From Alkalihalobacillus sp. CinArs1 (GTDB taxonomy: Bacteria > Bacillota > Bacilli > Bacillales > Guptibacillaceae): a stretch of DNA of 64,000 nt. The DNA lies in contig NZ_CANDOB010000002.1 of NCBI RefSeq assembly GCF_947387515.1, positions 496,001-560,000 of the forward strand, given 5' to 3'. Of the stretch, positions 1 to 64,000 are shown in pieces. The translations under genes and the position numbers were made by a program. Each line of letters opens with the position of its first letter. Within the stretch, counting starts at the first letter, position 1. Below the pieces are notes generated by a model. The model had not been told where the DNA came from. It did no database searches and worked only from the letters and a program-made list of their open reading frames with translations.

Positions 1-629
1 GCATCTACGTGGCCGCCAAGTAACGCATTCACTGCCGGTGCAGCTCCTTCAAAAGGAACATGGTTCAATTCTCCACCAACTTCTTGCTCAAGTGCTGCAG
101 CTGCGAGATGCCAGATTGCCCCAGTTCCTGAGTTTCCAACTTTCAACTTATCCCCTGACTTCATTTCTTCAACGAAATCTTCTAATGTATCCCAAGGTGC
201 ATCAGCTTTTACTGTAATCGCAGCAGGGTCTTCATTTAGCAAAGCGATTGGCTGGAGATCTTCATAAGAGAACTGTGCAAGACCAGAGTGAGGTAGTGTA
301 AGAAGTTCAACGGTAACCATCGTAACGGTATGGCCATCCGCTTTCGCATTCATGCCATTTTGCATTCCAACAGCACCCCCGCCACCTTCACGGTTTACAA
401 CTGCGATCGATTCACCAAGATTTTCTTCAGCTTTGTCAGCAAAAGAGCGTGCTAGGGAATCAGTCCCACCCCCAGCTGCATACGGAACGATTAATTCCAA
501 TGATTGAGTAGGGAAATCACTTGCTTGTTCATCGTCTCCTGCACTACCCGAAGAAGCAGAATTACTGCATGCGCCCAAGACAAGTACCAGTGACATTACT
601 AATGTGAAACGAATCAAATTCATACTCAT
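1..629 (-). CDS. TctC-family tripartite tricarboxylate transporter substrate-binding lipoprotein (partial, 5' part only)
   Basis: Reading the minus strand from ATG 629 gives an uninterrupted frame of about 209 codons that runs off the window edge, so only the N-terminal two thirds is visible. It starts with a lipoprotein signal peptide ending in LGACSNS (lipobox LGAC), followed by the TctC-type opening ELIVPYAAGGGTD and later GGGGAVGMQ, PFEGAAPAVNALLGGH. These proteins bind carboxylates outside the membrane and hand them to a TctAB permease. A GGAGGAGA ribosome binding site lies 8 bases upstream of the start. A second ATG is at 623. The substrate is unknown. It is a paralogue of the complete TctC at 46890. 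Confidence 0.9.
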   Translation of the reverse strand, partial: MSMNLIRFTLVMSLVLVLGACSNSASSGSAGDDEQASDFPTQSLELIVPYAAGGGTDSLARSFADKAEENLGESIAVVNREGGGGAVGMQNGMNAKADGHTVTMVTVELLTLPHSGLAQFSYEDLQPIALLNEDPAAITVKADAPWDTLEDFVEEMKSGDKLKVGNSGTGAIWHLAAAALEQEVGGELNHVPFEGAAPAVNALLGGHVD

Positions 630-660
630 ACCCTTTAATCTCCTCCTAAAATTAAGTCTT

Positions 661-727
661 GTTCCTTAATAAGGAACGTTGTTCTTTATTATGTAACAAG
701 CATAACTGGTTATGAAAACGGTGTCAA
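661..727 (-). promoter_or_regulatory. Promoter and palindromic operator of the tctC-like gene
   Basis: On the minus strand TTGACA (722-727) and TATGCT (699-704) are separated by exactly 17 bases. Downstream of the predicted start lies the perfect palindrome GTTCCTTA-A-TAAGGAAC (661-677), in the leader just upstream of the Shine-Dalgarno. Position suggests a repressor operator; the regulator is not identified. Confidence 0.6.
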
Positions 728-819
728 TGAGAATTTTTTGTTTTTGTTCACACCAAAATGAAACGAAATATTGTTCTGTTCGTATATAAAGTAAATTAAC
801 GATCATAAGGTGGGGTAGC

Positions 820-897
820 GTGGATACTGCTTTCTGGATTGCTGTTTTCTTTGTACTCTTTTTAGCGTTCAGTAGTTTTCGAAGGAAGAAGAAGTAG
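820..897 (+). CDS. Possible 25-residue single-pass membrane peptide
   Basis: GTG-initiated 26-codon frame preceded by AAGGTGGGG at a suitable distance. The peptide has a hydrophobic stretch (AFWIAVFFVLFLAF) followed by a basic tail RRKKK, the layout of tiny Bacillus membrane peptides. It sits between the divergent tctC promoter and a strong terminator at 956-985, which supports a transcript ending there. No homologue is recognised; the frame is short enough to be chance. Confidence 0.35.
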   Translation: MDTAFWIAVFFVLFLAFSSFRRKKK

Positions 898-955
898 TTG
901 TGGTAGTTCATTTTCATATCTAATGGAACAAACAAATTACTAAAAGACGATCCAG

Positions 956-985
956 AAACGCTCAAAAATTTGAGCGTTTTTTATT
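956..985 (+). terminator. Intrinsic terminator
   Basis: Arms AAACGCTCAAA (956-966) and TTTGAGCGTTT (969-979) followed by a T run. Confidence 0.8.
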
Positions 986-1081
986 ATGACTTGATGGAAG
1001 GTTTAGATCGAAGTACACCGAAGTTTTATTAAGTGAAATAGGATTTTAAGTCTGAAGGTATTATTCAAAGGAGGAATTCGT

Positions 1082-1855
1082 ATGAAACTCACTCGTCTTG
1101 GTCATGCGATGTACTTGTTCACAAGTAAAGGTGGAAAGCGGTATTTGGTCGATCCATTCTTTGATATGAACCCTGGGTGTCCGGATGACTATCAAACTGA
1201 GGAATTTATGAAAAGTATCGATGCGGTGTTTTTGACGCATGGGCATTTCGATCATGCAAGCGGGCTTGAGAAATTGCTTGTACATAATCCGGAGTGTACT
1301 GTTGTGGCGCAGTATGAACTAGCGATGATTTTGATCCAAGAGGGTGTTCAGAATGCTTATCCACTCAATTTCGGTGGAACGCTTCAGCTAGATGATGTGG
1401 CAGCAACGATGGTACAGGCGAAGCATACTTCGAGCTACAAGGAAACAGAGGGGACCCCGATCTATGCTGGGGAGTCAGCAGGTTATGTGTTTACTTTTAC
1501 AGATGACCATACCGTCTATCATTCAGGTGATACCGCGCTCATGATGGATATGAAGCTGATCCAGGATGTGTATGAACCGAACATCGCGATCCTGTCATCT
1601 TCCGGCCAGTTTACGATGGGACCTAAGGAAGCGGCGTACGCGGTGAAAAACCTATTGAATGTGGAAACGGTTATTCCGAGTCATACCTTTCCGACGAAAG
1701 AAACAGCTGCCCAACCTGAAACGCTAGAAAAATTGTTAGATGCGTTTCCTGTTGTTCAAAGCATGATGGGGAGAGATGATGAGCTTGCGCATGAGTTGGC
1801 GGGAACGAATACGAAGGTTCTCGTGATGGGGTACGGGGAAGAAGTTGAGCTGTGA
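1082..1855 (+). CDS. MBL-fold metal-dependent hydrolase (UPF0173/UlaG-like)
   Basis: 257-residue metallo-beta-lactamase-fold protein. The zinc-binding signature THGHFDHASG is at about residues 51-60. The start MKLTRLGHAM and the later YHSGDTAL and IPSHTFPT motifs supply the other predicted metal ligands and match UPF0173 hydrolases, whose physiological substrate is not established. Start ATG follows GGAGG (AAAGGAGGAATTCGT). It is a single-gene unit between terminators. Cytoplasmic; no signal peptide. Confidence 0.9.
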   Translation: MKLTRLGHAMYLFTSKGGKRYLVDPFFDMNPGCPDDYQTEEFMKSIDAVFLTHGHFDHASGLEKLLVHNPECTVVAQYELAMILIQEGVQNAYPLNFGGTLQLDDVAATMVQAKHTSSYKETEGTPIYAGESAGYVFTFTDDHTVYHSGDTALMMDMKLIQDVYEPNIAILSSSGQFTMGPKEAAYAVKNLLNVETVIPSHTFPTKETAAQPETLEKLLDAFPVVQSMMGRDDELAHELAGTNTKVLVMGYGEEVEL

Positions 1856-1929
1856 TTGAAATCAGCTTTGATGTAAACTAGTGGATATTTCTTATTTTAT
1901 AGAGATTGTAAAAGGTACTACTACCTAAT

Positions 1930-1965
1930 GACCAGGCTGGTCAACTTTCAGCCTGGTCACTTTAG
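1930..1965 (+). terminator. Hairpin terminator after the MBL hydrolase
   Basis: GACCAGGCTG (1930-1939) pairs with CAGCCTGGTC (1949-1958), followed by a short T-rich tail ACTTTAGTTAT. The weak T run makes termination efficiency uncertain. The rest of the 1856-2174 gap holds only the promoter and operators described next. Confidence 0.55.
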
Positions 1966-2093
1966 TTATCCTTTATTAATTGATAATTAAACGTTAGTGA
2001 AGCTGATTCAGGGAAAATCTTTTTTTCCATTCATGGGAAAATATAGAGGGTTTAAATAGGTGAGGGCAAAAGCAATGATGAGAGTAATGAGTG

Positions 2094-2158
2094 TGTCAAA
2101 AGTATTTGACATTAAATGTAGCTTATACTAATATTATAAATGTAAAAAGTATTTGACA
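2094..2158 (+). promoter_or_regulatory. Promoter with twin TGTCAAA-N4-TTTGACA operators
   Basis: TTGACA (2106-2111) and TAATAT (2129-2134) are 17 bases apart. A perfect palindrome TGTCAAA-AGTA-TTTGACA (2094-2111) overlaps the -35 box, and a near-copy TGTAAAA-AGTA-TTTGACA (2141-2158) lies 47 bases further on, in the leader. The same pair, at 46-base spacing, precedes the paralogous regulator at 39.7 kb, so these are probably autoregulatory sites of the HTH protein. Confidence 0.75.
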
Positions 2159-2174
2159 GGTGAGTGGTGGTTAA

Positions 2175-2381
2175 TTGGAAAATAATATTAAAGAGCTACG
2201 TCAAAAAAGAAAGTTGTCTCAGAAAGATCTTGCAGAGTCTTGTTCCGTTTCGCGCCAAACGATTAATGCGATAGAGAACAATAAATATGATCCAACGCTT
2301 CAGCTTGCCTTTCAATTAGCGTCTGTGTTGGAGACGCCCCTTGATGAGTTGTTCATTTATGAAAACAGTAGTAAGGAGTGA
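2175..2381 (+). CDS. Small XRE-family HTH regulator
   Basis: 68-residue Cro/CI-type DNA-binding protein made almost only of the HTH domain: NIKELRQKRKLSQKDLAESC...SRQTINAIENNKYDPTL. It belongs to the YozG-like group of stand-alone regulators usually paired with a small membrane protein. TTG start after AGGTGAGTGGTGG. It overlaps nothing and is followed immediately by the membrane partner (2389). Likely represses its own promoter through the twin operators upstream. Its closest relative in the window is the protein at 39776, nearly identical over the HTH. Confidence 0.9.
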   Translation: MENNIKELRQKRKLSQKDLAESCSVSRQTINAIENNKYDPTLQLAFQLASVLETPLDELFIYENSSKE

Positions 2382-2388
2382 AACATTT

Positions 2389-2700
2389 TTGGAATTCTTA
2401 GTAATAACAATTGCAGTAGTATTCGTAGTCTTAACAATTGGATTGATAACGGGTAAGAAAGAGTTCGGGGTTGGACCAAATGACGATGAAAGGAAGAGAG
2501 CGATTAAGAATAAATCGATCACTCAAAGTTGGATGACATTGGTGTTATTTTTACTTATTAATTTTTTAACTGATCTGTTTAATGTGAATAAAGAAGTTGC
2601 CGAGCTAAGTTCTGCAAACCTGGAATTATTCTACATAGTAATTGCGATTCTTTCATATTTACTCTTTTATGTTATCAACTCAAAGAAAATGAGCGCTTGA
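2389..2700 (+). CDS. Small membrane protein partner of the XRE regulator
   Basis: About 103 residues from TTG 2389, chosen because GGAG (AAGGAGTG) lies just upstream and because the paralogue at 39978 starts at the equivalent position. It has a hydrophobic N-terminal helix, a charged segment with PNDDERKRAIKNKSITQSW, then two further hydrophobic helices and a conserved end INSKKMSA. No enzymatic motif. The pairing with an HTH protein is conserved at both loci, suggesting a functional module, possibly membrane sensing that affects the regulator. Function unknown. Confidence 0.75.
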   Translation: MEFLVITIAVVFVVLTIGLITGKKEFGVGPNDDERKRAIKNKSITQSWMTLVLFLLINFLTDLFNVNKEVAELSSANLELFYIVIAILSYLLFYVINSKKMSA

Positions 2701-2752
2701 TGTTAGTTTGTTAAACACTTTAGATAGAGAACTGTAAATTAAAGTTCTAGTA

Positions 2753-2780
2753 GTCGAGGATAATTTTCCTCGGCTTTTTT
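2753..2780 (+). terminator. Intrinsic terminator
   Basis: GTCGAGGA (2753-2760) pairs with TCCTCGGC (2767-2774), followed by six T. It ends the HTH/membrane unit. Confidence 0.8.
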
Positions 2781-2851
2781 GTTTTGGGTCTAAAGTAACC
2801 GAGTGTAAAAACGTTCTAAAATCTTCTGTAACTATAGTTATACAAAAAATG

Positions 2852-2886
2852 TACAAATTTGTAGTTATTTGGAATCAGTTTACAAT
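2852..2886 (+). promoter_or_regulatory. Candidate promoter of the bacteriocin-like cluster
   Basis: TTGTAG (2859-2864) and TACAAT (2881-2886) are spaced 16 bases. The perfect palindrome TACAAATTTGTA (2852-2863) overlaps the -35 box and could be an operator. The remaining part of 2887-3007 is AT-rich leader with no further recognisable site. Weak consensus, so tentative. Confidence 0.4.
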
Positions 2887-3007
2887 AATAGTAAAAATCT
2901 TATGGAATTCAGTAAGTTTGCTGTGCTAGGATTTGAAACGTAATACAAAATTGGAATTAACAACCAGAATATTAATTAGTTTTTACTAGAATACGGAGGA
3001 AGATCAA

Positions 3008-3544
3008 ATGATTAATTGGTTAACGGGTGACAACCGTTCTACATACTATATCTTTACGCTTACATTCATTACGTGCTTGGGTACAATGGTATATTCTGTT
3101 TTGAATGAAATGGGACCAACCGAACTAGAGTTAGTTAATAATCTTTTGGAAAAAGACGGCGCACAGGCCTATGCCCTTGTTGGTGTAGTCATAGCATTTA
3201 CTCTATTGTTCATGTTAATTCAAATTTTCTTTAGTAGTGTGTTCTTACATATTATAGCGAAGTTTATCTTTCGGCTTCCGATCTCCTTTAAATCGTTTCA
3301 TCGAGTTTACTTGATTTTTCTTATTATCATTTCTTTAAGCATTTTTTGGCAAGTACTCTTTTATAACAATCAATATGAAATCTTTTTGCTAGCTACTAAT
3401 CCTTTGGTTTTAATAGGAATGCTTGTACTCTTCCTATTGCTAAGAGGGGTAGTTAATATAAACCAGGTTAAACCTCTTCTCTTTACTTTATTTTGTTATG
3501 TGAATTTTATTATCTTTACATCATTATCTTTAGGGGGAAATTAA
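3008..3544 (+). CDS. Multi-pass membrane protein of the bacteriocin-like cluster
   Basis: 178 residues, strongly hydrophobic, about five predicted membrane helices, no catalytic motif. The general pattern resembles Yip1-like membrane proteins. It is the first gene of the cluster, starts after ACGGAGGAAG and ends one base before the putative precursor gene, so the two are cotranscribed. In bacteriocin loci such a gene often serves immunity or maturation; that is inference from position only. Confidence 0.7.
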   Translation: MINWLTGDNRSTYYIFTLTFITCLGTMVYSVLNEMGPTELELVNNLLEKDGAQAYALVGVVIAFTLLFMLIQIFFSSVFLHIIAKFIFRLPISFKSFHRVYLIFLIIISLSIFWQVLFYNNQYEIFLLATNPLVLIGMLVLFLLLRGVVNINQVKPLLFTLFCYVNFIIFTSLSLGGN

Positions 3545-3545
3545 A

Positions 3546-3872
3546 ATGACAAACGTATTGAACATGCAAGCAATCAACAAAAAAGATCTTCTTGGGACAG
3601 TTGCTCTATTAGCAACTATGGTATTAATCGCTGTGAGTGCACAGATGGGTGTTGCTTTCGATATACATAAGGTAGTACCGGGTATTTCAACTGCAGCTGC
3701 ATTAGTAGGTTTAAAGAAAGCATATAGTGCTTACAAAGCTGGTAAGGGTGCTAAGAAAGCAATTGCTGTTATCTTCGGTTGGAACGTAATTGGACTTCTT
3801 GTAAGCTTAATCGGCGACTGGGCAATTGGATATTTACTAGAACACCATATTGAAAAATTGGCTAGCTACTAA
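3546..3872 (+). CDS. Putative circular-bacteriocin precursor peptide
   Basis: 108-residue hydrophobic peptide. Residues 1-35 look like a leader: polar start with KKD at 12-14, then a hydrophobic helix (LLGTVALLATMVLIAVSA). The remainder (about 36-108) contains amphipathic and hydrophobic helices separated by a lysine patch KAGKGAKKA (64-72) and ends in an aromatic residue, LASY. Known circular bacteriocins (enterocin AS-48, circularin A, amylocyclicin families) are 58-70 residue helical bundles with a basic patch, joined head to tail at a hydrophobic or aromatic C-terminus. The neighbours (large membrane protein, SpoIIM-like protein, ABC ATPase) fit. Cleavage site is not determinable here. 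Alternatively a small unrelated membrane protein. Confidence 0.6.
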   Translation: MTNVLNMQAINKKDLLGTVALLATMVLIAVSAQMGVAFDIHKVVPGISTAAALVGLKKAYSAYKAGKGAKKAIAVIFGWNVIGLLVSLIGDWAIGYLLEHHIEKLASY

Positions 3873-3937
3873 GTAATAGAGACTATTAAGTAAAGAGAAG
3901 GGTTTAGCATAGATTAATTTTATTTTGAAAGAGTTGA

Positions 3938-5449
3938 ATGATCGTGAGGAATTCAATCAACATATTGTTAGTACAAACAATCCTAAAAACAATGTTCAAT
4001 CAGTTTCTATATAGCAGTAACGAAGTTGGAGTAGAGTCAGGTTTTACTCGAAAACTAATCACTTCTTTAAGATCATACGTTAGAATTTCACTCACCATCA
4101 TCTACTTGTTTTGGTTTATTATCGCATTTTTGTTTCAAATTTTCTTTCATTACATGAATTTAGATTCACAACAATTAAATATTGTCATTTTATTATTTGG
4201 GATTTTATCTCTGTGCTTTTTCCTAGGTTATACGGTGAACGATGATATTAGAAAATACGCTATGAACAATACATTTTCAATCTATCAAAAGAAAAGGGTT
4301 ATTCTAGCAAATGAATATTTAAGCGCAGGAATTATATGGATATTTATCTTTTTGATGTCGTTCCCTTTTGTTGTGGGTCAACCGCTTTTAAATGGATTGA
4401 ATGGAATGGTCTTTATCCTCCAATTCTTGTTGGTAGTCCTTATTGCGGGTTACATGGTTGGGTTTCTGAAATTTTTCTTTTATACACTTCAGTTTACATA
4501 TACGAGTGAGGTGTGGAGAAGAGGGGGAGAAGTACTTTACCTATTACTCTCTATCTTCATCTTCATTAAGAGAGAAATCATTTTTGAAAGTATCTTATTC
4601 TTTATTAAAACAGTGTTGGAAGGAAACTTAGCGCGATGGATCATTCAGTTTTCACCTAGTAAATTTAGTTTGTATGAACTTAAAATCGACATGTTATGGA
4701 TTGGTACCTTGGGGGGAGTAGTGTTACTTTGTGTATGGCTTTCCGTTCTCTTTGCAAAAATTCTAGTACGTGAAAAGAACAGTACCACAAAAGAGAAGAA
4801 ATCTGTACCGCACCAAGTGGTCAGTATTCATATGAATAAAGTAAGACAATATGGGCTTATTAATATGAATTTCTTAGTAACGTTTGTCGGGACGTTGGCA
4901 ATATCCGTCTATATAAAAAAGGAAGGACTTAACATAGCTAGCGGAACGATGTTTCCTGCGTATTTGTTGGTAAGTTTATACCTTAGTAAGAAATCAACTC
5001 AGCTTGTATTGTTTTGTAAGAGAAATCATAGTTCGATCTTGAATACGACGATGTTGTTTCTTATTTATCCAGGATTGCAATTCTTGGTGATCTACTTGAT
5101 CCTGTCTCCTTCATTAGGGAAAATTAACAATCACCTTACCTTTCTTTTCGGTGGATTATTGCTCATCGCTAGTATCTTATTTCTTTACACAGCGAGCACA
5201 TACCGATTTGAATACTATTTTGAAGCTGGATTACTAGAGAAGCTCGTACAATTCTTGATTATCCTATTTTTGATCCTTACGATCGCTCTCGAAGTTTTAT
5301 TGGTGTATGCAGGTATTACTTCGTTTGTTTATCTATTTGTTCTACCGTTGCTCATCTTAGCAGCGCTCTACTACATTCTTTTAACGAATTTGAAGCATAT
5401 CAGGAGTTTTATGTATGAAAGAACTGCAATTAACAAAGACCATGTTTAA
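3938..5449 (+). CDS. Large multi-pass membrane protein, CirB/AS-48B-like position
   Basis: 503 residues with roughly 12 hydrophobic helices spread along the length and no nucleotide-binding or protease motif. In circularin and AS-48 loci a membrane protein of 500-580 residues follows the precursor gene and is needed for maturation or secretion; size and position match. ATG 3938 is preceded by GAAAGAG. Its 3' end overlaps the next gene by 35 bases, implying coupled translation. Assignment rests on context and topology, not on a recognised motif. Confidence 0.65.
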   Translation: MIVRNSINILLVQTILKTMFNQFLYSSNEVGVESGFTRKLITSLRSYVRISLTIIYLFWFIIAFLFQIFFHYMNLDSQQLNIVILLFGILSLCFFLGYTVNDDIRKYAMNNTFSIYQKKRVILANEYLSAGIIWIFIFLMSFPFVVGQPLLNGLNGMVFILQFLLVVLIAGYMVGFLKFFFYTLQFTYTSEVWRRGGEVLYLLLSIFIFIKREIIFESILFFIKTVLEGNLARWIIQFSPSKFSLYELKIDMLWIGTLGGVVLLCVWLSVLFAKILVREKNSTTKEKKSVPHQVVSIHMNKVRQYGLINMNFLVTFVGTLAISVYIKKEGLNIASGTMFPAYLLVSLYLSKKSTQLVLFCKRNHSSILNTTMLFLIYPGLQFLVIYLILSPSLGKINNHLTFLFGGLLLIASILFLYTASTYRFEYYFEAGLLEKLVQFLIILFLILTIALEVLLVYAGITSFVYLFVLPLLILAALYYILLTNLKHIRSFMYERTAINKDHV

Positions 5450-5987
5450 TCTATTTTACAACAGATTACTCATTAGTTACTTTTTGATTCTAACGATGGT
5501 GTTCGTATTAGTATTTATGTACACAACTAACATAACGCTACTACCACCTGCTGAATTAATAAAAAAAGTAAGCTTTACAGAGATTTTTATCCAGAATATC
5601 TCTTCTTCAACGATTATTTTATTGACCGGGATTATTTCGTTTGGTGCAGTATCTTCAGGAATAATTATCTATAATTTGTATCTATTATCAATAGCAATTC
5701 ATTCTGCTTACGTTCATAGTGGGTCGGTATTCTATTCTTTATTTGTCATTCTTACTCATGGAATTATCGAAATCGTTGCTATCGTTCTTAGTTTCTATCT
5801 TTCAACAATCAGTTTAAGATTAGCTATTAACAAGCTATACAATAAGAGAATTTTCCATGTGCAGAGTTTAAATCAGTTTCTACAACTATTGATTGTTATG
5901 GTTGTGTCGTTAGGCATAGCTGCTTTATTTGAGTCACAGATCACACCGATCGTATTAGAAATTATATTGGAGAGTAAAGCAAAATGA
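5415..5987 (+). CDS. SpoIIM/DUF95-like membrane protein
   Basis: 190 residues, four to five membrane helices. The central part (GAVSSGIIIYNLYLL...THGIIEIVAIVLS, then LSTISLRLA) has the shape of the SpoIIM/DUF95 family: a glycine-rich helix, then H-G-x-x-E in a helix start. DUF95 proteins are a hallmark of circular bacteriocin clusters. AGGAG lies 9 bases before the ATG, inside the preceding gene. The 3' end overlaps the ATPase by ATGA, so these genes form one translationally coupled unit. A sporulation role is unlikely given the context. Confidence 0.7.
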   Translation: MKELQLTKTMFNLFYNRLLISYFLILTMVFVLVFMYTTNITLLPPAELIKKVSFTEIFIQNISSSTIILLTGIISFGAVSSGIIIYNLYLLSIAIHSAYVHSGSVFYSLFVILTHGIIEIVAIVLSFYLSTISLRLAINKLYNKRIFHVQSLNQFLQLLIVMVVSLGIAALFESQITPIVLEIILESKAK

Positions 5988-6649
5988 TTAAAGTAAAGGG
6001 ACTTACAAAATCGTATCAAAAGAAAGTGCTATCAGAAGTTGACTTTGAATTAGAGTACGGAAAAATATATTGTCTGCTTGGGAGAAATGGCGTGGGAAAG
6101 ACTACCCTCATGAAAATCATGGCAGGAATGCTCGAATATGATGCTGGTGACATACAAGTGGTTGATGATGAAAACCATTCAGAGTGTTTTCACTATGTAA
6201 CTGAGCCACCTGTTTTTCTTGATTACTTGTCGGGTTTTGACAATATTAAGTTTGTTTCCCAATTACATAATTTATCTTTAACAGACATGCAATTAAAGAA
6301 GTTTATACAAAATCAGGGTTTAGAACAATTCGCTGATGATTTAGTGGTGAATTATTCGCAAGGAATGAAACATCAATTGTCTTTAGCGATTGCATTCCTA
6401 ATCAACCCTTACGCATTGTTATTAGATGAACCGCTTGTATCTCTGGATCCGGTTAATATCGTTACCATGCAAAAAAAATTAAAAGAATTTGCTACACAAG
6501 GCAACATTGTATTTCTATCCACACACATGCTGCCCATTGCAAATAAATTGGCGGATGAAATACTAATTTTAAAAGATGGAACGGTTAATATCATACCGAA
6601 TGATCTCTCCGAAGAAGAGCTAGAAAAGCTTGTTTTAAAGAAAATATAA
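5984..6649 (+). CDS. ABC transporter ATP-binding protein of the bacteriocin-like cluster
   Basis: 221-residue ABC ATPase: Walker A GRNGVGKT (34-41), signature YSQGMKHQ, Walker B LLLDEP, H-loop STHM. The single-domain size matches CirD-type ATPases that energise export or self-protection. It overlaps the DUF95 gene by 4 bases and is followed after 14 bases by the secreted protein gene. Membrane partner is presumably the 503- and/or 190-residue protein. Confidence 0.9.
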   Translation: MIKVKGLTKSYQKKVLSEVDFELEYGKIYCLLGRNGVGKTTLMKIMAGMLEYDAGDIQVVDDENHSECFHYVTEPPVFLDYLSGFDNIKFVSQLHNLSLTDMQLKKFIQNQGLEQFADDLVVNYSQGMKHQLSLAIAFLINPYALLLDEPLVSLDPVNIVTMQKKLKEFATQGNIVFLSTHMLPIANKLADEILILKDGTVNIIPNDLSEEELEKLVLKKI

Positions 6650-6663
6650 TAGGAGTGAGAAAT

Positions 6664-7041
6664 ATGAAACAACTATCGATTTTATTGGTACTGGTTTTAA
6701 GTATGACCCTTCCGGTATTGACTGGAGCCTCATCCATTCAGTATGGAGCTGGCGAATGGGATGATAAGGGTACTGACACATTTAAAACCAAAAGTAAGGT
6801 GATTTATTCTGGGGGAGGAAACTTTAAAGCTTGTATGATTGGTGGTAGTGGTGTTCACGAAGTAACACTATGGGAAGCTGACAGTAATCCTGATGATAAA
6901 CTAGCATATGGATTGCTTTCTCCTGGAACATGCAAAGTCTGGTATGGATTGTCAGATGAGATTGATGGAAAGAATAATAAAGCAGAACTTTACTTAACAA
7001 AATCAGGAGGCAATGCAATCACTGTCGAGTTTGAAGATTAA
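6664..7041 (+). CDS. Secreted two-cysteine protein of unknown function
   Basis: 125 residues from ATG 6664, selected because AGGAGTGA lies directly upstream; a GTG at 6655 would place the Shine-Dalgarno inside the gene. Residues 1 to about 24 form a signal peptide (LSILLVLVLSMTLPVLTGASS). The mature part is acidic, rich in Gly, Ser and Thr, with beta-strand-like pattern and two cysteines (KACMI and GTCKVW) that could form a disulfide. Last gene before the terminator, so part of the bacteriocin-like unit. No family recognised. It could be a second secreted effector or a binding/immunity protein. Confidence 0.75.
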   Translation: MKQLSILLVLVLSMTLPVLTGASSIQYGAGEWDDKGTDTFKTKSKVIYSGGGNFKACMIGGSGVHEVTLWEADSNPDDKLAYGLLSPGTCKVWYGLSDEIDGKNNKAELYLTKSGGNAITVEFED

Positions 7042-7080
7042 ACGTAATACTCTCAAAGTTATAGCAGTTGAATTTTTTAT

Positions 7081-7115
7081 AAAAGATTGAGGCGCAATTG
7101 CCTTAATCTTTTTTG
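7081..7115 (+). terminator. Terminator of the bacteriocin-like cluster
   Basis: AAAAGATTGAGGC (7081-7093) pairs with GCCTTAATCTTTT (with a G-T pair), followed by more T. Confidence 0.8.
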
Positions 7116-7146
7116 ATCATGCATCAATTTCTACTATTCAATTTTG

Positions 7147-7293
7147 TGCAAACGGTTGCTTAACTGCTGTAGTTTGGTATATACTGTGAAAGTATAATTT
7201 TCCAGTGACGTAAAAGGATAGATTCATTGCACGCAGTCAGTCGATCAATGTGGAATTAGCCTACTTTTTTAATCTTTAATGCAAGCGATTGCA
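7147..7293 (+). promoter_or_regulatory. Promoter with two LacI/GalR-type operators
   Basis: TTGCTT (7156-7161) and TATACT (7180-7185) are 18 bases apart. TGCAAACGGTTGCT (7147-7160) overlaps the -35 box and TGCAAGCGATTGCA (7280-7293) lies 133 bases downstream in the leader. Both have the LacI-family half-site pattern around a central CG; the C and G at the outer positions fit sugar-specific LacI repressors better than CcpA. The spacing would allow looping. The regulator is not in the window. Confidence 0.6.
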
Positions 7294-7352
7294 CAAATCA
7301 ATAATAAACACATTTCGTTTCGCAGCTGTTCGTGCACGTATAGGAGGAAATC

Positions 7353-8711
7353 ATGCTACAAGAAACAGTAGAACAAACAAATGACCAAAGGTATCAAAAA
7401 GAACTGCCGTTTCTCCCGATCACGACGATCTGGTTGATCAGTTTCGGGTTTCTAGGCGTACAGATGGCATTTTCACTGCAAAGTGCCAACATGGGACGTA
7501 TCTTCCAAACAATCGGTGCGGACCCGCATAATTTAGGAATCTTCTTTATCCTGCCACCGCTGGCTGGATTAATCGTTCAACCGTTAGTCGGGTACTTTTC
7601 CGATCGGACATGGATGCCGAGGCTCGGTCGACGGATTCCGTATCTTTTAGTTGGAGCGGTGGTTGCGGTCATCGTGATGTGTTTATTGCCGAACTCCGGT
7701 AGTTTTGGATTTAGTGCCGTTACGGCGATGACGTTCGGTGCGATTGCGATCCTGTTTATGGACCTCTCGTCAAACATGGCGATGCAGCCGTTTAAGATGA
7801 TGGTTGGAGATATGGTCAACAAGGAACAAAAAGGATTTGCTTATTCAATTCAAAGTTTTCTATCGAACAGTGGTGCAGTACTCGCGAGTATTTTCCCGTT
7901 CGGATTAACGCTACTTGGTGTATCGAATAGTGCACCAAAAGGAGTCGTGCCTCAATCCGTTGTCATTTCATTTTACGCTGGTGCGGTAATCCTCATCGTA
8001 TGTAGTTTGATTACGGTCATCAAAGTCCGTGAGTATGATCCGGATGAGTATGCGATGTATCACGGCATTACGAAGGAATCGACGAAGGAAAAAGTAAACC
8101 TTTTCAAATTACTTGGAAGCGCTCCAAAAGTATTCTGGACAATCACACTCGTTCAGTTGTTCTGTTGGATGGGATTCCAGTATCTATGGACGTACGGAAC
8201 AGGCGCGATTGCGCTTAACGTGTGGAATACAAGTGATCCGTCAAGCCCGGCATATCAGGACGCCGGGAACTGGTTCGGAATTATGACAGCGGTTCAATCG
8301 ATCGGCGCAGTTGTTTGGTCCCTCGTGTTGGCGCGTATTCCGAACAATCAGAGAAAGCCGTATTACTCGATCAGCTTATTGCTAGGTGGAATCGGATTTG
8401 GCTCAGTCTTCTTCATTCAAGATCAATGGGCATTGGTCATTTCGTTCACACTGATCGGAATCGCATGGGCAGCAATGATGACGTTCCCATTCACGATCTT
8501 AACGAACGCCTTGAAGGGAAGCAACATGGGTACATACCTTGGCCTGTTTAACGGAAGCATTTGCTTGCCGCAAATTATCGCTTCACTATTAAGCTTCGTG
8601 TTATTCCCACTGATCGGTTCTTCCATGCCGTTCATGATTTTGATCTCAGGAATCTTGCTTGTTCTTGGGGCGCTGTCAGTACCGGTGATTAAGGAGACGT
8701 ATGCGAAGTAG
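7353..8711 (+). CDS. MFS sugar transporter (SLC45/GPH-like)
   Basis: 452 residues, 12 predicted membrane helices. Motif-A-like loop GYFSDRTWMPRLGRRIPYLLVG after helix 2, and ALNVWNTSD region before a periplasmic loop, as in SLC45-type disaccharide importers of Bacillales. Start ATG after TAGGAGGAAATC. Monocistronic, with LacI-type operators upstream, which suggests maltose- or sucrose-like oligosaccharide as inducer; this is inference. Confidence 0.85.
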   Translation: MLQETVEQTNDQRYQKELPFLPITTIWLISFGFLGVQMAFSLQSANMGRIFQTIGADPHNLGIFFILPPLAGLIVQPLVGYFSDRTWMPRLGRRIPYLLVGAVVAVIVMCLLPNSGSFGFSAVTAMTFGAIAILFMDLSSNMAMQPFKMMVGDMVNKEQKGFAYSIQSFLSNSGAVLASIFPFGLTLLGVSNSAPKGVVPQSVVISFYAGAVILIVCSLITVIKVREYDPDEYAMYHGITKESTKEKVNLFKLLGSAPKVFWTITLVQLFCWMGFQYLWTYGTGAIALNVWNTSDPSSPAYQDAGNWFGIMTAVQSIGAVVWSLVLARIPNNQRKPYYSISLLLGGIGFGSVFFIQDQWALVISFTLIGIAWAAMMTFPFTILTNALKGSNMGTYLGLFNGSICLPQIIASLLSFVLFPLIGSSMPFMILISGILLVLGALSVPVIKETYAK

Positions 8712-8781
8712 GATTTATGGAGTAAGGTTATAAAGAATGAATGTAAAAGGGGGTGCAGATTGCATCCTCTTTTTGTATGTA

Positions 8782-8855
8782 GGGACGAAGGGACAGGTTC
8801 CATGTCCCAGTTGATGTAACAGGTGAGAGGGACAATGAACCTGTCCCCATGTCCC
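8782..8855. repeat. Dispersed palindromic repeat GGGACAGGTTCC, copy A
   Basis: About 74 bases with GGGACAGGTTCCATGTCCC on one side and AATGAACCTGTCCCCATGTCCC on the other, so it can form a stem-loop. Further copies or halves at 46562, 46726, 52363, 54558, 61797 and 63152. Always intergenic. Confidence 0.85.
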
Positions 8856-8901
8856 ATTTATGGTACGATGATTAAAGATAAAAATGGACGAGAGGGTACC
8901 T

Positions 8902-9810
8902 ATGAACACAACTTTAAAAATAACGCTAATTGTTATCTCAAGTGTTCTGACACTCACGCTGCTACTCGTAGGAGCTGCCGTTTTCTTCATTCATAGTTTC
9001 ATAGAAGAGAGTGCTGGTGAGACGGTGTCCTACTATCATGCTGTTGAAGCGATCGTTACGTTAAACTTCGATGGGGAGTTGGAGAAGGAAGCAAAGCAGT
9101 CGAGGGACGAACTGGTAGATAGGGACGTCACGATTTATGTAGAAGGTGAAGATATGGATCTCTTTCCACTCGTAAAAGATACACTCAAGCAAGCGAGAGC
9201 GACAACGAAGGCGTTAATCGGTGGAGTGGATGAGAGAAACGTCGACCTTATTCTGTTTACGAATGAAGAAGAATTTAATGGATTGAGTGAATTGAGTCAC
9301 GTGGAAGGTTTCTATGATCGCTTTTCGATGATGATTGGTGTGCTCGTTGATGATAAACAGGGCGTAGTAGAAGGTGATGAAAAAGCGCTTTATCATTTTC
9401 AACGTAAGATTTTGCACGAATACACGCATTATGCGTTAGATCGTAAAGTCGAAGTGACGAACGCTGGGCTGCATTTCTATCCACTTTGGTTCCAAGAGGG
9501 CGTAGCGGATTATGTAGCGAACAAAGGAAGTATCATAGAAACGTGGGACTATGAACTCGTCCCGTTCGATCAGCTCATCACGCACGAACAGTGGGAGGAA
9601 GCAGGGGCAAGAGAAATGACGGATGTGTACAGGCAGAGCTACTTCACCGTTACGTACGTGATTGAAGAAAATGGGGAAGAAGTGATAAAGGAGATCATCG
9701 ACGCGACGAGTGAGTCGGGTGATTTTGAACAAAGCTTCGAAAACATAACTGGATTGTCTTATGGTGATTTATTTGAAAAGGTAAAAACGGATAGAAGCGT
9801 TCATGAATAA
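8902..9810 (+). CDS. Membrane-anchored gluzincin metallopeptidase (peptidase MA-like)
   Basis: 302 residues from ATG 8902, which has GAGAGGG 7 bases upstream; ATG 8884 has none. An N-terminal membrane helix (ITLIVISSVLTLTLLLVGAAVFF) anchors an extracytoplasmic domain carrying HEYTH (zinc ligands and catalytic Glu) and, 30 residues on, FQEGVADYVA supplying the third ligand Glu. This is the peptidase MA/collagenase-like arrangement. Substrate unknown. Monocistronic. Confidence 0.85.
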   Translation: MNTTLKITLIVISSVLTLTLLLVGAAVFFIHSFIEESAGETVSYYHAVEAIVTLNFDGELEKEAKQSRDELVDRDVTIYVEGEDMDLFPLVKDTLKQARATTKALIGGVDERNVDLILFTNEEEFNGLSELSHVEGFYDRFSMMIGVLVDDKQGVVEGDEKALYHFQRKILHEYTHYALDRKVEVTNAGLHFYPLWFQEGVADYVANKGSIIETWDYELVPFDQLITHEQWEEAGAREMTDVYRQSYFTVTYVIEENGEEVIKEIIDATSESGDFEQSFENITGLSYGDLFEKVKTDRSVHE

Positions 9811-9870
9811 AGGCAGCTGCCAATGTTCACTACTTGTAGCTGCTTTTAAGACATGGCGTCTTTTCTAAGG

Positions 9871-9898
9871 CTCAAAGCAAATGGCTTTGAGTTTTTTT
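9871..9898 (+). terminator. Terminator after the peptidase gene
   Basis: CTCAAAGC (9871-9878) pairs with GCTTTGAG (9884-9891), followed by seven T. A weaker hairpin AGGCAGCT/AGCTGCTTTT lies just before it. Confidence 0.8.
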
Positions 9899-9918
9899 AA
9901 TAAATTACGTTTATTCAG

Positions 9919-10250
9919 TACCCATACGGGTTATAGCATTATTGAGGCAATCATCAGGCACAACCATCTCTGTTTGACAATATACCTGTAGGGGTATAAA
10001 ATAACAACTGTAAATCGCAAGAAAAACCATGCCTCATGTACCCTGGTAGGTTTAAAGCGGATTGCAGTAATCTAGCTTTAAGAGGGTATTAGGAAAAGTG
10101 AAAATGCTGTGATGAATCCAATTTTAGTTAGAAAGTGGTAGAACTACTGCATTTGACAATATACCCATAGGGGTATACAATTGCATCGTAGTCAACAGAA
10201 AAGTGATTAAAAATTTTTAGTTTTTCTTATACCCTATAGGGTATAAGAAA
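9919..10250 (+). promoter_or_regulatory. Two promoters with CstR/CsoR-type operators for the sulfur operon
   Basis: P1: TTGACA (9974-9979), 17 bases, TAAAAT (9997-10002), with TATACCTGTAGGGGTATA filling the spacer. P2: TTGACA (10153-10158), 17 bases, TACAAT (10176-10181), with TATACCCATAGGGGTATA in the spacer. A third operator is the centre of a 28-base perfect palindrome (10223-10250) containing TATACCCTATAGGGTATA, between P2 and the first gene. A weaker TACCCATACGGGTTA is at 9919. ATACCC/GGGTAT is the operator type of CstR, the persulfide-sensing CsoR relative. Apart from these sites the 9901-10290 gap holds nothing recognisable. Confidence 0.8.
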
Positions 10251-10290
10251 AGAGATTACAAGGTAATACTACGAATTCAAGGAGGTACGA

Positions 10291-10593
10291 ATGATGAAGG
10301 AAATTAAACCAGAAGAAGTAGCGAAGAAAGTGAAGAACAATGAGGACGTAAGCATCATCGATGTGCGTGAGGACGAAGAAGTCGCACAGGGTAAGATAGC
10401 TGGTGCAACGCACATTCCATTAGGAGATCTAGAAGATCGCTTGGATGAGATCAATCAGTCGAAAGAGCATATCATGGTTTGTCGATCAGGCGGTCGAAGC
10501 GGGAAAGCTTATCAGTTCCTTGAAGAGAAGGGCTACAATGTTCAGAACATGACGGGCGGTATGCTCGAGTGGAAAGACGACGTAGAAAAATAA
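10291..10593 (+). CDS. Single-domain rhodanese sulfurtransferase
   Basis: 100-residue rhodanese with active-site loop VCRSGGRS, catalytic Cys64. Transfers sulfane sulfur between thiols in the cytoplasm. GGAGG lies 5 bases before ATG 10291 and 8 before ATG 10294; either could be used. First gene of the reactive-sulfur operon and directly downstream of the 28-base palindrome operator. Confidence 0.92.
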   Translation: MMKEIKPEEVAKKVKNNEDVSIIDVREDEEVAQGKIAGATHIPLGDLEDRLDEINQSKEHIMVCRSGGRSGKAYQFLEEKGYNVQNMTGGMLEWKDDVEK

Positions 10594-10606
10594 GGAGGAT
10601 TTCAGC

Positions 10607-11179
10607 ATGAATCTTGTAGCGAATGAAACGCTTGATGCAAAGGGCCTTGCATGCCCGATGCCGATCGTAAAAACAAAGAAGGCGATCAAGAACCTTGAAC
10701 CAGGTCATGTGATCGAGGTTCATGCAACGGATAAGGGTTCAACAGCTGATATCAAAGCATGGTCAGAATCTACCGGGCATCAGTATTTAGGAACGGTAGA
10801 AGAAGGTGACGTGCTAAAGCATTACATCAGAAAGGCGAGCGAAGCAGAGACATCTGAAGAGAAGAAGCATGGGGATGTACTCGATTTAGATGGTCTCCGA
10901 AGTAAGATCGATGGCGATGAAACCATTTCGATTCTTGATGTTCGTGAGCCTGCTGAATATGCATTTGGTCATATTCCTGGCGCAATTAATATACCCCTCG
11001 GGGAGTTGGAAGAACGCTTTGAAGAGTTGAATAAAGACGATGACATCCACGTCATTTGCCGTACGGGAAGCCGAAGTGATTTAGCTGCACAAAAGCTAAG
11101 TGAAAAAGGCTATCAGAATGTAAAAAACATTGTTCCTGGAATGAAAGAATGGCAGGGACCGACTGAAACAAATAATTAA
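10607..11179 (+). CDS. TusA-rhodanese fusion sulfur carrier/transferase
   Basis: 190 residues: N-terminal TusA/SirA domain (about 5-75) with LACPMPIVKTKK and carrier Cys16, linker rich in Glu and Lys, then a rhodanese domain (about 88-185) with VICRTGSRS, Cys151. This resembles CstA of staphylococci, which has TusA, rhodanese and DsrE modules; here DsrE is a separate next gene. Follows the first rhodanese by 13 bases with its own AAGGAGG. Confidence 0.92.
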   Translation: MNLVANETLDAKGLACPMPIVKTKKAIKNLEPGHVIEVHATDKGSTADIKAWSESTGHQYLGTVEEGDVLKHYIRKASEAETSEEKKHGDVLDLDGLRSKIDGDETISILDVREPAEYAFGHIPGAINIPLGELEERFEELNKDDDIHVICRTGSRSDLAAQKLSEKGYQNVKNIVPGMKEWQGPTETNN

Positions 11180-11203
11180 TTTTATAATGGGAGGATTTTT
11201 AAA

Positions 11204-11602
11204 ATGGCAGACACAAAGGTAGCGATTATCGCAGCAAACGGAAGTCTTTTCGATGCATATAAAGTATTCAACGTTGCAACAGCAGCGGCAGCTTCTGACG
11301 CAGAAGTAGGGATCTTCTTTACATTTGAAGGCTTGAACTTAATTCACAAAGAAGGACACAAGAACCTGCCTATTCCTGAAGGAAAAGAGCATTTCAAAGA
11401 AGGCTTTGAAAAAACTAACGTACCGTCGATCGAAGAGCTTGTTGGCATTGCACAAGAACTTGGCATCAAACTAATCGCATGTCAGATGACGATGGACGTT
11501 ATGGGTCTTGAAAAAGATGAATTTGTAGACGGCATCGAAGTAGGCGGTGCTGCATCATATATCGAGTATGCGAAGGATGCTAACATCTCGTTAACATTCT
11601 AA
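11204..11602 (+). CDS. DsrE/DsrF-like sulfur-relay protein
   Basis: 132 residues of the DsrE-like fold: AIIAANGSLFDAYKVFNVATAAAA at the N-terminus and KLIACQMTMDVMG carrying the likely persulfide-accepting Cys93. These proteins accept sulfur from TusA-like carriers. Its place between the TusA-rhodanese and the persulfide dioxygenase fits a relay. GGGAGG precedes the ATG. Confidence 0.9.
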   Translation: MADTKVAIIAANGSLFDAYKVFNVATAAAASDAEVGIFFTFEGLNLIHKEGHKNLPIPEGKEHFKEGFEKTNVPSIEELVGIAQELGIKLIACQMTMDVMGLEKDEFVDGIEVGGAASYIEYAKDANISLTF

Positions 11603-11623
11603 GAATAAAGGAGGATCATTGTT

Positions 11624-12757
11624 TTGGCTGTAAAGCATATTACGACGAAAGAAATCGCAAGAAAAGTTGTGACGAATGAAGAGACAACGATTCTTGATGT
11701 TCGTAACACGGATGAATTCGATGATTGGAAAATTGAAGGCGGAAGTGTGCACGTAATCAACGAGCCATACTTCAACCTTCTTGATGGGATTGAAGATGTG
11801 GAGCATAAATTGGACAAGGATCAGGAAATCATCGTTGTCTGTGCGAAGGGCGGTTCATCTCAGATGGTTGCGGAGATGTTCGATGAAGCTGGCTTCACAG
11901 ATGTTTATTCCCTTGAAGGTGGAATGAAGGCATGGAGTGAGCACCTTGAACCAACGAAAATCGCAGACCTTAACGGCGGAGGAAGCCTTTATCAATTCGT
12001 TCGTCTAGGAAAAGGGTGTCTTTCATACTTCATCGAGTCAGACGGAGAAGCTGCGATCGTCGATGCGAACCGTATGATCGATGTGTATGAGAAATTCGCA
12101 GAAGAAAAAGGTGTGACGATCAAGCATACGATCGACACTCACCTTCATGCAGACCACATCTCAGGCGGACGCAACCTAGCAGAAAAGGCTGGTGGAACAT
12201 ACCACCTTCCTGAAAAGGATGCGACAGAAGTAACGTACGAATACTCATCGCTTGAAGAAGGCAACGATATTACGGTCGGAAATACAACGGTTAAGGTTCA
12301 GCCTCTCTATTCACCTGGGCATACGATCGGTAGTACGTCACTCATCATCGATGATCAGTATCTTTTAACAGGTGACATTCTGTTCGTCGAATCGATCGGC
12401 CGCCCTGACCTTGCTGGTAAAGCTGAAGACTGGGTCGGTGATCTCCGTAACACGCTATACAGTCGTTACAAGGAGCTCTCGGATGACTTGATTGTTCTCC
12501 CAGCACACTTCTCGTTCTCAAGCGAACTAGGAGAAGGCGGACAGGTATCTGCGCGCCTTGGTGAGCTTTACGAGAAGAACAAAGGTCTACAGGTTGAGGA
12601 TGAAGAGAAGTTTAGAAGCATGGTGACGGATAATCTCCCGCCACAGCCTAACGCTTATGAAGAAATCAGAAAAACAAACATGGGGAAAGTTACCCCTGAT
12701 GATGAAGAACAACGTGAAATGGAAATTGGACCAAACCGCTGTGCGGTTCACGAATGA
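11624..12757 (+). CDS. Rhodanese-persulfide dioxygenase fusion (CstB-like)
   Basis: 377 residues. Residues 1-115 form a rhodanese domain with VVCAKGGSS (Cys73). Residues 125-360 form an ETHE1/BLH-type metallo-beta-lactamase domain with iron ligands in [26 protein letters not shown] and PAHFS. It should oxidise persulfides to sulfite and handle thiosulfate or persulfide through the rhodanese. S. aureus CstB carries its active rhodanese at the C-terminus; here it is N-terminal. TTG start after AAGGAGG. Confidence 0.92.
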
Positions 12758-12776
12758 ACGTAAGGAGGATAAGACA

Positions 12777-13004
12777 ATGGAATCAACAAAAGTATTAGAC
12801 GCAAAAGGACTCGCATGCCCAATGCCAATCGTGAAGACGAAGAAAAGCATCCAGGAACTAAACTCTGGTGACGTACTTGAAGTCCATGCTACAGACAAAG
12901 GCGCAAAAAGCGATATCGCAGCATGGGTGAAATCCGGTGGCCATGAGCTTCTTCAAGATACGGAAGAAGACGGCGTACTGAAATTCTGGATTAAAAAAGC
13001 ATAA
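12777..13004 (+). CDS. TusA-family sulfur carrier protein
   Basis: 75 residues starting at ATG 12777, 8 bases after AAGGAGG. LDAKGLACPMPIVKTKKS with Cys14 is the TusA signature. It is clearly paralogous to the TusA half of the protein at 10607. Likely hands sulfur between the rhodaneses and the dioxygenase. Confidence 0.92.
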   Translation: MESTKVLDAKGLACPMPIVKTKKSIQELNSGDVLEVHATDKGAKSDIAAWVKSGGHELLQDTEEDGVLKFWIKKA

Positions 13005-13007
13005 ATC

Positions 13008-13037
13008 GAAATAAGGACCTTTAACGGTCCTTATTTC
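13008..13037 (+). terminator. Hairpin between tusA and the exporter gene
   Basis: Perfect 12-bp stem GAAATAAGGACC/GGTCCTTATTTC with loop TTTAAC, but no T run follows. It may attenuate or stabilise the upstream mRNA rather than stop transcription. Confidence 0.5.
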
Positions 13038-13056
13038 AATAAGAAGGTGAACGGAC

Positions 13057-13842
13057 ATGGACTATAGCATTTATTTTTTAATCGTTATTTTTCTAATTGG
13101 TTTCGTCGGTTCATTCGTATCTGGAATGGTAGGGATCGGTGGATCGATCATCAAGTATCCGATGCTGCTTTATATCCCAGCACTTCTCGGACTCTCTGCA
13201 TTCACGGCGCATGAAGTAGCGGGGATCTCGGCCGTCCAGGTGCTATTCGCCACCATCGGCGGCGTTTGGGCATACCGAAAAGGCGGTTATTTAAACAAGA
13301 CGTTAATACTCTATATGGGTGTTAGCATTTTAATCGGGAGCTTTATCGGTGGATTTGGCTCTAAATTCATGAGTGATGATGGCGTCAATCTTGTCTACGG
13401 GGTCCTCGCGACAATCGCTGCGATCATGATGTTCATTCCGAAGAAGGGCATCGACGACCAGCCTTTGGATGAGGTAACCTTCAATAAATGGTTAGCTGCA
13501 TTCTTTGCGTTTCTCGTTGGAATCGGTGCAGGAATCGTCGGCGCAGCAGGTGCGTTTATTCTCGTGCCGATCATGCTGCTCGTGCTGAAGATTCCAACCC
13601 GCATGACCATCGCATCATCGCTTGCGATCACATTTATTTCTTCCATCGGTTCGACGGCTGGTAAGGTGTTTACAGGTCAGGTGCTGTTTATTCCTGCGAT
13701 TGTGATGATCGTCGCAAGTCTGATCGCATCACCGCTCGGAGCGAACTTCGGGAAGAAAGTAAATACAAAGATCCTGCAGGTGATCCTCGCGCTCTTGATC
13801 TTAGGAACCGCGATCAAGATCTGGATGGAACTCCTTATGTAA
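13057..13842 (+). CDS. TauE/SafE-family sulfite/organosulfur exporter
   Basis: 261 residues, eight hydrophobic helices, with two related halves each having a G-rich motif ([13 protein letters not shown] and [15 protein letters not shown]) typical of TauE/SafE. As last gene of the sulfur operon it probably expels sulfite made by the dioxygenase. AGAAGGTGA precedes the ATG. Confidence 0.9.
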
Positions 13843-13848
13843 CGATAA

Positions 13849-13893
13849 TTCGACAGGTACCAGGCACTAGGAAGATTCGACAGGTGACAGGCA
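13849..13893. repeat. Dispersed repeat GACAGGTACCAGGCAC, degenerate copy
   Basis: TTCGACAGGTACCAGGCACTA followed by TTCGACAGGTGACAGGCACC. Related to the perfect palindrome at 39644-39691. Confidence 0.7.
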
Positions 13894-13899
13894 CCACGA

Positions 13900-13932
13900 A
13901 AAGAAGGATAGCGCGCCGCGCTATCCTTCTTT
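13900..13932. terminator. Bidirectional terminator
   Basis: AAAGAAGGATAGCGCG (13900-13915) pairs perfectly with CGCGCTATCCTTCTTT (13917-13932). It serves the exporter gene on plus and overlaps the stop of the channel gene on minus. Confidence 0.75.
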
Positions 13933-14655
13933 CATTTTCTTGATTTGCTTTACCATCTCATCGTAATCTTCATCCGTCAGCACCGGATACTCCTCAATCT
14001 TATTATGAACGTATTCGAGTTCAGGCGGCAGGGTCGTCTTCTTCTGTTTCGTAATCAAGGAAGCGACGGTACCCGTTACAATTCCGATCAATGAGATCCC
14101 GACCAGCATATAGAAGATCGCGATGATTCGACCGATGCCTGTTACAGGATAAAGGTCACCATACCCGACAGTCGTGGTCGTTACGATCACCCACCATAAT
14201 GCATCCCCGTAATGTTCGAAGGCAGGTTCTAACCACACCATCGGGAGCGATGCGATGAACATTGATGCGATGAGAAGGATGATGTAGCGGTCGATGTTCA
14301 ATCGACTGAACACTTCGTTCAATGACGACTTTCGCTTCTTGATGATCGCAAGCAGTCTTATCACTCGGAAGAGGCGAATTAATCGTGCGGATTGGAAAAT
14401 CTCGCCTAGAGGGATGATAGCGATCAGTTCCAACACATTCGATTTCACGAATTCAACCTTGTTATCACTAATGATAAGACGCGTGAAGTAATCGATCACA
14501 AAGATTCCCCAGATGAACCAGTCTAAGCTGTAGTTCGTATCCACGATAATGGAATAGATCACGAGTGATGCAAGCGTGACTTCATAAATAATATGTAATC
14601 TTCCGGCAGTATTCGAAGTGATGTACCGCTTAAAGAAGTCGATCAGAGAAATCAC
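13921..14655 (-). CDS. Voltage-gated-type potassium channel
   Basis: 244 residues: helices S1-S4 in residues 15-105, with an S4-like segment carrying Arg every third position (R91, R94, R97, R100), then S5, pore loop TTTTVGYGD (159-167) and S6, followed by a short acidic/basic cytoplasmic tail. The selectivity filter TVGYG predicts K+ conduction. No RCK domain is fused. GTG 14655 lies inside GAGGTGAT, so the exact start is uncertain. Confidence 0.88.
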   Translation of the reverse strand: MISLIDFFKRYITSNTAGRLHIIYEVTLASLVIYSIIVDTNYSLDWFIWGIFVIDYFTRLIISDNKVEFVKSNVLELIAIIPLGEIFQSARLIRLFRVIRLLAIIKKRKSSLNEVFSRLNIDRYIILLIASMFIASLPMVWLEPAFEHYGDALWWVIVTTTTVGYGDLYPVTGIGRIIAIFYMLVGISLIGIVTGTVASLITKQKKTTLPPELEYVHNKIEEYPVLTDEDYDEMVKQIKKMKEG

Positions 14656-14710
14656 CTCACAGTTTGTTTTGGTCGTTAGTAGAGCACTCTAGGTGAGGCA
14701 TTACAATCAC

Positions 14711-14917
14711 TTAACCGCCGAAGAAAAAGTCTAACACGTTTCCAGCTTTCGAGGCATCCTTCGAGTAGAATTCAGAGTATCCACAGTTCTTGCAGTACAC
14801 GACCTTGAATTTATTGTTTTGTACATCGAGAAACTTGGCAACGCCTGCTCCGGTCATCGCCACTTCTTTCTCCCCAGCATCGGTGCTTCCGCATTTGATA
14901 CAGCCTTTTTCGCTCAT
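14711..14917 (-). CDS. Zn-ribbon nucleic-acid-binding-like protein (YpzJ/COG3478-like)
   Basis: 68 residues from ATG 14917 (AAGGAGC 9 bases upstream). CIKCGS at the N-terminus and YCKNCGYSEFY in the middle form a four-cysteine zinc ribbon; the C-terminus ends DFFFGG. Family members are small predicted nucleic-acid-binding proteins of unknown role. Monocistronic. Confidence 0.8.
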   Translation of the reverse strand: MSEKGCIKCGSTDAGEKEVAMTGAGVAKFLDVQNNKFKVVYCKNCGYSEFYSKDASKAGNVLDFFFGG

Positions 14918-15053
14918 AGTCAACAGCTCCTTTTTACTAATCAAAACTAAGCTTTCTTTCATTAATGGAAGAAAAACCTTTGTTCTAGGTCTAGTTTAAC
15001 ATGAAGTGGAGAGCGTCAACTTGTCTATGAAGACATCGTAGGCGTCTAGAACA

Positions 15054-15080
15054 TAAAAAGAACCTTCACAATGAAGGTCC
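15054..15080 (-). terminator. Terminator of the secreted TIM-barrel-like gene
   Basis: On the minus strand GGACCTTCA-TTG-TGAAGGTTC followed by TTTTTA. Confidence 0.75.
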
Positions 15081-15092
15081 TGTTAATCGATC

Positions 15093-16028
15093 TTACTGTG
15101 GTTCAGGATCACCCGCAGGATGCGTCTCAATATACTCCTTGTAAGCTTCAAAGGTATGAACGTTAAACTGCTTGAAGCTATCATAGGTGTGAAAAACGCT
15201 GTACGCATTGTTCAGGTAATCGTTCAGTTCAGCGCGCGTGAAGGAAGACAGAGAGATCCAGTCGAGCTCAGGCGTACCACTTAGAAACTCGGAACCTATT
15301 GAGACTTGCTTACCTGCAGCCTCCGCTGCCTTCAAAAATTCTACACCAGCCTCGATATACACACTGTTAAACCTCGTGTAATTCATGACCGCAACTTCAT
15401 CGACGATACCGAATAGCTTCGGAAGGAACTTGCGTCCGTCTGAAAACTTGTAATCGTGAAGCCAGTATGGCACAACGACGACTAAGCGAAGCGAGTCTGA
15501 AGCAGCGATGTTGTGCTGATCGATCAAATTCTTTACTTTTCTCAAGTTCGCCAAGTACTGTGTTAAGTACGACTCTTTGTTTTGCTCCCAGTCTGGAAAC
15601 GTATGAGGCTCGATATCGAGATGGAGCGCATCGAACCGGTTGGAGTAGTCACGGTTGTAATCGAGCACGATTTGTACGTTCTTTTTTAGATGCCAATAGT
15701 AGGCATCTAGCGCCCAGTCGGAATTGCCGTAAAGCGCTTCGACTTCTCGCCCTTGTTCATGCAGCGTCTGGATAAAAGAATCATAGCTTTCAGGTTTTGA
15801 CTGTAGCACGTGCGCCTTTAGGTTCGGGTCATACCCGACGTTCATGATCGCCGTGTCGATCTTAAGCGCGTCTAATTCACCGAAAAATTCTTGGTCCTGG
15901 TTGTACACGTAGGAGGCATCCCACATCCAGGATCCGTACCGAGCATCGTTATGGGTACTAGCCGTTGCAGTTGAATGAATAGGGAAATACATCAAGATGA
16001 TTGTAAAACAGAGCAGCCAACGTTTCAT
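15093..16028 (-). CDS. Secreted glycoside-hydrolase-like TIM-barrel protein
   Basis: 311 residues from ATG 16028 (AGAGGAAG upstream; an upstream in-frame ATG at 16154 lacks one). Signal peptide RWLLCFTIILMYFPIHSTATAS. The mature domain opens with GSWMWDASYV and has a beta-alpha pattern; FDALHLDIEPHTFPDW resembles the catalytic beta-4 strand of GH18-like barrels, and EVAVMNYTRF a later strand. Catalytic function is not established. It is monocistronic. Confidence 0.7.
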   Translation of the reverse strand: MKRWLLCFTIILMYFPIHSTATASTHNDARYGSWMWDASYVYNQDQEFFGELDALKIDTAIMNVGYDPNLKAHVLQSKPESYDSFIQTLHEQGREVEALYGNSDWALDAYYWHLKKNVQIVLDYNRDYSNRFDALHLDIEPHTFPDWEQNKESYLTQYLANLRKVKNLIDQHNIAASDSLRLVVVVPYWLHDYKFSDGRKFLPKLFGIVDEVAVMNYTRFNSVYIEAGVEFLKAAEAAGKQVSIGSEFLSGTPELDWISLSSFTRAELNDYLNNAYSVFHTYDSFKQFNVHTFEAYKEYIETHPAGDPEPQ

Positions 16029-16202
16029 GAAAAGTTCTTCCTCTCTAATGACGTTACTACCATTATCGGTTGGAAGTTGAAAGTAGTGTAGTGTTTGATG
16101 TGAAAATGGTAAGAAACACATAGGGGTATAGGCGAAAGAGTTTACTAGTTTCACTAGTATGCATCTGTTCTACTTTTACTATAAAAAAGATCAATCCATC
16201 CT

Positions 16203-16231
16203 TTTACTTTCTCCAGGTATTGGTTTATAAT
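16203..16231 (+). promoter_or_regulatory. Promoter of the lar operon
   Basis: TTTACT (16203-16208), 17-base spacer, TATAAT (16226-16231). Start of transcription is expected near 16238, giving a leader of about 145 bases. Confidence 0.65.
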
Positions 16232-16237
16232 TGAGGT

Positions 16238-16384
16238 GTTGCAAAATGCATAAGGGTAGAATTGTTGTTTAATAAAACGTAGATGAACCGACTTATTTTG
16301 CAACGTTTTTTTATAACATTGTTGTAAACGGTTACAGTCGGCTTTTCTTAAGACGATACATAAGTCGGAGAGGTGATGAACGGG
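16238..16384 (+). promoter_or_regulatory. Structured lar leader: terminator, competing pairing with the RBS, and cre site
   Basis: GTTGCAAA-ATGC-ATAAG (16238-16254) can pair with CTTAT-TTTGCAAC (16292-16304), followed by G and seven T: an intrinsic terminator. CCGACTTA (16288-16295), overlapping its 3' arm, is perfectly complementary to TAAGTCGG (16361-16368), which abuts and overlaps the larE Shine-Dalgarno GGAGAGGTGA (16367-16376), and partly to AGTCGG (16336-16341). TGTAAACGGTTACA (16323-16336) fits the CcpA cre consensus fully. No known riboswitch or T-box motif was recognised. Confidence 0.6.
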
Positions 16385-17202
16385 TGTTAGAACATAAATA
16401 CGAAAATTTGAAAGCGATTTTACGAGAAATGAAGAGTGTGGTCGTCGCGTTTTCTGGCGGTGTGGATAGTACGTTCCTATTAAAAGTCGCGATCGACGAA
16501 CTAGGAAAAGAGAACGTTCTCGCGGTAACGGCGGATTCTGAGACGTATCCGAGCAGTGAGTTAGAAGAAGCGAAGGAGCTTGCGGTTTTGATCGGTGCGC
16601 ATCATCAGGTGATCGAGACGTCAGAGCTTGCGATTCCTGGGTATACGCAGAACGATGAAAATCGATGCTATTTCTGTAAAAACGGTTTGTTCGAAGAAGT
16701 GATGCCGATCATGAAAGAAAAAGGATTTGAGAATGTCGTGTACGGTTTGATCGCGGATGACATGAGTGAATACAGACCTGGTGCGCGGGCAGCGAAGGAA
16801 CATAACGTGCGTGGACCGCTTCAGGAAGCGGAGTTTTACAAAGAAGACATTCGTACATTGTCAAAAGAACTGGGACTCCCGACTTGGGAGAAGCCTTCCT
16901 TCGCTTGTTTATCATCGCGCATCGCGTATGGGGAAGAGATTACGCAGGAGAAATTGACGAAGGTCGATAAGTCTGAGGCGTATGTGAAGAGTCTCGATAT
17001 CAAACAGGTTCGCGTTCGGACGCATGGGGATATGGCGCGGATCGAAGTCGAGCCGAAGGATATGCAGGTGGTGTTGGACAATCATCGCAGTATTTCTAAG
17101 AAGCTGCAGTCGTTCGGATATCAGTATGTCACGATCGACCTTGAAGGATATAAGAGCGGCAGCATGAACAAAGTGTTAGAAGTCGAACAATCTACTATAT
17201 AA
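16384..17202 (+). CDS. larE: LarE, ATP-dependent sulfur-donating synthase for the nickel-pincer cofactor
   Basis: 272 residues. PP-loop SGGVDS (24-29) binds ATP. FACLSSRIAYG carries Cys175, matching the sacrificial cysteine (Cys176) of Lactobacillus plantarum LarE that gives its sulfur to the pyridinium carboxylate. A CYFC pair at 95-98 is also present. GTG start after GGAGAGGTGA. First gene of larEBC1C2. Confidence 0.95.
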   Translation: MLEHKYENLKAILREMKSVVVAFSGGVDSTFLLKVAIDELGKENVLAVTADSETYPSSELEEAKELAVLIGAHHQVIETSELAIPGYTQNDENRCYFCKNGLFEEVMPIMKEKGFENVVYGLIADDMSEYRPGARAAKEHNVRGPLQEAEFYKEDIRTLSKELGLPTWEKPSFACLSSRIAYGEEITQEKLTKVDKSEAYVKSLDIKQVRVRTHGDMARIEVEPKDMQVVLDNHRSISKKLQSFGYQYVTIDLEGYKSGSMNKVLEVEQSTI

Positions 17203-17220
17203 ACGAAGAGGTGTTTCACG

Positions 17221-17988
17221 ATGAGAGAGAGAAACGTAGATGACGTTCTACAGCGAGTGAAGGATGGGAGTCTAGGAGTTGAAGATGCGAAGAGCCTTCT
17301 CTCGAAGTTTGAAGATATCGGGTTTGCAAAGGTCGACCATCAGAGAGAAGAGCGGACGGGCTTTCCTGAAGTCGTGTACGGAGAGGGCAAGACGCCTGAA
17401 CATATGGTCGAGATCTTAAGTTCTCTGAAGCGCCATACAAACCGCGTTCTCGCAACGAGGATCTCACCTGACAAGGCGGCATTTGTGATGGAACAAGTAG
17501 AAGATCTTACGTACAATGAAGCAGCTCGAACGCTGTACTGGAAGCATCCAGACGAACCAGAGGTCCTCTATGGCGGGTACATCGCCGTCGTGTGCGCAGG
17601 GACGTCCGATCTTCCTGTTGCAGAAGAAGCGGCTGTCACGGTTGAAGCGTTCGGTGCATCCGTGAAACGGATTTACGACGTTGGTGTAGCGGGCATCCAT
17701 CGCCTTTTCCATCACCTTGACGAGATCGAGAACGCGACGGTCGCGATCACGGTCGCTGGGATGGAAGGTGCGTTAACGAGCGTTGTTGGCGGCTTGATCA
17801 GTAATCCGATCGTAGCCGTGCCAACAAGCATCGGGTACGGAGCAAACTTCCAGGGGCTCTCCTCTCTCCTTTCCATGCTTAACGCTTGTTCACCTGGCAT
17901 CAGCGTGATGAACATCGACAACGGCTTTGGAGCAGGATACTATGCGACATTAATTCATAAAAATCATCGTGATACGATAATCGATTAA
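17221..17988 (+). CDS. larB: LarB, nicotinic acid adenine dinucleotide carboxylase/hydrolase
   Basis: 255 residues with the PurE/AIR-carboxylase-like C-terminal domain (VCAGTSDLPVAEEAAVTVEAFG at about 123-144, then TVAGMEGAL and SNPIVAVPTSIGYG). LarB carboxylates and hydrolyses NaAD to give the dicarboxypyridinium precursor used by LarE. Follows larE by 18 bases with its own GAGGTG. Confidence 0.95.
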   Translation: MRERNVDDVLQRVKDGSLGVEDAKSLLSKFEDIGFAKVDHQREERTGFPEVVYGEGKTPEHMVEILSSLKRHTNRVLATRISPDKAAFVMEQVEDLTYNEAARTLYWKHPDEPEVLYGGYIAVVCAGTSDLPVAEEAAVTVEAFGASVKRIYDVGVAGIHRLFHHLDEIENATVAITVAGMEGALTSVVGGLISNPIVAVPTSIGYGANFQGLSSLLSMLNACSPGISVMNIDNGFGAGYYATLIHKNHRDTIID

Positions 17989-18001
17989 CTGGGGGAAGAA
18001 G

Positions 18002-18850
18002 ATGAAAACACTATACCTTGATTGTTTCTCAGGAATCAGCGGCGATATGACGATCGGAGCGCTCCTCGATCTAGGTGCGGACTACTCCGTACTTGAGCGC
18101 GACATCGCGAAGCTTAATATTGAATCAGAATACAAGTTGAAAACGTATAACGTGGTGAAACAGGGTGTTTCTGCAACGAAGTTTGATGTGCTCCTTACAC
18201 ATGAGGAAGAGCATCACCATGATTACGGTCACGATCATAGTCATGACCACGACCACAATCACGGTCACGAGCACGATCATAGTCATGACCACGTCCACGG
18301 TCATCATCATGGCCACGATCATGATCATAGTCACGATCACCACCATCGCCACTACACGGACATCGTTGACATGATCAATCGTGCTGAACTCAATGAAAAC
18401 GTGACGAAGATGGCGCTTTCTGTTTTTGAAAAGATCGGCCGAGCGGAAGCGAAGATTCACAACATGCCGTTTGAAAAAGTACATTTTCACGAAGTGGGAG
18501 CGGTTGATTCGATCGTGGATATTGTGGGTGCGTGTATCTTGATCGATTCTCTCAACGTGACGAGGATCGTTTCTTCTCCTGTTCCAGTAGGCAACGGGCG
18601 TATCCGCATCGCGCATGGGATTTATCCGGTACCGGCGCCTGCGACGTTAGAGTTACTGAAAGGGATTCCGATTCAAGAGACGGCGATCAAAGGAGAAGTG
18701 ACAACGCCGACAGGGGGCGGTATATTAGCTGCGCTTGCGAACGATTTTGGTCCGATGCCTTCGTTTGTTGTCGAGTCAGTCGGGTATGGAGCGGGTACGA
18801 AGGATTTCCCGGATCACCCGAACGTTCTCCGAGCGGTTCTAGGCAGTTAA
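18002..18850 (+). CDS. larC1: LarC N-terminal part (LarC1) with long histidine-rich insert
   Basis: 282 residues. Start LYLDCFSGISGDMTIGALLDLG is the LarC signature; KVHFHEVGAVDSIVDI follows the insert. Residues 67-118 hold about 27 histidines alternating with Asp, Gly and Ser, a likely nickel-binding or storage loop. LarC is the CTP-dependent nickel insertase that completes the pincer cofactor. The frame closes at TAA 18848-18850; the C-terminal part is a separate gene in the same reading frame 18 bases later. Confidence 0.93.
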   Translation: MKTLYLDCFSGISGDMTIGALLDLGADYSVLERDIAKLNIESEYKLKTYNVVKQGVSATKFDVLLTHEEEHHHDYGHDHSHDHDHNHGHEHDHSHDHVHGHHHGHDHDHSHDHHHRHYTDIVDMINRAELNENVTKMALSVFEKIGRAEAKIHNMPFEKVHFHEVGAVDSIVDIVGACILIDSLNVTRIVSSPVPVGNGRIRIAHGIYPVPAPATLELLKGIPIQETAIKGEVTTPTGGGILAALANDFGPMPSFVVESVGYGAGTKDFPDHPNVLRAVLGS

Positions 18851-18868
18851 GAATGGAGGTCGGTTTTG

Positions 18869-19354
18869 ATGTCTCAACCTTTTTCGCATAAGGAGGAACA
18901 TATCGACGACGAGATGCTGAAGGTCGAAGTGAACCTCGATGACATGCCGGGCGAGTGGCTTGGGTATGTGATGGAAAAGCTGTTCGATCACGGTGCGAAC
19001 GACGTGTTTTATTCGTCGATCTATATGAAGAAAAACCGTCCTGCCATTTTGCTTCAATTACTATGTGACAGGGAAAAGTTAGATGACATTAAGCGTGTGC
19101 TGTTCGAAGAAACGACGACGTTTGGGATTCGTTACTACCCGATCTCCGTTCATCGCCTCGAGCGATCGTTCGATGAAATCGAGACGGAGTGGGGACCTGT
19201 GACGATTAAACGAGGCGTCCATCGTGGAGAAGCCGTCGAAAGTGCTCCTGAATACGAGGATTGCAAAGCGATCGCGGAGAAATATGAGATTCCGATCAAA
19301 GAGGTATACCGCGTCGTATGGGAGAAGCTTCGTCATCAGAAGTGGGAATTTTAA
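18869..19354 (+). CDS. larC2: LarC C-terminal part (LarC2)
   Basis: 161 residues from ATG 18869 with GGAGGT 8 bases upstream; an in-frame TTG directly precedes it. DEMLKVEVNLDDMPGEWLGYVMEKLFDHGANDVFY is typical of the CTP-binding C-terminal domain of LarC. In L. plantarum LarC1 and LarC2 are joined by a programmed frameshift; here both lie in the same frame, separated by one stop codon, so two separate polypeptides or stop readthrough are the options. Confidence 0.92.
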   Translation: MSQPFSHKEEHIDDEMLKVEVNLDDMPGEWLGYVMEKLFDHGANDVFYSSIYMKKNRPAILLQLLCDREKLDDIKRVLFEETTTFGIRYYPISVHRLERSFDEIETEWGPVTIKRGVHRGEAVESAPEYEDCKAIAEKYEIPIKEVYRVVWEKLRHQKWEF

Positions 19355-19371
19355 CCAGAAGGTGAAACGAT

Positions 19372-21135
19372 ATGATTAAAGCATTAGTAATCGCTCCTTA
19401 CGAGGGGCTTATCGAAATCATGCGTGACATAGACGTTGAAGATTTCGAGATCCATACCGCGCTCGGGAACCTGTATGAAGGGGTAGAGGTCGCGAAACAG
19501 TATGAGAAGAATGGGTTCGACATGATTATCAGCCGTGGGGGAACCGCTTCACTCGTTCAAGAAGTCGTGTCGATTCCGGTCATCGATATACAGGTGTCGG
19601 GCTATGATATCCTCCGTCTTTTGACGCTCGTGAAGGGCTTTTCAGGAAAAGCTGCCATCGTAGGGTTTCCGAATATTTCTCAAGGTGCTTCAACGATTTG
19701 TGACCTCCTCGATCTTGATATCAATACGCTCACGATCGAGAAGGACCATGAAGTTGAGGAAAAGTTGAAGAGCTTGAAAAACGACGGATATGAAGTTGTG
19801 ATCGGAGACGTGGTCACTATTGAAACAGCGAAGCAGCTTGGCATGAACGGGGTGCTCATCACATCTGGCAAGGAAGCTGTGATGGAAGCGCTGGATGAAG
19901 CGCGACGAGTGTTTGGCCTATTTTCAGAGCTACATAAAGAAGTATCGCTGTATCAGTCGATCATCGACTCTGATGAGCGGTTGATCGGTGTGATGGATAG
20001 GAAAGGGAAAGTGATCTGTTCGAATAAACGGTTTGAAAACGCGTTTTCTAGAGAGAAGATCGAGAATTCTCCTCCGATTCTAGACATCGTAAAAAACACG
20101 TCATCTACGCTGCAAAAGAAAATGGTGACGGTTGAAAATCAGCTCTGGCACCTCACGACGAATGAGGCGGAAGAGCGCGTGATCCTGTATATGGAGAAAG
20201 CTTTTCCGAATCAATCCCAAGGTGGGATAGAAGAGCGGAAGGAATATGCGATCGATGTTGTCACAGCCGTTCCTCACTTTCTCTTGACTGGAAAGAGTGA
20301 ACAGATGCAGGAAGTGATCAAACAGGTTGAAAAATATAGTCGAATGGACGAGCCGCTGTGGGTGATCGGAGAAACCGGCACAGGGAAGGATTCGGTCGCT
20401 CAGTCGATCTACTTGAAAAGCAAGCGAAACAATGAACCGTTCATTACGATCAACTGTGAATTACTAAAAGAAGGTCAGATATCTGATTTGATTGAGGAAC
20501 AGTTCTTTACGAACCATGCTGAAGGGGTCGTGCACCTGAAGCGCATCGACCGGTTAGACGTACGGGCTCAAAAAGAACTGTATCATTATTTGCGTAATGA
20601 AACAGATAAGCTTCCAAGGTTGATCGTTTCATCAAAAGATGAGCTTCGTATGGATGAAGGGGATGCGACGATCGATCATGATTTATTCACGCTCCTCGCA
20701 CGCTTAATCATCTATCTTCCACCTCTTCGAGAACGTGCGCAGGATATCGAGAACTTGATTCCTGTGTTCATTTCTGAATTTCATTCGAAATACGGAAAAC
20801 AGATCGTCGGGGTAAGACAGGATGCGATGCATGAGCTGAAGGAATATGACTGGCCGCGTAACGTCGATCAGCTGAAGCAGGTAATCGAACAACTCGTGCT
20901 CCACTCGAACTCGTACTACATCGAGAAAGACGCCGTATTATCACTGATCGACCTGTTAAAGCAGCGTCCGAAGGTTGAAGGAGATGGCAGCTGTACGATT
21001 GAAGTTAGCGGATCATTAAAGGATATCGAAAAGAAAATCATTCAGAAAGTTCTTGAGGAAGAAGAGATGAATCAATCCAAGGCTGCGAAGCGGCTTGGTA
21101 TTAATCGATCCACACTTTGGCGCAAGCTTAAATAA
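19372..21135 (+). CDS. PrpR-type AAA+ regulator lacking the sigma-54 GAFTGA loop
   Basis: 587 residues: PrpR_N sensory domain (about 1-180), PAS-like region (200-300), AAA+ domain (305-530) with Walker A GETGTGKD and the LPPLRERAQDI motif, and a Fis-type HTH at the end (NQSKAAKRLGINRSTLWRKLK). The segment where GAFTGA should lie is missing (NCELLKEG runs straight towards VVHLKRID), and Walker B is degenerate (HLKRID for FLDEI). It therefore probably does not activate sigma-54 polymerase; TyrR-like action at sigma-A promoters is plausible. Likely controls the sugar-acid genes around it. Confidence 0.85.
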   Translation: MIKALVIAPYEGLIEIMRDIDVEDFEIHTALGNLYEGVEVAKQYEKNGFDMIISRGGTASLVQEVVSIPVIDIQVSGYDILRLLTLVKGFSGKAAIVGFPNISQGASTICDLLDLDINTLTIEKDHEVEEKLKSLKNDGYEVVIGDVVTIETAKQLGMNGVLITSGKEAVMEALDEARRVFGLFSELHKEVSLYQSIIDSDERLIGVMDRKGKVICSNKRFENAFSREKIENSPPILDIVKNTSSTLQKKMVTVENQLWHLTTNEAEERVILYMEKAFPNQSQGGIEERKEYAIDVVTAVPHFLLTGKSEQMQEVIKQVEKYSRMDEPLWVIGETGTGKDSVAQSIYLKSKRNNEPFITINCELLKEGQISDLIEEQFFTNHAEGVVHLKRIDRLDVRAQKELYHYLRNETDKLPRLIVSSKDELRMDEGDATIDHDLFTLLARLIIYLPPLRERAQDIENLIPVFISEFHSKYGKQIVGVRQDAMHELKEYDWPRNVDQLKQVIEQLVLHSNSYYIEKDAVLSLIDLLKQRPKVEGDGSCTIEVSGSLKDIEKKIIQKVLEEEEMNQSKAAKRLGINRSTLWRKLK

Positions 21136-21152
21136 AGCTTGCGTCTTTTTTT
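21121..21152 (+). terminator. Terminator after the PrpR-like regulator
   Basis: CGCAAGCTT (21121-21129) pairs with AAGCTTGCG (21135-21143), then seven T. The 5' arm overlaps the last codons. Confidence 0.85.
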
Positions 21153-21305
21153 GTTGTAAAGAAAAGGAAATGAAGCACTGAAAAACAGCTCTAGTGTTTC
21201 AATATGCAACGAACATGAGGTGTTTGCTGAGTTTTTAGAAAATAATTCGGTTTTTTACTAGATTTGTTTGAAATTTGTATTGTTAAATGCAACGCTTTCA
21301 TTTAC

Positions 21306-21328
21306 TATAATTCTTGTAAGCGTTTTAA
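21306..21328 (+). promoter_or_regulatory. Promoter -10 element and cre-like site before the sugar-acid kinase gene
   Basis: TATAAT (21306-21311) with no good -35 box at the right spacing, followed by TGTAAGCGTTTTAA (21315-21328), which fits the CcpA cre consensus except one base. A poor -35 fits activator dependence. No TGGCAC-N5-TTGCA sigma-54 element was seen here. Confidence 0.5.
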
Positions 21329-21423
21329 TATGTTCGAAAATAAAACATCATGACTTTGTTGCTAGTCTAAAAGGCTTAGGTTTAGAGAAAGAGAAACATA
21401 GCGGAAAGGGGGGAGAAGCGGGT

Positions 21424-22740
21424 TTGAAATTAGCAGTGATCGCAGATGATTTAACAGGAGCAAACGATACGGGCGTCCAATTTGCGAAGCAAGGGTTAGA
21501 CACGACCGTCTTGTTTCCAGATACGGTCTTACAGCCAGCGCATCTTGATGGAGACGTCATCGTGTTGAATTCAAACAGCAGAGCGCTGCCAAGAGAGAAC
21601 GCGTATCGCATCGTGAAAGACGTATCGTCACAGCTTTATGAGTTAGGCGTAACATCAGTCTTAAAGAAGATCGATTCTACGATGAGAGGAAACGTTGGTG
21701 CAGAAATCGACGCCGTGATGGATGTGTATGATTTTACAACAGCATACGTTGTTCCGGCTTTTCCGAAAAGCGGACGCATCACCGTTGAAGGTGTCCACTA
21801 TGTCGATGGCATTCCGCTCGATGAAACTGAAACGGCGAACGATCCGACTTGCCCGGTCAATAAGAGTTACTTGCCAGAACTATTGCAAGAGCAGAGTAAA
21901 CGAGAAATCGCGCGTATTTCGATAAGTGATGTTCGAGAAGGAAAAGAACAGCTCGCATCAAAAATGAAAGCGCTGTCCCACGGGGGATCTAAGCTGGTCG
22001 TCGTCGATGCTGAAACGGACGAGGAGTTACATACGATCGTCGAAGCGAAGAAGCTTTTAGATGAAGATGTCCTTTGGGTCGGATCGGCCGGAATCGCGTA
22101 TCACCTTTGTAACTCGATTCAAGAACGCGCGAAATCGCAGCATCAGGTTGAGACAGAGCTTCCATTACTCGTGGTTGCAGGAAGTATCAGCGCTATCACC
22201 CAAAAGCAAGTGGAGGAATTAAAGAAAAAGACGGCGATTCAAGAAGTTGTGATTTCGCCCCATCACTTTTTAAGTAACGAGACGCGAGGAAGTGAGATCG
22301 ACCGAGCTGTCGAACTTGGAAACGCGTACTTGGAGCAAGGTGATGTGATCGTCTCCACAAAACGTGATCCTGAAGCGATCGACGAGGTGAGGAAGGTTCA
22401 GCAGTCGCTCGGCATCACGAACATGGATGTTGGCAGCCGAATCGCAGATGCGCTAGGTGAGATCGCGGGTCGTTTGATCGACAGGAAACGAATTCAGGGC
22501 GCTGTCTTAACGGGTGGCGACATTGCCGGCGCAACCTGCAAAGTTCTGAATGGAAAAGGCATCCGCATCATTGGAGAAGTGGAAGACGGACTTCCTTATG
22601 GAGAGTTGCTTGGTGGCCGATACAACAGGCTGCCGCTTGCGACGAAAGCAGGGTCGTTCGGCAGTGAACAGGCACTTGTAAAGGCGCTTGAAACGTTACG
22701 GGCCGTTACGAAACACGCATATGAAAAGGTTCAAAAATAA
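21424..22740 (+). CDS. Four-carbon acid sugar kinase (DUF1537 family, DtnK/OtnK-like)
   Basis: 438 residues from TTG 21424 (AAAGGGGGGAGAAG upstream); a longer frame open from 21268 would add a non-family hydrophobic extension. AVIADDLTGANDTGVQFA opens the DUF1537 substrate domain; LTGGDIAGATCKVLNGKGI and GSFGSEQAL belong to the ATP-binding C-terminal domain. DUF1537 kinases phosphorylate tetronates such as D-threonate or D-erythronate at C4. Paired here with a PdxA2-type dehydrogenase and a TRAP importer. Confidence 0.92.
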   Translation: MKLAVIADDLTGANDTGVQFAKQGLDTTVLFPDTVLQPAHLDGDVIVLNSNSRALPRENAYRIVKDVSSQLYELGVTSVLKKIDSTMRGNVGAEIDAVMDVYDFTTAYVVPAFPKSGRITVEGVHYVDGIPLDETETANDPTCPVNKSYLPELLQEQSKREIARISISDVREGKEQLASKMKALSHGGSKLVVVDAETDEELHTIVEAKKLLDEDVLWVGSAGIAYHLCNSIQERAKSQHQVETELPLLVVAGSISAITQKQVEELKKKTAIQEVVISPHHFLSNETRGSEIDRAVELGNAYLEQGDVIVSTKRDPEAIDEVRKVQQSLGITNMDVGSRIADALGEIAGRLIDRKRIQGAVLTGGDIAGATCKVLNGKGIRIIGEVEDGLPYGELLGGRYNRLPLATKAGSFGSEQALVKALETLRAVTKHAYEKVQK

Positions 22741-22760
22741 CTCATATTGGAGGAAACAAG

Positions 22761-23792
22761 ATGAAGAACATTAAGAAGAAAGTATTGGGTGCTGTGTCAG
22801 TACTAAGTCTAGGTGCACTTGTTGCTTGTGGTGGAACGGATCAGGAAGCAAGTTCGAACGGTGAAGCGGCTTCTAACGACACGAAAACGCTGCAAGTCGG
22901 CATCACGCTTGCTGAGGATTCTCATTACTACAAAGGTCTTGAGCATTTCGGTGAACTCGTTGAAGAAAAGTCTGACGGTGAGCTTGCGATCGAAATCTTC
23001 CCGAACGGTTCATTAGGTGGAGAGCGTGACATGGTTGAAAGTCTACAGGTTGGCTCTCTTGATATGGTCTTATCTTCAACTGGTCCTCTAGGTGGATTCG
23101 CACCAGAGATCAACGTCGTTGACCTTCCATTCCTTTTTGAAAGTCGTGAACATGCGTACAAGGTGCTTGACGGTGAAATTGGACAAAGTCTACTAACAAA
23201 CCTTGAAGACCAGAGCTTAAAAGGCCTTGCATGGTGGGAAAATGGATTCCGTCACGTGACGAACAGTGAGCGTGCGATCGAAAAGCCTGAAGATCTTGAA
23301 GGCTTGAAGATCCGTACGATGGAAAACAACGTACACCAAGATTCCTTTAAAGCACTAGGTGCAGACCCGACTCCAATGTCCTTTACTGAGCTATTCACAG
23401 CACTACAACAAGGCGTTGTTGATGGACAAGAAAACCCTGTTCCAATCATTTCGACTTCTCGTTTCTATGAAGTTCAAGATCACTTAACGCTAACGGGTCA
23501 CTTCTATTCTCCAGCTGCCCTTCTCGTAAGCTCTCAAGTGTTTGATGGTTTAACAGAAGATCAGCAAAAAGCGCTACAAGAAGCAGCGGTTGAAGGTGCA
23601 GAGTATGAGCGTGAGCTTGTTGCTGAGATGGAACAAGAAATGATTTCTGGATTAAAAGACGAAGGCATGAACGTGGTTGAAGAAGTTGACAAGAAGGCAT
23701 TCCAAAAAGCGACTGAATCTGTATACGAAACATATGCGGATCAAGTTGGAGAAGATCTGATTAAGAAAATCCAGGATGCTGCAAACGAATAA
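22761..23792 (+). CDS. TRAP transporter substrate-binding lipoprotein, DctP family
   Basis: 343 residues. Lipoprotein signal ends LGALVACGG (lipobox LVAC). LKIRTMENNVHQDSFKALGADPTPMSFTELFTALQQGVVDGQENP is the DctP family signature including the ligand-contacting Arg. Binds a carboxylate outside the membrane, here presumably a tetronate. Follows the kinase by 20 bases, TTGGAGGAAAC upstream. Confidence 0.93.
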   Translation: MKNIKKKVLGAVSVLSLGALVACGGTDQEASSNGEAASNDTKTLQVGITLAEDSHYYKGLEHFGELVEEKSDGELAIEIFPNGSLGGERDMVESLQVGSLDMVLSSTGPLGGFAPEINVVDLPFLFESREHAYKVLDGEIGQSLLTNLEDQSLKGLAWWENGFRHVTNSERAIEKPEDLEGLKIRTMENNVHQDSFKALGADPTPMSFTELFTALQQGVVDGQENPVPIISTSRFYEVQDHLTLTGHFYSPAALLVSSQVFDGLTEDQQKALQEAAVEGAEYERELVAEMEQEMISGLKDEGMNVVEEVDKKAFQKATESVYETYADQVGEDLIKKIQDAANE

Positions 23793-23821
23793 GAAAGCAT
23801 GAGACTTATGATGCGGGGATG

Positions 23822-23854
23822 ACCTCCCCCATCATATTGTTGTATGGGGGAGGT
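23822..23854 (+). promoter_or_regulatory. Hairpin sequestering the dctQ ribosome binding site
   Basis: ACCTCCCCCAT (23822-23832) pairs perfectly with ATGGGGGAGGT (23844-23854). The 3' arm contains GGGGGAGG, the Shine-Dalgarno of the downstream permease gene (ATG 23865). Only a short T run follows. It may lower permease synthesis relative to the binding protein. Confidence 0.65.
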
Positions 23855-23864
23855 TTAGATACAT

Positions 23865-24356
23865 ATGAATGCCATCATAAAGACGATCGATCGATTTAAT
23901 AAACTACTAGGTGTCGTCCTTGCTCTTCTCATCATGGTGATGTCCGCCGTTATTTTCTATCAAGTGTTCTCGCGGTTTGTTTTAGAAGATTCATTGCGCT
24001 GGTCAGAAGAATTGGCAAGGTACATCATGGTCTGGAGCGTGTTTATCGGTTCTGCACTTGCGATCAGAAAACGCGATCTCATCTCGGTCGATGCGATCAA
24101 AGAACTGATGTCCGCTCGCGCACGGAACATCTTGAATATTGCCGTCTATTTAGTGAGCATCGTGTTTCTAGCGATTCTCGTAAACTATGGATTTGTTTTA
24201 GTAGGAAATATCTCGGCACAGCTTTCTCCTGCGATGAATATTTCAATGGCGTGGGCGTATTCAGCCATTCCAATCGGCTCTCTGTTGATGATCATCAACT
24301 GTGTGGCTGTGATTTTAGAAGTGATCTTGGACCTAAAGGGGGGCAGTGAACAATGA
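23865..24356 (+). CDS. TRAP transporter small permease, DctQ family
   Basis: 163 residues, four membrane helices. FYQVFSRFVLEDSLRWSEELARYIMVWSVFIGSALAIRKRD is the typical DctQ core. Forms the permease with DctM. Its stop overlaps the DctM start by ATGA. Confidence 0.92.
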   Translation: MNAIIKTIDRFNKLLGVVLALLIMVMSAVIFYQVFSRFVLEDSLRWSEELARYIMVWSVFIGSALAIRKRDLISVDAIKELMSARARNILNIAVYLVSIVFLAILVNYGFVLVGNISAQLSPAMNISMAWAYSAIPIGSLLMIINCVAVILEVILDLKGGSEQ

Positions 24357-25630
24357 CAACGGTATTATTAACAACGATGTTAGTTCTGTTCCTCTTTACG
24401 GTTCCAATCGCGCTTGCGATCGGATTAGCTTCAGCGATTGCGATTTGGCTAACAAGTGATCTCCCGATGCTCGTTATCGTTCAGCGTATCTTTACGTCGC
24501 TCGATTCGTTCCCGCTGATGGCGATTCCGTTCTTCATTTTGGCAGGTGCCTTGATGGAAACGGGAGGCATCTCAAAACGACTCGTCCATTTCGCAAATAC
24601 ACTCGCTGGTTCCATGACGGGTGGACTTGCAGGTGTAACGGTCATCACGTCGATGTTCTTTGCAGCGATTTCTGGATCGAGTCCAGCGACAGTAGCGGCG
24701 ATCGGTTCGATCATGATCCCTGCGATGGTTGCGAGGCATTATGATGTGAACTTCGCATCCGCTGTCCAAGCAGTATCGGGTGCGCTCGGCGTTATCATCC
24801 CACCGAGTATTCCGATGATTCTCTACGGAGTAGTCGTAGGTGTTTCGATCGGTGACTTGTTTATGGCAGGCATCATTCCTGGTCTACTGATCGGGTTCTC
24901 ATTGATTTTAACAGCGTTTATCTTTTCAAAGCGACGCGGGTACAAAGGAACAGAGCACTTTACATGGGCAGAGCGCTTCACAGCATTTAAAGATGCAATC
25001 TTCGCCCTGTTGATGCCGACGATCATCCTTGGTGGAATCTACGGAGGGATCTTCACACCAACGGAGGCAGCGGTCGTCGCTGTTGCATACGCCCTCATCA
25101 TCGGCGTGTTCGTTTATAAAGAAATCAAACTGAAAGACCTGATTCCAGTGTTTGTGAAATCAGGGTTAACGACGTCCGTGATCATGCTGATCATCGGTAC
25201 GGCAGGTCTACTAGGCTGGCTGTTGACGAAGGAGCGCATTCCTCAAACGGTCGCACAGTCCTTTATGAGCTTTTCGGATAACCCGTTCGTGTTTTTATTG
25301 ATCGTGAACATCTTCCTACTCATCGTAGGAATGTTCTTCGAAACGTCTGCATCGGTCATCATCTTAGCGCCGATCCTCGCACCGATTGCGATCCAACTCG
25401 GTGTTGATCCGGTCCATTTCGGAATCATCATGGTCGTGAACCTTGCGATCGGAATGGTAACACCACCGCTTGGCGTCAACTTGTTCGTTGCGATGCAAAT
25501 ATCCAGGATACGATTAGAAACGTTATCAAAAGCGGTCCTGCCGTTTTTATTCATCTTGATCGTCGATGTGTTACTCATCAGTTATATACCGGAGATATCA
25601 CTATTCCTAGTGGAACTTTTCGATAAGTAA
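24353..25630 (+). CDS. TRAP transporter large permease, DctM family
   Basis: 425 residues, about 12 helices. PFFILAGALMETGGISKRLV, GSSPATVAAIGSIMIPAM and GVIIPPSIPMILYG are hallmark DctM motifs. Sodium-coupled uptake of the ligand delivered by DctP. Translationally coupled to dctQ. Confidence 0.94.
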   Translation: MTTVLLTTMLVLFLFTVPIALAIGLASAIAIWLTSDLPMLVIVQRIFTSLDSFPLMAIPFFILAGALMETGGISKRLVHFANTLAGSMTGGLAGVTVITSMFFAAISGSSPATVAAIGSIMIPAMVARHYDVNFASAVQAVSGALGVIIPPSIPMILYGVVVGVSIGDLFMAGIIPGLLIGFSLILTAFIFSKRRGYKGTEHFTWAERFTAFKDAIFALLMPTIILGGIYGGIFTPTEAAVVAVAYALIIGVFVYKEIKLKDLIPVFVKSGLTTSVIMLIIGTAGLLGWLLTKERIPQTVAQSFMSFSDNPFVFLLIVNIFLLIVGMFFETSASVIILAPILAPIAIQLGVDPVHFGIIMVVNLAIGMVTPPLGVNLFVAMQISRIRLETLSKAVLPFLFILIVDVLLISYIPEISLFLVELFDK

Positions 25631-25647
25631 AAAAGGAGGACGAACGC

Positions 25648-26649
25648 ATGGCTAAACCAATTATTGCGATTACGATGGGCGATCCGTCTGGCGTAGGACC
25701 TGAAATTATCGTAAAATCATTTCAAGACAAAGCGGTACATGAAAACTGTGACCTATTTGTGATCGGTGATGAAAAGATGCTCAAGAGGGCGATCGACGTA
25801 ACGGGTGTCGACCTTCAAGTGAGAAGCATCACTTCACCTGAGGAGGCATCATTTACACACGGAACGATCGATGTTGTCGATCTTGATCTCGTTAGTGAAG
25901 ACCTTCCGTGGGGCGAAGTGTCAAAAGAAGCTGGAAACGCAGCGTTTCGCTATTTAGAAAAAGCGATTTCGTATGCGAACGAGCAAAGCATCCAGGGCAT
26001 CTGTACGGCACCTCTTAATAAAGAAGCGCTTCATAAAGCGGGGCATATTTACCCGGGCCATACCGAAATTTTAGCAGAGCTTACAAATACGAAAGACTTT
26101 GCGATGATGCTTTCCGCTCCAGGACTTCGCGTCATCCATGTGACTACACACATCGGTCTCATCGATGCGGTGAATAAGATCGACGTTGAGCGTCAGTACA
26201 CGGTGATCAAGCTTGCACACGAAACGCTCCAAAAAGCTGGGATCGAGAAGCCGAAGATCGCGGTTTGTGGGATCAACCCTCATGCTGGGGAGAACGGGCT
26301 TTTCGGAAACGGTGAAGAAGAAGAGAAGATCATTCCTGCCGTTGAAAAAGCGCAAGCTGAAGGCATCGATGTTGTCGGGCCGCTCCCAGCAGATACGCTT
26401 TTCTTCAGAGCGAAGCGCGGGGACTTCGATATCGTCGTCGCGCAGTACCATGATCAAGGTCACGGACCGATCAAGGTGCTCGGGCTTGAGTCTGGCGTGA
26501 ACATCACGGTTGGACTCCCAACGATCCGTACGAGTGTGGACCATGGAACGGCATTCGATATCGCTGGGAAAAACATCGCAGATGAAAAGTCGTTGAAAGA
26601 AGCGATCCGGATGGCCTATGAGTTAGCGCCGACAAAGGTAGTAAAATAA
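25648..26649 (+). CDS. pdxA2: PdxA2-type 4-phospho-tetronate dehydrogenase (decarboxylating)
   Basis: 333 residues of the PdxA family: AITMGDPSGVGPEI at the N-terminus, YPGHTEILAELT and YHDQGHGPIKVLG carrying metal and substrate ligands. In DUF1537 operons PdxA2 oxidises the 4-phosphotetronate, which decarboxylates to dihydroxyacetone phosphate. Coenzyme B6 synthesis is unlikely given the neighbourhood. AAAGGAGG precedes ATG. Confidence 0.9.
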   Translation: MAKPIIAITMGDPSGVGPEIIVKSFQDKAVHENCDLFVIGDEKMLKRAIDVTGVDLQVRSITSPEEASFTHGTIDVVDLDLVSEDLPWGEVSKEAGNAAFRYLEKAISYANEQSIQGICTAPLNKEALHKAGHIYPGHTEILAELTNTKDFAMMLSAPGLRVIHVTTHIGLIDAVNKIDVERQYTVIKLAHETLQKAGIEKPKIAVCGINPHAGENGLFGNGEEEEKIIPAVEKAQAEGIDVVGPLPADTLFFRAKRGDFDIVVAQYHDQGHGPIKVLGLESGVNITVGLPTIRTSVDHGTAFDIAGKNIADEKSLKEAIRMAYELAPTKVVK

Positions 26650-26660
26650 AGAACTCAGCG

Positions 26661-26690
26661 ATAGCAAGAGACACCTCTGTCTCTTGCTAT
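26661..26690 (+). terminator. Hairpin between pdxA2 and larA
   Basis: Perfect 13-bp stem ATAGCAAGAGACA/TGTCTCTTGCTAT with loop CCTC. No T run follows, so it may be an mRNA-stabilising or partial termination structure. Confidence 0.5.
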
Positions 26691-26718
26691 AGTCGTTATA
26701 AAAAAGGAGTGGAGACAG

Positions 26719-27963
26719 ATGGCATTTCCAAAGGTTGCGAAGATCAGGCAATCGTTTGACGTTGAAAGCATTCAAGACGTTTCAACCGTCATCGAAGAGC
26801 AGTTTTCATCGATCGAAGCGAATCAGAAAATAAAGCCAGGGATGGAGATCGCGATTACAGTCGGAAGTCGCGGCATCGCAAACATCCCGACGATCGTGAA
26901 AGGAATCGCGGATGAAGTGAAGAAGCTTGGCGCGACACCTTTTATCATTCCTGCGATGGGAAGTCACGGTGGCGCGACAGCGGAAGGTCAAATCGAAGTG
27001 TTGGACGGACTCGGGGTGACGGAAGCGTCGACGGGTTGTGAGATTCGGTCATCGATGGATGTTGTTGAGATTGGGAAAACATCTGCAGGGATTCCCGTCT
27101 ACATCGATAAGCATGCGTATGAAGCAGATGGCATCATCGTCATGAACCGCGTCAAGCCTCACACTGATTTTAAGAAAGATATCGAAAGCGGCGTCCTGAA
27201 GATGGCTTCGATCGGCATGGGAAAACACAAGCAGGCGCTCGCTTTACATACACACGGAATCAAAGGTATCCGAGACATGATGCCTGAAGTCGGGCAAGTT
27301 GCAATCCAAAACTCGAAGACGCTTTATGGTGTTGCAATTGTAGAAAATGCGCACGAAGACACGGCAATCATCAAAGTAATGGAGCCAGAGAACATTCTTG
27401 AAGAGGAAAGAAAGCTTCTAAAACGTGCTTTTGCGTTCATGCCGAGCTTACCGGTCGAAGACATCGACATCCTCGTCGTCGATGAAATCGGGAAAAACTA
27501 CAGCGGGACCGGGATGGATACGAACATCATCGGACGCATCCGTGTGCTTGGAGTCGAGGAGCCTGAGCTTCCTCGAGTGAAGTATTTGATCGCATCGAAC
27601 TTAAGTGAAGCGAGCCACGGGAACGCGCTTGGCATCGGACTCGCTGATCTCACGACGAAAAGACTCTACGAGAAGATCGATATGAAAGCGATGAACGAGA
27701 ACGTGATTACGAGTACCTTTCTTGATCGCGCAAAGATTCCGATCGTGCTTGAAAACGATCAAGATGCATTGAAAGCTGCCCTTCGCGCGACGTGGGGAGT
27801 TGAGGATGAAGAAGCGAGAATCGTTCGGATTCCGAACACGCTTCATATCGGTGAGATGTTTGTTTCAGAAGTGATCTATGATGAGCTGAAACATTTTGAT
27901 CATATTGAAACGTTAGAAGAACCGCGTGAAATGGTGTTTGATGAAAACGGTTATTTTGTATAG
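26719..27963 (+). CDS. larA: Divergent LarA-family nickel-pincer-dependent racemase/epimerase
   Basis: 414 residues of the LarA (DUF2088) family but distant from lactate racemase. Candidate ligands: His83 in GSHGG, His148 in VKPHTDF, Lys161 in GVLKM (cofactor tether) and His177; the Lys-His distance of 16 equals that of L. plantarum LarA (184 to 200). Position after a tetronate kinase and dehydrogenase suggests C2 epimerisation of a four-carbon sugar acid. AAAGGAGTGG precedes the ATG. Confidence 0.88.
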   Translation: MAFPKVAKIRQSFDVESIQDVSTVIEEQFSSIEANQKIKPGMEIAITVGSRGIANIPTIVKGIADEVKKLGATPFIIPAMGSHGGATAEGQIEVLDGLGVTEASTGCEIRSSMDVVEIGKTSAGIPVYIDKHAYEADGIIVMNRVKPHTDFKKDIESGVLKMASIGMGKHKQALALHTHGIKGIRDMMPEVGQVAIQNSKTLYGVAIVENAHEDTAIIKVMEPENILEEERKLLKRAFAFMPSLPVEDIDILVVDEIGKNYSGTGMDTNIIGRIRVLGVEEPELPRVKYLIASNLSEASHGNALGIGLADLTTKRLYEKIDMKAMNENVITSTFLDRAKIPIVLENDQDALKAALRATWGVEDEEARIVRIPNTLHIGEMFVSEVIYDELKHFDHIETLEEPREMVFDENGYFV

Positions 27964-27980
27964 GATTAAAGAACAGCTTT

Positions 27981-28016
27981 AGGTAGAGCTGCCTCTTTTA
28001 AGGCATCTACCTTTTT
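27981..28016 (+). terminator. Terminator after the first larA
   Basis: AGGTAGA (27981-27987) pairs with TCTACCT (28006-28012), inner GCC/GGC, followed by a T run. Confidence 0.7.
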
Positions 28017-28044
28017 CTATTGAATGTAAGAAAAGAGGGAAGAT

Positions 28045-28656
28045 ATGGTCAGCAGCTTAATGTCGGTTTTATTCGTTGGACTTATTCTTGGTATCAAACA
28101 TGCGATCGAACCCGATCACGTGATTGCGGTTTCGACCGTTGCGAGCAATACAAAGAAATGGTGGCGTTCCTCCTTGGCGGGAATTTTCTGGGGGATCGGT
28201 CACACAGCGACGCTTTTTATCGTCGGCATCATGGTCATCGCGCTGAAAGGCACGATACCTGAGGGATGGTCACTTTGGATGGAAGTGATCGTCGGTGTGA
28301 TGCTCGTTTATCTTGGATTTAAGAGTATCGTACTTGCTAGGAAGCAGAAAGCAGGTCACGCACACGATCAGAAATCTCCGTATTTGAAGTCAGTCGTAAT
28401 CGGGAGTATTCATGGGTTAGCGGGAAGCGGTGCGCTCGTTCTTCTCACGATGTCATCCGTCGATCACATCTGGGAAGGCGCGTTGTACATTCTTATGTTC
28501 GGACTTGGGACCGTTATTGGAATGCTCTTTTTCACAACAGTTCTCGCGGTACCATTTCTGCTGAGTAAATCAAAGAGCATTCACTACAACCTGACGCGAT
28601 TCGCAGGACTTGTCAGCGTAGTGTTTGGGGTTTATTACATGTATAGCGTGTGGTAG
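28045..28656 (+). CDS. NiCoT/UreH-like nickel permease
   Basis: 203 residues, six helices. GIKHAIEPDHVIAVSTV contains H19-x4-D24-H25, the metal-binding signature of nickel/cobalt permeases; GIGHTATLF and GSIHGLAGSGAL add histidines in helices, as in UreH-type transporters. A short HAHD stretch lies in a loop. Most likely brings in Ni2+ for the pincer cofactor. AGAGGGAAG precedes ATG. Confidence 0.82.
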   Translation: MVSSLMSVLFVGLILGIKHAIEPDHVIAVSTVASNTKKWWRSSLAGIFWGIGHTATLFIVGIMVIALKGTIPEGWSLWMEVIVGVMLVYLGFKSIVLARKQKAGHAHDQKSPYLKSVVIGSIHGLAGSGALVLLTMSSVDHIWEGALYILMFGLGTVIGMLFFTTVLAVPFLLSKSKSIHYNLTRFAGLVSVVFGVYYMYSVW

Positions 28657-28673
28657 GAAAACATTTTTAGCAC

Positions 28674-28705
28674 AAAAAAAGCATCTGTTCAACAGGTGCT
28701 TTTTC
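28674..28705. terminator. Bidirectional terminator
   Basis: GCATCTGTT (28681-28689) pairs with AACAGGTGC (28691-28699), with A7 before and T5 after, serving convergent genes. Confidence 0.8.
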
Positions 28706-28717
28706 TATAGCGTATTG

Positions 28718-29797
28718 TTAATCACTGCTCTCCGGCATCCATAGCGCCATCTGTAGCGTCAGCGCATCTCGAAATTCCCTCGGGTCGTAGCCGGTGTCTT
28801 TTGTGATTTTATTCAAGCGGTACACAAGCGTATTTCGGTGGATGAACATCGCTTCAGACGTTTGTTGGATGTTGAGGTTGTTTTCAAAAAAAGCTGTTAA
28901 CGTACTTTCATACTTTTCGACGGTGTCCGTGACGATTCTTTTTCGAAACCGAACGGCTTCTGTGGAATTCGTTTGATGAAGAAGGGCCTGCGGTTCAATG
29001 TCTGCATAAAAAATAAGCTGTTGATTAGTGACAATCTCGAGTGCGAGCTTACAGTCCTGATAGGCCTGACTGAAGTCATCGAACGTGGTGATCACATTAC
29101 TAACGGCAAGTCGATAATCAAGAGACAGTCGGTTCAATTCTAAAGAAATTTGGTCAAGAGGCTTTTTCTCATCCCCAACCCCACAGAGGCTAATAAACAA
29201 CGTGTTCACATTAATGAATCCAACGAGCGCATCGTGTTGAGAGATGCAACGTTCGATTCGTTGAATCAACTCATGATTCGGCATGGAGCGGTTGCCAATC
29301 TGAACGACTAAAATCGTATAGGGAGAAGGGAGATTGAGTTCGATTAATTTCATCCCACGTTCAATTTGTTCGTAGGAAGGGGCGGTTCTCAACAGTTCCT
29401 CGATAATCATCTCTTTCGTTCGCTGCTTCCATTCTAGCTGCCGTGCGATAAATTCCTGTTTGATCATGAGTTCTGTCGTCATTTTTACGAGGCCGCCAAC
29501 ATCGTTCATTTCATCAGGATTTCCGGTGATTCCGATAACACCGACCACTTGGTTTTGGAATGAGATGGGAAGGTTGAGACCAGGTTGGGTGCCACGCCAT
29601 TTTCCATCATCATTTTTATAGATCGCTAAAGGCTCTTTTGTATTCAGTACTTCGAGGGCACCTTCATGGATCTGGTCGATTCTCTCAGCGTCTCCAGAAC
29701 CGATGATGACGCCCTTTTCGTTCATGATGTTCACGTTTCGGTTCAGGCGGAGTGAGGTCTCAATGACAATCGTTTTGGCGATTTCTCTCGTTAACAT
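28718..29797 (-). CDS. CdaR-family sugar-diacid/glycerate regulator
   Basis: 359 residues: N-terminal sugar-acid recognition domain (LTREIAKTIVIETSLRLNRNVNIMN..., about 1-130), central GGDEF-like/PucR region, and C-terminal PucR-type HTH (TSEAMFIHRNTLVYRLNKI). CdaR activates glucarate, galactarate and glycerate genes. It is divergent to glycerate kinase, with 143 bases between the starts, so it is the likely activator of glxK-kdgT-larA. ATG start after AAAAGGAGG. Confidence 0.9.
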   Translation of the reverse strand: MLTREIAKTIVIETSLRLNRNVNIMNEKGVIIGSGDAERIDQIHEGALEVLNTKEPLAIYKNDDGKWRGTQPGLNLPISFQNQVVGVIGITGNPDEMNDVGGLVKMTTELMIKQEFIARQLEWKQRTKEMIIEELLRTAPSYEQIERGMKLIELNLPSPYTILVVQIGNRSMPNHELIQRIERCISQHDALVGFINVNTLFISLCGVGDEKKPLDQISLELNRLSLDYRLAVSNVITTFDDFSQAYQDCKLALEIVTNQQLIFYADIEPQALLHQTNSTEAVRFRKRIVTDTVEKYESTLTAFFENNLNIQQTSEAMFIHRNTLVYRLNKITKDTGYDPREFRDALTLQMALWMPESSD

Positions 29798-29896
29798 GGG
29801 TGACGAACCTCCTTTTAGTTACTATTGACAAAATATTTAGATGAATCTGTATCTTTTTTATACATTATAGACAACGCATTCATTCGTCAAGGGACG

Positions 29897-29927
29897 TATA
29901 ATTGGTTGTAAGATGAAAGCGTTTTCT
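29897..29927 (+). promoter_or_regulatory. Promoter -10 element and cre-like site before glycerate kinase
   Basis: TATAAT (29897-29902) without a good -35 box, which fits activation by CdaR. TGAAAGCGTTTTCT (29914-29927) fits the cre consensus except the last base and sits next to the Shine-Dalgarno AGGAGG. Confidence 0.5.
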
Positions 29928-29940
29928 AGGAGGTGCAGAC

Positions 29941-31104
29941 ATGAAGATTGTTATTGCTCCAGACTCCTTTAAAGGGAGTTTATCGGCCGTTGAAGCTGCT
30001 GAAGCAATCGAGCGGGGAGTGAAGAAGGCTCTCCCTGAAAGCGACGCGACGATGGTTCCGATCGCAGATGGCGGCGAAGGAACGTTAGAGACGCTTGTCG
30101 TCGCAACAGGCGGTTTTACGAGAAGCGTTACGGTGATGGGACCGCTTGGTGATGACGTGGAAGCGATCTACGGCATTCTGGGTGATGGTGAAACGTGTGT
30201 GATCGAGATGGCGAGTGCTTCAGGAATCGGCCTCGTGCCGAAGGGGGAGTTAAACCCATTTCTCGCGACGACATACGGTACAGGTGAACTGATCGCTGAG
30301 GCGCTTGATGACGGATACCGGAAATTCATTCTGGCGATCGGAGGATCTGCGACGAACGATGGCGGTGCCGGTATGCTGCAGGCATTGGGTGCTCGTCTTC
30401 TAAATGAATTAGGTGGCTCAGTAGGCTTTGGAGGCGGTAATCTAAAACACGTTCGTAAAATCGACCTGGAGGGATTTGACGAGAGAGTTGCAGACAGCAC
30501 GTTTCTCATCGCTTCGGATGTTGAAAATCCTCTGATCGGACCATCTGGTGCTTCTTTCGTATTCGGTCCTCAAAAAGGTGCGAGTGCTGAAGGTGTAGAG
30601 GTATTAGATCAACACCTCGAACACTGGGCAGATGAAGTTGAGCGAACAACAGGCGTTAGACTTCATGACAAGCCTGGCGCAGGTGCAGCAGGAGGAATAG
30701 GCGGAGCGTTTCAAGCGTTCTTTCCTTCTAGGATGGAACGAGGGATCGACGTTGTGATCGCCTATACGGATCTTGAGGAAAAGCTCGTCGGCGCGGAACT
30801 CGCCATAACCGGTGAAGGACAGGTCGATTCACAGACCGCATCCGGTAAAACGCCGATGGGTGTTGCGCAAGCAGCGAATGACCTTGGTATTCCAACGGTC
30901 GTCATCGCTGGTTCTGTTGGGGACGGAATCGAGGCTCTTTACCCTTATGGCGTCATAGGCGTACATAGTATGGTGAACCGGCCGATGACGTTAGATGCCG
31001 CGATGAAGGAAGCGTCACGTTTATTAGAAAGCAGTACAGAACAAGTCGTTCGATCGTTTTTCCATAGTCATGTTCAAAACAAACAAGGGGGTCTTGTTTT
31101 ATGA
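29941..31104 (+). CDS. glxK: Glycerate 2-kinase (GarK/GlxK family)
   Basis: 387 residues. IAPDSFKGSLSAVEAAEAI at the N-terminus, VPIADGGEGTLE and GSATNDGGAGMLQALG are the family signatures. Phosphorylates D-glycerate with ATP to 2-phosphoglycerate, which enters glycolysis. Overlaps the permease gene by 4 bases (ATGA). Under the divergent CdaR. Confidence 0.93.
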   Translation: MKIVIAPDSFKGSLSAVEAAEAIERGVKKALPESDATMVPIADGGEGTLETLVVATGGFTRSVTVMGPLGDDVEAIYGILGDGETCVIEMASASGIGLVPKGELNPFLATTYGTGELIAEALDDGYRKFILAIGGSATNDGGAGMLQALGARLLNELGGSVGFGGGNLKHVRKIDLEGFDERVADSTFLIASDVENPLIGPSGASFVFGPQKGASAEGVEVLDQHLEHWADEVERTTGVRLHDKPGAGAAGGIGGAFQAFFPSRMERGIDVVIAYTDLEEKLVGAELAITGEGQVDSQTASGKTPMGVAQAANDLGIPTVVIAGSVGDGIEALYPYGVIGVHSMVNRPMTLDAAMKEASRLLESSTEQVVRSFFHSHVQNKQGGLVL

Positions 31105-32222
31105 GAATTAAGCAGACGATTGAAAAAGTTCCTGGTGGTTTGATGGTTGTCCCATTGATGTTTGGTGCCTTGATCAACACGATCGACCAGATGCACCTTC
31201 CTTTTATCATGAATGCGTTAGAAGCGCTCGGCGTTTCTCCAACTGAAGAAGGATATTACGAAATGCTTCGTATCGGAGGCTTTTCTGAAGCCCTCTTCAA
31301 AAACGGTGCACTCGTGTTGATCGCACTCTTCTTGTTCTCAGCTGGTAGTCAGATGAACTTACGTATCGGCGGATCCGCACTGAAAAAAGGTGTGCTCCTC
31401 ACGACGACGAAGTATCTTACAGGGCTATCTGTTGGTCTATTGTTCGGTTATTTCTTCGATCCGATGTCAGGCTTATTCGGACTATCCACGCTTGCGATCA
31501 TCGCAGGGATGACGAATGGAAACGGTGGAATGTACGCCGCATTGACGAGTCAGTATGGAAACCGTTCAGATGTCGGTGCTGTCGCGATTCTATCGTTAAA
31601 CGATGGTCCGTTTTTAACACTTCTTGCGCTAGGATTATTAGGTTCGAGCTTCCCGATCATCGCCTTTATCGCAGTGCTTCTACCGATTGCGATCGGAATG
31701 CTGCTTGGTAACCTAGACAGTGAGATCAGAGAGTTTTTAAAGCCTGGAGAAATTCTACCGGTTCCATTCTTCGCATTCGCGTTAGGGGCTGGAATGAACC
31801 TTGCGAACTTCTTTAACCCAGAAGTTGTAGCAGCGGGTCTAACGATCGGTATCTTAACGACCGTTCTGACAGGTGGTACAGGAATTCTTGTCTTTAAACT
31901 ATTCAAAGAAAAAAGTTACATCGCACCGGTTTCGGAAGCGTCAACGGCAGGTAACGCAGCGGCAACTCCAGCCGCGATCGCAGCAGCCGCGTCCGTTTCT
32001 GCAGGTTCAGGCATGATGTCCGCTGGGGAAGCGGCGTCGTTTCAAAGCATCGCTGCGATTGCGACAGCACAAATATCAATCGCGACACTCACAACAGCGA
32101 TCTTATGTCCGATCGCCGTCATCCTCGTCGATCGTTATCAGCGAAATAAAGGCATCGATGGTACGGCTGAACAGACTGAACAAAAGAAAACAGCTGAGCG
32201 TAAGGCGGTTGAATCTGCGTAG
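31101..32222 (+). CDS. KdgT-family 2-keto-3-deoxygluconate/sugar-acid permease
   Basis: 373 residues, about ten helices. IKQTIEKVPGGLMVVPLMFGALINT and the glycine-rich MTNGNGGMYAALTSQYG are KdgT hallmarks; STAGNAAATPAAIAAA lies in a helix near the end. The substrate here may be a sugar acid feeding the adjacent racemase and kinase rather than ketodeoxygluconate, as no KDG enzymes are nearby. Polar C-terminal tail. Confidence 0.9.
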   Translation: MRIKQTIEKVPGGLMVVPLMFGALINTIDQMHLPFIMNALEALGVSPTEEGYYEMLRIGGFSEALFKNGALVLIALFLFSAGSQMNLRIGGSALKKGVLLTTTKYLTGLSVGLLFGYFFDPMSGLFGLSTLAIIAGMTNGNGGMYAALTSQYGNRSDVGAVAILSLNDGPFLTLLALGLLGSSFPIIAFIAVLLPIAIGMLLGNLDSEIREFLKPGEILPVPFFAFALGAGMNLANFFNPEVVAAGLTIGILTTVLTGGTGILVFKLFKEKSYIAPVSEASTAGNAAATPAAIAAAASVSAGSGMMSAGEAASFQSIAAIATAQISIATLTTAILCPIAVILVDRYQRNKGIDGTAEQTEQKKTAERKAVESA

Positions 32223-32281
32223 TAAGCGCCTTTTAGGGTATACAACGAGTAATCTTTGCTAGAGAAAGAGAGGGAGCGAAC

Positions 32282-33544
32282 TTGGAAACGACATTACTTT
32301 ATGGAAAAGAGAACTTGACCATCGATTTGCCTGAAAACGCATTCGTGGTCGAACCAAAGAACCTGAAGCCACTTGATGATGAAAAGGAAAGCATTAAAGA
32401 AGCGTTTAAGAATCCGATCGGCACACCGCCTCTAAAAGAGATGGTGAAGGAGTCCGATACGGTCGCGATCGTCATCAGCGACATCACGCGACCAACGCCG
32501 AACCACATATTAGTTCCACTTTTGATTGAAGAACTAAGTCACGTTCCGCTAGAAAACTTCGTGATCATCAACGGAACAGGTACTCACCGTGATCAGACGC
32601 GTGAAGAGTTCGTCGGGATGCTAGGGGAATGGGTCGTCGATAACATCCGCATCATAAACAACCAATGTCACGACAAGGAGACGCTCGTGAACCTCGGTGA
32701 AAGCAAGTTCGGTTGCGATGTGTATTTGAACAAAGAATACGTGAACGCAGATTTCAAAATCGTAACGGGATTCATCGAACCGCATTTCTTCGCAGGGTTT
32801 TCAGGAGGTCCAAAGGGGATTATGCCTGGCATCGCCGGAATCGAAACGATCATGACGTTTCATAACGCGCGCATGATCGGTGACCCGCTCGCGACCTGGG
32901 GAAACATGGTCGATAATCCTGTTCAAGATATGACGAGAGAGATCAATGCGATGTGTAAAGCAGATTTCATGCTGAACGTGACGTTAAATAAAGAAAAAGA
33001 AATTACAGAAGTGTTCGCAGGAGAACTTTACGAAGCGCATGACAGAGGCTGTGAGTATGCGAAGGAGCATGCGATGGTTAAGTGCGATGAACGGTTTGAT
33101 GTTGTTATCACGTCGAACTCCGGTTATCCGCTCGACCAAAACTTATACCAAGCTGTAAAAGGTATGAGTGCGGCGCATAAGATCGTAAAGGAAGGCGGCG
33201 CGATTCTCGTCGCGTCTGAGTGTTCGGATGGCTTACCGAGTCACGGAAATTATTCGAAGATCTTCGAAATGGCAGACAGTCCACAAGAGCTGCTCGACAT
33301 GATCAACAACCCGGAATTCAAGATGTTCGATCAGTGGCAGGTACAGAAGCAAGCGGTGATTCAAGTGTGGGCGGATGTACACGTGTACTCGAAGCTTACG
33401 GAAGAACAGGTGAAGGGTGCTATGTTGAAGCCGATCCACAACATGGAAGAGACGTTAGATGAATTAAAGAAAACGTATGGGGAAGATATGTCGGTCGCGG
33501 TGCTGCCGCTCGGACCGCTCACGATTCCTTATGTTGAAGAATGA
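32282..33544 (+). CDS. larA: Canonical LarA-family nickel-pincer racemase/epimerase
   Basis: 420 residues. His102 (GTHR), His168 (EPHFF), Lys178 (GGPKG, covalent cofactor attachment) and His194 (FHN) match His108, His174, Lys184 and His200 of L. plantarum lactate racemase with a constant offset of six. Family members act on lactate, malate, gluconate and other 2-hydroxy acids. Next to glycerate kinase and KdgT, D/L-glycerate racemisation or sugar-acid C2 epimerisation is likely. TTG start after AGAGGGAGCG. Confidence 0.93.
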   Translation: METTLLYGKENLTIDLPENAFVVEPKNLKPLDDEKESIKEAFKNPIGTPPLKEMVKESDTVAIVISDITRPTPNHILVPLLIEELSHVPLENFVIINGTGTHRDQTREEFVGMLGEWVVDNIRIINNQCHDKETLVNLGESKFGCDVYLNKEYVNADFKIVTGFIEPHFFAGFSGGPKGIMPGIAGIETIMTFHNARMIGDPLATWGNMVDNPVQDMTREINAMCKADFMLNVTLNKEKEITEVFAGELYEAHDRGCEYAKEHAMVKCDERFDVVITSNSGYPLDQNLYQAVKGMSAAHKIVKEGGAILVASECSDGLPSHGNYSKIFEMADSPQELLDMINNPEFKMFDQWQVQKQAVIQVWADVHVYSKLTEEQVKGAMLKPIHNMEETLDELKKTYGEDMSVAVLPLGPLTIPYVEE

Positions 33545-33566
33545 CTCCTGGATAGGGGTCATTTTT
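33541..33566 (+). terminator. Terminator of the glxK-kdgT-larA unit
   Basis: ATGACTCC (33541-33548) pairs with GGGGTCAT (33555-33562), followed by a short T run. Overlaps the stop codon. Confidence 0.65.
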
Positions 33567-33669
33567 ATGGGACGGAACCTCCAGGGGAATTCACTTCTAT
33601 AGGCTTTTGCCCAATCGCCTCTCCGCCACACCACATAGACTATCGTGTAGGAACGAATGAGGGGGGCTT

Positions 33670-33927
33670 TTGGTGTATCGAGCGTTTGGAAGACCCGTGT
33701 ACCATACTGGTCACGGCGGCTATATTCCTGGGTATGGGTATCATCACGGGCATGGCACCTATATCCCGGGCTACGGGTATCATCATGGACACGGCACGTA
33801 TGTACCAGGGTACGGCTATCACCATGGTCAAGGCGGATATGCTCCTGGATACGGCTATCATCACGGACAAAGCGGCTATTCCCCGTGGTATGGGTACCAC
33901 CACGGACATGGAACGGTTTATCGATAG
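33670..33927 (+). CDS. Small His/Gly/Tyr-rich tandem-repeat protein
   Basis: 85 residues. After a 16-residue start, five consecutive 13-residue units of type T/GYxPGYGYHHGHG (residues 17-81) follow, each with His-His and Gly-Tyr pairs, and a short end TVYR. No signal peptide or membrane helix. The frame is preceded by GAGGGGGG; start TTG 33670 or GTG 33673. Composition resembles spore-coat or metal-binding repeat proteins; position 126 bases after larA hints at nickel binding, which is speculative. A strong repeat at DNA level (39-base unit). Confidence 0.65.
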   Translation: MVYRAFGRPVYHTGHGGYIPGYGYHHGHGTYIPGYGYHHGHGTYVPGYGYHHGQGGYAPGYGYHHGQSGYSPWYGYHHGHGTVYR

Positions 33928-34002
33928 GGAAAGTGGAATCATGGGGTGGTGCTCATGGTTCTTTTTTTGTTTGGGGCTATAAAAACGGAGCGTGGATTCT
34001 GG

Positions 34003-34118
34003 TTTCGCCGATAAAATCTCGGTTTCGCTGATAAAATTGATTTTTCGCCGATAAAAGTAATGAAATCGCTGATATACTCTCTTATTTCGCTGATAAAATG
34101 AAAAGATCGCCGATATGT
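34003..34118. repeat. Six-copy TTTCGCYGATAAAA repeat array with 20-21 base period
   Basis: Cores starting TCGC at 34005, 34025, 34045, 34066, 34087 and 34107. Copies 1, 2, 3 and 5 are TTTCGC(C/T)GATAAAA; copies 4 and 6 are degenerate (ATCGCYGATAT). Intergenic, immediately downstream of the repeat-protein gene. Confidence 0.85.
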
Positions 34119-34160
34119 GCTCCCTGGAGTGCTCCGAGCACCCTCTGGAGCGCTCAAAAT

Positions 34161-34190
34161 AACCGAAAGTCCGCGCGGGACTTTCGGTTT
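34161..34190. terminator. Bidirectional terminator
   Basis: AACCGAAAGTCC (34161-34172) pairs perfectly with GGACTTTCGGTT (34178-34189); weak T run on plus, A run on minus side. Confidence 0.7.
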
Positions 34191-34443
34191 AGTTCGTTAG
34201 CGAGTCTTTCAAACAGCTTCGACAGTAAATCGTGCCGTTTTCTTTGTAGTATCTTTTTAAGTTCGTCATTCCAAGGCCAGTTTGTAGGTTACTTTGGAAG
34301 AAGTAGTCTTCTAAGTACTCAATCTTCTTTTTGCATACATCACAATAAATTTTTGCGGTAAACAGAGTGATCCCTCCAACGCGATATGAGTTACGTGTTA
34401 GTATACATGATTTTAAGGATAAAGCGGTTAGAAATCTGTGCAT
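34189..34443 (-). CDS. Small zinc-ribbon protein with uncertain start
   Basis: Contains YCDVCKKK and, about 40 residues later, YCRSCLK: two CxxC pairs predicting a zinc site. ATG 34443 lacks a good Shine-Dalgarno. A strong GGAGGG sits just upstream of CTG 34365 (ATCACT spacer), from which a compact 58-residue protein would begin at FTAKIYCDVC. No ATG, GTG or TTG is available in frame between. Function unknown. Confidence 0.65.
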   Translation of the reverse strand: MHRFLTALSLKSCILTRNSYRVGGITLFTAKIYCDVCKKKIEYLEDYFFQSNLQTGLGMTNLKRYYKENGTIYCRSCLKDSLTN

Positions 34444-34500
34444 AATAAAAGATTTTCATCGCTCCACCGTTGAATTTGATTGATGAATAGGAGGATTACC

Positions 34501-34965
34501 ATGAACATTTCTACGATAATGGACCAGATTGTTTCACCAAAACCCTACGTCCGTGGAACGGATATGATGTGGACGGATCCACATATCTCTAAGTATTTGT
34601 TAGAAGCACACCTCAACCCGAATAGTGGTGCGGCCAGTCGCACATTTCGAAATATACAGGTTTTTCAGTCCGGATCCTTATCTTTGTTTAACTGAACGCT
34701 ATCATTTTCCAGATCTCAATGCGCATTGGACCAACATATTGTCCTCCATGAAGACGATACTACAAAACTCTATCGTTTTTGGAGTCACTATTTAAACGAA
34801 AAAGATGTAACCGATTTGTTTTTACCGTTTGGGTTTACTAGTGTTGATTCGGTTAGGGGTGTTCTTAAAGGAGACGAAGCGTATCATGATGAAGGCGTTG
34901 TGTTTTATGCAATCAGAACGGTTGAAGGAAATGAGGGGATTTTATCATCCAAACAACAGAACTAG
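34501..34965 (+). pseudogene. Remnant of a class I SAM-dependent methyltransferase
   Basis: The N-terminal piece (MNISTIMDQIVSPKPYVRGT...MWTDPHISKYLLEAHLNP) with AGGAGG and ATG 34501, and a C-terminal piece in another frame (LDQHIVLHEDDTTKLYRFWSHYLNEKDVTDLFLPFGF) are typical ends of one Bacillales methyltransferase. The Rossmann core is missing and at least two frame changes occur around 34660-34730, so the gene has an internal deletion plus frameshift. Confidence 0.75.
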
Positions 34966-35064
34966 AAAGGGATTCTATTAAAACTAGCTGTGAAAATCAA
35001 TTAGCGACGTAACAAAAAACCACGGAGACTGGAATTACCCCTGTCAAGTAGACAGTATAAAAAA

Positions 35065-35928
35065 CTACGCTGCCAACGCGTGTCGATATTCAATCGGCGC
35101 GCGTTGCTTTAACTTCTTCTGAAAACGTCTGTAGTTATAGTGGTAGATGTAATCCTCAATTGCTTGTCTGATTTCTTTTTCTGATTTACACTTATTGATA
35201 TACAACTTCTCTGTTTTGAGATGCGAAAAGAAGGATTCAATGCAGGCATTATCCAGGCAGTTTCCTTTGCGAGAGTGGCTGCCCTTAATGTCATATTCTT
35301 TTATTCGTGTGTTGTATGCCTTAGACGTATACTGAAAGCCTTGATCCGAATGGAGCACGGCTTCAGTTACGTCTTTTTTCTTGGTCCATTGGCCTACAGT
35401 ATCCAAAACAAGTTCCAAATCATTTCTTTTAGAAAGCTTCCAGCTTACAATCTCATTGTTAAATAAATCTTGAATCACCGATAAGTAATAGAATCGTTTT
35501 CCATCTGATACATAAGTAATGTCCGTAACCATTTTTTGGTTAGGTCCATATGCTTTAAACTTTCGTTTTAATCTGTTTGGATAGATGACAGACGGCGTGT
35601 ACCCATGCCTTTTTCTCTTTTTACGAATGACCGATTGAATGCCCATTTCCGTCATCATCCGATAAACTTTTTTGTGTTTAATCTGGTAACCACTTTCTTT
35701 AAGTAAACGCGTCATGGTAGGATAACCTGTTTCTGGATGCAGAAAATGAATGCCCATCATATGCATTTTGATGTCATGATCTTGATTATCCCGTTCTTCT
35801 CGCTTTGCTTTACAGGCTCTCCATTTGTAATAGCTTGATGGCTGTAGGGAAGCAATCTCTAATAACCAGCTAACAGGAGTTTCTTCCCTTAATTCTTCGA
35901 CGGTTTCATATTTTATTAATTGTGTCAC
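35065..35928 (-). CDS. IS3-family transposase OrfB (DDE integrase)
   Basis: 287 residues with HTH_21-like N-terminus and rve integrase core: VTDITYV (D), LHSDQGFQYTS (D), NCLDNACIESFFSHLK (E). GTG start overlaps the OrfA stop as GTGA. In this family OrfA-OrfB fusion by -1 frameshift makes the active transposase. Apparently intact. Confidence 0.93.
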   Translation of the reverse strand: MTQLIKYETVEELREETPVSWLLEIASLQPSSYYKWRACKAKREERDNQDHDIKMHMMGIHFLHPETGYPTMTRLLKESGYQIKHKKVYRMMTEMGIQSVIRKKRKRHGYTPSVIYPNRLKRKFKAYGPNQKMVTDITYVSDGKRFYYLSVIQDLFNNEIVSWKLSKRNDLELVLDTVGQWTKKKDVTEAVLHSDQGFQYTSKAYNTRIKEYDIKGSHSRKGNCLDNACIESFFSHLKTEKLYINKCKSEKEIRQAIEDYIYHYNYRRFQKKLKQRAPIEYRHALAA

Positions 35929-36245
35929 TTCCCCTCGTTTTCTAGATTTTGATATTGCTTTTTTAAATAGTCCACCTGCGCCTTCAGGTAATCTCTTTCT
36001 TCTTCGATTGTTTTAAAGTTTGTTCTTGGCCTGCCCTTCATAGGAGTTGTCCCACCTTGACTTCGGGAATCAAACGCATCACCGTTCTTCCACTTCTTAA
36101 CCCAGACTTTAAGCTGTGTACAACTTCTTAATCCAATTTCTTCAGCTAGTGCTTCATAACTTTTAGTACCGTTTACATATCTCATCACGGCATTATGTTT
36201 AAACTCGTCTGTGTACTTCTGAAACCTCTGTCCTTTTTTAGCCAT
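35925..36245 (-). CDS. IS3-family transposase OrfA
   Basis: 106 residues: HTH domain (YTDEFKHNAVMRYVNGTKSYEALAEEIGL...LKVWVKKWKNG) and a C-terminal leucine-zipper-like helix (ERDYLKAQVDYLKKQYQNLE). Binds the terminal repeats. Preceded by AGAGGGGAT. Confidence 0.92.
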   Translation of the reverse strand: MAKKGQRFQKYTDEFKHNAVMRYVNGTKSYEALAEEIGLRSCTQLKVWVKKWKNGDAFDSRSQGGTTPMKGRPRTNFKTIEEERDYLKAQVDYLKKQYQNLENEGK

Positions 36246-36272
36246 AGAAAATCCCCTCTAAGTATTATTCTT

Positions 36273-36302
36273 ACCTCCACAATATCATGGAGGCTTTTTT
36301 GA
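36273..36302 (+). terminator. Hairpin in the IS right end
   Basis: CCTCCA pairs with TGGAGG around CAATATCA, followed by CTTTTTT. On plus it points out of the element. Confidence 0.55.
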
Positions 36303-36386
36303 ATGTCTACTTAAAGGGGATAATATCAGACGGGTGGTTTTTTTAAAAAGAAGTAAGTTTGGGACAACTTTTTTGTCATGTCGCTA

Positions 36387-37673
36387 TTATTGGTTACTCC
36401 GCCACAACTGTTCGAGCACAATTACAAGTCCAGTTCCAACAAGTAGCCCGTTGCTCATCACATTTTGGACGAGGGTTGGCAGCTCACGAAACACTTCTGA
36501 TGGAAGGAACATCGCTCCCATGCCGAACAGGTAGGCGACACCGATGATCGTTAGTTTCCTAGAATCGAGTGGTTCTAGGGTGAAGCTCTTGATGCCAATC
36601 GCAACAAGTTGAACGAATGACGCCATGAGTGCGGCGTTTGCAACAGGAGAGGGGATGCTTGAAATCAATGCCATGATCGGTGGGAAAAAGGCAAACAACA
36701 CTAATAAAATTGTAGCGTACACGAACGGTCTCTTACGCCTTTGTCCGGTAAGAGCTATGAATCCGGATGACGTTGCGGATGGTACGTTCGCAACGGTAGC
36801 CATCCCTCCCGCAATGATGTGGTTGATGCCAGAGAACATCGTCCCTTTGTTCATCTGTGTACCGCGTTCTTCCCCGTCACGACCTAACGTTTGCCTCACA
36901 GCGACGATCGAGGCAACGATGTTGGATATCGAAATGATTGCAGTAATAAATGCGATCGGTAAAACGCTCAAATCAAATTGAGGCGGGCCGAATGCGAATA
37001 GCTCCGGTACGGAGAATAAGCTGTAGGATGCTTGCTCCTGTCCGCCTAGTATGACTCGGAAAAGCACCCAGCCGATGATGATGCCGATAAAGACAGCGTA
37101 GCTGCTCACCCACCCTCTACCGAACGTCGATAAGCCGATCACGCAAAAGAAGGTGAGGAAAGCAATGACCGCTTCTGTTCCTTGAAAGGTGTCTGAGCTT
37201 CCTTGTATTCCTAGCATCCCTTTCAGAAGCGGGCCGCTTAACTGAACGGTTAACAATAAGAAGAACGATCCCGTTACGAGCGGGGTGAAGATCGGCAAGA
37301 TTTTTTGCGAAATCTTAAAAGCTCCGAATAAAAAAAGGAAGCCACCCGTTACGATCATCGTTGTTTCTAACGTTTGTAACGTTCCTAAGTAAGTGCCGCC
37401 ACCTTGCACGCTTGTCACGGCCATCACGGTGAAGATGCTAACCCAAATGCCAGCTGGAATTTCCATGATGGGGAGGCGGTGTCCGAATAGCGCCTGAAGT
37501 AGGGAGGCGATGCCAACGGTGAAGAATGTTCGCTGCATAAGCCCTGATACTTGTACAAAATTAAGTTCATAAATCGATCCGATTACAATGGGCAAGGCAA
37601 CCGCACTCGCGATTAGAAACACGAACCATTGAAAGGTTTCTAGCATGTCGGTTGCCAGGCTGGGTTTTGCCAC
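36387..37673 (-). CDS. NCS2-family purine/xanthine-uracil permease (YwdJ/PbuO-like)
   Basis: 428 residues from GTG 37673, 6 bases after AAAGGAGCG; an ATG at 37712 has no Shine-Dalgarno. Twelve or more helices with GHRLPIMEIPAGIWV, VTGSFFLLLTVQLSG and a conserved TSSGFIALTGQRRKRPFVYA region. Imports a nucleobase by cation symport. Monocistronic; the original terminator downstream is split by the IS. Confidence 0.88.
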   Translation of the reverse strand: MAKPSLATDMLETFQWFVFLIASAVALPIVIGSIYELNFVQVSGLMQRTFFTVGIASLLQALFGHRLPIMEIPAGIWVSIFTVMAVTSVQGGGTYLGTLQTLETTMIVTGGFLFLFGAFKISQKILPIFTPLVTGSFFLLLTVQLSGPLLKGMLGIQGSSDTFQGTEAVIAFLTFFCVIGLSTFGRGWVSSYAVFIGIIIGWVLFRVILGGQEQASYSLFSVPELFAFGPPQFDLSVLPIAFITAIISISNIVASIVAVRQTLGRDGEERGTQMNKGTMFSGINHIIAGGMATVANVPSATSSGFIALTGQRRKRPFVYATILLVLFAFFPPIMALISSIPSPVANAALMASFVQLVAIGIKSFTLEPLDSRKLTIIGVAYLFGMGAMFLPSEVFRELPTLVQNVMSNGLLVGTGLVIVLEQLWRSNQ

Positions 37674-37818
37674 GTTAAACGCTCCTTTGATTTTCTCTTT
37701 GAACAACCCCATTAGTCTATCATGTCTTTCAAGGAAAGTGGTGGAAGACTATAGGGGGAATTCAATTCATAGGAGAGGGAGCTTACCCTATTTTAGAATA
37801 AGTTTCCTTATTTCGCTT

Positions 37819-38349
37819 TTAGTTCCTTTGCTGAATGATTGAGTTCGCAATTTCCACCATATTTTCTTCATTAAAAGGTGATTCTTCACCAGGGGCCACA
37901 ACGCCTTGTATTGAGAATAGTGCATTCTCGTTTTTACTCAGCCACATGAGCTCCAATATCCCGTCGTTTTCCTTGTAATAACCATCGATATCATTACTAA
38001 GTTGTTGATTTGGTTCACTGCCCATCGATACGCCTATGTCTTTTTGATCTTTTATCCATAGGTTCAATTGCTTCTTGCCATCTTGGTAATAGATGTCCAT
38101 CGTATGGGGAGTGAGTTCTGTTCCTGCTTCTCCTTCAATCGTACGAATATCAAGAGGAATGGCATCGAGATCAGGAACCGTAATTTCATTTCTAAATTCC
38201 TCTGGTAGTTTTTCAAGTTCGCTTTTTATTTCAGGATGGTTTTCCTTAAGCGCTTCGAGTTCATTTTCCGTAGAGCTAGCACCGCTAGTATTACAAGCTG
38301 CTAATACGATGAGTAAACCAGCGATTAAAAAAGTTAGTTTGAGTTTCAT
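37819..38349 (-). CDS. Lipoprotein of unknown function
   Basis: 176 residues from ATG 38349, with GGAGGG 8 bases upstream. Signal peptide KLKLTFLIAGLLIVLAACN gives lipobox LAAC. The mature part begins with an acidic coiled segment (ENELEALKENHPEIKSELEKLPEEF) and then a compact beta-rich domain. No family recognised with confidence. Extracytoplasmic, membrane-tethered. Confidence 0.8.
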   Translation of the reverse strand: MKLKLTFLIAGLLIVLAACNTSGASSTENELEALKENHPEIKSELEKLPEEFRNEITVPDLDAIPLDIRTIEGEAGTELTPHTMDIYYQDGKKQLNLWIKDQKDIGVSMGSEPNQQLSNDIDGYYKENDGILELMWLSKNENALFSIQGVVAPGEESPFNEENMVEIANSIIQQRN

Positions 38350-38512
38350 ATGTATAGCCCTCCTAGTTAGGGTTACGAAACAGAACCGAATACGTTTCAA
38401 AACTATAAGAAATGAACTGGAAAGGGACCAAAAGTCACAGCACTGTCAAACTTATTCCCAAAGAGTCCTGCTATAATTAGGTTAGAAGTCATGACAGGAA
38501 AGAGGGAATGGT

Positions 38513-38779
38513 ATGAGTACAGAAGCACAGTCCAAACTATTATATTCATTAAGTATTGTTCAGGTGGTTCTTGCTACCTCAATTCTCTTCCTACCACTGA
38601 TGTACCTAATGTATCCTGAACAGGAAAGTCTTCTATTAGGAAGCTTGATCACATTTGGTGCGCTGAATCTACTAGCTGGTCTTTCGAATCGAATCAAAGG
38701 CGAAAACCGGTCTGGCTTATTCTTTTCGATTGCTGGCGTTGTGATTCTTGCTACTGGTGTAAGTTTATTACTCTTTTAA
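38513..38779 (+). CDS. Small membrane protein, three helices
   Basis: 88 residues; helices at about 10-32, 40-58 and 66-87 (LFFSIAGVVILATGVSLLLF). AGAGGG precedes ATG. Divergent from the lipoprotein gene. Unknown function. Confidence 0.75.
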   Translation: MSTEAQSKLLYSLSIVQVVLATSILFLPLMYLMYPEQESLLLGSLITFGALNLLAGLSNRIKGENRSGLFFSIAGVVILATGVSLLLF

Positions 38780-38798
38780 ATATCGTACTGTTGGATAG

Positions 38799-38833
38799 AG
38801 GGAACTTCTTGATTTTTCAAGAAGTTCCCTTTT
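38799..38833 (+). terminator. Strong intrinsic terminator
   Basis: GGGAACTTCTTGA (38799-38811) pairs perfectly with TCAAGAAGTTCCC (38816-38828), then five T. Confidence 0.9.
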
Positions 38834-38909
38834 TGTGCTTCTCTGACTGGTATGAATGTTATGATGGTTGGGTGGTTTTATCCATTATTTAGGTGGAGGA
38901 GTCTGATGC

Positions 38910-39644
38910 ATGATAGTTTTACAGGTTATTTCTATGACGAGTTTGGTATTCCTCGCTTTACTGAAGTTCGACGTCGTTTCAGTTGGGGTAAGCGATAATA
39001 TTATTCATTATTTATTCAATGCGAGCGTGATGTTAACGATCTTCAGCATGATTGTACCGCTCGTCTCTTATGCGAAGTTGAAAAGAGCGGGCGTGAAGGA
39101 AGAACGTTTTCTAGATGATATCCTTCAGAAAATCGATCCAACGAATAAGACGGAAATTTTTGTTTCGTCGAAGGTTCTGAAGAATAACGCCGCAGCGCTT
39201 TATCGAAAAAATGAGATGGTGATTGTAGTTGGAGAAAAGCTTTTACATACACTTGATGAAAAGCAGTTAACGTTTTTGGTCGCTCATGAATACTACCATG
39301 TAAAACAGAACCATCTAATTAAGAATGCTCTCTCGTTTATTTTTGTTCTGTCAGGTGTGCCAATCGCTATACTAATCATCACGTCGAATGTAGGATCAAT
39401 GATTCCAATCATTCCTCTTGTGATCTTTGCATTTGTTACTTATATCTCCTGTTTCATGATGCACTTTGTTTTCTCTAGGAAGCGAGAATTCGAAGCTGAT
39501 CAATTTGGGAGGTCATTCGTAAAAGCGACTGATGCTAGCGAAACGTTAGAGAAGCTAAAAGAACACAAGTTAGTGGATGAAAAAAGCTTCAGTTTGTTTG
39601 CGACGCACCCTTCGATAGAGAAGAGGATAAGCAAGGTAAGCTAA
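38910..39644 (+). CDS. M48-family membrane metallopeptidase (HtpX-like)
   Basis: 244 residues. Two N-terminal helices, catalytic HEYYH at 126-130 with the third zinc ligand in FEADQFGRSF, and two helices in between. Short member of the M48 family; a role in membrane protein quality control is the general expectation. AGGTGGAGGA upstream of ATG 38910. Stop overlaps the palindromic repeat that follows. Confidence 0.9.
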   Translation: MIVLQVISMTSLVFLALLKFDVVSVGVSDNIIHYLFNASVMLTIFSMIVPLVSYAKLKRAGVKEERFLDDILQKIDPTNKTEIFVSSKVLKNNAAALYRKNEMVIVVGEKLLHTLDEKQLTFLVAHEYYHVKQNHLIKNALSFIFVLSGVPIAILIITSNVGSMIPIIPLVIFAFVTYISCFMMHFVFSRKREFEADQFGRSFVKATDASETLEKLKEHKLVDEKSFSLFATHPSIEKRISKVS

Positions 39645-39691
39645 TTCGACAGGTACCAGGCACCTCGACAGGTGCCTGGTACCTGTCGAAT
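39644..39691. repeat. Perfect GACAGGTACCAGGCACC palindrome
   Basis: Two 22-base arms (39644-39665 and 39670-39691) around CGAC are exact reverse complements. It abuts the M48 stop codon and the first operator of the next unit, so it probably also terminates or insulates transcription. Confidence 0.85.
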
Positions 39692-39758
39692 GTGTGTCAA
39701 AACATTTTGACACACAGTTGGGATTATATTACAGTGTAGGTGTAAAGAGTATTTGACA
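39691..39758 (+). promoter_or_regulatory. Promoter with twin operators, second copy
   Basis: TTGACA (39707-39712) and TACAGT (39730-39735), 17 bases apart. TGTCAAA-ACAT-TTTGACA (39695-39712), extended to a 12-base-arm palindrome, overlaps the -35 box, and TGTAAAG-AGTA-TTTGACA (39741-39758) lies 46 bases on. Same layout as at 2094-2158. Confidence 0.75.
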
Positions 39759-39775
39759 TATGAGTGGTGATGAAT

Positions 39776-39976
39776 GTGGAAAATAACATCAAGTTGCTTC
39801 GCCAGAAAAGAAACCTCTCGCAGAAAGATCTCGCAACGGCTTGTTCCGTTTCGCGGCAAACGATCAATGCCATCGAGAACAATAAGTATGATCCTACGCT
39901 TCATCTTGCGTTTGAATTGGCTTCTGTTCTCGAAACCCCTCTAGAAGAGTTATTTAACTACAAAAGGAGTGAATGA
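39776..39976 (+). CDS. Small XRE-family HTH regulator, second copy
   Basis: 66 residues from GTG 39776, aligned with the TTG start of the paralogue at 2175; an ATG at 39770 is a possible alternative. NIKLLRQKRNLSQKDLATACSVSRQTINAIENNKYDPTLHLAF is nearly identical to the first copy. Probably binds the same twin operators, so cross-regulation between loci is likely. Confidence 0.88.
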   Translation: MENNIKLLRQKRNLSQKDLATACSVSRQTINAIENNKYDPTLHLAFELASVLETPLEELFNYKRSE

Positions 39977-39977
39977 G

Positions 39978-40289
39978 ATGGAGTTACTAATCCAAGGTAT
40001 CGTGGTTGTCATCTGGATATTCTTAGCAGGATTCCTAACTGGCAAACGAGACTATCCATTTGGCAAGAGTGACGATGAGAGGAAGCGTGAAATCAAGAAG
40101 CGCTCGATTACACAGAGTTGGTTAACGGTATTGCTGTTTCTCGTCATCAACGTTTTATATGGTTTCTTTAATATCCGTGGTGGTGCCACAGAACTAAGTA
40201 ATACAAGTTTAGAGCTATTCTACATAGGAATTGCAGTTCTTTCGTACATGATGTTTTATGGGATTAATTCGAAGAAGATGAGTGCGTAG
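39978..40289 (+). CDS. Small membrane protein partner, second copy
   Basis: 103 residues from ATG 39978 (AAAGGAGTG upstream). Hydrophobic helix, charged GKSDDERKREIKKRSITQSWLT, two helices and the identical end INSKKMSA as the protein at 2389. Function unknown. Confidence 0.8.
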   Translation: MELLIQGIVVVIWIFLAGFLTGKRDYPFGKSDDERKREIKKRSITQSWLTVLLFLVINVLYGFFNIRGGATELSNTSLELFYIGIAVLSYMMFYGINSKKMSA

Positions 40290-40442
40290 TTTGTCATTAA
40301 AGAAGACGAACGAATGAGGAAAGTTTTGAGATTAATAACACCGAATACATTAGTTTTTACATAATCGACGAAAAGAACAGTGGGAGGTTCATTCCTTACC
40401 GCATTCAACATATGTGGTTGATATTCGGAGTAGATATTAAAG

Positions 40443-40844
40443 GTGTGTGTTCATATCAAATCAATTTTGAAAGTAACCTTAACAGCGGTAACGATGACGA
40501 TGGGCTGTCTCGTTGGCCTGATGGCATTTGGGTACAAGATGCTCATCCTATCAGATATCCCCGTTTCCTTCACAACAACTGAAGCTATTTGGTCACAGAC
40601 GTTCTTTTTCGTTTCAACGTTACTCCTAGCAATAGCACTAATGTCATTAAAAAGTAAGCTTGGACGAGGTATTTCGTTAGGCGTACTTGTTCTCATTTTT
40701 CTATTCAATCTATTAGTCTTGAAAACTGACATTACGAATGATAGTGCTGCTGTTGCACAGCTTCAATTAGCACCAGTATTGCATATTGGCTTCTTAGTTG
40801 TGATAAATCTTTTTCTACTTATGGACAGAGAGAAGAGGCGATGA
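40443..40844 (+). CDS. Four-helix membrane protein of unknown function
   Basis: 133 residues, helices at about 8-32, 50-68, 73-92 and 105-128. The GTG start overlaps AAAGG, so the start is uncertain. No motif recognised. Lies between the HTH/membrane unit and the SunI-like gene. Confidence 0.6.
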   Translation: MCVHIKSILKVTLTAVTMTMGCLVGLMAFGYKMLILSDIPVSFTTTEAIWSQTFFFVSTLLLAIALMSLKSKLGRGISLGVLVLIFLFNLLVLKTDITNDSAAVAQLQLAPVLHIGFLVVINLFLLMDREKRR

Positions 40845-40960
40845 GGGATTACCACGTTGATGGTAATCCTACTAAACATCGGGGTTGGTACTATTGGGGA
40901 GAAGAGAAATTGGTTCATTATTTTACAACAATGATTAAATAAGATGAGGAAATAGTGGAG

Positions 40961-40992
40961 CAGGAACTAAGTAAAATAGGTTCCTGTTTTTT
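40961..40992 (+). terminator. Intrinsic terminator
   Basis: CAGGAAC (40961-40967) pairs with GTTCCTG (40980-40986), followed by six T. Confidence 0.75.
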
Positions 40993-41069
40993 ATATCTTG
41001 TATGGAAATTAATTGAAACTTTTCCCACTGCCAATCGTATCTATTACTAAGATGACGGGAGTGAATCAC

Positions 41070-41333
41070 ATGCACTTATTTGAGGTTAATGTGACGAAGA
41101 AAGATGAAAACCTTGTGATTAAATGGCAGCTAAGTAAGATTGAGATTCCATTATCGGAAATCGTAGAAGTCAATTATGATAATACGTTTGGTGGGGAAGA
41201 GAAATCGGCTATCCGGGTTGGCAACCCTTATGCAAGCACGGATACAGTCGTGATCAAGACAACAAAAGACACATACATTTTATTTACGAATATTGGTGGG
41301 ATGAAGGAAAGAATTTTATCGTATGTAGCTTAG
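41070..41333 (+). CDS. SunI/YnzG-like protein
   Basis: 87 residues from ATG 41070 (GGGAGTGA upstream). Strand-rich: VNVTKKDENLVIKWQLSKIEIPLSEIVEVNYDNT, then IRVGNPYASTDTVVIKTTKDTYILFTN. This pattern matches SunI, the sublancin immunity protein of Bacillus phage SPbeta, and chromosomal YnzG. No sublancin genes are seen nearby, so the role could be a general or orphan immunity function. Confidence 0.7.
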   Translation: MHLFEVNVTKKDENLVIKWQLSKIEIPLSEIVEVNYDNTFGGEEKSAIRVGNPYASTDTVVIKTTKDTYILFTNIGGMKERILSYVA

Positions 41334-41380
41334 TGACGTTGGAGTATGAGCTTAACATTAAATTGAAAGGAAGTTATTAA

Positions 41381-41485
41381 ATGGAGATCTACGTAGTGGT
41401 TCTATTTACGGCAGCTTTTCTATATGTAGCCAATAAAGTAGGAGAAAAGGATACCTACCATATTCATTTACCTGCCATTCGTTAA
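41381..41485 (+). CDS. 34-residue membrane peptide
   Basis: ATG 41381 after AAAGGAAG, 35 codons, ending directly before a terminator. Hydrophobic IYVVVLFTAAFLYVANKV followed by a polar tail ending LPAIR. A real transcript is likely from the gene-terminator layout; cotranscribed with the SunI-like gene 47 bases upstream. Confidence 0.6.
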   Translation: MEIYVVVLFTAAFLYVANKVGEKDTYHIHLPAIR

Positions 41486-41515
41486 GAAGCTTATCCAATG
41501 TAAGCTTCTTTTTTT
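41486..41515 (+). terminator. Intrinsic terminator
   Basis: GAAGCTTA (41486-41493) pairs with TAAGCTTC (41501-41508), followed by seven T. Confidence 0.85.
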
Positions 41516-41620
41516 AGGAAAACAACGATTGCTGTTTTTACACTGTTTTGAAATAATTGGTAGGAAGGTTAGAGAAGGACAATCGCCGCGAACTACCTAA
41601 TTCCTTATGGAGGGAGTCAT

Positions 41621-41827
41621 TTGAAGCATCTAGTAAGGAAAGCCATCTACTTAATGATGACACTCTGTATCTTTCTGATCGAGTGGAGAGTGGTAGGGTG
41701 GCTTTGGAATAAGTACATACCATTTCATTATAAGACCGATCTGATTGGACTCCTTTTCGTATTACCGGTAATGGTGGGGAGCTCCTTCTTACTAGCAAGT
41801 CTCGCAATGAAGGTTTTAAGAGAATAA
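41621..41827 (+). CDS. Small two-helix membrane protein
   Basis: 68 residues, TTG start after GGAGGGAGTC. Helices at about 8-30 and 40-62. Ends 8 bases before the phosphotransferase gene. Unknown function. Confidence 0.7.
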   Translation: MKHLVRKAIYLMMTLCIFLIEWRVVGWLWNKYIPFHYKTDLIGLLFVLPVMVGSSFLLASLAMKVLRE

Positions 41828-41835
41828 TAGATTTC

Positions 41836-42795
41836 ATGAAGGGAAGAATGACGTTGGTAGAAACGATACGTGAACGACTAAATGAACGATACCCAGTTGA
41901 TCTAAACAATGTAGAAGCCGTCACAAATGAGATGTATCGGTGTCATGCTGAAGATGGAACGTACTATGCGAGAGTTACGAATTACAAGAGTTTCGATGAG
42001 CAGGCAGAGGAAGTGCGCTATACGGAATTTCTACGAAACGAAGGCGTCGGCACATCTCCTGCAATACCGTCACGAAATGGAAACGTTGTTGAAAGCCTTT
42101 CGCTTCCAGATAAAGATGTATTAACGGTGCTGTACGAAGCTGCGCCTGGCAAACACCTGCCGCTGAGTCAATGGGACGCAGATGTGTTAAAAGAGCTGGG
42201 GCGTCAGATTGGACGACTTCATCGCGCTTCTAAGAAGTTTGAACAAACTCATCCTACCGAGCACATCGATGACTGGTATGCTAGCGGGGAATATGACTTT
42301 CTTGCTCATATTCCAGAGGAAGAACGTGCGATCCGAGCAATTGCGGAAGACGTTCATACAACGATTAAGAACATACCGAGAACAGATGAGAATTATGGAT
42401 TACTGCACGGCGATATCTGGCTAGAAAACACCGTTGTTGATGATGATGGGAATATGACGTTGATCGATTTTCAAGATTGCGAGAAGCATTTTTATATTTT
42501 TGACCTAGCCGTACCGATCTATAGTGCGATCGAATATACGTACACAGGTGGAGGCAACATCGTGGACTTTGGACGTGAGATTACGAGTGCGATCCTCGAA
42601 GGGTACGAAGAGGAGAATGAACTTTCATCTGAGATGGTGGAGAAACTTCCTCTATTTATCAAGTTAAAAGAACTCTTTGAGTACAGCCTGATGCACATGT
42701 ACTGGGATAAAGAGAAGCTTACTGAGGACCAGATGCGGATCATGAATCATTTTAGAATGAGGATCGAACGAGGTCATTCGTTTCTTGATCTGTAA
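41836..42795 (+). CDS. APH-family phosphotransferase
   Basis: 319 residues of the aminoglycoside/choline-kinase-like fold: LLHGDIWLENTVV (catalytic Asp) and TLIDFQDCEKHFYIFDLA (metal-binding Asp). Such orphan kinases phosphorylate homoserine, choline, sugars or drugs; substrate unknown. Start uncertain: ATG 41836, ATG 41848 or TTG 41854, the last having AAGGGAAG at best distance. Confidence 0.82.
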   Translation: MKGRMTLVETIRERLNERYPVDLNNVEAVTNEMYRCHAEDGTYYARVTNYKSFDEQAEEVRYTEFLRNEGVGTSPAIPSRNGNVVESLSLPDKDVLTVLYEAAPGKHLPLSQWDADVLKELGRQIGRLHRASKKFEQTHPTEHIDDWYASGEYDFLAHIPEEERAIRAIAEDVHTTIKNIPRTDENYGLLHGDIWLENTVVDDDGNMTLIDFQDCEKHFYIFDLAVPIYSAIEYTYTGGGNIVDFGREITSAILEGYEEENELSSEMVEKLPLFIKLKELFEYSLMHMYWDKEKLTEDQMRIMNHFRMRIERGHSFLDL

Positions 42796-42835
42796 GGTTC
42801 ACTTCTATGAATTTTAGTTGAAAAGAGGAATGCAG

Positions 42836-43453
42836 ATGAATTTACGATCGAAAAAACTAGGAAGTGTATTAACAAAGTTTCTATGGGTGGATATTGTCCT
42901 ATCTACGATTTTATTAATCAATATTTTTATAGTGAGAACGATTGGTGTTAGTGAATCTTTCTTGTACTATGATTCAGCCGTCACAGTTATTTTGAGCATT
43001 AATTTTCTAACTTGTATCGTGCTGTACCTTGTATGGCTTTACAAAGTACATAACGATTTACGAGAAATGAATGCTTCGTACCCAATCACTCCAGGTGGAG
43101 CGCTAGCACGCGTGATGATCCCGATTTACAACCTATACGGTTTATGGAACGTGTACGCCACGATGGCGAAGTATTTTAAAGAGAGCTCTCCAGCCTTTGA
43201 AGCAGGAAAGAAGCTCGCGATCTATACGCCGATCTATTATTTTCTCTACGTGATTACGAGTGTTATCAATTCGTCTCTCAACATGCAGTCAGATTACGAT
43301 CCCTTTACGTTCATTTGGGTCGTTTCGTATATAGGAGATGCTGTGCTAGTGTTCATGTTTATTCTGATTGTAAAAGTGGTGACTACTGCTTTAATGAACT
43401 TGTCTGAGGAGCATTCGAACCAGGATGAAGAAGAGAATGCTCATTCGCTCTAA
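42836..43453 (+). CDS. DUF4328-type membrane protein
   Basis: 205 residues from ATG 42836 (AAGAGGAA upstream). Four helices with the DUF4328 pattern: LVWLYKVHNDLREM, then PGGALARVMIPIYNLYGLWNVY between helices 2 and 3. Acidic C-terminus. Unknown function. Confidence 0.75.
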   Translation: MNLRSKKLGSVLTKFLWVDIVLSTILLINIFIVRTIGVSESFLYYDSAVTVILSINFLTCIVLYLVWLYKVHNDLREMNASYPITPGGALARVMIPIYNLYGLWNVYATMAKYFKESSPAFEAGKKLAIYTPIYYFLYVITSVINSSLNMQSDYDPFTFIWVVSYIGDAVLVFMFILIVKVVTTALMNLSEEHSNQDEEENAHSL

Positions 43454-43482
43454 CTGAAGGCATCTTGAAAAGAGGAGAGCAG

Positions 43483-44061
43483 ATGGTTGATCAAGTAAAA
43501 AGTGAAAACATCACGGATGACACGGTTCAATCGTTTTTGCAACAGGGATACGAATTAGTATTTATGGAATATGTGATGGAACGTGACTTGTCAGAGATTC
43601 CTAAACTGGTCCACTCAGTTCCTTTGACTTTTAGAAGTTGGACTGCATCTTCTGAAAAAAACTTTTACGATGTGTATACTGCGTCGTTCAAAGATCGGCC
43701 AGGATTTCCAGGGTGGTCGATGGAGAAATGGGTGGAGTGGATCTCGTCGAGTCCAACCTTTCTTCCTAAACGTTCGTACCTCGCAATTGTTGAAGATGAA
43801 CGAGTCGGGTTTATTGCGGCCGATGTTGACGAGGAGTTTCCAGATGAGAAAGGATATATTGTTCAAGTTGGGGTTATCCCTGAGTGGCGTCGTAAGGGGA
43901 TTGCTGCGGAGTTGACTTGCTGCTGTTTGGAAGCGTTTCGTCAAGATGGAAAGAACTCGGTTGTGCTCCATGTTAATCAAAATAATCCAGGTGCGGTTGG
44001 GCTATATGAAGAGTTGGGATTTAAGACGATACGTAGAAGAGGGACCTTTGAGAGAGTTTAA
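43483..44061 (+). CDS. GNAT-family N-acetyltransferase
   Basis: 192 residues from ATG 43483 (AGAGGAG upstream). Acetyl-CoA loop VGVIPEWRRKGIAAEL and a later VNQNNPGAVGLYEELGFK are GNAT motifs A and B. Substrate unknown. Confidence 0.88.
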   Translation: MVDQVKSENITDDTVQSFLQQGYELVFMEYVMERDLSEIPKLVHSVPLTFRSWTASSEKNFYDVYTASFKDRPGFPGWSMEKWVEWISSSPTFLPKRSYLAIVEDERVGFIAADVDEEFPDEKGYIVQVGVIPEWRRKGIAAELTCCCLEAFRQDGKNSVVLHVNQNNPGAVGLYEELGFKTIRRRGTFERV

Positions 44062-44064
44062 CGA

Positions 44065-44105
44065 TAAGAGCTTGGAAGGCAAAACTGCCTCCAAGCTCTT
44101 TTTTA
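44065..44105 (+). terminator. Intrinsic terminator
   Basis: AAGAGCTTGGAAGGCA pairs with TGCCTCCAAGCTCTT, followed by T run. Confidence 0.85.
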
Positions 44106-44245
44106 TTTGCTTGAACACTGGAACATCAAGGGATTTTAATTAATATAATAACCTAAATGACATATATATGTTGCAAAAAGACATTCTTATTATATAATGG
44201 AAAAAGAAGGTAGTCATTAACAATTTGTGGGGTGGGGAAGTGAGT

Positions 44246-45094
44246 ATGGAATTGAAACGTCTTTCAAAGTCGTTCAAGAAGGGTGAGTTTGCCCTGTCTG
44301 AGATCGACTTTATGTTACAGCGGGGAGAAATCGTTGGGTTAGTTGGGCCGAATGGAGCTGGGAAGACAACGTTGATGAAAGTGTTATCAGGTCTTATCGT
44401 CACGTATGATGGGGAATTCGTTCACGATTCGGTGAAAGTCGGAAGCTTGATCGAGAAGCCAAAGTTTTTTCCAAGTAAGAGTGGGGCGTACAACATCAAG
44501 TACTTTTGTGCACTGAATGGCGCTAGCACAAAGCAGGTTGATGAAGTCGTTCAGTCACTTGGAATGGCTCCTTATCTAAAAAAGAAAGTAAAGCATTACT
44601 CGCTCGGTATGAAGCAGCGGTTGGGAATTGCGCTTGCGCTCGTCTCGAATCCAGACTATCTCATTTTAGATGAGCCGACGAACGGGATGGACCCTGATGG
44701 GATACGGAATATCTTAAGCTACCTAAAACGTCTTGTGGAGGAGAGGAACATCGGGTTGCTGATCTCGAGTCACATCTTAGAGGATGTTGAGAACATCAGT
44801 GACCGTGTTTATGTGATTAAAAACGGGGCGATCATCAGCGAGTATACCGGTAAGCAAGTTGAGCGCATTTTGAGCATCACGCTATCTAATCAAGATCGAC
44901 AGAAGGCGGTCGCCATTTTAAGTCAGCGGTGGGATGTGACGCATAACGGAGCAGAGGTAAGTGTACTGTCGGAGGATGTAAAAAGTGTGTTGAAGGAGCT
45001 TGCTGAGGAAGGAATTTACCCAGAAAACGTCGAGAAAAAGCAGGCGACGTTAGAGGACTTTTATTTTGAACAGATGGAGAGTGAAGCGACATGA
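44246..45094 (+). CDS. ABC transporter ATP-binding protein (BcrA-like)
   Basis: 282 residues from ATG 44246; GTG 44240 is an alternative, GGGGTGGGGAAG upstream. Walker A GPNGAGKTT, signature YSLGMKQRLG, Walker B LILDEPTNGMDPDG, H-loop SSHIL. The long C-terminal part resembles BcrA/lantibiotic-resistance ATPases. Overlaps the permease by ATGA. Confidence 0.92.
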   Translation: MELKRLSKSFKKGEFALSEIDFMLQRGEIVGLVGPNGAGKTTLMKVLSGLIVTYDGEFVHDSVKVGSLIEKPKFFPSKSGAYNIKYFCALNGASTKQVDEVVQSLGMAPYLKKKVKHYSLGMKQRLGIALALVSNPDYLILDEPTNGMDPDGIRNILSYLKRLVEERNIGLLISSHILEDVENISDRVYVIKNGAIISEYTGKQVERILSITLSNQDRQKAVAILSQRWDVTHNGAEVSVLSEDVKSVLKELAEEGIYPENVEKKQATLEDFYFEQMESEAT

Positions 45095-45810
45095 ACGTTG
45101 GAAAATTCCTAGGACTCGAATTAAAACGAAATGTGATCAGTCTTCCGCTGTTTTTATCGATCGGACTTTCACTGGCACTTGGGAGCGGAATCATCTATTC
45201 GATCCATGAACTAGGTGGACCATTTCAGCCAAGAAACGTTGCGGGGCTTTATGCGACGATCGCGATGGTTGCACTTGGCATCTACTCTGCAAAGGTTGTA
45301 GTCGCTGATCTTCATCACGGAACGATCTACCTGCTTTTTTCTTCTACTGGTGACCGTATCACGTTCTTGGTTTCAAGGCTCGTCGTAATGGGAGCTGTAT
45401 CGACGCTGTTCGGAATCGGCTGCGGAGTACTTCTGTATGTGAACCATGTGCTGAACGGGCAGGCTTTTAGCTGGAGTGACGTTGGGGTGGCTATTCTTCA
45501 TTACGTGCTATTCGGATTGTTTTTCACGCTCCTGTTTTTCGTCATCTCGATGTTTTATCAAAAGACGATGAACATCATGATTATTGCGCTTGTGACGATT
45601 CTCGTTTTACCAGGCATCCTCGGAATGGTGCAAATGGTTGAAAGCTTGCCTGCTTTTGCGAGAGAGTTCATCGGTCATCTCCCTCTGTATACGCTGACGA
45701 ATACCATTGGCTTTCTTGCGATGGAGGGGTACGATATGATGATAACGGTGTTTGTGTCGCTCGGCTTGTTCGCGTTCGCTTTTATAAAACTACCTAAGGT
45801 CGATTATTGA
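45091..45810 (+). CDS. ABC transporter permease
   Basis: 239 residues, six helices, the pattern of ABC-2 type permeases that pair with BcrA-like ATPases. Coupled to the ATPase by overlap. Could export a peptide or protect against antimicrobials. Confidence 0.85.
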   Translation: MNVGKFLGLELKRNVISLPLFLSIGLSLALGSGIIYSIHELGGPFQPRNVAGLYATIAMVALGIYSAKVVVADLHHGTIYLLFSSTGDRITFLVSRLVVMGAVSTLFGIGCGVLLYVNHVLNGQAFSWSDVGVAILHYVLFGLFFTLLFFVISMFYQKTMNIMIIALVTILVLPGILGMVQMVESLPAFAREFIGHLPLYTLTNTIGFLAMEGYDMMITVFVSLGLFAFAFIKLPKVDY

Positions 45811-45827
45811 TAGGAGGGGGAAGAGGC

Positions 45828-46361
45828 ATGGGATTGTTTAGACGAAAAGTGTTAGATGAGCGGGTAACGGCGCTTCAGGACGGTATTTTTCGAGAACTTT
45901 ATGCGATCGTCGTAGGTCTTTGTGGATTGTCGATTTTCTATGAGCAGTTCTTTGGAGACATTAGTTTGGGGAAAGTCTGGCTTGAGCTCGTGATCATTAT
46001 TGGGGGCGGCGCATATTATCTTCTACGTTCGTCGATGCTTGGCATTTTCACGGATGAGGTCGAGATGCATGATCGGTCGAGTAAGTGGAAGATGAATACG
46101 AAAAATATGGTGATCAGCGTGCTTGTTGGATTGGGGATTTCGTTAACATTCGCAACAATCAATTCACAGCGATTTGGTGAAACGAGATCAGAGACGATAG
46201 AGTTTTTCTTCGTTATCTTTTTCGTGAGTATGATGATTTATATTCCCTTTATGTTTGCCATTCTTGTCCTTCCTTACGCGATGGCGAAGTACCGGAGTGA
46301 TAACGTGAACGAGGAAGAGCTTGAGGACATGGACGATGAAGATGAACAGGATGTGCGGTGA
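45828..46361 (+). CDS. Small membrane protein cotranscribed with the ABC module
   Basis: 177 residues from ATG 45828 (GGAGGGGGAAGAGG upstream). Four helices in the middle, an N-terminal FRRKVLDERVTALQDGI and a very acidic tail. Resembles DUF6773-type proteins usually encoded next to a small HTH regulator, which is the case here. Confidence 0.75.
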   Translation: MGLFRRKVLDERVTALQDGIFRELYAIVVGLCGLSIFYEQFFGDISLGKVWLELVIIIGGGAYYLLRSSMLGIFTDEVEMHDRSSKWKMNTKNMVISVLVGLGISLTFATINSQRFGETRSETIEFFFVIFFVSMMIYIPFMFAILVLPYAMAKYRSDNVNEEELEDMDDEDEQDVR

Positions 46362-46367
46362 TCAACG

Positions 46368-46562
46368 TTGAAAAATAAAAAGCTGAAAATGGCCAGAGTC
46401 GAACATGACTTATCGCAGCAGGAGCTTGCGAAAAAGGTAGGTGTCTCAAGGCAAACGATCGGACTGATCGAACTTGGAAAGTATAACCCTACGCTTCAAC
46501 TATGTGTGGCAATCTGTAAGGCGCTCGGAAAGACGCTGGATGATTTGTTTTGGGAGGAGTGA
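46368..46562 (+). CDS. Small XRE-family HTH regulator
   Basis: 64 residues, TTG start. NKKLKMARVEHDLSQQELAKKVGVSRQTIGLIELGKYNPTLQLCVAI is a complete Cro/CI HTH domain. Last gene of the ABC/membrane module, likely its regulator. Distinct from the two paralogues at 2175 and 39776. Confidence 0.88.
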   Translation: MKNKKLKMARVEHDLSQQELAKKVGVSRQTIGLIELGKYNPTLQLCVAICKALGKTLDDLFWEE

Positions 46563-46636
46563 GGGACGGAGGGACAGGTTCCTTGTCCCAGCTGATGTAT
46601 CGAGGGAGAGGGACAGTAAACCTGTCCCCATGTCCC
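46562..46636. repeat. Dispersed GGGACAGGTTCC repeat, copy B
   Basis: Full copy with GGGACAGGTTCCTTGTCCC and AACCTGTCCCCATGTCCC arms. A half copy follows at 46726-46754. In between, AAAACCGGAGTGTATGC pairs with GCATACACTCCGGTTTT (46641-46682), a strong terminator. The 46563-46889 gap contains these and the promoter/cre region below. Confidence 0.85.
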
Positions 46637-46640
46637 AACA

Positions 46641-46682
46641 AAAACCGGAGTGTATGCGAATGATGCATACACTCCGGTTTTC
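46641..46682 (+). terminator. Strong terminator of the ABC/HTH module
   Basis: 17-bp perfect stem with AAAA before and TTTT after; can act in both directions. Confidence 0.85.
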
Positions 46683-46856
46683 GTTTAGCTTTCAACCTCC
46701 GTCTACACTTGAAACGTCACACCGGAGGGACATAGGGACAGGTTCCATGTCCCCTGATGAACTTTATGAACAAAATGCTCAAAATGAAACAAACCTTTCT
46801 TATTTCCGTTTTATTAAAATCTTACAAAAGATTAGATATAGTTTGGTTATCGGAAA

Positions 46857-46870
46857 TGTAAGCGATTACA
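46857..46870 (+). promoter_or_regulatory. cre site before tctC
   Basis: TGTAAGCGATTACA matches the CcpA consensus TGWAANCGNTNWCA at every position. It lies about 6 bases before the Shine-Dalgarno AGGAGGG, so bound CcpA would block elongation. Confidence 0.75.
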
Positions 46871-46889
46871 AATTAGGAGGGTTATCAAG

Positions 46890-47903
46890 ATGAAAAAAAG
46901 AAAAAGCATGTTTATGTCACTATTGTTAGGAAGCGCACTTGTCATGAGCGCGTGTGGTAGTAGTGAAAGTTCTAGTAGTTCATCAGCAGATGGTGGTGAA
47001 TGGAGTCCAACAAAACCGATTGAGATGATTGCACCAGCTGGAGCTGGTGGTGGTTGGGATACCACGGCTCGAACCATCTCAAAAGTGATGGAGAAAGAAA
47101 ACGTGATCGATAAGCGTATGGCTGTTGCCAATAAACCTGGTGGTGGAGGAGCCGTCGGTTGGTCTTATGTGGATAAGAAAGGCGGCGACCACACCCTTTT
47201 CGTCACATCACCGCCGATTTTGTTCGTTCCGTTAAACGGTCAATCTGATCTTGGTCATAATGATTTTACGCCGATCGCTGGTGTTATCGCAGACTATTCA
47301 GCTTTTACAGTCCCTGCTAATTCACCGTACGACTCTATGAACGATCTTGTTGAAGCTCTAAAAGAAGATCCAACTTCCGTTTCGGTTGTGGGGGATTCTT
47401 CTCCTGGTAGTATGGATCACATGGCCTTCGTTAAAGCGGTAAAAGCAGCAGGTGTTGATATTAAGCAGCTGAAATACGTGTCAGCTCAAGATGGCAGTGG
47501 GATGAGCATGCTGCTTGGTAACAAAGTCGATGTTTACTCAACTGGTCTCGCTGAAGCAACGGAACAGGCACGCGCTGGTAAAGTGAAAGTGCTTGCCGTG
47601 ACGTCTCCTGAGCCGCTTGAAGGTGAAACGGTATCAGAATTTCCAACGCTAAAAGAACAGGGAATCGATGACGAATTCATTGTTTGGAGAGGGATTATGG
47701 GACCAAAAGATATGAGTGCTGAAGCGAGAGCATTCTATGAGCAAGCTGTGAAAGACATGATGGAAACGGACGAGTGGAAAGCTCAGCGCGATAACTTTGG
47801 TTGGAATGATAACTTTATGTCAGGTGAAGAATTCCAAGCGTTCCTTGATCAAGAAAAAGAAACGATGGAATCACTTTTGAAGGAAGTCGGTCTAGCAAAA
47901 TAA
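46890..47903 (+). CDS. tctC: TctC-family substrate-binding lipoprotein
   Basis: 337 residues; lipobox MSAC. PIEMIAPAGAGGGWDTTARTISKVM, NKPGGGGAVGWSYV and VGDSSPGSMDHMAF are family motifs. Extracytoplasmic receptor for a tri- or dicarboxylate of the TctAB permease encoded next. Confidence 0.94.
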   Translation: MKKRKSMFMSLLLGSALVMSACGSSESSSSSSADGGEWSPTKPIEMIAPAGAGGGWDTTARTISKVMEKENVIDKRMAVANKPGGGGAVGWSYVDKKGGDHTLFVTSPPILFVPLNGQSDLGHNDFTPIAGVIADYSAFTVPANSPYDSMNDLVEALKEDPTSVSVVGDSSPGSMDHMAFVKAVKAAGVDIKQLKYVSAQDGSGMSMLLGNKVDVYSTGLAEATEQARAGKVKVLAVTSPEPLEGETVSEFPTLKEQGIDDEFIVWRGIMGPKDMSAEARAFYEQAVKDMMETDEWKAQRDNFGWNDNFMSGEEFQAFLDQEKETMESLLKEVGLAK

Positions 47904-47966
47904 GAAGGGAACGAAAGGTTAGCACATGCTGACCTTTCGTATTACATAAAAGGCAGGTGACACGCT

Positions 47967-48416
47967 ATGCTCGCTAGTGTTGAACGAAAAGTAGCTTTGT
48001 TTTTGTTCGTATTTTCGTTTGCATATCTCGTCTTTACTTTTAACCTACCACCATTTCCGTATGCCATCGTCGATGCTGATGCGCTTCCGAAAGGACTCGG
48101 ATTTTTACTCGCGGCACTTTCAATTCTATTGTTTATTCAAAATCCTGTTCATGACAGAAAGAAAAGTAATATGAAAAAAGATGAAGTGCTGATGTTGCTT
48201 GCAGTTGCTGGCCTCATATTCGTCTATATTCTTTTATTTGAGCTACTTGGATTTGTTGTGGTCACGATTCTTTTCTTACTCGTTACGTCGCGATTGTTAG
48301 GTTATACAAAATGGAAGTCGTTGATTGCCGTTGCGGTTGGCTTTACGCTTGTGCTCTATTTTTCCTTTAATTACTTACTACAAATCTATTTACCTCAGGG
48401 GATCTTACCCTTTTAG
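47967..48416 (+). CDS. tctB: TctB-family small permease subunit
   Basis: 149 residues, four helices, no soluble domain; DADALPKGLGFLLAALSILL is typical of TctB. Between tctC and tctA. AAGGCAGGTGA upstream. Confidence 0.88.
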   Translation: MLASVERKVALFLFVFSFAYLVFTFNLPPFPYAIVDADALPKGLGFLLAALSILLFIQNPVHDRKKSNMKKDEVLMLLAVAGLIFVYILLFELLGFVVVTILFLLVTSRLLGYTKWKSLIAVAVGFTLVLYFSFNYLLQIYLPQGILPF

Positions 48417-48428
48417 AAAGGAGGAAAG

Positions 48429-49949
48429 ATGATGGATACGATTTCGAATATGCTGTATGGCTTTCAAGTTGTTTTAACGTTCCAAAATATCCTGTTTGTC
48501 TTTATCGGCGTTCTTGCTGGGACACTAATCGGAATGCTCCCTGGACTTGGTCCTATCTCAGCGATTGCGATCATGATTCCGTTAAGTTATGGCATGGACC
48601 CGGCTTCAGCTCTTATTCTCATGGCTGGGGTTTACTACGGGGCCGTTTTTGGCGGTTCAACATCATCCATTTTATTAAACGCACCGGGAATATCGGGGAC
48701 CGTTGCAACCTCCTTCGACGGGTACCCGCTCGCGAAGCAAGGTATGGCAGGGAAAGCACTAGCCATTGCCGCCATCTCATCATTTGCGGGTGGGACAGTG
48801 AGTGTCGTTGCCCTCATGTTAGTTGCTCCCCTGATGGCAAGCTTTGCGGTCTCGTTCGGACCAACTGAATACTTTGCTCTCATGCTGCTCGGGTTAACAG
48901 CCATCGCGAGCTTGTCGGAAGGCTCAACTGTAAAAGCATTGATATCTGCCACAATTGGATTGATCATCGCTACGATTGGCGTCGATCAGCAGACAGGGAC
49001 ACAGCGTTTCACGTTTGGTAGCCCGAATCTTCTTGAAGGTATCGACTTTTTGATCATTGCACTTGGACTTTTTGCGCTTGCTGAAGTATGCTCGTTAATT
49101 CTGTCTAGGAAATCGAAAATGATGGGCGGAAATACGAACGTAGGCTCGTTGAAAATCACGAAGAAAGAAGCAAAAGACATCTCGGGACCGATTGCGAGGC
49201 ACTCTGTGCTCGGATTTATCCTTGGAGTGCTCCCAGGTGCTGGTGCAACGATCGCTTCGTTCATGTCGTATATTACAGAGAAGAAGATTTCAAAGGACCC
49301 TTCTTCGTTTGGAAAAGGGAACATCAAAGGACTAGCTGCACCCGAGACGTCGAATAATGCTGCAACGAGCGGGGCTTTCGTTCCACTTTTAACACTAGGG
49401 ATTCCTGGCTCTGGGACCACTGCAGTTCTTCTTGGGGCTCTCCTCGTTGTTGGTGTTCAACCTGGACCTTTGATGCTTACTGATCACCCAGATGTATTTT
49501 GGGGTGTGATTGCAAGTATGTATCTCGGTAACATTTTCTTACTTGTCCTGAATTTGCCGCTCATTCCGTTTATCGCGCGTATTCTCTATATTCCAAAAGC
49601 GCTGTTGATCTCGCTTGTGATTATTTTCTGTATGATCGGAGTGTATGGGGTTAGTTTCAGCACGTTTGATCTTTATCTTCTACTAGCATTTGGGATAATC
49701 GGGTTTATTATGAGACTCATAAACTTTCCAGCAGCGCCACTCATTCTTGCATTTATTCTAGGAGGAATGATGGAACAATCCTTTAGGCAAGCACTTACGA
49801 TTTCAAACGGAAGCTACATGACGTTTTTTGATAGCACGGTAACCGTCGTTCTACTTGTTCTTTCAGTTCTTTCTCTCACGCTGCCTTTTATCAAAAGCAA
49901 GCTAAGTAAAAAGAAAGAAGAAGAAGAGAAGGAGCATTTAGCATCTTAA
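48429..49949 (+). CDS. tctA: TctA-family large permease subunit
   Basis: 506 residues, about 12 helices. GMLPGLGPISAIAIMIPLSYGMDPASALILMAGVYYGAVFGGSTSSILLN and the second glycine-rich repeat GILPGAGATIASFMSY-like (LGVLPGAGATIASF) are defining. Starts at ATG 48429 or 48432 after AAAGGAGG. Confidence 0.95.
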   Translation: MMDTISNMLYGFQVVLTFQNILFVFIGVLAGTLIGMLPGLGPISAIAIMIPLSYGMDPASALILMAGVYYGAVFGGSTSSILLNAPGISGTVATSFDGYPLAKQGMAGKALAIAAISSFAGGTVSVVALMLVAPLMASFAVSFGPTEYFALMLLGLTAIASLSEGSTVKALISATIGLIIATIGVDQQTGTQRFTFGSPNLLEGIDFLIIALGLFALAEVCSLILSRKSKMMGGNTNVGSLKITKKEAKDISGPIARHSVLGFILGVLPGAGATIASFMSYITEKKISKDPSSFGKGNIKGLAAPETSNNAATSGAFVPLLTLGIPGSGTTAVLLGALLVVGVQPGPLMLTDHPDVFWGVIASMYLGNIFLLVLNLPLIPFIARILYIPKALLISLVIIFCMIGVYGVSFSTFDLYLLLAFGIIGFIMRLINFPAAPLILAFILGGMMEQSFRQALTISNGSYMTFFDSTVTVVLLVLSVLSLTLPFIKSKLSKKKEEEEKEHLAS

Positions 49950-49958
49950 AAGAAAGAG

Positions 49959-49996
49959 AGAGCCGCTTTCATGATAGTTTGAAAGCGGCTCTTTAC
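49959..49996. terminator. Bidirectional terminator
   Basis: AGAGCCGCTTTC (49959-49970) pairs with GAAAGCGGCTCT (49981-49992), between convergent tctA and the response regulator. Confidence 0.8.
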
Positions 49997-50005
49997 ATTT
50001 GTTAG

Positions 50006-50692
50006 TTATACTGGATGATAGCGTCGCTCAGGTCGGCCTACCGATCCATAGGACAGATCAGCATCCACATTTCCTAGCGAAACCATGTATTCTAAGTATC
50101 TTCTTGCAGTTGTTCGACTACATCCCATCACACTGCCAACTTCTTCTGCCGTCATGCCTTGAGGCGTGTGCTCTAGCAGAACTTCTTTCAATTTCGATAG
50201 TGTTAAAGGATCGATTCCCTTTGGAGCGGCTTCGGTTACGGTAGCCCTCTTAGCGCCATGTCTCGTAAACAAGTGATCTACTTCTTCCTGACTCACGATT
50301 TTCTGACGGTTCATTTCTCCACGGGTTTCCTTGAATTTTTCAAGAGTTTGCTTAAAACGATCAAAGATAACCGGTTTAATGATATAATCGATCGCACCGC
50401 CACGAAGCGCTTCTTGAACTGCTTCTATTTCTTTTGCAGCGGTTATCATCATGACGTCCGTTTCTTTGTAATGTTCACGAATGTGCCACAGCAATCCCAG
50501 TCCGCTTTCTTCTGGAAAAAAGATATCGAGTAGAACGAGGTCTGGCTCTAGAATTTCAAGAAGTTCTTTTCCTTCGGTAATGCTTGAAGCAACTCCAATA
50601 ACAGTGTAACCAGGGACGTTTTCCGTGAACTTCTGGTTGATTCGAGCAATTCGCTGATCATCCTCAACAATCAATACTTCAATTTCAGACAT
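50006..50692 (-). CDS. CitB/DctR-family response regulator
   Basis: 228 residues from ATG 50692, 9 bases after AAGGAGG; ATG 50701 is too near the Shine-Dalgarno. Receiver domain (VLIVEDDQRI, phosphorylated Asp in LVLLDIFFPEESG) and C-terminal HTH (GMTAEEVGSVMGCSRTTARRYLEYM). Overlaps the kinase gene by 8 bases. Convergent with tctCBA, its probable target. Confidence 0.93.
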   Translation of the reverse strand: MSEIEVLIVEDDQRIARINQKFTENVPGYTVIGVASSITEGKELLEILEPDLVLLDIFFPEESGLGLLWHIREHYKETDVMMITAAKEIEAVQEALRGGAIDYIIKPVIFDRFKQTLEKFKETRGEMNRQKIVSQEEVDHLFTRHGAKRATVTEAAPKGIDPLTLSKLKEVLLEHTPQGMTAEEVGSVMGCSRTTARRYLEYMVSLGNVDADLSYGSVGRPERRYHPV

Positions 50693-52292
50693 TGGTATCA
50701 TCCTCCTTAGGAATCACAACTGTGAAAGCAGCGCCACCGTAACGGCTTCTGGATATCGTGACATATCCGCCGAGATAATCGAGTGCATTTTTCACGAGAG
50801 AAAGTCCGATTCCTCGATCTTTTCCATCCTTACGACTAAACCCTCTTACAAAGATCTGTTCCATTTCATCATCATGTATGCCGTTCCCCGAGTCTTCTAT
50901 TTCAAAGATCAAGTCTCTTCCAATATCCGTCATGAAGAGGTGAATCATTCTCTCATCTTCCTTTTTCTCAAGGACAGCATCCATTGCATTATCGATTAAG
51001 TTTCCAACGATCGTAACGATTTTTTCTTGCTCCACCCATTCAGGAAGATCACTCATATTGCTTTCTTCATCGATTGAAAACTGAATATGCAGCTCATGAG
51101 CTCGGTGGTACTTACCCAGTATTAGCGCTGAGATGATAGGGTTTGGTACAGCCTTCACTAATAGCTGAACAACCTCCTGATATCCAATCGCTTCCTTATG
51201 TATTAAGTCGATGGCTTCATCATATGCACCTAACTGAATCAATCCTAAAATGGTATACAGCTTATTGGCGTATTCGTGTGTTTGAGAGCGAAGCACATTC
51301 GCGTAGCTTTGAACTTGAGAGAGTTCTCGTGATAGCGCTTCGATTTCAGTTTTTCTTCTAAAACTAGAAACAACGCCCGTGACCTCACCTTTTTGAATGA
51401 TTGGAATTCGGTTCACAATCACATGATTTTCCCCTATGATGCTTTCTTGATCATATTCTGCTTTTCCGGAATGTAAAACATCTGGCATTCTTGTGTTTGG
51501 TAAAACGGACAGAATATGTTGTCCTTCTAAACTTTCTTTTTCATCTCGATTCAGCATGCGATGCGCCTCTTGATTGGCAAGTGTGATTTCACCCTTCTTA
51601 TCAACCGCAATAATTCCTTCTCGAATCGTTTGAAGAATGGTATTTCGTTCTAAAAACATCGCTCCGATTTCGGAAGGTTCGAGACCAAAAATAGACCGCT
51701 TTACGTTTTTTGCAATGAAAAAACCACCTGCTAAACCGAGTAACAAGATCGTTCCTATTAAACTCATCACTTTTAACTCGAATCGATCGACTTTCTGTTC
51801 GATATCCTCTATTAGAAAGCCTACGGAGACGATGCCGATAATCTCTCCATCGTCAAAGATTGGCGTTTTCCCTCTTAAGGAGGACCCAAGAGATCCTTCT
51901 GCTTTTGAGACGTAGGATTCCCCGCCCACCAAAGCTTGCTGGCTATCTCCACCTACCATCGGTTTTCCAATCCGATCAAGTACAGGGTGCGCTACACGGA
52001 TGCCATCTTTATCGCCAACCACAATAAATTCAGCTTCTGTTTTAGACCGAAGATCCTCAGCGATCGGTTGAATGATTTCCGATGGATTCTCTGACTTCAT
52101 CGCTTCGATCACCGCTGGCATCATCGCGACAGATTGCGCTACATTTAACGCACGCTCTCCCATCTGCTCCTCAACACTTGTTGAATATAAATGTGTAAAA
52201 ATCAGTCCAATACTAAACAAAACTGTAAATAAGAGTGCCAATATCATTAATGATAATTTAGTTTGAAGAGAAAGTGATTTCATTCTATTCAT
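50685..52292 (-). CDS. CitA/DctS-family sensor histidine kinase
   Basis: 535 residues: TM helix (about 15-37), extracytoplasmic sCache domain with DKDGIRVAHPVLDRIGKPM and GFLIEDI, second TM (about 175-200), PAS domain (AVDKKGEITLANQEAHRML), H box HEYANKLYTILGLIQLG, N box NLIDNAMDAV, G boxes GNGIHDDE and RGIGLSLVKNAL. This family senses extracellular carboxylates. Should control the TctCBA importer. Confidence 0.94.
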   Translation of the reverse strand: MNRMKSLSLQTKLSLMILALLFTVLFSIGLIFTHLYSTSVEEQMGERALNVAQSVAMMPAVIEAMKSENPSEIIQPIAEDLRSKTEAEFIVVGDKDGIRVAHPVLDRIGKPMVGGDSQQALVGGESYVSKAEGSLGSSLRGKTPIFDDGEIIGIVSVGFLIEDIEQKVDRFELKVMSLIGTILLLGLAGGFFIAKNVKRSIFGLEPSEIGAMFLERNTILQTIREGIIAVDKKGEITLANQEAHRMLNRDEKESLEGQHILSVLPNTRMPDVLHSGKAEYDQESIIGENHVIVNRIPIIQKGEVTGVVSSFRRKTEIEALSRELSQVQSYANVLRSQTHEYANKLYTILGLIQLGAYDEAIDLIHKEAIGYQEVVQLLVKAVPNPIISALILGKYHRAHELHIQFSIDEESNMSDLPEWVEQEKIVTIVGNLIDNAMDAVLEKKEDERMIHLFMTDIGRDLIFEIEDSGNGIHDDEMEQIFVRGFSRKDGKDRGIGLSLVKNALDYLGGYVTISRSRYGGAAFTVVIPKEDDTNV

Positions 52293-52362
52293 TTAGTTGC
52301 ATACACTTCCTGACTGAATTGTCTTACTATTATTCTACCGATGACATTGGAAGAGTACAAGG

Positions 52363-52438
52363 AGGGACGTAGGGACAGGTTCCATGTCCCAGTTGAGATA
52401 ACAGGTGAGCGGGACAATGAACCTGTCCCCATGTCCCT
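52363..52438. repeat. Dispersed GGGACAGGTTCC repeat, copy D
   Basis: Full copy, very similar to that at 8782, between kinase start and the MFS stop. Confidence 0.85.
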
Positions 52439-52439
52439 C

Positions 52440-53654
52440 CTATGTGAGCGTCTCTCTCATCCTCGTCATAGCCAGAACACCGGCTAAGATAGGAAGGAGG
52501 GCGACGAGTCCGATCGCCCAGGATACCGATAGCATGTCGGCGACGACTCCGGCTATAATTGCTCCGAACGCATAGCCACTGTCACGCCAAAAGCGGTAGA
52601 TTCCTAGTGATGTCGCGCGCCATTTCGGATGAGCGACATCGCTGACAGAGGCGATGATAGTCGGATAGACGAGTGCTGTTCCGATTCCTAACAAGATGGC
52701 TGAAGATAGCCACAGAGAAAACGTGCTGACGAGCAGCATAAGCCAGAGTGAGAGTCCTTGGAGTAGCATTCCCGATACGATGAGCTTCTTTCGTCCGATT
52801 CGGTCACTCCACATCCCCGTGAAAAGCTGGAAGAAACCCCAGGCTGCAGGATATGCGGCGACGACCGTTCCGATTTGGCCAACGGTTAGCCCGCTCGTTG
52901 CGAGGAAAATTGGAAACAGTCCCCACGCCATGCCGTCTTTGAGATTTGTCGTAAGCCCAGCGAAGCTACTCGTAGATAAATTACGGTCACTCCAGGATGT
53001 TCGCTTAAAGATCTCTATCGAGGAAAGAGGATCTTCTGATTCTTGCTTTGCTTGAACGTTGACGTGTTCGTCGGTATTTTGGACGGCGAGTGATAAAACG
53101 AACCCGATTACGACGAGAGCGATGCCAATATAGAACGGTTCTGGACTTAGAGAATAGACAGAGGCAATGTATCCAGAGACGATCGCCATCAGAGCGACGC
53201 CGATGTAGCCTGCGAATTCGTTCAAGCCAATTGCTAGCCCCCGTTGATTAGTTTTTGCAAGGTCGACTTTCATGTTGACCGTCATCGACCACGTCAACGC
53301 CTGGTTGATTCCAAGTAATACGTTCGCGGCGACGACGACCCACCACGCATGAGCGAAGATGACCATAAGAGGGACGAAGAATCCGAACGCCCACCCAATG
53401 AGAAGGACACGCTTTCTTCCGTAGCGATCTGCAAGTTCCCCAGCGAAAAGGTTAATGATTGCTTTTGAAAATCCAAAGCTCACGATGAAGGAAAGAGCTG
53501 CACTCGTGGAAGCGAGCCCAAACCGCTCTTCACCGATTATTGGGAGGATCGTTCGCTCAAGCCCGACCATCGACCCGACAAATAGGTTGATAAGGACGAG
53601 AAGAGAAAATGGTATGAGATTTTGTTTAATTCCAATTTCCACAGGTTTTGTCAA
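52440..53654 (-). CDS. MFS transporter
   Basis: 404 residues from TTG 53654, 6 bases after GAGGTGAT; GTG 53663 lies within that site. Twelve helices, motif A GELADRYGRKRVLLIG after helix 2 and a related MWSDRIGRKKLIVSG in the second half. Its 5' region adjoins the ArsR-rhodanese gene, so it probably exports the compound sensed by it. Confidence 0.88.
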   Translation of the reverse strand: MTKPVEIGIKQNLIPFSLLVLINLFVGSMVGLERTILPIIGEERFGLASTSAALSFIVSFGFSKAIINLFAGELADRYGRKRVLLIGWAFGFFVPLMVIFAHAWWVVVAANVLLGINQALTWSMTVNMKVDLAKTNQRGLAIGLNEFAGYIGVALMAIVSGYIASVYSLSPEPFYIGIALVVIGFVLSLAVQNTDEHVNVQAKQESEDPLSSIEIFKRTSWSDRNLSTSSFAGLTTNLKDGMAWGLFPIFLATSGLTVGQIGTVVAAYPAAWGFFQLFTGMWSDRIGRKKLIVSGMLLQGLSLWLMLLVSTFSLWLSSAILLGIGTALVYPTIIASVSDVAHPKWRATSLGIYRFWRDSGYAFGAIIAGVVADMLSVSWAIGLVALLPILAGVLAMTRMRETLT

Positions 53655-53659
53655 AGGTA

Positions 53660-54337
53660 TCACCTCTTTCTTACGAAGTCGTCTGTTTGTTTATGATAAT
53701 GTTCGCGCCATTCATGTACACCGGCCTCTAACCGGACCGCTTGATAGCCTAGAACCTTCAGACGCTCGACGGCTTCTGTCGCATACACGCAGTATGCTCC
53801 ACGACAGTAGGCGATGACTTCTTTGTCCATAGGCAGGAGACTGATGTGCTCGTTCAATGCCTCGATTGGAATTGATAACGCGCCATCGATATGTTCGTTC
53901 ACATATTCTTCTTGAGGGCGGACGTCGATGAGAACATGCTCGTTCGTATCTCGGCGGTTAAGCCATTCCTCGAGCGTGATCGTTTCAAGATCGTCGCTAC
54001 GGACGATAAATTCATCACGTAATCGAGTTACGTCCTCGATCTGTTCTTCTGCAATTGTCTTGATTGCGAAAAGGAGGTCGACGACTTTTTCGTTCGCAAG
54101 TTGGTAGATGACGTAGTTTTTTTCTTTCTCATAGCGGACTAGCTGCGCTTCCAATAGAGCGTGGAGATGCTTGGACGTGTTCGCAGTGCTCATCGCTGTC
54201 TCCTTCACTAGCGTTTCAACGGTTTTTGGGGATTGCGAAAGCAGATCGAGAAGCTCGATTCGTTTAGGGCTCGATACTACTTTTCCAATTTGTGTGAATC
54301 CCGCATAGATTTGGTCTTTGAACGTTCTTGGATCCAA
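53660..54337 (-). CDS. ArsR-family repressor fused to a rhodanese domain
   Basis: 225 residues, TTG start after AGGAGGA. Winged helix (about 10-95: VSSPKRIELLDLLSQSPKTVETLVKETAMSTANTSKHLHALLEAQLV) followed by a rhodanese domain (110-215) with YCRGAYC as active loop; the Cys lies at the usual place. Possibly senses reactive sulfur, sulfite or an arsenic/selenium species. First gene of a two-gene operon with the MFS transporter. Confidence 0.92.
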   Translation of the reverse strand: MDPRTFKDQIYAGFTQIGKVVSSPKRIELLDLLSQSPKTVETLVKETAMSTANTSKHLHALLEAQLVRYEKEKNYVIYQLANEKVVDLLFAIKTIAEEQIEDVTRLRDEFIVRSDDLETITLEEWLNRRDTNEHVLIDVRPQEEYVNEHIDGALSIPIEALNEHISLLPMDKEVIAYCRGAYCVYATEAVERLKVLGYQAVRLEAGVHEWREHYHKQTDDFVRKR

Positions 54338-54352
54338 TGGAAGTCCTCCTAT

Positions 54353-54376
54353 CTATTCAACTAATTAGTTGAATAG
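54353..54376. promoter_or_regulatory. 24-base palindromic operator of the ArsR-rhodanese repressor
   Basis: CTATTCAACTAA followed directly by its exact reverse complement. It lies just upstream of the Shine-Dalgarno (54343-54350). ArsR proteins bind such AT-rich palindromes. Confidence 0.75.
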
Positions 54377-54510
54377 TAGCGTATGGCTGCTTCCTTGTAA
54401 AGGAACATGTTTGTTAGAGAAAGCGTAAGACAGCGTTAGTTTGATGGATAGTATAGAGGAATACTTAGAATATCTTTTTTGGGGTGAATAGTGAGAGGAT
54501 ATTCATAAAT

Positions 54511-54550
54511 GCAAAAACCACCCGCCTCACAAAAGGAGAACGGTTGGTTT
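54511..54550. terminator. Degenerate duplicate of the ugp terminator
   Basis: AAAAACCACCCGCCTC-ACAAAA-GGAGAACGGTTGGTTTTT: same sequence as the terminator at 54587 but with several mismatches. A half GGGACAGGTTCC repeat (54558-54580) lies between the two. Confidence 0.65.
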
Positions 54551-54586
54551 TTGTCTTAATGAACCTGTCCCCATGTCCCGAAAAAA

Positions 54587-54624
54587 AACCACCCGCCTCA
54601 CAAAAGGAGGCGGGTGGTTTTCTT
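54587..54624 (-). terminator. Terminator of the glycerol-phosphate operon
   Basis: AAAACCACCCGCCTC and GAGGCGGGTGGTTTT form a 15-bp stem around ACAAAAG. Confidence 0.88.
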
Positions 54625-55754
54625 TATCCAACAGCAACTTTCTCACGAACTTCTTCAAGCTGAATACGTTGCTCTGTCTCATAATCGAAGTAGTGACAGC
54701 GATCCATGTCGAGCTTCAGGGTGACGGATTCCCCTGATTCCGGACGGAGTGCGGCGTCCACTCTTGCAAGGAGAGGGAGCTCCGTTGATTCTGTGTACAA
54801 GTACGTTTCGGCACCGAGTGATTCAACGACGTCGACGGTGGTGGTAATGGTGGTCGCGTTCGTTAGCTCAGTTTGATCATTCTCGTGATACAAGTCTTCC
54901 GGTCGGATGCCGAGCGTGATTGGCTTGTTCAGGTAGCCGTCTGCCTTTAGCTTCGTCATGTGAACATGTGGAACGGTTAGGTTTGTGCCCTTGATCTCCA
55001 CGTACCCTTCTTTCAAAACACCGGTTACGAGATTAATAGAAGGAGAGCCGATGAACTGGCTCACGAACGTGTTAACGGGATAATCGTAAACATCCTTAGG
55101 TGAGCCAACTTGCTGGATCACACCGTCCTTCATGACGACCATGCGGGTTGCCATCGTCATTGCCTCCGTTTGGTCGTGCGTAACGTAAATCGTCGTCGTC
55201 TTCAGCCTGTGGTGCAGCTTAATGATTTCCGCGCGCATTTGACTACGAAGCTTTGCATCGAGGTTTGAGAGCGGCTCGTCCATGAGAAACACCTTCGCAT
55301 CTCTCACGATGGCCCGTCCTAATGCGACGCGCTGTCGCTGTCCGCCAGATAGTGCCTTTGGTTTTCGATTGAGCAATGCTTCAAGTCCTAGGATCTTCGC
55401 TGCTTTTTGAACGCGTTCGTTAATCTCCGCTTTCTTCATTTTTCGAAGTTTTAACCCGAATGCCATGTTGTCGTACACGGACATGTGCGGATAGAGGGCG
55501 TAGTTTTGGAACACCATGGCGATATCGCGATCTTTCGGTGCAACACCGTTCATGTGCTTTTCGTCAATAAACAGGTCACCGTCTGAGATTTCTTCAAGCC
55601 CAGCAATCATTCTGAGTGTTGTCGACTTCCCACAACCTGATGGCCCGACGAGGACGATAAACTCCTCGTCTTTGATGTCGATGGAAAAGTTGTCGACGGC
55701 TTTTGTTTTTCGATCATAATATTTGTTAACGTCATGTAGCTTTACTTCAGCCAT
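54624..55754 (-). CDS. ugpC: ABC ATPase, UgpC/MsmX type
   Basis: 376 residues. Walker A GPSGCGKST, Q-loop, signature LSGGQRQRVALGRA, Walker B FLMDEPLSNLDAKLR, and C-terminal TOBE/OB domain. Energises sugar-type importers; here last gene of the Ugp set. Confidence 0.94.
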   Translation of the reverse strand: MAEVKLHDVNKYYDRKTKAVDNFSIDIKDEEFIVLVGPSGCGKSTTLRMIAGLEEISDGDLFIDEKHMNGVAPKDRDIAMVFQNYALYPHMSVYDNMAFGLKLRKMKKAEINERVQKAAKILGLEALLNRKPKALSGGQRQRVALGRAIVRDAKVFLMDEPLSNLDAKLRSQMRAEIIKLHHRLKTTTIYVTHDQTEAMTMATRMVVMKDGVIQQVGSPKDVYDYPVNTFVSQFIGSPSINLVTGVLKEGYVEIKGTNLTVPHVHMTKLKADGYLNKPITLGIRPEDLYHENDQTELTNATTITTTVDVVESLGAETYLYTESTELPLLARVDAALRPESGESVTLKLDMDRCHYFDYETEQRIQLEEVREKVAVG

Positions 55755-55781
55755 TGGAAGACCTCCCGTTACGCTTAGTCT

Positions 55782-57065
55782 TTACTTTACGATGTTCTCA
55801 GCCTTCTTTTGTGCATCATCGAGCGCTTTGTCCGCTGAGATGCCTTCTACGAAGACTTGATCGAACGCCTTGTTAATCGCTTCGGTTTCCACCTGGTTCC
55901 ATTTCGGGAAGAGTGGGGTAGGGCGAGCGTATTTCAGTTCGTCGACCGCGACTTCGAAGTTTGGATTCTCACTTAAAAATTCCTGCATGTTTTCTTTTGC
56001 TGAGTATCGGACTGGTAGATAGCCGGTACCTTTCGACCATTGTGCGGTCACTTCTGGTTTTGAGAAGTAGGTCATGAATTGAAATGCAGCCTGTTTCTGT
56101 TCATCAGATGCTTCCTTTGGTATAACGCCGCTCGATCCACCGATCGGAACCCTGAGCTCTTCTCCTTCAAACTTCGGGAAGAACGCCGCCCCGATGTTCT
56201 CATCCATCGCAGCCATGTCCGCCGTTGATCCTGTTACCATTGCGGCTTTCCCTTTTGACAAATCTCCGATCGTGTCATACCAGTACGCCCAGCCTTCACC
56301 GCCGTAGTGCACTTTGCTGACGCCGTCCTTATGAATCATGTCGCCCCAGAACTGGAGTGCTTCCTTCGCTTCTGGTGAGTTAAGCGAAACCTCTTCTGCC
56401 GTATCGCCTAGCTCTGCGCCGTTTGACCAAGCGAGCCCAGAGAAAAACCAAGGGTAGCGGATCGGTTCGAAACCAATGTCAATTGCGCCTTTTTCCACAA
56501 GTTCGTTCGAAACGCTTCTCACACCTTCCCACGTTTCAATGCGAGAAGGATCGATTCCATTTTGTTCAAAAATGTCTTTTCGATAGTAAAGCATCGGTAC
56601 GCTTCGGTTTAATGGAAGACCATAAATACTGTCGTCCTGTGAAGCTGCTTCAATAAAACCATCTACATAGTCATCGAGTTCGAGATTGCTTTCTGTAATC
56701 GAATCGTTTAGTTCATGTAGGTGACCGGAAGACGCAAACGTCTGAAGGGTCGCATCATCTAACTGTAAAAGCGCCGGATACTGTTTAGACTGAAGAGCGA
56801 GTTGGAACTTGTTTGTGATTGTCGGATAGTCTTTCATAAATACAAGTTTCACGTTGATGTCCTCGTGCTTTTCGTTGAACTCCTTCGTGATCGCTTCGAG
56901 TTCTTCCCCGAGGTTGCCACTCATCGCATGCCAGAATTCAATTTCAACGGGCCCACTTGAGGCGTTTGTATTTTCACCCGAATTGGTTGTGCTTGATCCA
57001 CAGCCTGCTAGAACGACGAGAAACAGAAGTGCGAACGTAAACAGTTTGAACGGTTTGAAAGTCAT
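55782..57065 (-). CDS. ugpB: Glycerol-phosphate ABC substrate-binding lipoprotein, UgpB-like
   Basis: 427 residues; lipobox LAGC. EIEFWHAMSGNLGEELEAITKEFNEKHEDI is the family 1 solute-binding opening, typical of UgpB (FWHAMxG). Captures sn-glycerol-3-phosphate or glycerophosphodiesters. Confidence 0.92.
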   Translation of the reverse strand: MTFKPFKLFTFALLFLVVLAGCGSSTTNSGENTNASSGPVEIEFWHAMSGNLGEELEAITKEFNEKHEDINVKLVFMKDYPTITNKFQLALQSKQYPALLQLDDATLQTFASSGHLHELNDSITESNLELDDYVDGFIEAASQDDSIYGLPLNRSVPMLYYRKDIFEQNGIDPSRIETWEGVRSVSNELVEKGAIDIGFEPIRYPWFFSGLAWSNGAELGDTAEEVSLNSPEAKEALQFWGDMIHKDGVSKVHYGGEGWAYWYDTIGDLSKGKAAMVTGSTADMAAMDENIGAAFFPKFEGEELRVPIGGSSGVIPKEASDEQKQAAFQFMTYFSKPEVTAQWSKGTGYLPVRYSAKENMQEFLSENPNFEVAVDELKYARPTPLFPKWNQVETEAINKAFDQVFVEGISADKALDDAQKKAENIVK

Positions 57066-57092
57066 GAGAAAGCTCCTTTTTGGATGGTTTTG

Positions 57093-57920
57093 TTAATCCT
57101 TCATGCCCTGGTACATAACACCTTGTATATAAAGCTTTTGTAAAAGCAAGAACAGCACCATGACCGGTAGAACGCTGACGGTGTTTGCCGCCATAACGAT
57201 CGGCCACTGGATTCCGTAAGCCCCGTCAACCTGAACGAGCTCAGATAGTGCCAGGGAGATCGTCTTCACGCTGTCGCTCGTTGTAACGACGAGAGGCCAG
57301 AAGTAGTTGTTGTATTGATACGTAAACACGATGATGCCAAGCGTTGCCATCGTTGGGAGCGTGAGTGGCGTGACAATTTTAAAAAGGATGCGTAGGTGCG
57401 ATGCCCCGTCAATTTTAGCCGACTCGATTAACGCTTTTGGAATTTGTCTCAAGCCTTGATACATAAGAAAAATGTTGAACCCGGTCACGGCACTCGGGAT
57501 GATGAGCCCTTTGTACGTATCGAGCCAGTTAAGGTTTGCGAGCGTCAAATACGATGGGATGAGCGTCATGTGCGCTGGCAAGAACATCGTAAAAATGAAG
57601 ATGATCAATAAGAGTTTTCTACCTTTAAACGAGATGAACGTGAGCGCGTAGCTCGCAAACAGCGCGAACAAAACGGAAAGGACCGCGACAGAGATGGCAT
57701 ACACCATCGTGTTGGATAAGTATTGTAGAATCTCACCAGATCGGAACACTTCCAAGTAGTTTGACCACTGTGGGTCTGATACCCAAAGGGACATGCGGGA
57801 TGAATTCGCTTCGTCCTGCGTTTTCAAGCTCGTTAAGATCATCCAGAGGAGCGGAATGCTCATGAGAAAGCTGATGATCGTGAGCACGGTATATTTTGTG
57901 AATTTGCCTGCTATAGACAC
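57093..57920 (-). CDS. ugpE: ABC permease, UgpE-like
   Basis: 275 residues, six helices, permease EAA loop ALIESAKIDGASHLRILFKIVTPL. Pairs with the next upstream permease. Starts after GGGAGAG. Confidence 0.93.
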   Translation of the reverse strand: MSIAGKFTKYTVLTIISFLMSIPLLWMILTSLKTQDEANSSRMSLWVSDPQWSNYLEVFRSGEILQYLSNTMVYAISVAVLSVLFALFASYALTFISFKGRKLLLIIFIFTMFLPAHMTLIPSYLTLANLNWLDTYKGLIIPSAVTGFNIFLMYQGLRQIPKALIESAKIDGASHLRILFKIVTPLTLPTMATLGIIVFTYQYNNYFWPLVVTTSDSVKTISLALSELVQVDGAYGIQWPIVMAANTVSVLPVMVLFLLLQKLYIQGVMYQGMKD

Positions 57921-57935
57921 GTGTTTCTCTCCCTT

Positions 57936-58898
57936 CTAATGGTGAACCCATTTTCTTGAGATGACGTATTGAACGATTGTAAATGCGATTAAGAACAAGA
58001 AGATAATGATCGCGATCGCAGACGCATAGCCGATGTTAAAGAACTGAAACGCATGTCGGTAAAGCATATAGACGAGCACGTTCGATGAGTTTGATGGTCC
58101 TCCTTGCGTCATAACAGCGATCTGGTCGAACGTTTGGAACGCTTCGATAATCGCGACGATCACGACGAAAAACGTGACTGGTGAAATGAACGGCAGCGTG
58201 ATGTAGCGGAAGAGCTGCATCCGGTTCGCTCCGTCAAGCTTGCCTGCTTCAAAGAGGTGGTGCGGTACCGACTGGAGTCCAGCCAGGAAAAACATCATGT
58301 AGTAGCCGATCGCCTTCCAAAGTCCCATGATGATAAGGGAGAGGAGTACCGTGTCAGGCGAAGAGAGCCACGCGCTTTCTGGGAGTCCAAGTGCTCGTAG
58401 TATCTGGTTGAACAGCCCATCGTCAACATCGTAAAGGGACATCCACACGATCGACACCGCGATGATCGGTGTGATGTGCGGCGAGAACAAAAGCGTACGG
58501 TACAGCGAGATACCCTTGATGTTGTCATTGACGAGTAGGGCAAGAATGAGCCCGAGCACAACGACTCCGATCACATAGAACGTCGTGTAATAAAATGTGT
58601 TCATCATCGACTTAACGAATGCTGGATCGTTCAAGAGCGCATCGTAATGCTCGATCCCGATAAACTGCGGCGTGCTCAACATGTCCCAATCGAAAAAGCT
58701 CAAGTAAAACGAATACCCGATTGGATACAGCCAAAAGACCGCTAGAAGAATGAAGGCAGGGAGGATGAACAGCCAACCTGATATATTTTCGACGGTGAAA
58801 ATGGTACGTCGCCTTTTTGCCCCCGTCTTCTCTCGCCCTTTCGTGAGAGAGGAGGAGCGAGGGATTGCATAGTTGGAATCAGTAAGCTGGTTCTTCAA
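57936..58898 (-). CDS. ugpA: ABC permease, UgpA-like
   Basis: 320 residues with a basic N-terminal extension (GREKTGAKRRRT), six helices, EAA loop LFEAGKLDGANRMQLFRYITLPF. TTG start after AAAGGAGGAAACACGA. Overlaps the phosphodiesterase gene by 20 bases. Confidence 0.92.
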   Translation of the reverse strand: MKNQLTDSNYAIPRSSSLTKGREKTGAKRRRTIFTVENISGWLFILPAFILLAVFWLYPIGYSFYLSFFDWDMLSTPQFIGIEHYDALLNDPAFVKSMMNTFYYTTFYVIGVVVLGLILALLVNDNIKGISLYRTLLFSPHITPIIAVSIVWMSLYDVDDGLFNQILRALGLPESAWLSSPDTVLLSLIIMGLWKAIGYYMMFFLAGLQSVPHHLFEAGKLDGANRMQLFRYITLPFISPVTFFVVIVAIIEAFQTFDQIAVMTQGGPSNSSNVLVYMLYRHAFQFFNIGYASAIAIIIFLFLIAFTIVQYVISRKWVHH

Positions 58899-60168
58899 TC
58901 GTGTTTCCTCCTTTTGTTAGAATCGAAGAGAGCGGATCGCCGTCCATTTTATGAGGCATGATGTCTCGTGTTACTGCGATTGTCGGTGCGATGTCGACGA
59001 TGTGCGCCTCATCGATGTTGCTTCCACTGGAGAAAGAAGGGCCGCTCGCAATCATGAATCCTTTTAAAAGCGGATGTTCAGGAGAGTAGCCGTGCGTTGC
59101 CAAGTAAGAACTATCACCTAGAAGCTCTCCAGCTTCAACGTCATCTTTTGAAAGGTAGCCTTCTTTTAGCTCAACGATAAAGTCAGGCGTATGACCAAAT
59201 TCGTCGAGGTCAATCTTCGGTAAGCCTCGTTCAGGGAAGGCGTCCGTTGAAAGAACGTCAGCTACGTACGGCAGCGATTGGAACAGGTCCTTTGCTTCCT
59301 GTTGGCGGTCGATCGTCTGGTCCGTTCCGTAAACGAAGAGGCACCCGTCGTTGCTGACAGCAGTGAAGGAATAGCCGAGCCCGTTTTCGTTCAGGAGGCG
59401 GTTCGGATAAAACGCCGTATGCACGTCGAGGTGACCGTGATCGGAATAAAGGATCACGTCCGTCTCTTGCTCATCAAGGTACGCCATCAGTTCGCCAACG
59501 AGTTCGTCGATATAGGTGATGGCGTCGTACACTTGTGATGAACGATTCCCATAATCGTGAAGCAAGCTGTCTATGGAGAGGAAGTGTCCCATGATGAAAT
59601 CAGCGTCTTTTTCTTTAAGGATGTAGAGCAAGATTTCCTTTGTGAGCCAGTCCTGTTTATCTCCTAGTGCAAAATCGGAACTCCACTCACCATAGCGATC
59701 GACCGGGAGAGTTTTCTTTAGCTCATCCCAGAAGTCTGGAGTAGCGTATTGCTCAAAAAGCGCCTGGTCATAAAACTCAGGGATGTTGTAAGAAATGTTT
59801 GTAGCCTCTCTCGTTAGCGGCCAGCACACCGACGCCGTCTTCATCCCTTTCTCAGCGAGGAGATCATAGAGCGTTGAAACTTTGATGATGTCTTCCTTCG
59901 ACCCAAGCTGATCGCCCCAATGATGCCGAATTTCGTTCGTTGTTCGGTCATAAACAGAATTGCCTAGAACCCCATGACGATCAGGATGACAGCCTGTGAT
60001 TGCACTCGTGTTCGCCGTCCATGTGACGCTCGGATACGTCGTCGTCAATCTGGAAACGAGACTGCCTTCTTTGATCAGCTTTTTAAGATGAGGCGCATTT
60101 ACGGAAGGGTCTTCCAAATATGCTCCAGCTAATCCATCGATACAGATGAGAAGCGTTCGGTTGTTCAT
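58879..60168 (-). CDS. Alkaline-phosphatase-superfamily phosphodiesterase (NPP-like)
   Basis: 429 residues. LLICIDGLAG supplies the first metal-binding Asp, TYPSVTWT (44-51) the nucleophilic Thr, and YSDHGHLDVH the later metal ligands. Nucleotide pyrophosphatase/phosphodiesterase fold; no signal peptide, so cytoplasmic. In this operon it may cleave imported glycerophosphodiesters to glycerol-3-phosphate. Substrate is inferred. Confidence 0.85.
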   Translation of the reverse strand: MNNRTLLICIDGLAGAYLEDPSVNAPHLKKLIKEGSLVSRLTTTYPSVTWTANTSAITGCHPDRHGVLGNSVYDRTTNEIRHHWGDQLGSKEDIIKVSTLYDLLAEKGMKTASVCWPLTREATNISYNIPEFYDQALFEQYATPDFWDELKKTLPVDRYGEWSSDFALGDKQDWLTKEILLYILKEKDADFIMGHFLSIDSLLHDYGNRSSQVYDAITYIDELVGELMAYLDEQETDVILYSDHGHLDVHTAFYPNRLLNENGLGYSFTAVSNDGCLFVYGTDQTIDRQQEAKDLFQSLPYVADVLSTDAFPERGLPKIDLDEFGHTPDFIVELKEGYLSKDDVEAGELLGDSSYLATHGYSPEHPLLKGFMIASGPSFSSGSNIDEAHIVDIAPTIAVTRDIMPHKMDGDPLSSILTKGGNTIEEPAY

Positions 60169-60169
60169 T

Positions 60170-60967
60170 TCACAATCCTCCTGTTACAAGTGATTGACGA
60201 TAGGTATCATAAAGGTCCTTGAGTCGTTCGACGGTGCGAACGTCTCCCGTCATTGGAAGCATTTTCTTACCATGTAAATCGATTAGAACGGAATGGAGAC
60301 CTGCGTTGATGCCACCCTGGATGTCCGTAAGCGGGTTGTCGCCGATCATCACCGTATCCTCTGGCGTAAGCCCGAACCGTTTCAAAGCGGTATCGTATAA
60401 GTAGGCGTCAGGCTTTCCAATAATAAGTGGCTCGATGCTCACGGTTGCCTGAATGGCCGCAACGAGGGCACCTGTTTCTGGAACGTCATCACCCGTTTGA
60501 ATCGGATGCGTGTGGTCCATGTTTGTAGCTACGAGCAGAGCGCCTTTTTGAACGTGGATGGACGCATCCTCGAGCTTTCTGTAAGTGAATTCCAGGTCTC
60601 TTCCGACGAGGACGACGTCACAATGGGCATTTACGCTATGTAAAAGCGTGTGACCGCTTCGTGCGACGTTTTCCTTAAGTGCGTCTGAGCCAATCACGTA
60701 TACATTAGAAGGACCGAAGTGGTCGGTTAAGAATGTCCCTGCGCAATCGGTTGGGCAAATGATTTCCTCTTCTTCAGCGGGAACACCGAACTTTGCGAGC
60801 TTCATTCTGATCTCTGCAGCGTTCAACGTCGAATTGTTTGTCATGAACGCGATCGTTTTTCCTTCTTTGCGTAAAAGGGTAAGTAAATCAGTTGCCCCGT
60901 CGATCAGCTTTGTGCCGGCATAAATCGTGCCATCTAAATCAAATAAAAATCCTCTGAAGTTGTTCAT
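60170..60967 (-). CDS. HAD phosphatase, NagD/glycerol-phosphate phosphatase type
   Basis: 265 residues. FLFDLDGTIYAG (nucleophile Asp), FMTNNS, and MIGDNPLTDIQGGINAG (Mg ligands) with a type II cap. Likely dephosphorylates glycerol phosphate or a related sugar phosphate. Its stop is one base from the next start. Confidence 0.9.
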   Translation of the reverse strand: MNNFRGFLFDLDGTIYAGTKLIDGATDLLTLLRKEGKTIAFMTNNSTLNAAEIRMKLAKFGVPAEEEEIICPTDCAGTFLTDHFGPSNVYVIGSDALKENVARSGHTLLHSVNAHCDVVLVGRDLEFTYRKLEDASIHVQKGALLVATNMDHTHPIQTGDDVPETGALVAAIQATVSIEPLIIGKPDAYLYDTALKRFGLTPEDTVMIGDNPLTDIQGGINAGLHSVLIDLHGKKMLPMTGDVRTVERLKDLYDTYRQSLVTGGL

Positions 60968-60983
60968 CCTTACTGCTCCAATC

Positions 60984-61544
60984 CTAAAGTTTCAAGTTCC
61001 AAAGCTCTGGTTTCCCAGATACAACTGCGCTTGCTCCGGCTTCGAGGATTTCCTCGATCTCTTCCTGTGTGTTCAACAACCCACCGACGATGAGTGGTTG
61101 TTCAATCTCCTTTTTTAGATCCCGTATCACACGAGGCATCAAGCCTGGCATGATTTCAATCGCGTTCGGTTGATTCTGCTTCACGGAGCGGATGCTCATC
61201 GCGAATGCCTGTGTGTCGATGATAAAGTTGTGCTGAATGGCGAGAAGCCCGGACTCTTTTGCACGTTTGATCAGTCGGCCCTTCGTCGTCACGATGCCTG
61301 TAGGCTGAACTCTGTTTGCCAGGTAGTCGACAGCTTCGTTGTTGTTCGCGAGTCCTTTGATGAGATCGACGTGAAGGAAGGAGTATTTTCCTGCCTCATG
61401 GATTGTTTTCACAATGTCTTCGATGTTCGACAAGTTCCCCGTCATCATCGAGATGATATCGACGTTCGAATCGATCGCCTCCTGTACGTGCGCTTCTTCG
61501 CGAACGGCAGCGACCATCGGGTTTAGATCAGTTAATTGAATCAT
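60984..61544 (-). CDS. glpP: GlpP antiterminator
   Basis: 186 residues, TIM-barrel RNA-binding protein: DIISMMTGNLSNIEDIVKTIHEAGKYSFLHVDLIKGL and PNAIEIMPGLMPRVI are GlpP hallmarks. With glycerol-3-phosphate it binds leader RNA and prevents termination. First gene of the operon, behind such a leader. TTCAGGAGGG upstream of ATG. Confidence 0.94.
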   Translation of the reverse strand: MIQLTDLNPMVAAVREEAHVQEAIDSNVDIISMMTGNLSNIEDIVKTIHEAGKYSFLHVDLIKGLANNNEAVDYLANRVQPTGIVTTKGRLIKRAKESGLLAIQHNFIIDTQAFAMSIRSVKQNQPNAIEIMPGLMPRVIRDLKKEIEQPLIVGGLLNTQEEIEEILEAGASAVVSGKPELWNLKL

Positions 61545-61570
61545 GTAAATTCCCTCCTGAACTCACGAAA

Positions 61571-61673
61571 TAAAAAAGAGAAAATCCATCCATGTCAAAA
61601 GAGGACGCGCCGAAAATAAGAGCATAGTGCTCCGGAACGTGTTTCCTTCTTTTGACATGAACAAGATTTTCTC
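61571..61673 (-). promoter_or_regulatory. Leader terminator of the glpP-ugp operon (probable GlpP target)
   Basis: On the minus strand GAGAAAATC-TTGTT-CATGTCAAAAGA pairs with TCTTTTGACATG-GATG-GATTTTCTC, then TTTTTTA: a long interrupted stem ahead of the glpP start. This is the layout of GlpP-controlled leaders. A small second hairpin with GGAACACGTTCC-like bases sits in the loop. Confidence 0.75.
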
Positions 61674-61796
61674 CGTATGATCTCCACTTGTTCTATCAAT
61701 CAGTTATTCAATTACAACTACAGCTTACAACGTGTTTATAAAGTCGGTATTAAGGAAAACGTCGAATTTTGTAAATAAATATGGAGGGTTTGTAAA

Positions 61797-61888
61797 GGGA
61801 CGTGGGGACAGGTACCATGTCCCAAATTAGTAGAGATGGAAGAGAGGGACAGTGAACCTGTCCCTTTGTCCCATGTCCCTTTGTCCCA
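61797..61888. repeat. Dispersed GGGACAGGTACC/GGTTCC repeat, copy F
   Basis: GGGACAGGTACCATGTCCC and a diverged partner with AACCTGTCCCTTTGTCCC repeated twice. Confidence 0.8.
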
Positions 61889-61907
61889 AAGAATTGTGCT
61901 GTTCCTG

Positions 61908-61935
61908 TTGAAATATTTAGATTATTGTGTATAAT
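61908..61935 (+). promoter_or_regulatory. Promoter of the BASS transporter gene
   Basis: TTGAAA (61908-61913), 16 bases, TATAAT (61930-61935). Confidence 0.6.
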
Positions 61936-62027
61936 TCGATTCATTAGCTATTCGACTTGTCATACGAGGTGAGCATTTGATCCGTCGATTTACCTGTCGA
62001 AACCACTGGCATAAGGGGGTGTAGTCT

Positions 62028-63014
62028 ATGAAAATCTTAGAATCAATCAGTAATCTTGCAGGAAAATACTTCGCTCTATGGGTGATTGGAGTAGCACTGA
62101 TTGCTTACTTCATTCCAACACCGTTCTTGGGGTTAGGAAGTTACATTACGATTCTATTAGGAGTCGTGATGTTTGGAATGGGACTTACACTAAAGCCAGT
62201 AGACTTTAAATTGGTTCTAAAAAAGCCTGTTCCTGTCATCATAGGAGTTGCGGCTCAATTCATCATCATGCCTTTGATCGCCTTGCTTCTAGCCATCGTC
62301 TTTCAGCTGCCCGCTGAATTAGCTGCTGGTCTTGTATTGCTAGGATCTGTACCTGGTGGAACATCGTCGAACGTGATGGTTTATTTAGCAAAAGGGAATC
62401 TTGCTCTTTCTGTTGCGATGACATCGTTGTCTACAATGCTCGCACCGATCGTAACTCCACTCATATTGTTAGCACTAGCCGGGCAATGGTTACCAGTGGA
62501 TCCCATCGCTATGTTTCTATCGATCGTACAAGTCATCATCGTACCGATTACGTTAGGGGTACTCGTTCGAAAAGTGTTTCCAACCGCGGTTGATAAAAGT
62601 TCTGCCGTTATCCCTCTGATTTCAGTCATGGCGATCATTATCATCGTGTCTGCTGTTGTTTCAGCAAACGTTGAAAGTATTACAACGTCAGGTTTATTGA
62701 TCTTCTCAGCTGTGATGGTTCATAATCTATTAGGACTCTCGCTAGGCTACGTTACAGCATTAGTGATGAAGTTAGATGAAAGTAAACGCCGTGCGATTTC
62801 GATTGAAGTCGGTATGCAAAACTCTGGACTCGGTGTTGCCCTCGCAACGGCTCACTTCGGTCCACTAGCGGCACTTCCAAATGTCATCGCAGCAGTATGG
62901 CATAATATATCAGGGCCGATTCTTGCTACGATTTGGTCGAAGAAGCCGATTGAAGGAAAAGAGAGTGATTCAACCACTCAGGTTAAAACTGAATTGCAAA
63001 GAACCGGAATTTAA
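62028..63014 (+). CDS. Bile acid:sodium symporter (BASS) family transporter, YocS-like
   Basis: 328 residues, ten helices. GLTLKPVDFKLVLKKP, GSVPGGTSSNVMVYLAKGNLALSVAMTS and EVGMQNSGLGVALATAHF are family motifs. Likely carries a pantoate- or keto-acid-like anion with sodium. AAGGGGGTG precedes the ATG. Confidence 0.9.
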   Translation: MKILESISNLAGKYFALWVIGVALIAYFIPTPFLGLGSYITILLGVVMFGMGLTLKPVDFKLVLKKPVPVIIGVAAQFIIMPLIALLLAIVFQLPAELAAGLVLLGSVPGGTSSNVMVYLAKGNLALSVAMTSLSTMLAPIVTPLILLALAGQWLPVDPIAMFLSIVQVIIVPITLGVLVRKVFPTAVDKSSAVIPLISVMAIIIIVSAVVSANVESITTSGLLIFSAVMVHNLLGLSLGYVTALVMKLDESKRRAISIEVGMQNSGLGVALATAHFGPLAALPNVIAAVWHNISGPILATIWSKKPIEGKESDSTTQVKTELQRTGI

Positions 63015-63056
63015 AAGAAAGCCCAGGTCATATTCTCGATGACCTGGGCTTTCTTT
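63014..63056 (+). terminator. Strong terminator after the BASS gene
   Basis: AAAGAAAGCCCAGGTCAT pairs perfectly with ATGACCTGGGCTTTCTTT. Confidence 0.88.
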
Positions 63057-63069
63057 GAATAAATATGCC

Positions 63070-63104
63070 ATAGCGTGTCAGACCGACAAAGTCTGACACG
63101 CTAT
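63070..63104. repeat. GTGTCAGAC/GTCTGACAC hairpin
   Basis: ATAGCGTGTCAGAC pairs perfectly with GTCTGACACGCTAT. Followed by a half copy of the GGGACAGGTTCC repeat (63152-63185). The 63015-63293 gap contains nothing else recognised. Confidence 0.7.
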
Positions 63105-63293
63105 ATGTTTAGTAGATGGATCGCTTCAAGCATGTTCCACGCTCCCTGTAGGTGAGAGGGACAGTGAACCTGTCCCTCCGTCCCCCAAAAAAAGGAGACA
63201 TGACGAACGATGACGAATTAATAGAGAATAGCTCCTATTACTAAAGTTCGGCATCAAATCAAGAATCACTCAAGTAGTGAAGGGGGAATGAAT

Positions 63294-64000
63294 GTGAACG
63301 ACCTTTCTCGTGCAGTGCTAGATCACGTTTCTTACGGAGTCTTAGCCATCGACACGGAATATCGCATCACGTTACTTAATAAATCCGGAGCAAGTTTACT
63401 AGAATTATCACCTGAAGAAGTGCTGGGGAGAGACATGTATGAGGTGTTCCCGGATGCTCCTGAAGAGGTTCGGCACGTAGAGAGGACGGTTAAAACTCAT
63501 AAAGAATATCACATCGATGTGATGCCTTATCAATATGGGAAATACGATACATTCCTCTCGATTCAAACGAGACTGCTACGAGAAGATGACATCGTCGTCG
63601 GTGCAATGGTTGAGTTTACAGATGTCACGGACCTCTATAAAAAACAATTGCAGCTCGTAAGTCGTGTCGAAAGCTTGTCAGTAAACGTCATTCCTCTTAG
63701 TAAAGGAATCGCGGTACTTCCTCTTCAATCCACGATGGATGAAAATGAGTTTAATCATATCATCGATAAAGGGGTCGAAAGGGTTTCGGAGCTCAGGGTG
63801 AGTAGATTAATCCTCGACCTTTCCTCGATTGGAAACATTGATCCAGTTCTTCTCGCAAACATTCAAAAGCTAGTAAAAACAGTTTCCCTCATCGGTACGA
63901 ACGTCATCATCACGGGAGTCCGTCCGTCTGTCGCAATCGAATGGAGTAAATCGCATGAAGAGAACGTTCAAGCAGCTTTTTATCAGAATTTAGGAATCGC
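63294..64000 (+). CDS. PAS-STAS stressosome-type regulator (RsbR-like), partial
   Basis: GTG 63294 with AAGGGGG 7 bases upstream (ATG 63288 is too close). PAS domain (about 1-120: SYGVLAIDTEYRITLLNKSGASLLELSPEEVLGRDMYEVFPD) followed by a STAS domain (LVSRVESLSVNVIPLSKGIAVLPL..., DLSSIGNIDP at the usual phosphorylation loop). The gene runs off the window. Such proteins feed partner-switching control of sigma-B. Confidence 0.85.
   Translation, partial: MNDLSRAVLDHVSYGVLAIDTEYRITLLNKSGASLLELSPEEVLGRDMYEVFPDAPEEVRHVERTVKTHKEYHIDVMPYQYGKYDTFLSIQTRLLREDDIVVGAMVEFTDVTDLYKKQLQLVSRVESLSVNVIPLSKGIAVLPLQSTMDENEFNHIIDKGVERVSELRVSRLILDLSSIGNIDPVLLANIQKLVKTVSLIGTNVIITGVRPSVAIEWSKSHEENVQAAFYQNLGI

Follow-up and report, generated by a model that had tools for sequence, protein, structure and literature searches.

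The window, a stretch of 64,000 nucleotides from Alkalihalobacillus sp. CinArs1, carries a group of genes that an initial annotation described as an unrecognised circular-bacteriocin-like cluster. The question raised by this locus is whether its short hydrophobic peptide, made alongside a DUF95 protein and an ABC ATPase, is the precursor of a ring-shaped antibacterial product.

Gene organization, regulatory region and distribution

Six co-directional ORFs were found on the plus strand at 3008-7041, each at its annotated coordinates, and the tight packing ascribed to them was borne out (gaps between successive ORFs of 1, 65, -35, -4, and 5 nt). The region was also said to be richer in AT than its neighbours, in agreement with a GC content of 33.7% over 2094-7041 against 45.2% in the rest of the window; the lowest-GC 4.9-kb stretch begins at 1801 (33.6%), and the lowest elsewhere in the window has 39.6%. 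The unit begins upstream of 3008, with two operator-like palindromes (2094 and 2141) and the genes for a regulator and a small membrane protein, all of which have counterparts in a copy of the cluster on a Pseudalkalibacillus hwajinpoensis plasmid (L001). The features are as follows.

2094-2111 and 2141-2158, plus strand: two palindromic operator-like repeats flanking a promoter-like site
TTGACA at 2106 and TAATAT to 2134, plus strand: promoter-like site framed by the palindromes
2175-2381, plus strand: HTH (Cro/CI-type) regulator, 68 aa (Pfam HTH_3, 1.4e-18)
2341-2700, plus strand: small membrane protein that accompanies the regulator; start uncertain, near 2380
3008-3544, plus strand: protein of 178 aa and about 6 TM segments; may act in immunity or as an export accessory
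3546-3872, plus strand: precursor peptide, 108 aa; putative leader 1-42 and putative core 43-108
3938-5449, plus strand: 503-aa polytopic membrane protein; candidate transporter or maturation membrane component (family alignments)
5415-5987, plus strand: SpoIIM/DUF95 membrane protein, 190 aa (Pfam PF01944, 6.8e-14)
5984-6649, plus strand: ABC transporter ATPase, 221 aa (ABC_tran, 5.3e-22)
6655-7041, plus strand: secreted 128-aa protein, accessory; ATG at 6664 is the likelier start
7081-7112, plus strand: terminator-like hairpin 3' of the last gene (predicted fold)

With at most one mismatch, the palindrome matched five times in the window against 0.27 expected (2094, 2141, a pair at 39695/39741, and one at 5443 within a gene). 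Two palindromes are present in the P. hwajinpoensis copy with the same spacing of 47 nt, a result reached by 5 of 200 shuffles; promoter patterns overall in the sequence were not above chance. The regulator and the small membrane protein share 83% and 60% identity, respectively, with their L001 counterparts, and the latter had no family above cut-off in Pfam or NCBIfam. The predicted fold of 7035-7125 gave a z value of -2.34 (6 of 200 shuffles equally good). A strong hairpin follows the peptide gene in L133 (z -5.06); as such a hairpin is absent in the window and L001, an attenuator at this place was rejected as a general trait.

The order of a 5-6-TM protein, a 103-108-aa peptide, a large membrane protein, DUF95, and ATPase is common to six loci (the window, L001, L069, L070, L133, and L134), five of them in other genomes of the class, and protein identity falls to as little as about 20%. 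Clear homologues of the peptide, from the five other loci, all lie within this same gene block, not in the non-bacteriocin contexts that would have spoken against the annotation. The cluster is patchy (2 of 14 genomes of the genus). No relatives were found in viral contigs, and the peptide scan of genome contigs yielded none. In another scan, 30 of the 34 genomes with a match were attributed to chance (E 0.001 or worse, many in large frames or across stops), as were a second match of the peptide in the own genome (E 0.109) and one in G250 (E 0.007). A scan of the contigs with the 503-aa profile gave one match, in Tuberibacillus. In two species of the genus, the MFS gene that flanks this cluster has an array of four PF09221 copies 5-7 kb away.

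The secreted 128-aa protein is 53% identical to the last gene product of L001, and none was found in L069, L070, L133, or L134 by tblastn at E ≤ 1, leaving the gene in two of the six loci. Relatives occur in eight plasmid records besides P. hwajinpoensis; none of the six of these that were viewed has an annotated DUF95 gene nearby in its gene table, these tables being incomplete. The protein was therefore rejected as a core part of the cluster and looks accessory.

Precursor peptide

The putative core, with a boundary placed provisionally at about residue 42, comprises 66 aa with a pI of 9.6, a C-terminal Tyr, and a calculated cyclic mass of about 6908 Da. Precursors of the family (103-108 aa) have a hydrophobic leader and a central polybasic patch about 37-51 residues before the C-terminus, and the five intact ones would divide into leaders of 38-42 aa and cores of 65-66 aa. 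With these putative boundaries they fall within the range of circular bacteriocin precursors in the broad sense (leader of 2-48 aa and hydrophobic core of about 58-70 aa). The last residue is Tyr or Trp in all five intact precursors and also in the downstream frame of the sixth, in keeping with most circular groups, subgroup ii excepted; an aromatic C-terminal residue is reported to be required for circularin A maturation (PMC10028692).

Between the window and the P. hwajinpoensis copy, the first 36 residues are hydrophobic and variable (14 silent and 8 replacement codon changes) and the remainder is almost invariant: residues 37-108 differ by 30 silent changes and 1 replacement among 72 codons, so that 71 of 72 residues are identical, against 47-66% identity in the five partner proteins. 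Strong purifying selection acts on the peptide core and, together with the five-gene order in five other genomes, makes the gene cluster more than a chance arrangement. Toxins engaged in an arms race are often assumed to diversify, and the near absence of change in the core runs against this assumption. A secreted peptide for signalling or self-regulation, with no killing activity, would explain why two species share an almost unchanged core beside divergent partner proteins, and a regulator and operator-like repeats belong to the cluster itself; however, more distant members of the family clearly differ (29-44% identity across the whole peptide), and a hydrophobic, cationic make-up of 66 residues with a large membrane complex would better fit a membrane-active peptide, so that we consider signalling improbable.

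The peptide was described as not an obvious copy of any known bacteriocin, and this was upheld: no circular family was matched by the linear or the rotated sequence, and the suggested profile search against circular bacteriocin families gave no match. Nothing exceeded the cut-off in Pfam, NCBIfam, or PDB; hits far below cut-off to FlhB (0.086, 1 of 5 members), lactococcin 972 (0.054, 2 of 5), and lipoprotein signal peptidase (0.0042, 2 of 5) were taken as chance. Pfam did not find PF09221 (Bacteriocin_IId) in the precursor, and the own genome was silent for it at E ≤ 0.01. As a control, seven PF09221 subfamilies were compared in 21 profile pairs, and 20 of these gave mutual recognition at 29% or more, whereas the family precursors reached at most 3.8% against these subfamilies, and 0.4% by hhalign against gassericin A/plantacyclin (subgroup ii). 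By these comparisons the precursor is outside the PF09221 family. Gassericin-type peptides, which are annotated as cyclic, likewise reached at most 12% against PF09221 peptides, and failing this test therefore does not exclude cyclisation.

The polybasic patch is central in this family and close to the C-terminus in PF09221 peptides, including the circularin A- and AS-48-like ones, as if a known ring had been opened at another point. The peptides could on this account be head-to-tail cyclised yet sequence-unrelated to both known groups, and so make up a third class with the ring closed elsewhere (a natural circular permutant, which cyclisation would make possible). To score the doubled cores, a profile was built from 16 PF09221-locus cores, one of which fell below the PF09221 cut-off. 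Of 300 shuffles, 282 (window), 254 (L001), 161 (L069), and 102 (L134) were as good or better; L133 was matched by just 2, yet scored only 2.3 bits. The rotation test thus lends no support to a rotated PF09221 core, and we regard the permutant as quite unlikely.

Export machinery and comparison with known systems

A precursor, a SpoIIM/DUF95 protein, and a transporter or ATPase are described as marks of circular bacteriocin clusters (PMC8659200, PMC8534725), and DUF95 is named as their class-defining protein, missing from leaderless bacteriocins as far as PMC11580447 describes them. The DUF95 check called for on the 190-residue protein gave a Pfam match at 6.8e-14, with the ABC ATPase (5.3e-22) following it as predicted, and DUF95 is present in all six family loci. 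The family DUF95 profile matched that of 17 proteins from PF09221 loci at 7.4e-23, five long DUF95 proteins of another kind at 4.3e-9, a gassericin-type set and one short PF09221-locus set at about 3e-5, and 23 sporulation SpoIIM proteins at 2.3e-4. The long proteins therefore match the family better than the gassericin-type set and the short PF09221-locus set do; with the PF09221-locus profile they score 66-75 bits and family members 46-77 bits. In the one neighbourhood of a long DUF95 protein that was viewed, RDD-, DUF58-, and MoxR-like genes were seen by eye. DUF95 is not exclusive to bacteriocins, and by profile the family DUF95 is closer to that of PF09221 loci (AS-48/circularin/uberolysin) than to sporulation SpoIIM. 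The outcome was the same when L135 and L136 were removed from the PF09221-locus profile, and with controls covering 28 of 30 loci (L112 and L120 left out).

In a DUF95 tree of 40 rows, the family formed one clade (94/83), placed weakly beside two PF09221-locus DUF95 proteins (83/51); the tree took in L135 and L136, for which PF09221 was not verified, and covered 12 of the 30 sporulation or long DUF95 loci, the genome's own SpoIIM being among the 18 absent. The six family ATPases likewise grouped together (99/96) and joined PF09221-locus ATPases weakly (78/77), with gassericin-type ATPases on the other side.

A membrane-protein complex for transport or sporulation, with the 108-aa protein as an unsecreted structural subunit, would accord with the hydrophobic nature of the peptide, both other TM proteins, and DUF95, and with the occurrence of DUF95 in non-bacteriocin settings. 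Against it, the genome has a separate strong SpoIIM gene at G000:C1:126932 (4.5e-32), and the six family members score -1.7 to 15.7 bits with the sporulation SpoIIM profile, whose own members score 278-333; an orthologue of sporulation SpoIIM was rejected. The patchy presence, the low GC, and the plasmid copy also argue against a house-keeping complex, which we hold to be highly improbable.

A 5-6-TM protein of 164-178 aa (pI 7.8 in the window and 7.0-9.8 across the six loci, immunity proteins being small, cationic, and hydrophobic) precedes the peptide in all six loci; it has no Pfam family, and its sequence relationship is clear in five, the L134 member reaching just 3.4 bits. The 503-aa protein has no family in Pfam or NCBIfam, and no counterpart was matched in known circular bacteriocin loci. 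The gene order likened to circularin/AS-48 loci was indeed seen in clusters assigned to these types by eye (L049 and L062), where a peptide with a basic core and a terminal Trp, a 550-600-aa membrane protein, DUF95, and ATPase follow in order, with one extra gene before the ATPase in L062; their precursor and large membrane protein are, however, unrelated in sequence to those of the family. Uberolysin-like PF09221 clusters of Bacillales (L051 and L052, subfamily named by eye) have a 190-aa, 5-6-TM protein directly before a precursor of 111-115 aa with a hydrophobic leader, a membrane protein of about 550 aa directly after it, and both ATPase and DUF95, but these two are in reverse order, and neither precursors (3.8%, E 0.011) nor large membrane proteins matched. 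Gassericin A and plantacyclin B21AG (L141 and L142) share with the family a long hydrophobic leader, DUF95, ATPase, and the want of a clear relation to PF09221 peptides, and differ in an Ala end, no large membrane protein, and no precursor match (0.4%). The annotation as circular-bacteriocin-like is partly supported: it stands for the machinery, but neither the peptide nor the 503-aa protein matches those of known circular bacteriocin loci.

Alternatively, the product might be a linear bacteriocin or toxin peptide that is secreted, its leader cleaved or kept, through the same DUF95/ATPase export without ring formation. The precursor has no sequence relation to circular families, and the best NCBIfam model for the ATPase is a lantibiotic-protection subunit (galliderm_ABC), far below cut-off (136 bits against 310). 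The class-defining role of DUF95 (PMC11580447) and the aromatic end shared by six divergent peptides, as needed in circularin A maturation (PMC10028692), speak against this alternative, which we judge possible but unlikely. Leaderless bacteriocins (aureocin A53/lacticin Q) are also basic helical peptides with membrane-protein neighbours, but have no DUF95 and no N-terminal extension as described in PMC11580447 and PMC6131525; the DUF95 gene and the variable, hydrophobic first 36 residues led us to reject a leaderless bacteriocin.

Proposed function and implications

The locus is probably mobile, controls its own expression, and serves to make and export a ribosomally produced antibacterial peptide that is most likely joined head to tail. 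The peptide, with a putative 42-residue leader and 66-residue core, is best read as belonging to a new family of bacteriocin precursors whose products are probably circular; circularity and killing are suggested by the gene set and sequence features. The HTH regulator would act on the paired operators to control the operon it belongs to, and the hydrophobic leader would insert the 108-aa precursor. Leader removal at about residue 42 and the joining of Val43 to the aromatic C-terminus would depend on the DUF95 protein, probably together with the 503-aa membrane protein; a cyclisation enzyme was not recognised in the cluster, as in known clusters. The ATPase would power export of the 66-residue cationic ring, immunity may come from the 178-aa protein and the transporter, and the product would permeabilise membranes of related bacteria.

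The literature consulted names no agreed enzyme for leader loss and ring closure of circular bacteriocins. As DUF95 and ATPase are kept here with an unrelated precursor and large membrane protein, the shared parts are narrowed to DUF95, the ATPase, and the aromatic C-terminus, and the cluster allows the place of cyclisation to be tested by direct comparison. The peptide family may be a new class of ring-shaped antibacterial peptides, and since mining that starts from known precursors would overlook such peptides, the class may be larger than current counts suggest.

Proposed operon, regulator pair and operator-like palindromes

All six co-directional genes proposed by the initial annotation (3008-7041, plus strand) were present as described, and their intergenic distances of 1, 65, -35, -4 and 5 nt suggest a single operon. 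The noted AT-richness was borne out, with a GC content of 33.7% in 2094-7041 against 45.2% in the rest and the lowest 4.9-kb stretch of the window located here. By Pfam, the putative SpoIIM/DUF95 protein (5415-5987) was confirmed above the cut-off (6.8e-14) and 5984-6649 was identified as the expected ABC ATPase; among the family models searched, none scored above the cut-off for the 178-, 108-, 503- and 128-aa proteins. The secreted 128-aa protein (6655-7041) is one member of a broader small-secreted-protein family, with matches in 9 plasmid records from Bacillaceae, Planococcus and Streptomyces.

The unit is larger than the six genes reported, since two further genes lie upstream of the operon:

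2175-2381, HTH gene ahead of the operon, together with a small membrane gene

A promoter-like site upstream of the HTH gene is flanked by the palindromes TGTCAAAAGTATTTGACA and TGTAAAAAGTATTTGACA, which are nearly identical and lie 47 nt from each other. With at most 1 mismatch, the pattern occurred 5 times in 64 kb (0.27 expected), and in Pseudalkalibacillus hwajinpoensis it was found twice with the same spacing upstream of the counterpart gene (0.18 expected; two were reached by 5 of 200 shuffles).

The regulator pair recurs at 38910-40289 (HTH protein 83% and membrane protein 55% identical to those of the cluster); this copy has the paired operator pattern too, at positions 39695 and 39741, and is adjoined by a HEYYH-motif gene, a zinc peptidase as judged by eye. 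Strong matches to this peptidase were obtained in 3 of 14 genus genomes (the window's own, G002 and the P. hwajinpoensis genome G007), both cluster carriers included, the copy in G007 being split over two frames; it is a possible candidate for a co-regulated maturation peptidase. Near the cluster, 8884-9810 encodes a 308-aa HEYTH-motif protein, by eye a possible membrane-anchored zinc peptidase.

Distribution and genomic site

The peptide was searched by tblastn against 72,556 plasmid records, giving a single match (91.7%) in NZ_CP156675.1 of P. hwajinpoensis, which repeats the entire unit in order from regulator through secreted protein; the peptide was present in 2 of the 14 genus genomes. 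Relatives of the 503-aa protein were found in G144 and G297 (Tuberibacillus calidus DSM 17572) among 299 order genomes, where G250 was dropped (E 0.007), and in G740 and G679 by profile among 398 class genomes; among 398 phylum genomes the window's own protein was the sole match. A peptide profile run over 397 order genomes recovered the window, G007, G144 and G297 at E < 1e-5, and weak matches in 30 further genomes were regarded as chance.

Gene order (TM protein, then peptide, large membrane protein, DUF95 and ATPase) was kept in 6/6 loci, and all five genes were unbroken in four. The first TM protein showed a clear sequence relationship in five; that of G679 was positioned as expected and scored just 3.4 bits. 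Two loci were decayed: in G297 the peptide frame stops at residue 77 with the remainder in another frame, and in G679, which has additional small ORFs upstream of its ATPase, the large membrane gene is split in two, with an opposite-strand ORF, transposase-like by eye, between the parts. On a different contig, G144 also carries a precursor of PF09221 (Bacteriocin_IId) with a DUF95 gene.

In G002, the closest genome by the flanking MFS gene (98%), DNA identity to the window is 93% for the hydrolase region and 92% for the MFS region, and the space between them is occupied not by the cluster but by a 554-aa ORF (8439-10103 of the fetched neighbourhood) in which HTH-like and homing-endonuclease-like stretches recur, as judged by eye. 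G011 and G010 have a PF09221 array close to this same MFS gene, at distances of ~5.5 and 5.6 kb, respectively:

7587-8641 of the G011 neighbourhood, four nearly identical PF09221 precursors, also in G010, 5-7 kb from the cluster-flanking MFS gene

This neighbourhood appears to acquire bacteriocin-type clusters.

Comparison with known circular bacteriocins

As a control set, PF09221 was searched in 397 order genomes, of which 28 matched (24 above the cut-off; none in the window's own genome); 20 neighbourhoods were fetched, gene layout was viewed in 15, and seven subfamily profiles were grouped by eye. The peptide found no sequence match among known circular bacteriocins: the window family gave 0.2-3.8% against the seven profiles (best E 0.011) and 0.4% against gassericin/plantacyclin. 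On profile evidence the family is not a member of PF09221, because the seven subfamilies find each other in 20/21 pairs (29-98.7%) while the window family matches none. This comparison is no test of circularity, because gassericin/plantacyclin precursors, annotated as cyclic, fail likewise (<=12% against six PF09221 groups). The large membrane protein matched none of nine counterpart sets (<=0.8%); the known sets also fail one another, 27 of 36 pairs being at <=3%. A further DUF95 locus in G015 (2672-6511 of its neighbourhood) encodes a 103-aa candidate precursor ending YAIAW. It was without a match in the PF09221 genome search; three PF09221 groups matched it weakly by profile (11-37%).

The six-locus DUF95 profile matched 17 DUF95 proteins from PF09221 loci at 7.4e-23 (small subsets, 5.8e-13 to 3.3e-5) and the gassericin-type set at 3e-5; the corresponding values were 4.3e-9 for five long DUF95 proteins and 2.3e-4 for 23 sporulation SpoIIM proteins. 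The genome's own SpoIIM is located elsewhere, apart from the cluster. By these scores, DUF95 on its own does not prove a bacteriocin, because with the PF09221-locus profile long DUF95 proteins score as high (66-75 bits) as the family (46-77 bits), and the one such neighbourhood viewed contains RDD-, DUF58- and MoxR-like genes, by eye, without a bacteriocin. A 27-row ATPase tree resolved the family as one clade (99/96), grouped with PF09221-locus ATPases away from MacB-type proteins at weak support (78/77), and gassericin-type ATPases fell on the opposite side.

Precursor peptide and proposed mechanism

Circular clusters described in eight papers (PMC8534725, PMC8659200, PMC7132975, PMC5695211, PMC6131525, PMC10028692, PMC11580447 and PMC10931772) comprise precursor, DUF95/SpoIIM protein and transporter, with leaders of 2-48 aa and aromatic ends in most groups; circularin A needs its aromatic C-terminal residue (PMC10028692), and clusters were mined by SpoIIM domain in PMC5695211. 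Literature searches combining bacteriocin with Pseudalkalibacillus returned no paper and with Tuberibacillus calidus nothing beyond a review. The main texts of PMC7132975 and PMC5695211 name neither Tuberibacillus nor hwajinpoensis, nor does that of PMC8534725 the former or that of PMC10931772 the latter; supplements, especially of PMC5695211, may list them.

Full-length alignment was possible for the five intact precursors (103-108 aa), identity to the window's peptide being 29-92% for the other four. Common to all are an N-terminus that is hydrophobic and variable, a stretch of small residues (VPGxSxAAA-like), a basic patch (KKAYSAYKAGKGAKK in the window), a hydrophobic segment and the C-terminus LA[SFN][YW]. 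Between the window and P. hwajinpoensis, 30 of the 72 codons for residues 37-108 carry silent changes and 1 a replacement (dN 0.040, dS 1.35, NG86), while the counts for residues 1-36 are 14 silent and 8 replacement; the seven other genes compared show 47-79% identity, with dS saturated or > 3. A leader/core boundary near residues 36-43 fits these data. We infer a core of Val43-Tyr108, because all five cores then begin with two hydrophobic residues, after leaders of 38-42 residues; so defined, they would be 65-66 residues long with a pI of 9.4-10.1.

What this analysis establishes is confined to gene content, order, conservation and selection. In the best-supported mechanism, the leader would direct insertion of the precursor, DUF95-dependent maturation would close the ring from Val43 to Tyr108, and export would be powered by the ATPase; the product would attack the membranes of relatives, and the 178-aa protein and the transporter would protect the producer.
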